DNA of 10,085 bases from Methanobacteriota archaeon (GTDB taxonomy: Archaea > Thermoplasmatota > Poseidoniia > Poseidoniales > Poseidoniaceae): NCBI GenBank assembly GCA_002689565.1, contig NZGQ01000071.1:1-10085 (forward strand), written 5' to 3'. This document shows positions 1 through 10,085 of this stretch, one piece after another. Each line of letters starts with the position of its first letter. Positions within the stretch are counted from its first letter, which is position 1. The notes under the pieces were generated by a model that was given only the letters and a program-made list of their open reading frames with translations, did not search any database and had not been told where the DNA came from. The translations under genes and the position numbers were made by a program.

Positions 1-300
1 CTAGGCGGTAAGAGATTACTGGAAGAAGAAGGTCCATGGAACCTCTGTAAAAAATCCGCAGATTTTGTAATTAACTTTGATGAAGACGGCGGAGACCTTT
101 CAGTAAGGTATGGTAAAATGGAAGGAGATTTTGATTCTAGAATTGAATATCTCGCAAACAATGCTGATGGCAGATGGCTTCTTTGTGCTCAGCACCTTTA
201 CTCTTGGGCTAGCCTATGGGCTCCTAGATACATTGATGAATTACCTTCACTATCTTTGCTAATGACGAGGCTTGTGGCAGTGGAGGTGCATTTGAGTTGA
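1..300 (+). CDS. Unrecognised protein, 3' end only (5' end outside window)
   Basis: The frame is open from the first base of the window to the TGA at 298-300 and gives 99 C-terminal residues. I do not recognise the family. The visible part is acidic, with an acidic patch FDEDGGD near residues 25-31, and is followed by a Trp/Leu-rich segment (about residues 59-77, with WLLCAQHLYSWASLWAP) that could be amphipathic helix. There is no clear membrane segment and no C-terminal anchor, so a soluble protein is likely. The first internal ATG at 118 is not taken as the start, because the frame continues upstream without a stop and no Shine-Dalgarno precedes it. Its stop overlaps the start of the next gene (TTGA, 297-300), so the two are almost certainly translated from one mRNA. 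Confidence 0.75.
   Translation, partial: LGGKRLLEEEGPWNLCKKSADFVINFDEDGGDLSVRYGKMEGDFDSRIEYLANNADGRWLLCAQHLYSWASLWAPRYIDELPSLSLLMTRLVAVEVHLS
282..288 (+). promoter_or_regulatory. Shine-Dalgarno GGAGGTG fixing a TTG start
   Basis: GGAGGTG at 282-288 is a near-perfect match to the archaeal 16S anti-Shine-Dalgarno. It ends 8 bases before TTG at 297-299. It lies inside the last codons of the upstream gene, and it makes the TTG the most credible start of the 297-2738 gene; the predicted signal peptide begins directly there. Confidence 0.8.
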
Positions 301-2738
301 AGCGTGCTATCCTGCTGATTGCCATACTACTACTTCCAACAGTTTTAGCGGAGTCTTTTCCAAATCAGAATCCAAATTACGGGTTTGTAGGTTGGCAGAT
401 TGAATCGGGCGAAAAGGTAGGTGAATATCGTTTAACATATCCTTCTATCTCAGAGGGTGAGGAAGTGAATATGGCCCAAAACGGACCATTTGCAGTAGTC
501 GTATTCTATGCCGATGAATCAGAGGATACCGATCAGTACATTTGGTTACAGGATGAATTAGCTTTGTGGGGATACATCACCTTAGTTGTTGAGGATGAAG
601 TTAGTTGGGAATCTGTTGAATCTCAATTGACTGGGTGGAATAATGGATCATTCTCTTCAGTTCCAGGTGCACAGAATATGTTTGCCTTGGATTATATTTC
701 CTTGGGAGGACATGGGACAGGTGCACATTTTGCGGCTGAAATAGTAAAGAGTGGAGATTACGAAATCGATGGTCTATTCGGTTTAGGTCTTGATGGATCA
801 TCCTCACAGCATTCACAATCAGTTGTACTATCTAGGCCATCATCAGCATTATTCTTGACCGGGACTACCGATGATATCGCTCCTGCCAATGAGAACGTAA
901 TGTCATACCTAAACACATGGCCTGGTGCTTGGCAAGTTATGCATGCTCGAGGTGCTAACCATATTGGATATCAAGAGACAGATGGTTTCTTCGAAAGATT
1001 GGCAGACGGAGATTCAACAATGGGCCGTGATGGTCAGCAAAGACATGCCCTCGACCATATCCTGCCTTACCTCAACCTCTCTTTGAAAGGAGATGATTCG
1101 GCCTATCAAACAGCGTATAATCGAGAAGACAAGTCTGTTTCAGGAGACGTAGATGCCTACATCGATGAGGATCTTTCACGTTCACGCTTGTATCACATGG
1201 AAGATATCACCTCAGATTTATTGTCTGTAATGCTCAACCAATCATTCACAATTTCTGCAAATGTTACGATGAGGGATGGTAGCCCTGCATCTGGAAATGT
1301 ATCTTGTGAATTACCAAATGGAGATGTAATAATCGGTATTTTGCAAAACGCTGTTGCTTCGTGTCAAATAGAGGGCTCATCACTGCTTCCTGGACCCTCG
1401 CTAATCGAGTTACACGTCCATGATAATTCATTTTCAGATTGGCTAGAATTATTTGTCAATAGGGTAGGGATGCCAATGGAGATTACAAATCCAATTCCTG
1501 AAATCACACTTGACCAGCATTCGTATGTAACAGTGCAATCTAGTTTGTTTGCTTCAGATCCAGATGGAGAAAATATTGTCTTCACCTCTGCTTCTTTACT
1601 GCAAAATGATGACAACAGATTGTCGTTGTCTAACTCAGGTGCTGAGTTGAATATTTCTCATGTAGCTGATCAGGAGTGGGACGGTACAATTCAGGTCAAT
1701 CTTACTTTATCGACCAGTGAAGAGTCTGTGAATTTGACAACAAACGTCACAGTTCTACCAGTAAATGATCCAGTATTTCAAACTGGAACAATCCCTCAAC
1801 AAAAATCGATTGAGGATGGAGATAGCATAGTCGTTGATTTTGCGAATTATATTAGCGACCCCGAGAATCAGCCTCTTGTCGTTAATGCAACGAGAGATTA
1901 CCCAGGGATTAGAATTGAATCTACTCAATCTACTGTTTTAATCGATCCTCAAACACACTGGAATGGGGCAGAATTCATTGAATTCACTGTTTCGGATGGA
2001 GTTACACAATCATTGCAAATATTCGTTCCAATCAATATAGAGGCGGTTGATGACATGATTGAATTTTCATCAGATTCCTTTTCTGTTGAATTCGATGAAG
2101 ATGAAACTCTGTCGATTGATTTAGACAATTATACAATCAATGTGGATGACGATATTCTCTCTTACACAATCACTGGACAATCTGATATTCTTGGATACTC
2201 TTTAGCAGAAAGTGAATTGCTGCTAGCCGGAAACCCAGATTTATTCGGCACCGCTTCCTACACTATTGAGGTAAGTGATGGATTAAATTCGACTTCAGCT
2301 GTTTTCAATGTCAAAGTGAATTCCGTGCCTGACCTACCCACGGTTGCAATTTCTTCGATTGACGTTGAAATAAATTTAGTATCTATTCTTTGGACTATTT
2401 CCGATAAAGACGGAAACACAGGTCTTGTTTATTCTGTTAACTTTGATAACCAATCGATTGAACAAGGCACAGAATGTACTGGTACAGTTTTACTGACTTG
2501 CCTGACGACCACAAAGGCAACGCTCGATGGATTCTATACCGCTGAAGTAAAAGTATGGGATAGTAACGCTCAACAGTGGTCAAATACAGCCTTGCAAGAA
2601 ATTGAAGTAATTCCTCAAGTGGAAACTAAAGATGATTCAGAATCAGAAATAGAAATCGGAGAATGGGTATTGCCAATCGGTCTAGGGTTGGTTGTATTGC
2701 TCCTTATCGGATACATGTTACAATCTAAAAAAGATTGA
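297..2738 (+). CDS. Membrane-anchored surface protein: degenerate alpha/beta-hydrolase-like domain plus cadherin-like repeats
   Basis: The 813-residue protein starts at TTG and carries a signal peptide (residues 1-18, hydrophobic core ILLIAILLLPTVLA). Residues 60-265 resemble the chlorophyllase/PET-hydrolase branch of alpha/beta hydrolases. A strand VVVFY is followed by the nucleophile-elbow motif G138-H139-G140-T141-G142, an acid candidate at D192/D193 and a His candidate at H222 (GANHIG). The elbow normally reads GHSxG, but here the Ser is Gly (codon GGG, 714-716), and the oxyanion-side HG seen in relatives reads YA. Hydrolysis by the usual mechanism is therefore unlikely. Residues 300-390 look like an Ig-type beta domain. 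Residues 392-680 hold about three cadherin/tandem-95-type repeats, with linkers PVNDP and AVDD and VSDG motifs, and 681-763 is a further beta domain. An acidic stretch precedes a transmembrane helix (791-808) and the short cytosolic tail ending KKD. The protein probably sits on the cell surface as an adhesin or binding protein. The hydrolase assignment is moderate; the export and anchor are clear. Confidence 0.85.
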   Translation: MKRAILLIAILLLPTVLAESFPNQNPNYGFVGWQIESGEKVGEYRLTYPSISEGEEVNMAQNGPFAVVVFYADESEDTDQYIWLQDELALWGYITLVVEDEVSWESVESQLTGWNNGSFSSVPGAQNMFALDYISLGGHGTGAHFAAEIVKSGDYEIDGLFGLGLDGSSSQHSQSVVLSRPSSALFLTGTTDDIAPANENVMSYLNTWPGAWQVMHARGANHIGYQETDGFFERLADGDSTMGRDGQQRHALDHILPYLNLSLKGDDSAYQTAYNREDKSVSGDVDAYIDEDLSRSRLYHMEDITSDLLSVMLNQSFTISANVTMRDGSPASGNVSCELPNGDVIIGILQNAVASCQIEGSSLLPGPSLIELHVHDNSFSDWLELFVNRVGMPMEITNPIPEITLDQHSYVTVQSSLFASDPDGENIVFTSASLLQNDDNRLSLSNSGAELNISHVADQEWDGTIQVNLTLSTSEESVNLTTNVTVLPVNDPVFQTGTIPQQKSIEDGDSIVVDFANYISDPENQPLVVNATRDYPGIRIESTQSTVLIDPQTHWNGAEFIEFTVSDGVTQSLQIFVPINIEAVDDMIEFSSDSFSVEFDEDETLSIDLDNYTINVDDDILSYTITGQSDILGYSLAESELLLAGNPDLFGTASYTIEVSDGLNSTSAVFNVKVNSVPDLPTVAISSIDVEINLVSILWTISDKDGNTGLVYSVNFDNQSIEQGTECTGTVLLTCLTTTKATLDGFYTAEVKVWDSNAQQWSNTALQEIEVIPQVETKDDSESEIEIGEWVLPIGLGLVVLLLIGYMLQSKKD
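2721..2737 (-). terminator. Candidate terminator (T6 in a small inverted repeat) for the carboxyltransferase gene
   Basis: CAATCT and AGATTG flank five A residues on the + strand. Read on the - strand this gives a T6 run starting about 7 bases after the carboxyltransferase stop. Archaeal RNA polymerase terminates mainly at oligo-T in the non-template strand, so this fits. The same bases encode the final Gln-Ser-Lys-Lys-Asp of the opposing gene. The repeat is visible; its role is inferred. Confidence 0.4.
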
Positions 2739-4301
2739 TCAAAGTGGAATATTTCCATGCTTCTTTGGTGGTGACCATTCTCTTTTTGACGATAAAATCC
2801 TCAGTGCACGAATTAACCGCAAGCGGCTTTCTTCAGGTTCGATGACATCGTCTAACCAACCGTTTCTAGCAGCGACATATGGATCACCAAACTTTGACTT
2901 GTATTCCTCAACAAGTTGTAGTCGAGTCTCCTCTTTCTTATCGTCATCAGCAGCAGCAATCTCTCTTCGATGAATGATGTTTACCGCACCTTCAGCACCC
3001 ATAACCGCCAGCTCTGCTGTCGGCCATGCAATATTATAATCGGATTGAAGGTGTTTACAACTCATTGCTAAATATGCACCGCCGTATGCTTTTCTCGTAA
3101 CCAAAGTCATCTTTGGAACGGTCGCTTCCGCATATGCGAACAACAATTTCGCTCCATGGCGAATAATTCCACCCCACTCTTGAACGACACCCGGCAGGAA
3201 ACCAGGTACGTCTTCGAAGGTCACGAGAGGGATGTTGAAGGCATCACAAGTTCTGATGAATCTTGCTGCCTTAATTGAAGCATCAATGTCCAAGCAACCT
3301 GCCAGTACTTTTGGCTGGTTAGCCACGATTCCAATGGTTTTCCCATCAAGTCTAGCAAATCCGATTACGATGTTCTCAGCATAAGAGTTGAACAACTCCA
3401 TGAATATGCCATCATCAACAATTTCTTCAATCACTTTTACCATGTCATATGGACGGTTTGGATTGTCAGGAACTAGTGCTTCCAAATCAGGATTCAATCT
3501 GGTAGGATCATCTGCAGTCGGCTCAACAGGTGGGCTTGATTGATTGTTATCAGGCAGGAATCCGAGGATATCTGCTGCTAATGCGCAAGCCTCTTCTTCA
3601 TCCTCTGCAATCAGACAAGCGATTCCAGAACGACTAGCATGAAGGCTTGCACCTCCTAGGCCTGCAGCATCTACTTCACCACTGATACACTCTGGTGTTT
3701 CGAGTGGAGATGACATGAATAATTGTCCGTGGTCGTTGCCAAGAATTGTGAAATCAGCCAGGCTTGCACCCAATGCAGAAACTCCCACTACGGGGCCAAG
3801 AACTAAAGAAATCATTGGGATTCTACCTGAGCACTGAACCAATCTGTCTAGTAATTCTCCAGTTCCCCCAAGTGAATTTATTCCATCTTGAGCTCTTTGT
3901 CCACCGCCGTCCCAAATTCCAACGATTGGAACTTTGGTTCGTTCTGCCATTTCAACGACCTTTGAGATTTTCTTGGCGTGCATTTCACCCATTGAACCAC
4001 CGTGGACTGAGAAATCCTGTGCGAAACAATAGATTCTCCTGCCATCGACTGTGCCGTGTCCACAAACAACGCCATCGCCTAATGTCTCGTGCATGAACAT
4101 GCCATGATCTGATGTTCTGTGAGTAAGAAATGTATCGATTTCAACGAAGGAATCTTCGTCTAGTAGGTTGCGGATTCTGTCTCTAGCAGTACCTCTGCCT
4201 GATGCACGAATACTCTCTTGTCGCTTGAGTCCACCACCCATGAGGATCTTCTCGCGACGGTACTTCAAGTCCTCAAGAGCCTCACTCGAATCCCTTGACA
4301 T
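2739..4301 (-). CDS. Biotin-dependent acyl-CoA carboxylase, carboxyltransferase (beta) subunit, PccB/MmdA family
   Basis: This 520-residue cytosolic subunit moves the carboxyl group from carboxybiotin to an acyl-CoA such as propionyl-CoA or acetyl-CoA. It would work with a biotin carboxylase and a biotin carrier protein that are not in the window. It has two crotonase-fold halves. The N-terminal half has DGGGQRAQDG and the loop GPVVGVSALGA (169-179). The C-terminal half has DVPGFLPG (364-371), QEWGGIIRHGAKLLFAYAEA, RKAYGGAY (403-410) and the family ending PPKKHGNIPL. Length matches the family (about 510-530). The ATG at 4301 is chosen because GGAGGT precedes it and the N-terminus then aligns with relatives; an ATG at 4373 would overlap gatD by 34 bases. 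It follows gatD by 38 bp. The acyl-CoA-side loop reads VGVSALGA where most relatives have AGGAVYSPA, so the substrate cannot be named, and a decarboxylase alpha subunit (MmdA) remains possible. Its stop abuts the stop of the opposing gene. Confidence 0.93.
   Translation of the reverse strand: MSRDSSEALEDLKYRREKILMGGGLKRQESIRASGRGTARDRIRNLLDEDSFVEIDTFLTHRTSDHGMFMHETLGDGVVCGHGTVDGRRIYCFAQDFSVHGGSMGEMHAKKISKVVEMAERTKVPIVGIWDGGGQRAQDGINSLGGTGELLDRLVQCSGRIPMISLVLGPVVGVSALGASLADFTILGNDHGQLFMSSPLETPECISGEVDAAGLGGASLHASRSGIACLIAEDEEEACALAADILGFLPDNNQSSPPVEPTADDPTRLNPDLEALVPDNPNRPYDMVKVIEEIVDDGIFMELFNSYAENIVIGFARLDGKTIGIVANQPKVLAGCLDIDASIKAARFIRTCDAFNIPLVTFEDVPGFLPGVVQEWGGIIRHGAKLLFAYAEATVPKMTLVTRKAYGGAYLAMSCKHLQSDYNIAWPTAELAVMGAEGAVNIIHRREIAAADDDKKEETRLQLVEEYKSKFGDPYVAARNGWLDDVIEPEESRLRLIRALRILSSKREWSPPKKHGNIPL
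2783..2787 (+). terminator. Possible oligo-T terminator for the + strand gene
   Basis: A T5 run lies about 45 bases past the surface-protein stop and inside the convergent carboxyltransferase gene. It is the first T-run of five or more after that stop. The evidence is weak and rests on position and composition only. Confidence 0.2.
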
Positions 4302-4305
4302 GTTT

Positions 4306-4311
4306 ACCTCC
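4306..4311 (-). promoter_or_regulatory. Shine-Dalgarno GGAGGT setting the carboxyltransferase start
   Basis: The - strand reads GGAGGT, then AAAC, then ATG (4301). A second GGAG sits 11 bases before the same ATG. Together they favour 4301 over the in-frame ATGs at 4331 and 4373, neither of which has such a site. Confidence 0.75.
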
Positions 4312-4339
4312 ACTCCTTTCCGGTTATTCATTAAAGCGG

Positions 4340-5653
4340 TTATGACATTAGAGAGGATTGATTCTCCCCACATAGATTTTCAGATAATATATCTAAGCCT
4401 TTTTCATTGGAAAGTGCCCAATGAATTTTTGCGAGTAATGCTTCAGGGGAACTGGTAGAACCATGGCCAAGTACACCGATGTCTTGCTGGTTTCTTCCCT
4501 TGGAATAAACGTTCAAATCAACTGGCCCATTGATACATTGGTTTGCTACAATTACTGGGATAGGTGAGTTCTCAATCACCTTTGCCAGTTTATCATTTTC
4601 TGGAGCATCCCCTGTTGGATTTTCAATTGGTAAATGACCTAGTCCTGTCCCATGAATGAGTATTGCAGAGTATCCCGAATTCTGTGCTGCTTCTAGTAAA
4701 TCAGCATGTAAGTGAGGCCCTGCTATGAATTGTGCAATTCGTATATCAGGGTCGTACTTCGTAGGATTAGAGACCTCTCTAGATTCTTGTATTGTAACTG
4801 GGGAATGAGTTAATCCCTCTCTAGAAATTGTGATTTCACTAATCCTTTCACCATTTACCATTTTGAAAGCATTCCGTCTTGTTGAATGCATTTTTCTTAC
4901 TCCAACACCAGGGCTTACCGCACAAACTCCGTCGCCAGATCCTGCATGCATTACCGTAACAGCAGCATCTCCATTCCCACTCACTTCTGGTCCGTTTGCT
5001 GCCCAATATACTGCACTCAACAGATTTTCAGTAGCATCGGATGAGGCACGGTCAGATGATCTCTGTGAGCCGGTGAACACAATCCTGCCGGCTGGCTTCC
5101 CTCCATTTCCTGCGAATGCAAATGAAAGTGCAGCAGCGCTAATGTGTAGCGTATCTGTACCATGTGTGATGATTACGCCAACAGATCCTGAATCGAAAGC
5201 CTCTTGACAAGCATCAATCATTTTATTCCAATGAATCGGCCTAATGTCATCAGACCACATATTACCGATTTTTATGGCATCAATATTTGCAATTTCCAGA
5301 ATCTCTGGTACGCTTGCTAACAATTCTTCAGGCTCGAATCGCGCAATTACTGCTCCTGTTGCGTAATCAACCTTTGATGCGATTGTTCCACCTGTATGAA
5401 TTATCGTAACCTTGGGCAATTCCTGATTTTGTTGAACACTTGAGATTGAAGCTAGTACCTGATCTGCGTCAGCGATTGATACCACCGATTCTACCATTGA
5501 GATAGGATGGCTTACATTGTAACCATTTGCAAGTTTGACAGTCAGATGTTCGGGTGCTGCACCTGGTAAGACTACGCCTTCATGAGTGGTGGTTCCAGCA
5601 GGTCCGCTAGTTGTAATTTTTACTCGCTCACCAATTGTCGGCATCTCAACCAT
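4340..5653 (-). CDS. gatD: Glutamyl-tRNA(Gln) amidotransferase subunit D (GatD)
   Basis: GatD is the glutaminase half of the archaeal GatDE complex. It frees ammonia from an amide donor, and GatE uses that ammonia to turn Glu-tRNA(Gln) into Gln-tRNA(Gln) in the cytosol. The 437 residues match the family length. Residues 5-60 form the small N-terminal beta domain (GERVKI, VKLANGYNV). The rest is a type I L-asparaginase-like domain with all four catalytic positions visible: T90 in HTGGTIAS, T166 and D167 in THGTDT, and K254 in VRKMHS. The GSQRSSDRASSDA segment also matches GatD. gatE is not next to it and is absent from the window. Two nearby Met codons could start it, residue 1 (5653) or residue 4 (5644); neither has a Shine-Dalgarno, and no in-frame start lies upstream. 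The carboxyltransferase gene follows after 38 bp, so they probably share a transcript. A plain L-asparaginase is less likely because of the N-terminal domain. Confidence 0.95.
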   Translation of the reverse strand: MVEMPTIGERVKITTSGPAGTTTHEGVVLPGAAPEHLTVKLANGYNVSHPISMVESVVSIADADQVLASISSVQQNQELPKVTIIHTGGTIASKVDYATGAVIARFEPEELLASVPEILEIANIDAIKIGNMWSDDIRPIHWNKMIDACQEAFDSGSVGVIITHGTDTLHISAAALSFAFAGNGGKPAGRIVFTGSQRSSDRASSDATENLLSAVYWAANGPEVSGNGDAAVTVMHAGSGDGVCAVSPGVGVRKMHSTRRNAFKMVNGERISEITISREGLTHSPVTIQESREVSNPTKYDPDIRIAQFIAGPHLHADLLEAAQNSGYSAILIHGTGLGHLPIENPTGDAPENDKLAKVIENSPIPVIVANQCINGPVDLNVYSKGRNQQDIGVLGHGSTSSPEALLAKIHWALSNEKGLDILSENLCGENQSSLMS

Positions 5654-5707
5654 GGAGTCGCCTGATTCTGAGACCTCTTGAATGTTAGTGGTCGATTCAA
5701 ATTTACA

Positions 5708-5781
5708 GTGCCAATACTAGCGTGTTGTTTTGGCACCAAAAGCGAATTATCACCAATGTTATTGGTCAACAAATTTGGCAG
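5708..5781. promoter_or_regulatory. Cluster of TTGG/CCAA inverted repeats upstream of gatD
   Basis: The 135 bp gap between the SnoaL-like gene and gatD (5654-5788) holds six CCAA or TTGG half-sites within about 70 bp. Two form clean palindromes: TTTTGGCACCAAAA (5728-5741) and ACCAATGTTATTGGT (5752-5766). GTGCCAA (5708-5714) also pairs perfectly with TTGGCAC (5730-5736), and CAAATTTG (5770-5777) is an 8-base palindrome. The repeats could be operator sites for a dimeric regulator of gatD and the carboxyltransferase gene, or could form hairpins after the upstream gene. I see no convincing TATA box at leaderless distance from gatD. Confidence 0.4.
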
Positions 5782-5788
5782 TTTACTC

Positions 5789-6163
5789 TTATTCTTGACC
5801 TACTAACTTGTAGTCATCGGATAGTGGTGTAGCACCGGTTTCCATAAGAATGATCTTTCCATCTTTGAATCTCATAAAGGACATGACTGCCTCAGAGGTA
5901 GATCCGTTTGCGAAGTGAACTATTGAGTGTGCTACTCCAACTTCATCGTTCTCATATAGGATTCTTTCGTTTTCACCTTTTGGAGTACCCTCTCCACCAG
6001 CGAAACCTAGGATGTCAGACTTGCTCATTGTAATCCCACCTACGTGTGGATTGAATACGCAGTCATCGTGAATGATTTCTGCTAAAGCTTCTACATCTCC
6101 ATTTTCCCATGCTTCATTGTATGCTGCAATAATTGACATGTTTTCCGGATTAAGATGTGCCAT
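5789..6163 (-). CDS. SnoaL/NTF2-like protein of unknown function
   Basis: This 124-residue protein has the look of the NTF2 superfamily, SnoaL-like branch. It has an N-terminal helix pattern with AYNEAWENGDVEALAEIIHDDCVF (about residues 14-37), then PHVGG, and then alternating strands ending in MSFMRFKDGKIILMETG. That fold hosts small-molecule isomerases, cyclases and dehydratases as well as non-enzymatic binding proteins, so no reaction can be assigned. It has no signal peptide or membrane segment and is predicted cytosolic. The ATG at 6163 is taken as the start; the next Met (residue 9, 6139) would remove part of the first helix. No Shine-Dalgarno is present, which suggests a leaderless or AT-rich-leader transcript. 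It lies 78 bp after the iota-carbonic-anhydrase-like gene, which probably has the same fold, and 135 bp before gatD. Confidence 0.8.
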   Translation of the reverse strand: MAHLNPENMSIIAAYNEAWENGDVEALAEIIHDDCVFNPHVGGITMSKSDILGFAGGEGTPKGENERILYENDEVGVAHSIVHFANGSTSEAVMSFMRFKDGKIILMETGATPLSDDYKLVGQE

Positions 6164-6200
6164 ATAGATTGATTGAAAGAAAAATAATGAATCTAATTAC

Positions 6201-6219
6201 ATTTATTGTAATAATAAAT
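6201..6219. repeat. AT-only inverted repeat between the two NTF2-fold genes
   Basis: ATTTATT and AATAAAT flank the five bases GTAAT. It lies in the 78 bp AT-rich gap 6164-6241, about 40 bases before the SnoaL-like start and just past the stop of the iota-CA-like gene. It could form part of the promoter (TATA/BRE region) or a weak terminator hairpin. An AT-only repeat in an AT-rich gap can also arise by chance. Confidence 0.3.
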
Positions 6220-6241
6220 TCTACAGATTTGCTAAAACCGA

Positions 6242-6706
6242 TTAATCTGTTGTCGCAGGCATAGATGAATGATGTACTTGAATACGTAAATCCCCATTTT
6301 CATCTGAAATATATCCAAAGGTATACTCTGCTTTTACTTCATCTCCATTCGAATCTGTAAAGAAATAGTTGCCCATTGCGATAGCAGAATTTCCATCAAT
6401 TATGACATCTGAATTTTCAAATCGTACTTTAGTCCATCCTTTAATTGCAAAACCTTTGTCTTCAGGACACTCATTATTTGATGCTACGAAATAGGATAGA
6501 GCGCTCTCAAAGTTAGGTCTAAACTGTTCAATTGCAGCAAGGGTCGGCTTGAACAAAACAGTAGTCCTTCCGTATGCATAGAGGGTTTCTACATGATTTC
6601 TTGCAAGTTCAACATAGTCTCCACCGGAAGAATGTGCTGAAGCGATTGCTACGATTCCATTACCCCACGCCTGCTGTGCGAGATTGACATCTTCGATGGT
6701 TACCAT
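6242..6706 (-). CDS. COG4337 / iota-class carbonic anhydrase-like protein
   Basis: The 154-residue protein closely resembles the COG4337 family, which includes the iota-carbonic anhydrases first described from the diatom protein LCIP63 and from bacteria. These proteins have an NTF2/CaMKII-association-like fold, interconvert CO2 and bicarbonate, and in studied cases may work without a metal. Features shared with my recollection of the family are AQQAWGNGIVAI (10-21), LFKPT (51-55), QFRP (61-64), EDKGFAIKGWTKVRFEN (82-98), GNYFFTD (112-118), EYTFGY (127-132) and the near-terminal HHSS (145-148). The length matches a single domain. Many bacterial versions have a signal peptide; none is seen here, so the protein should act in the cytosol. 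The start at 6706 places AQQAWG at the usual distance from the N-terminus and has no Shine-Dalgarno. The family call is strong; catalytic activity is inferred. Older databases label such proteins SgcJ/EcaC-like or, wrongly, phosphoribosyl-AMP cyclohydrolase. Confidence 0.82.
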   Translation of the reverse strand: MVTIEDVNLAQQAWGNGIVAIASAHSSGGDYVELARNHVETLYAYGRTTVLFKPTLAAIEQFRPNFESALSYFVASNNECPEDKGFAIKGWTKVRFENSDVIIDGNSAIAMGNYFFTDSNGDEVKAEYTFGYISDENGDLRIQVHHSSMPATTD

Positions 6707-6817
6707 TGCAAAACTTCCATGGTAGCCGATACAAAGTCTTTCTCGACTTTGAGAGCCAAATTTAGTTGCTGGATTCTATTAATGATGCGCGTAGATACAG
6801 TGTTTAACCATAGTAGA

Positions 6818-9352
6818 TCAAACAATTTCTGCCTCTAATATCTCATTTTCCGAATCTTCATTTGTTAAAACTAGACGTCCCGGTGAAATCCTCATTGAGT
6901 AACCAACTCCGAGGAGGGCCACTATCATCATCAGAGTCATGAAAGACATTGATAGAGGGTATTTTGAGTACATCTCTCCTAGGGATGAAAAGAAACCTTC
7001 CTCTGAGGATTTGCTACCAGTCTCTTTTGGTTTGATTAGAGCGACTATAGCGGCTTGGTCATAGACTAATCTCGTGAATGTGAGTTTACCATCATTTCCT
7101 GAATCGTATACATCTGATGGTAGAGCAGGGTCTAGGTCTGAGTAGAAATCAGGCCGTTGTTCGAATGCAATATTCACCGGTTCGCTGAGGTCCAAAGTAA
7201 GCAGTACATCTACAGTGTAAGGGATTCTTGATTCAAAGAATTCAGGATCCTCAAATACTCCAAGAAGAGTTATTGCTTGCCCAGATACATCGAAGTGAGC
7301 CCATTTCCCCCAAGAAGAACTGTCCACATCTAGGTCGTAGTACCATGTATCTGCAATCCTAATTCCCATTCCCTGTGCGTCATTTGATCCATCTTCGCCA
7401 AGGTCGATAGAAAGTTGGAGTTGACCTGCTTGTGCGGTTTCGAGTTCAAATTCTGAGGCAGCAAATGTTGCTTCCAGGCGTTCAGTTCCATTAGGAATCC
7501 AAACATAATGCGAATCTTCTGTGTAGTAGACTGCGCCATTTGCTCCATTATTGAAGTGGTTCCAATCACCCTTCCAAGAATGCTTTACTCTGTCTGTGTT
7601 GATAGGTATTGTAGCAACTCCCATCATCTCTTGGTAGATTTCGTATGCGTCCCATACATCGTATTCAGGATGGTCAACTATTCCGTCTCCATCCTGGTCT
7701 CTCATCAATTGTAGAGTCCTTGCAAGAGCTACTGCTGCATCGGTATCGGTTAGTCCATGCCCGACTCTCCAGTCATGGCATTCTCCAGTGGCGCTTCTGT
7801 AGCACTGTTCAGGAATGTCTGCACACGCATCTTCATCGTTACCTGCTTCACAAGAATTGGCCATTCCATCATACCTAGAAGTGAGTTCTAGGATTAATTC
7901 AAACTCATGAACTCTGCTGTAATTTCCACTATTCCAGTCATCATACTGTCCATAAGATGCTGTTCCATCTCCACCAACAAGACTGTCTCCGAAATCGTGG
8001 TCATCACGGTGATAATCTGCTACACCTAGGGAAGGAGCTGCGTTTAACACAAGTCCTGCAATGCCTCCAACGTGTGGTGTTGCCATCGATGTTCCTGAAA
8101 TTGACATGTAGTATAGGTCTCCTTGCAGCCTAGTTGATGCATCGATTGCAGTTCCTCTAGGTGCTGTTGCCCAAATGTCACGACCAGGTGCTCCAACATC
8201 TGGCCATGTGTGTTGCTGAGTCATGCAACCTCGTGATGAGAAGGAAGTAACTGCAGTTCCATCGTGAGTTAGTGCTGCGACTGAGACTGCAGAAGGAGTA
8301 TTTGCGTAAACATTGGTTCGCAAATCACCAGCACATTCTGCACCCGATCCACCTGAGTTTGAAGCAGCAAAGATAACAGCAACTCCATTATCGAAAGTCA
8401 ACATATCTGTTAATTGAGCAATCACTCCCTGCGGGTTGTAATCTCCATCAGTACCCCAAGAGTTTGAAACAACTCGGATATGATATGGGTTTTGACCAGG
8501 AGTCGAATGAGCATATGTCCATTCTAGACCCTGCTCAGCAGCGAAAATCGAAGCACCATCACCAGTTCCAAGGGCGACTAATTGTCCACCTTTGGCAACT
8601 CCAGCTCTGCGTCCACTTGATGCATCACCGTTTCCAGCAATGGTACCACCAACGTGTGTACCGTGTCCCGATGAAGTGTCTGAATTTCTTGTCTCAGTCC
8701 ATCCAACACCATCGAATTTAGCAGAGTAAATTGCTTTGTCACCAGTCCAAGGTTCTAGGTAATCGTAGTCAGGATGCCCTGCATCGACCCCTGTGTCCAA
8801 ATCGACAATAGCAGTGCCATCTCCGTCCCACTCTGTGAATGATTGGTCAATTTCATACTCTACATCTCCTGAAGGAGAAATAATCGCTCTACTCCAAGAG
8901 TCGGTCGCTGTTACAACATGAGTTGTTTCATGCATCATTATTCCTGCATCTGTTGTCGGCTCACCGCCCCATTCAGATGGTAGATAGAAGAATTCCAGAG
9001 GTTTATCCAATTCCAAGTACTCTACTCTTTCCCAATTGGAAAGTGTCCTAATCTCTCCAATTGTTCCTTCGACAAGTCCACCGTCTACAAGCGGAGCACG
9101 ACCTAGTAATTCTAAGCCTAAGGTCTCGAAGTAAGATTCATCACTTTCTGTTACAGGTGAATTGAGTTGGAAAATCACTGGAATCACCTTCGAATTCTCG
9201 AAGTTCTCTAATTCTTCAATGAGATCATCATTCATCTTGGTGAAGTCCCCAAGCGGGTTAACGTCATCCGCAAGTGGGGATGCTACTGCTGTTAGCATTA
9301 GCAATTGAATGAACATCGCAGCCGAAACCACGTATCGTCGTGATGTTGCCAT
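6818..9352 (-). CDS. Secreted, membrane-anchored subtilisin-like serine protease (peptidase family S8)
   Basis: The 844-residue endopeptidase is exported and tethered with its catalytic domain outside the cell. Residues 1-24 are a signal peptide, and 55-122 look like an inhibitor-I9-type propeptide. All S8 catalytic residues are present: D186 (DTGVD), H230 (GHGTHVGG), the oxyanion N332 (AASNSGG) and S422 (SGTSMATPHV). Between the Ser box and the last helix of the fold (GHGLTDTDAAVALA, 531-544) is an insertion of about 80 residues with C501, C510, C517 and C525, probably forming disulfides. A canonical 12-residue EF-hand-type loop follows at 552-563 (D552, D554, D556, G557, D560, E563). Residues 600-770 form a beta-rich domain related to pre-peptidase C-terminal-type modules. 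A transmembrane helix (about 799-820) and an acidic cytosolic tail end the protein. No Shine-Dalgarno precedes the ATG, but a TTATAA lies 25-30 bases upstream, consistent with a leaderless mRNA. It likely feeds on external protein or processes surface proteins. Confidence 0.95.
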   Translation of the reverse strand: MATSRRYVVSAAMFIQLLMLTAVASPLADDVNPLGDFTKMNDDLIEELENFENSKVIPVIFQLNSPVTESDESYFETLGLELLGRAPLVDGGLVEGTIGEIRTLSNWERVEYLELDKPLEFFYLPSEWGGEPTTDAGIMMHETTHVVTATDSWSRAIISPSGDVEYEIDQSFTEWDGDGTAIVDLDTGVDAGHPDYDYLEPWTGDKAIYSAKFDGVGWTETRNSDTSSGHGTHVGGTIAGNGDASSGRRAGVAKGGQLVALGTGDGASIFAAEQGLEWTYAHSTPGQNPYHIRVVSNSWGTDGDYNPQGVIAQLTDMLTFDNGVAVIFAASNSGGSGAECAGDLRTNVYANTPSAVSVAALTHDGTAVTSFSSRGCMTQQHTWPDVGAPGRDIWATAPRGTAIDASTRLQGDLYYMSISGTSMATPHVGGIAGLVLNAAPSLGVADYHRDDHDFGDSLVGGDGTASYGQYDDWNSGNYSRVHEFELILELTSRYDGMANSCEAGNDEDACADIPEQCYRSATGECHDWRVGHGLTDTDAAVALARTLQLMRDQDGDGIVDHPEYDVWDAYEIYQEMMGVATIPINTDRVKHSWKGDWNHFNNGANGAVYYTEDSHYVWIPNGTERLEATFAASEFELETAQAGQLQLSIDLGEDGSNDAQGMGIRIADTWYYDLDVDSSSWGKWAHFDVSGQAITLLGVFEDPEFFESRIPYTVDVLLTLDLSEPVNIAFEQRPDFYSDLDPALPSDVYDSGNDGKLTFTRLVYDQAAIVALIKPKETGSKSSEEGFFSSLGEMYSKYPLSMSFMTLMMIVALLGVGYSMRISPGRLVLTNEDSENEILEAEIV

Positions 9353-9376
9353 GCAACTAATTTCAATGCACGATTC

Positions 9377-9382
9377 TTATAA
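9377..9382 (-). promoter_or_regulatory. TATA box of the subtilase gene
   Basis: TTATAA occupies -30 to -25 relative to the A of the subtilase ATG (9352). Archaeal TATA boxes sit about 25-30 bases before the transcription start, so transcription would begin at or next to the ATG. This agrees with the lack of a Shine-Dalgarno. Confidence 0.55.
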
Positions 9383-9405
9383 CAATACTGATGTATTGAA
9401 CAACA

Positions 9406-9426
9406 ACTTCTAGACGAAGTCTAGAC
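9406..9426. repeat. Overlapping inverted and direct repeats upstream of the subtilase
   Basis: TCTAGAC (9409-9415) and GTCTAGA (9419-9425) form a perfect 7-bp stem with a 3-base loop. ACTTC (9406-9410) and GAAGT (9416-9420) form an alternative, mutually exclusive stem. TCTAGAC also recurs directly at 9420-9426. The cluster sits about 25 bp upstream of the subtilase TATA box and about 40 bp past the stop of the upstream gene. It could be an operator or part of a terminator; no role is proven. Confidence 0.4.
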
Positions 9427-9445
9427 CTGTCTGGCTAATAGTAGA

Positions 9446-9461
9446 ATTCCAATTGTGGAAT
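9446..9461 (-). terminator. Weak hairpin just downstream of the unrecognised gene
   Basis: ATTCCA and TGGAAT flank four bases. The stem starts 4 bases past the TGA at 9465-9467 of the gene read on the - strand. There is no strong oligo-T after it, so termination is only a possibility. Confidence 0.2.
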
Positions 9462-9464
9462 AAA

Positions 9465-10085
9465 TCATTCAAGACCATGGTCTTGTTTTGACTTATTATG
9501 GCTCCAGTGGTAGGCTAATTCAAGGAGGCTAAGGTAGTGTTCTTGCCCATCCTTGACTAGTTTTTCATGTAGCGGTTCGTTGTTGATTAGAACGTCTCCC
9601 CATACATTTGCTGCGGTTCCTTTCTTACCTTTTGGAAGGTCAAACACTTCTTTGGTAGTCGGTTCTAGTAAGTTCTTCCAAACTACTGCTGGGTTAACTG
9701 CCATTGTTACTTCGACAATAATTTCATCTTCGTTTAGACCTGTTCCGGTTTGCCAGGAATCTTCACCCATGTCAGCAAGGAAAGGCAGGCACAGATCATT
9801 GATTGATAATCCAGTCATTGGGTCCGCACCAGTCATGTTACCAAATGCTTCTCGCATTCGTCCACGGTCTGCACCACGAGCACCTGTGATACTTCGTAAT
9901 TTATCGATTGAAGTTGGTACAAGGAAACGAATGTCGGTGTAGTAAACCAGTGCTTGTTCACTGCTGCCACTCGGAGCAAAGATGTGCGAGAATGGTTGCG
10001 AGCCACCGCTTTCCCCTAGCATGTCTACTGGGAATAATGTCTTCAGAGCATTGGTTGCTACCGATTGGACAACTCTTCGAATTAG
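9465..10085 (-). CDS. Unrecognised protein, C-terminal 206 residues (5' end outside window)
   Basis: The frame is open from the right edge of the window to the TGA at 9465-9467. I do not recognise the family. The visible part looks soluble, with no signal peptide or membrane helix in view. It has a GSSEQALVYYTDIRF strand region, a basic segment with GARGADRGRMREAFG and many Asp/Glu residues. Its C-terminal segment reads as helix (EHYLSLLELAYHWSHNKSKQD), suggesting a helical end. The Met at 10022 is not taken as the start because 21 further in-frame codons lie upstream to the window edge without a stop. The last six codons coincide with a 16-base palindrome (9470-9485). The subtilase gene follows 112 bp downstream, behind its own TATA-like element, so the two are probably separate transcription units. 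Confidence 0.75.
   Translation of the reverse strand, partial: LIRRVVQSVATNALKTLFPVDMLGESGGSQPFSHIFAPSGSSEQALVYYTDIRFLVPTSIDKLRSITGARGADRGRMREAFGNMTGADPMTGLSINDLCLPFLADMGEDSWQTGTGLNEDEIIVEVTMAVNPAVVWKNLLEPTTKEVFDLPKGKKGTAANVWGDVLINNEPLHEKLVKDGQEHYLSLLELAYHWSHNKSKQDHGLE
9470..9485. repeat. Perfect 16-base palindrome in the last codons of the unrecognised gene
   Basis: CAAGACCATGGTCTTG reads the same on both strands. It encodes Gln-Asp-His-Gly-Leu plus the first base of the final Glu codon, ending 2 bases before the stop. It could fold into a hairpin near the 3' end of the mRNA or be a protein-binding site. Without a loop it would be a tight hairpin, so a binding site is as likely. Confidence 0.5.

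Follow-up and report, generated by a model that had tools for sequence, protein, structure and literature searches.

Gene content and family assignment

The window, by which we mean the whole stretch of 10,085 nucleotides that was analysed, carries the following genes on its minus strand:

6818..9352, minus: subtilase (PF00082, by Pfam profile), upstream flank of the carbonic anhydrase slot
6242..6706, minus: iota-class (COG4337-type) carbonic anhydrase gene, ATG start, 154 aa, no signal peptide
5789..6163, minus: SnoaL-like NTF2-fold protein, no HHSS motif
4340..5653, minus: GatD (by the GatD cut-offs), flanks the slot downstream and served to place the window
2739..4373, minus: acyl-CoA carboxylase-type carboxyltransferase (PF01039), conserved neighbour beyond GatD

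On the plus strand (297-2738) an 813-aa secreted-looking protein is encoded, with an N-terminus that reads as alpha/beta-hydrolase-like, Big_9/tandem-95 repeats and a C-terminal membrane segment; its gene is conserved at the same chromosomal site (site B, below) of related contigs.

The open reading frame at 6242..6706 had been proposed, in an earlier note that gave no strand, to encode an iota-class carbonic anhydrase (iota-CA) of the COG4337 type. It is real, its coordinates are exact and it lies on the minus strand. All the motifs quoted at that time (AQQAWG, LFKPT, EDKGF, WTKVRFEN, GNYFFTD, EYTFGY and HHSS) are present in the 154-aa translation, and the proposed identity was borne out by profile search, PDB matches, active-site residues and predicted fold alike. 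The NCBIfam profile NF047901, 'metal-independent carbonic anhydrase', matched residues 3-152 (E = 3.7e-38, 131 bits), the alignment spanning model positions 52-204 of 205. Since 131 bits is far under the equivalog cut-off of 350 bits, which is the NCBI naming threshold, the protein is filed under the wider COG4337 iota-CA domain family and not under the NF047901 equivalog. The only strong matches in the PDB search were the two solved metal-free iota-CAs, from Bigelowiella (7c5x, E = 1.6e-109 over three domains, window residues 2-151 aligned) and Anabaena (7c5v, E = 4e-32, window residues 2-150 aligned), i.e. a significant full-domain match (~160 aa) to characterised COG4337 members. The structure 3h51, taken as COG4875-like according to PMC8132391, was marginal in the same search (E = 0.011), and the COG4875 type, represented by LCIP63 and BteCA, was rejected for the window protein because 7c5x and 7c5v were far ahead of it.

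Database homologues of the window protein at E <= 0.001 number 4349, one of them 99% identical, and they carry the newer Pfam family PF27546. In the Pfam copy searched here no family came over its cut-off for the iota-CA protein, which had a sub-threshold CSD match only, and membership of SnoaL, DUF4440 or CaMKII-AD was rejected on that ground. A phage origin was likewise rejected, as the iota-CA had no match in 50,697 phage records. Three database entries of iota-CAs (P0060, P0137 and P0195) are named 'phosphoribosyl-AMP cyclohydrolase', apparently by propagated misannotation.

Active site and fold

Alignment with all2909 of Anabaena sp. PCC 7120, using the residues given in PMC8132391, placed the active site at the following codons:

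6542..6544, minus: Thr55, equivalent of catalytic Thr106 of all2909 (Thr in 60 of 60 aligned rows)
6491..6493, minus: Tyr72, equivalent of catalytic Tyr124 by alignment (Tyr in 60 of 60 rows)
6449..6451, minus: Phe86, equivalent of Phe138 of the proposed CO2 pocket (Phe in 60 of 60 rows)
6272..6274, minus: His145, equivalent of His197 and first His of HHSS (His in 58 of 60 rows, Gln in two bacterial rows)
6266..6268, minus: Ser147, equivalent of Ser199 by alignment (Ser in 60 of 60 rows)

The active-site Thr, Tyr, His and Ser and the HHSS motif are therefore kept in the window protein, and structure comparison found the cone-shaped alpha+beta barrel in the predicted model; these were the alignment and structure checks that the earlier note had suggested. 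The residues supported by mutation in two enzymes (PMC8132391) are unchanged in all 40 Marine Group II (MGII) loci. QHSS in place of HHSS, with Gln at the His197 position, was seen in the bacterial iota-CA homologues L054, L066 and L067.

Among the known enzymes, all2909 (PDB 7c5v/7c5w), a metal-free COG4337 iota-CA, shares 40 % identity with the archaeal protein in the structural alignment; its Lys180 corresponds to Tyr128 of the window protein. Bn86287 of Bigelowiella natans (PDB 7c5x/7c5y), also metal-free and of the COG4337 type, is an organelle-targeted algal protein of three domains, whereas the archaeal protein has one domain and no targeting sequence. The COG4875 iota-CAs LCIP63 of Thalassiosira pseudonana and BteCA of Burkholderia territorii have an NTF2-like fold and HHSS like the archaeal protein. 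Two-domain iota-CAs with lipoprotein-like N-termini (P0171, P0178, P0180 and P0195) were observed in Bacillota whose names suggest alkaliphiles, and these do not agree with the published view that a prokaryotic COG4337 gene encodes a single domain.

The NTF2 fold is functionally very diverse, with isomerases, cyclases and hydrolases among the structural matches, and a descendant of an iota-CA could have kept the fold while taking up another job, such as another hydratase reaction or ligand binding. We regard this as distinctly unlikely here, as the mutation-proven residues are conserved without exception in the 40 MGII loci and the iota-CA takes turns with a beta-class carbonic anhydrase (beta-CA) at the same loci.

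Cellular location

The absence of a signal peptide, on which a cytosolic location had been predicted, is supported to the extent that the reading frame has no earlier start codon after the preceding stop and AQQAWG begins at residue 10. In 15 of the 40 MGII orthologue loci an in-frame stop lies <=5 codons upstream of the start. A crude hydropathy measure gave 1.58 for the window protein, 0.42 to 2.04 for the MGII loci and 1.79 to 2.77 for six signal-bearing bacterial controls, ranges which overlap. The lack of a visible signal peptide distinguishes the archaeal protein from all2909 and the prokaryotic COG4337 members in general, for which a signal peptide is predicted in PMC8132391. Read by eye, cyanobacterial and several proteobacterial relatives have signal-peptide-like starts and several marine Bacteroidota loci begin straight at the domain, as the archaeal ones do. 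The cytosolic form is thus not unique to archaea.

Host, distribution and origin

The archaeal identity of the proposed planktonic host is confirmed by the window GatD, which passes both GatD cut-offs, and by a block of iota-CA, SnoaL-like gene, GatD and carboxyltransferase that recurs in five contigs (L001-L004 and L010) named Euryarchaeota, Poseidoniales or Poseidoniaceae. The nearest non-archaeal relatives of the protein are algal and marine bacterial, as would be expected if a bacterial or algal contaminant had entered archaeal assemblies. The conserved synteny refutes that reading, which we consider hardly credible: in the window and in the five archaeal-named contigs alike the iota-CA has GatD and further shared genes as neighbours, and the archaeal sequences form one clade.

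The gene was sought in 292 genomes, the order of the genome (G001) that holds L003; a Poseidonia locus (L009) and a Thalassarchaeum locus (L026) have the same match positions as two members of this set, G040 and G028 respectively. Iota-CA was present in 94 of the 292 genomes, in three as fragments at contig ends, a count that is not corrected for completeness, and 168 had neither iota-CA nor beta-CA. Part of this absence is missing data, because the marker EF-2 was itself found in only 253 of the 292 at E <= 1e-100. One genome (G009) has a 2.06-Mb contig with neither gene, so carbonic anhydrase of these two kinds is not obligatory.

In the domain tree the archaeal sequences formed one clade of 40 among 145 rows (39 loci, L022 left out, and the window; SH-aLRT 95), and in a smaller, more careful tree a clade of 18 among 74 rows with support of 100/96. 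Their nearest relatives are multidomain proteins, mostly from marine eukaryote catalogues and metagenomes (Prorocentrum included), with a few from marine bacteria, and the union of the archaeal clade with this mixed neighbour clade had support of 99/98. The label 'eukaryotic' for the neighbour clade rests on its multidomain layout and on source labels, 'merc' among them. The transfer from bacteria for which a phylogeny had been suggested is not shown by the trees, which set the archaeal clade beside a mixed algal and marine-bacterial one and give no direction. The iota-CA was likely acquired once, in an event shared with algae and marine bacteria. The locus left out above, L022, is on a contig filed under a Gammaproteobacteria MAG (RS465); it is an MGII-like iota-CA locus with MGII-type neighbours (site D, below) and probably a mis-binned archaeal contig.

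Other carbonic anhydrases in the order

The beta-CA family (PF00484) matched 31 of the 292 genomes, in 30 of them over the cut-off. The remaining hit, in G187, was sub-threshold and without the motifs CMD[SC]R and HTxC, which we take to be the beta-CA zinc-ligand motifs; it was treated as false and dropped. Both motifs were found in 13 of 14 short beta-CA regions translated, G187 being the exception, and in 20 of 20 longer regions, with CMDSRV instead of CMDSRI in L272 and L278.

No genome of the 292 held both iota-CA and beta-CA. With 30 beta-CA genomes about 9.7 co-occurrences would be expected, and zero has a probability of 4e-6 on the assumption, not true here, of independent genomes. For 150 genomes placed on an EF-2 tree (47 with iota-CA, 13 with beta-CA and 90 with neither), i.e. 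the best-scoring ones with EF-2 coordinates listed out of the 253 with EF-2 and the 292 searched, a model of interdependent genes fitted better than one of independence (likelihood ratio 13.9, 4 d.f., p 0.0076). A thinned set of 100 genomes (47 with iota-CA, 14 with beta-CA including G187, and 39 of 89 with neither) gave a likelihood ratio of 22.2 and p 0.0002, but such thinning favours exclusion and the value from the full 150 genomes is used instead. One clade of 56 genomes has 29 with iota-CA, 12 with beta-CA, 15 with neither and none with both. An independent-pairs test, for which the tree still contained G187 and two rows in a wrong frame, was not significant for want of pairs (median p 0.125). 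Mutual exclusion is therefore weaker, and of moderate strength, once kinship is counted.

Alpha-CA was found in 0 of the 292 genomes. Gamma-CA was considered as a third alternative and rejected: the PaaY profile matched 181 of the 292 genomes weakly, at best with 33 bits against a cut-off of 319.6. Six hits of ~160 aa that were translated have an EVWxGxPA pattern near the end, which we take to be that of hexapeptide acetyltransferases, and they were not counted as gamma-CA for this reason. Among the 181, with six hits translated, no clear gamma-CA was seen, and a divergent one is possible.

Shared chromosomal slots

One short beta-CA region shared a neighbour with a known iota-CA locus, which prompted a comparison of 20 beta-CA regions (each of ~7 to 12 kb, from the set of 30 beta-CA genomes) with the window and 40 iota-CA loci. 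Site A lies between a beta-propeller-like gene and a gene for a ~295-aa membrane protein, beyond which come HflX-like and exonuclease III-like genes, these names being our reading of the sequences. Of the loci at this site 9 have iota-CA and 10 beta-CA, in the same orientation and with similar spacing, except that in L265 the downstream gene is 579 bp away; a further beta-CA locus (L271) has the upstream flank of site A only. Site B is the window's own, in front of GatD, and holds iota-CA in 6 loci including the window and beta-CA in 3 (L264, L272 and L277). The subtilase is common to the window and these three, in which it is flipped, while the other five iota-CA loci of the site (L001-L004 and L010) have a gene for a 737-aa membrane protein instead. 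Site C is the downstream end of a gene for a putative lipoprotein; iota-CA was found there in 4 loci and beta-CA in 3, oppositely oriented relative to the shared neighbour. In total 17 of the 20 beta-CA regions, L271 included, are at places that hold iota-CA in relatives; 3 of the 20 beta-CA loci and 22 of the 41 iota-CA loci are outside the sites shared by both enzymes or have no assigned site. Site D, beside a gene that reads as an amidohydrolase/M20-like peptidase, holds iota-CA in seven loci (L016, L019, L022, L025, L026, L029 and L033), and no beta-CA was seen there among the 20 regions examined.

In the 56-genome clade both flanks of site A were found in 14 of the 15 genomes with neither gene, and they were directly adjacent, with about -18 to 182 bp between the match ends, compared to 543 bp in an iota-CA genome and 596 bp in a beta-CA genome. 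Site A thus has three states: empty, with zinc beta-CA or with metal-free iota-CA.

It may be that the shared sites merely accept foreign genes and that the two enzymes landed there independently, without being functional equivalents. The iota-CA loci elsewhere (the seven of site D and further ones), the differing orientation at site C and the moderate exclusion statistic after kinship would agree with this. Yet flanks within about 180 bp of each other could not accommodate a further gene of normal length at site A in 14 of the 15 genomes, either enzyme can occupy two sites and a third junction, and the two enzymes are never found together in the 292 genomes, so that independent landing appears rather unlikely. 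We somewhat favour the reading in which iota-CA and zinc beta-CA of MGII can stand in for each other: two loci and a third junction would offer slots for a single gene that either enzyme can fill, the two would have been swapped several times, and the metal-free enzyme would have displaced the zinc enzyme in the window's lineage. Carbonic anhydrase would then have been freed from zinc in surface seawater through replacement in place by a non-homologous gene.

As to the direction of the swap, in a midpoint-rooted GatD tree the beta-CA-bearing G143, G032 and G021 are outside the iota-CA-bearing clade that includes the window (93/91), with moderate inner support. The simplest explanation is that an older beta-CA was replaced by iota-CA in the window's lineage, as far as a midpoint-rooted gene tree with moderate support can suggest.

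Besides the window, 7 of the 40 MGII loci have the SnoaL-like gene next to the iota-CA gene, in a colinear arrangement (L001-L004 and L010) or a divergent one (L013 and L021), the proteins being 78-92% identical to that of the window. At site B it accompanies iota-CA in 6 of 6 loci and stands between beta-CA and GatD in 0 of 3. Possibly it travels or works with the iota-CA.

Discussion

The gene at 6242..6706 very probably encodes an iota-class carbonic anhydrase that works in the cytosol of a Marine Group II archaeon without a metal and fills the role which zinc beta-CA has in related species. Sequence, predicted fold, residues and genomic alternation are what was observed, and from these we infer catalysis and metal independence. 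The beta-CA of other Poseidoniales, marked by its CMD[SC]R and HTxC motifs, is of an unrelated family, but it occupies the same slots and presumably has the same role; the in-place alternation supports a carbonic anhydrase function of the archaeal iota-CA. We know of no assay of any archaeal member of the iota class, and of no earlier case in which genomic context gave evidence that archaeal iota-CA homologues act as carbonic anhydrases.

By analogy with the Anabaena and Bigelowiella COG4337 enzymes, for which the mechanism was proposed (PMC8132391), the window protein would hydrate CO2 without a metal: Thr55 and Tyr72, helped by Ser147, with His145 also needed, would activate a water molecule in the barrel, and this would attack CO2 near Phe86 to give bicarbonate. 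As for the earlier suggestion of internal CO2/bicarbonate exchange, no obvious bicarbonate dehydration is reported for the assayed COG4337 enzymes in PMC8132391, so the archaeal reaction may be one-way. The likely role is supply of bicarbonate to carboxylating enzymes and balance of internal CO2 and pH.

The earlier note also suggested that the protein would extend the class to archaea, but BLAST hits of COG4337 in 'several Archaea' had already been mentioned by Hirakawa 2021 (PMC8132391). Archaeal homologues of LCIP63, of the sister COG4875 type, including Thaumarchaeota, are described by Jensen 2019 (PMC6776030); a 2026 carbonic anhydrase survey (PMC13098186) covers the alpha, beta and gamma classes. 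Among the matches listed from open-licence PMC papers, none had a title dealing with iota-CA in Marine Group II or with the alternation of iota-CA and beta-CA. The window protein adds a cytosolic archaeal member to an enzyme class already known, and what is surprising is its in-place alternation with a zinc beta-CA. The results also point to wrong database names, such as the 'phosphoribosyl-AMP cyclohydrolase' given to some.

Marine Group II are abundant archaea of the surface ocean, according to paper abstracts. If the proposed replacement is true, such organisms have switched repeatedly between a zinc enzyme and a metal-free one for a basic carbon reaction at fixed chromosomal slots. The alternation makes the zinc-sparing idea testable, by comparing each carbonic anhydrase type with dissolved zinc in ocean metagenomes, and would provide a natural experiment on whether zinc scarcity selects metal-free catalysts.
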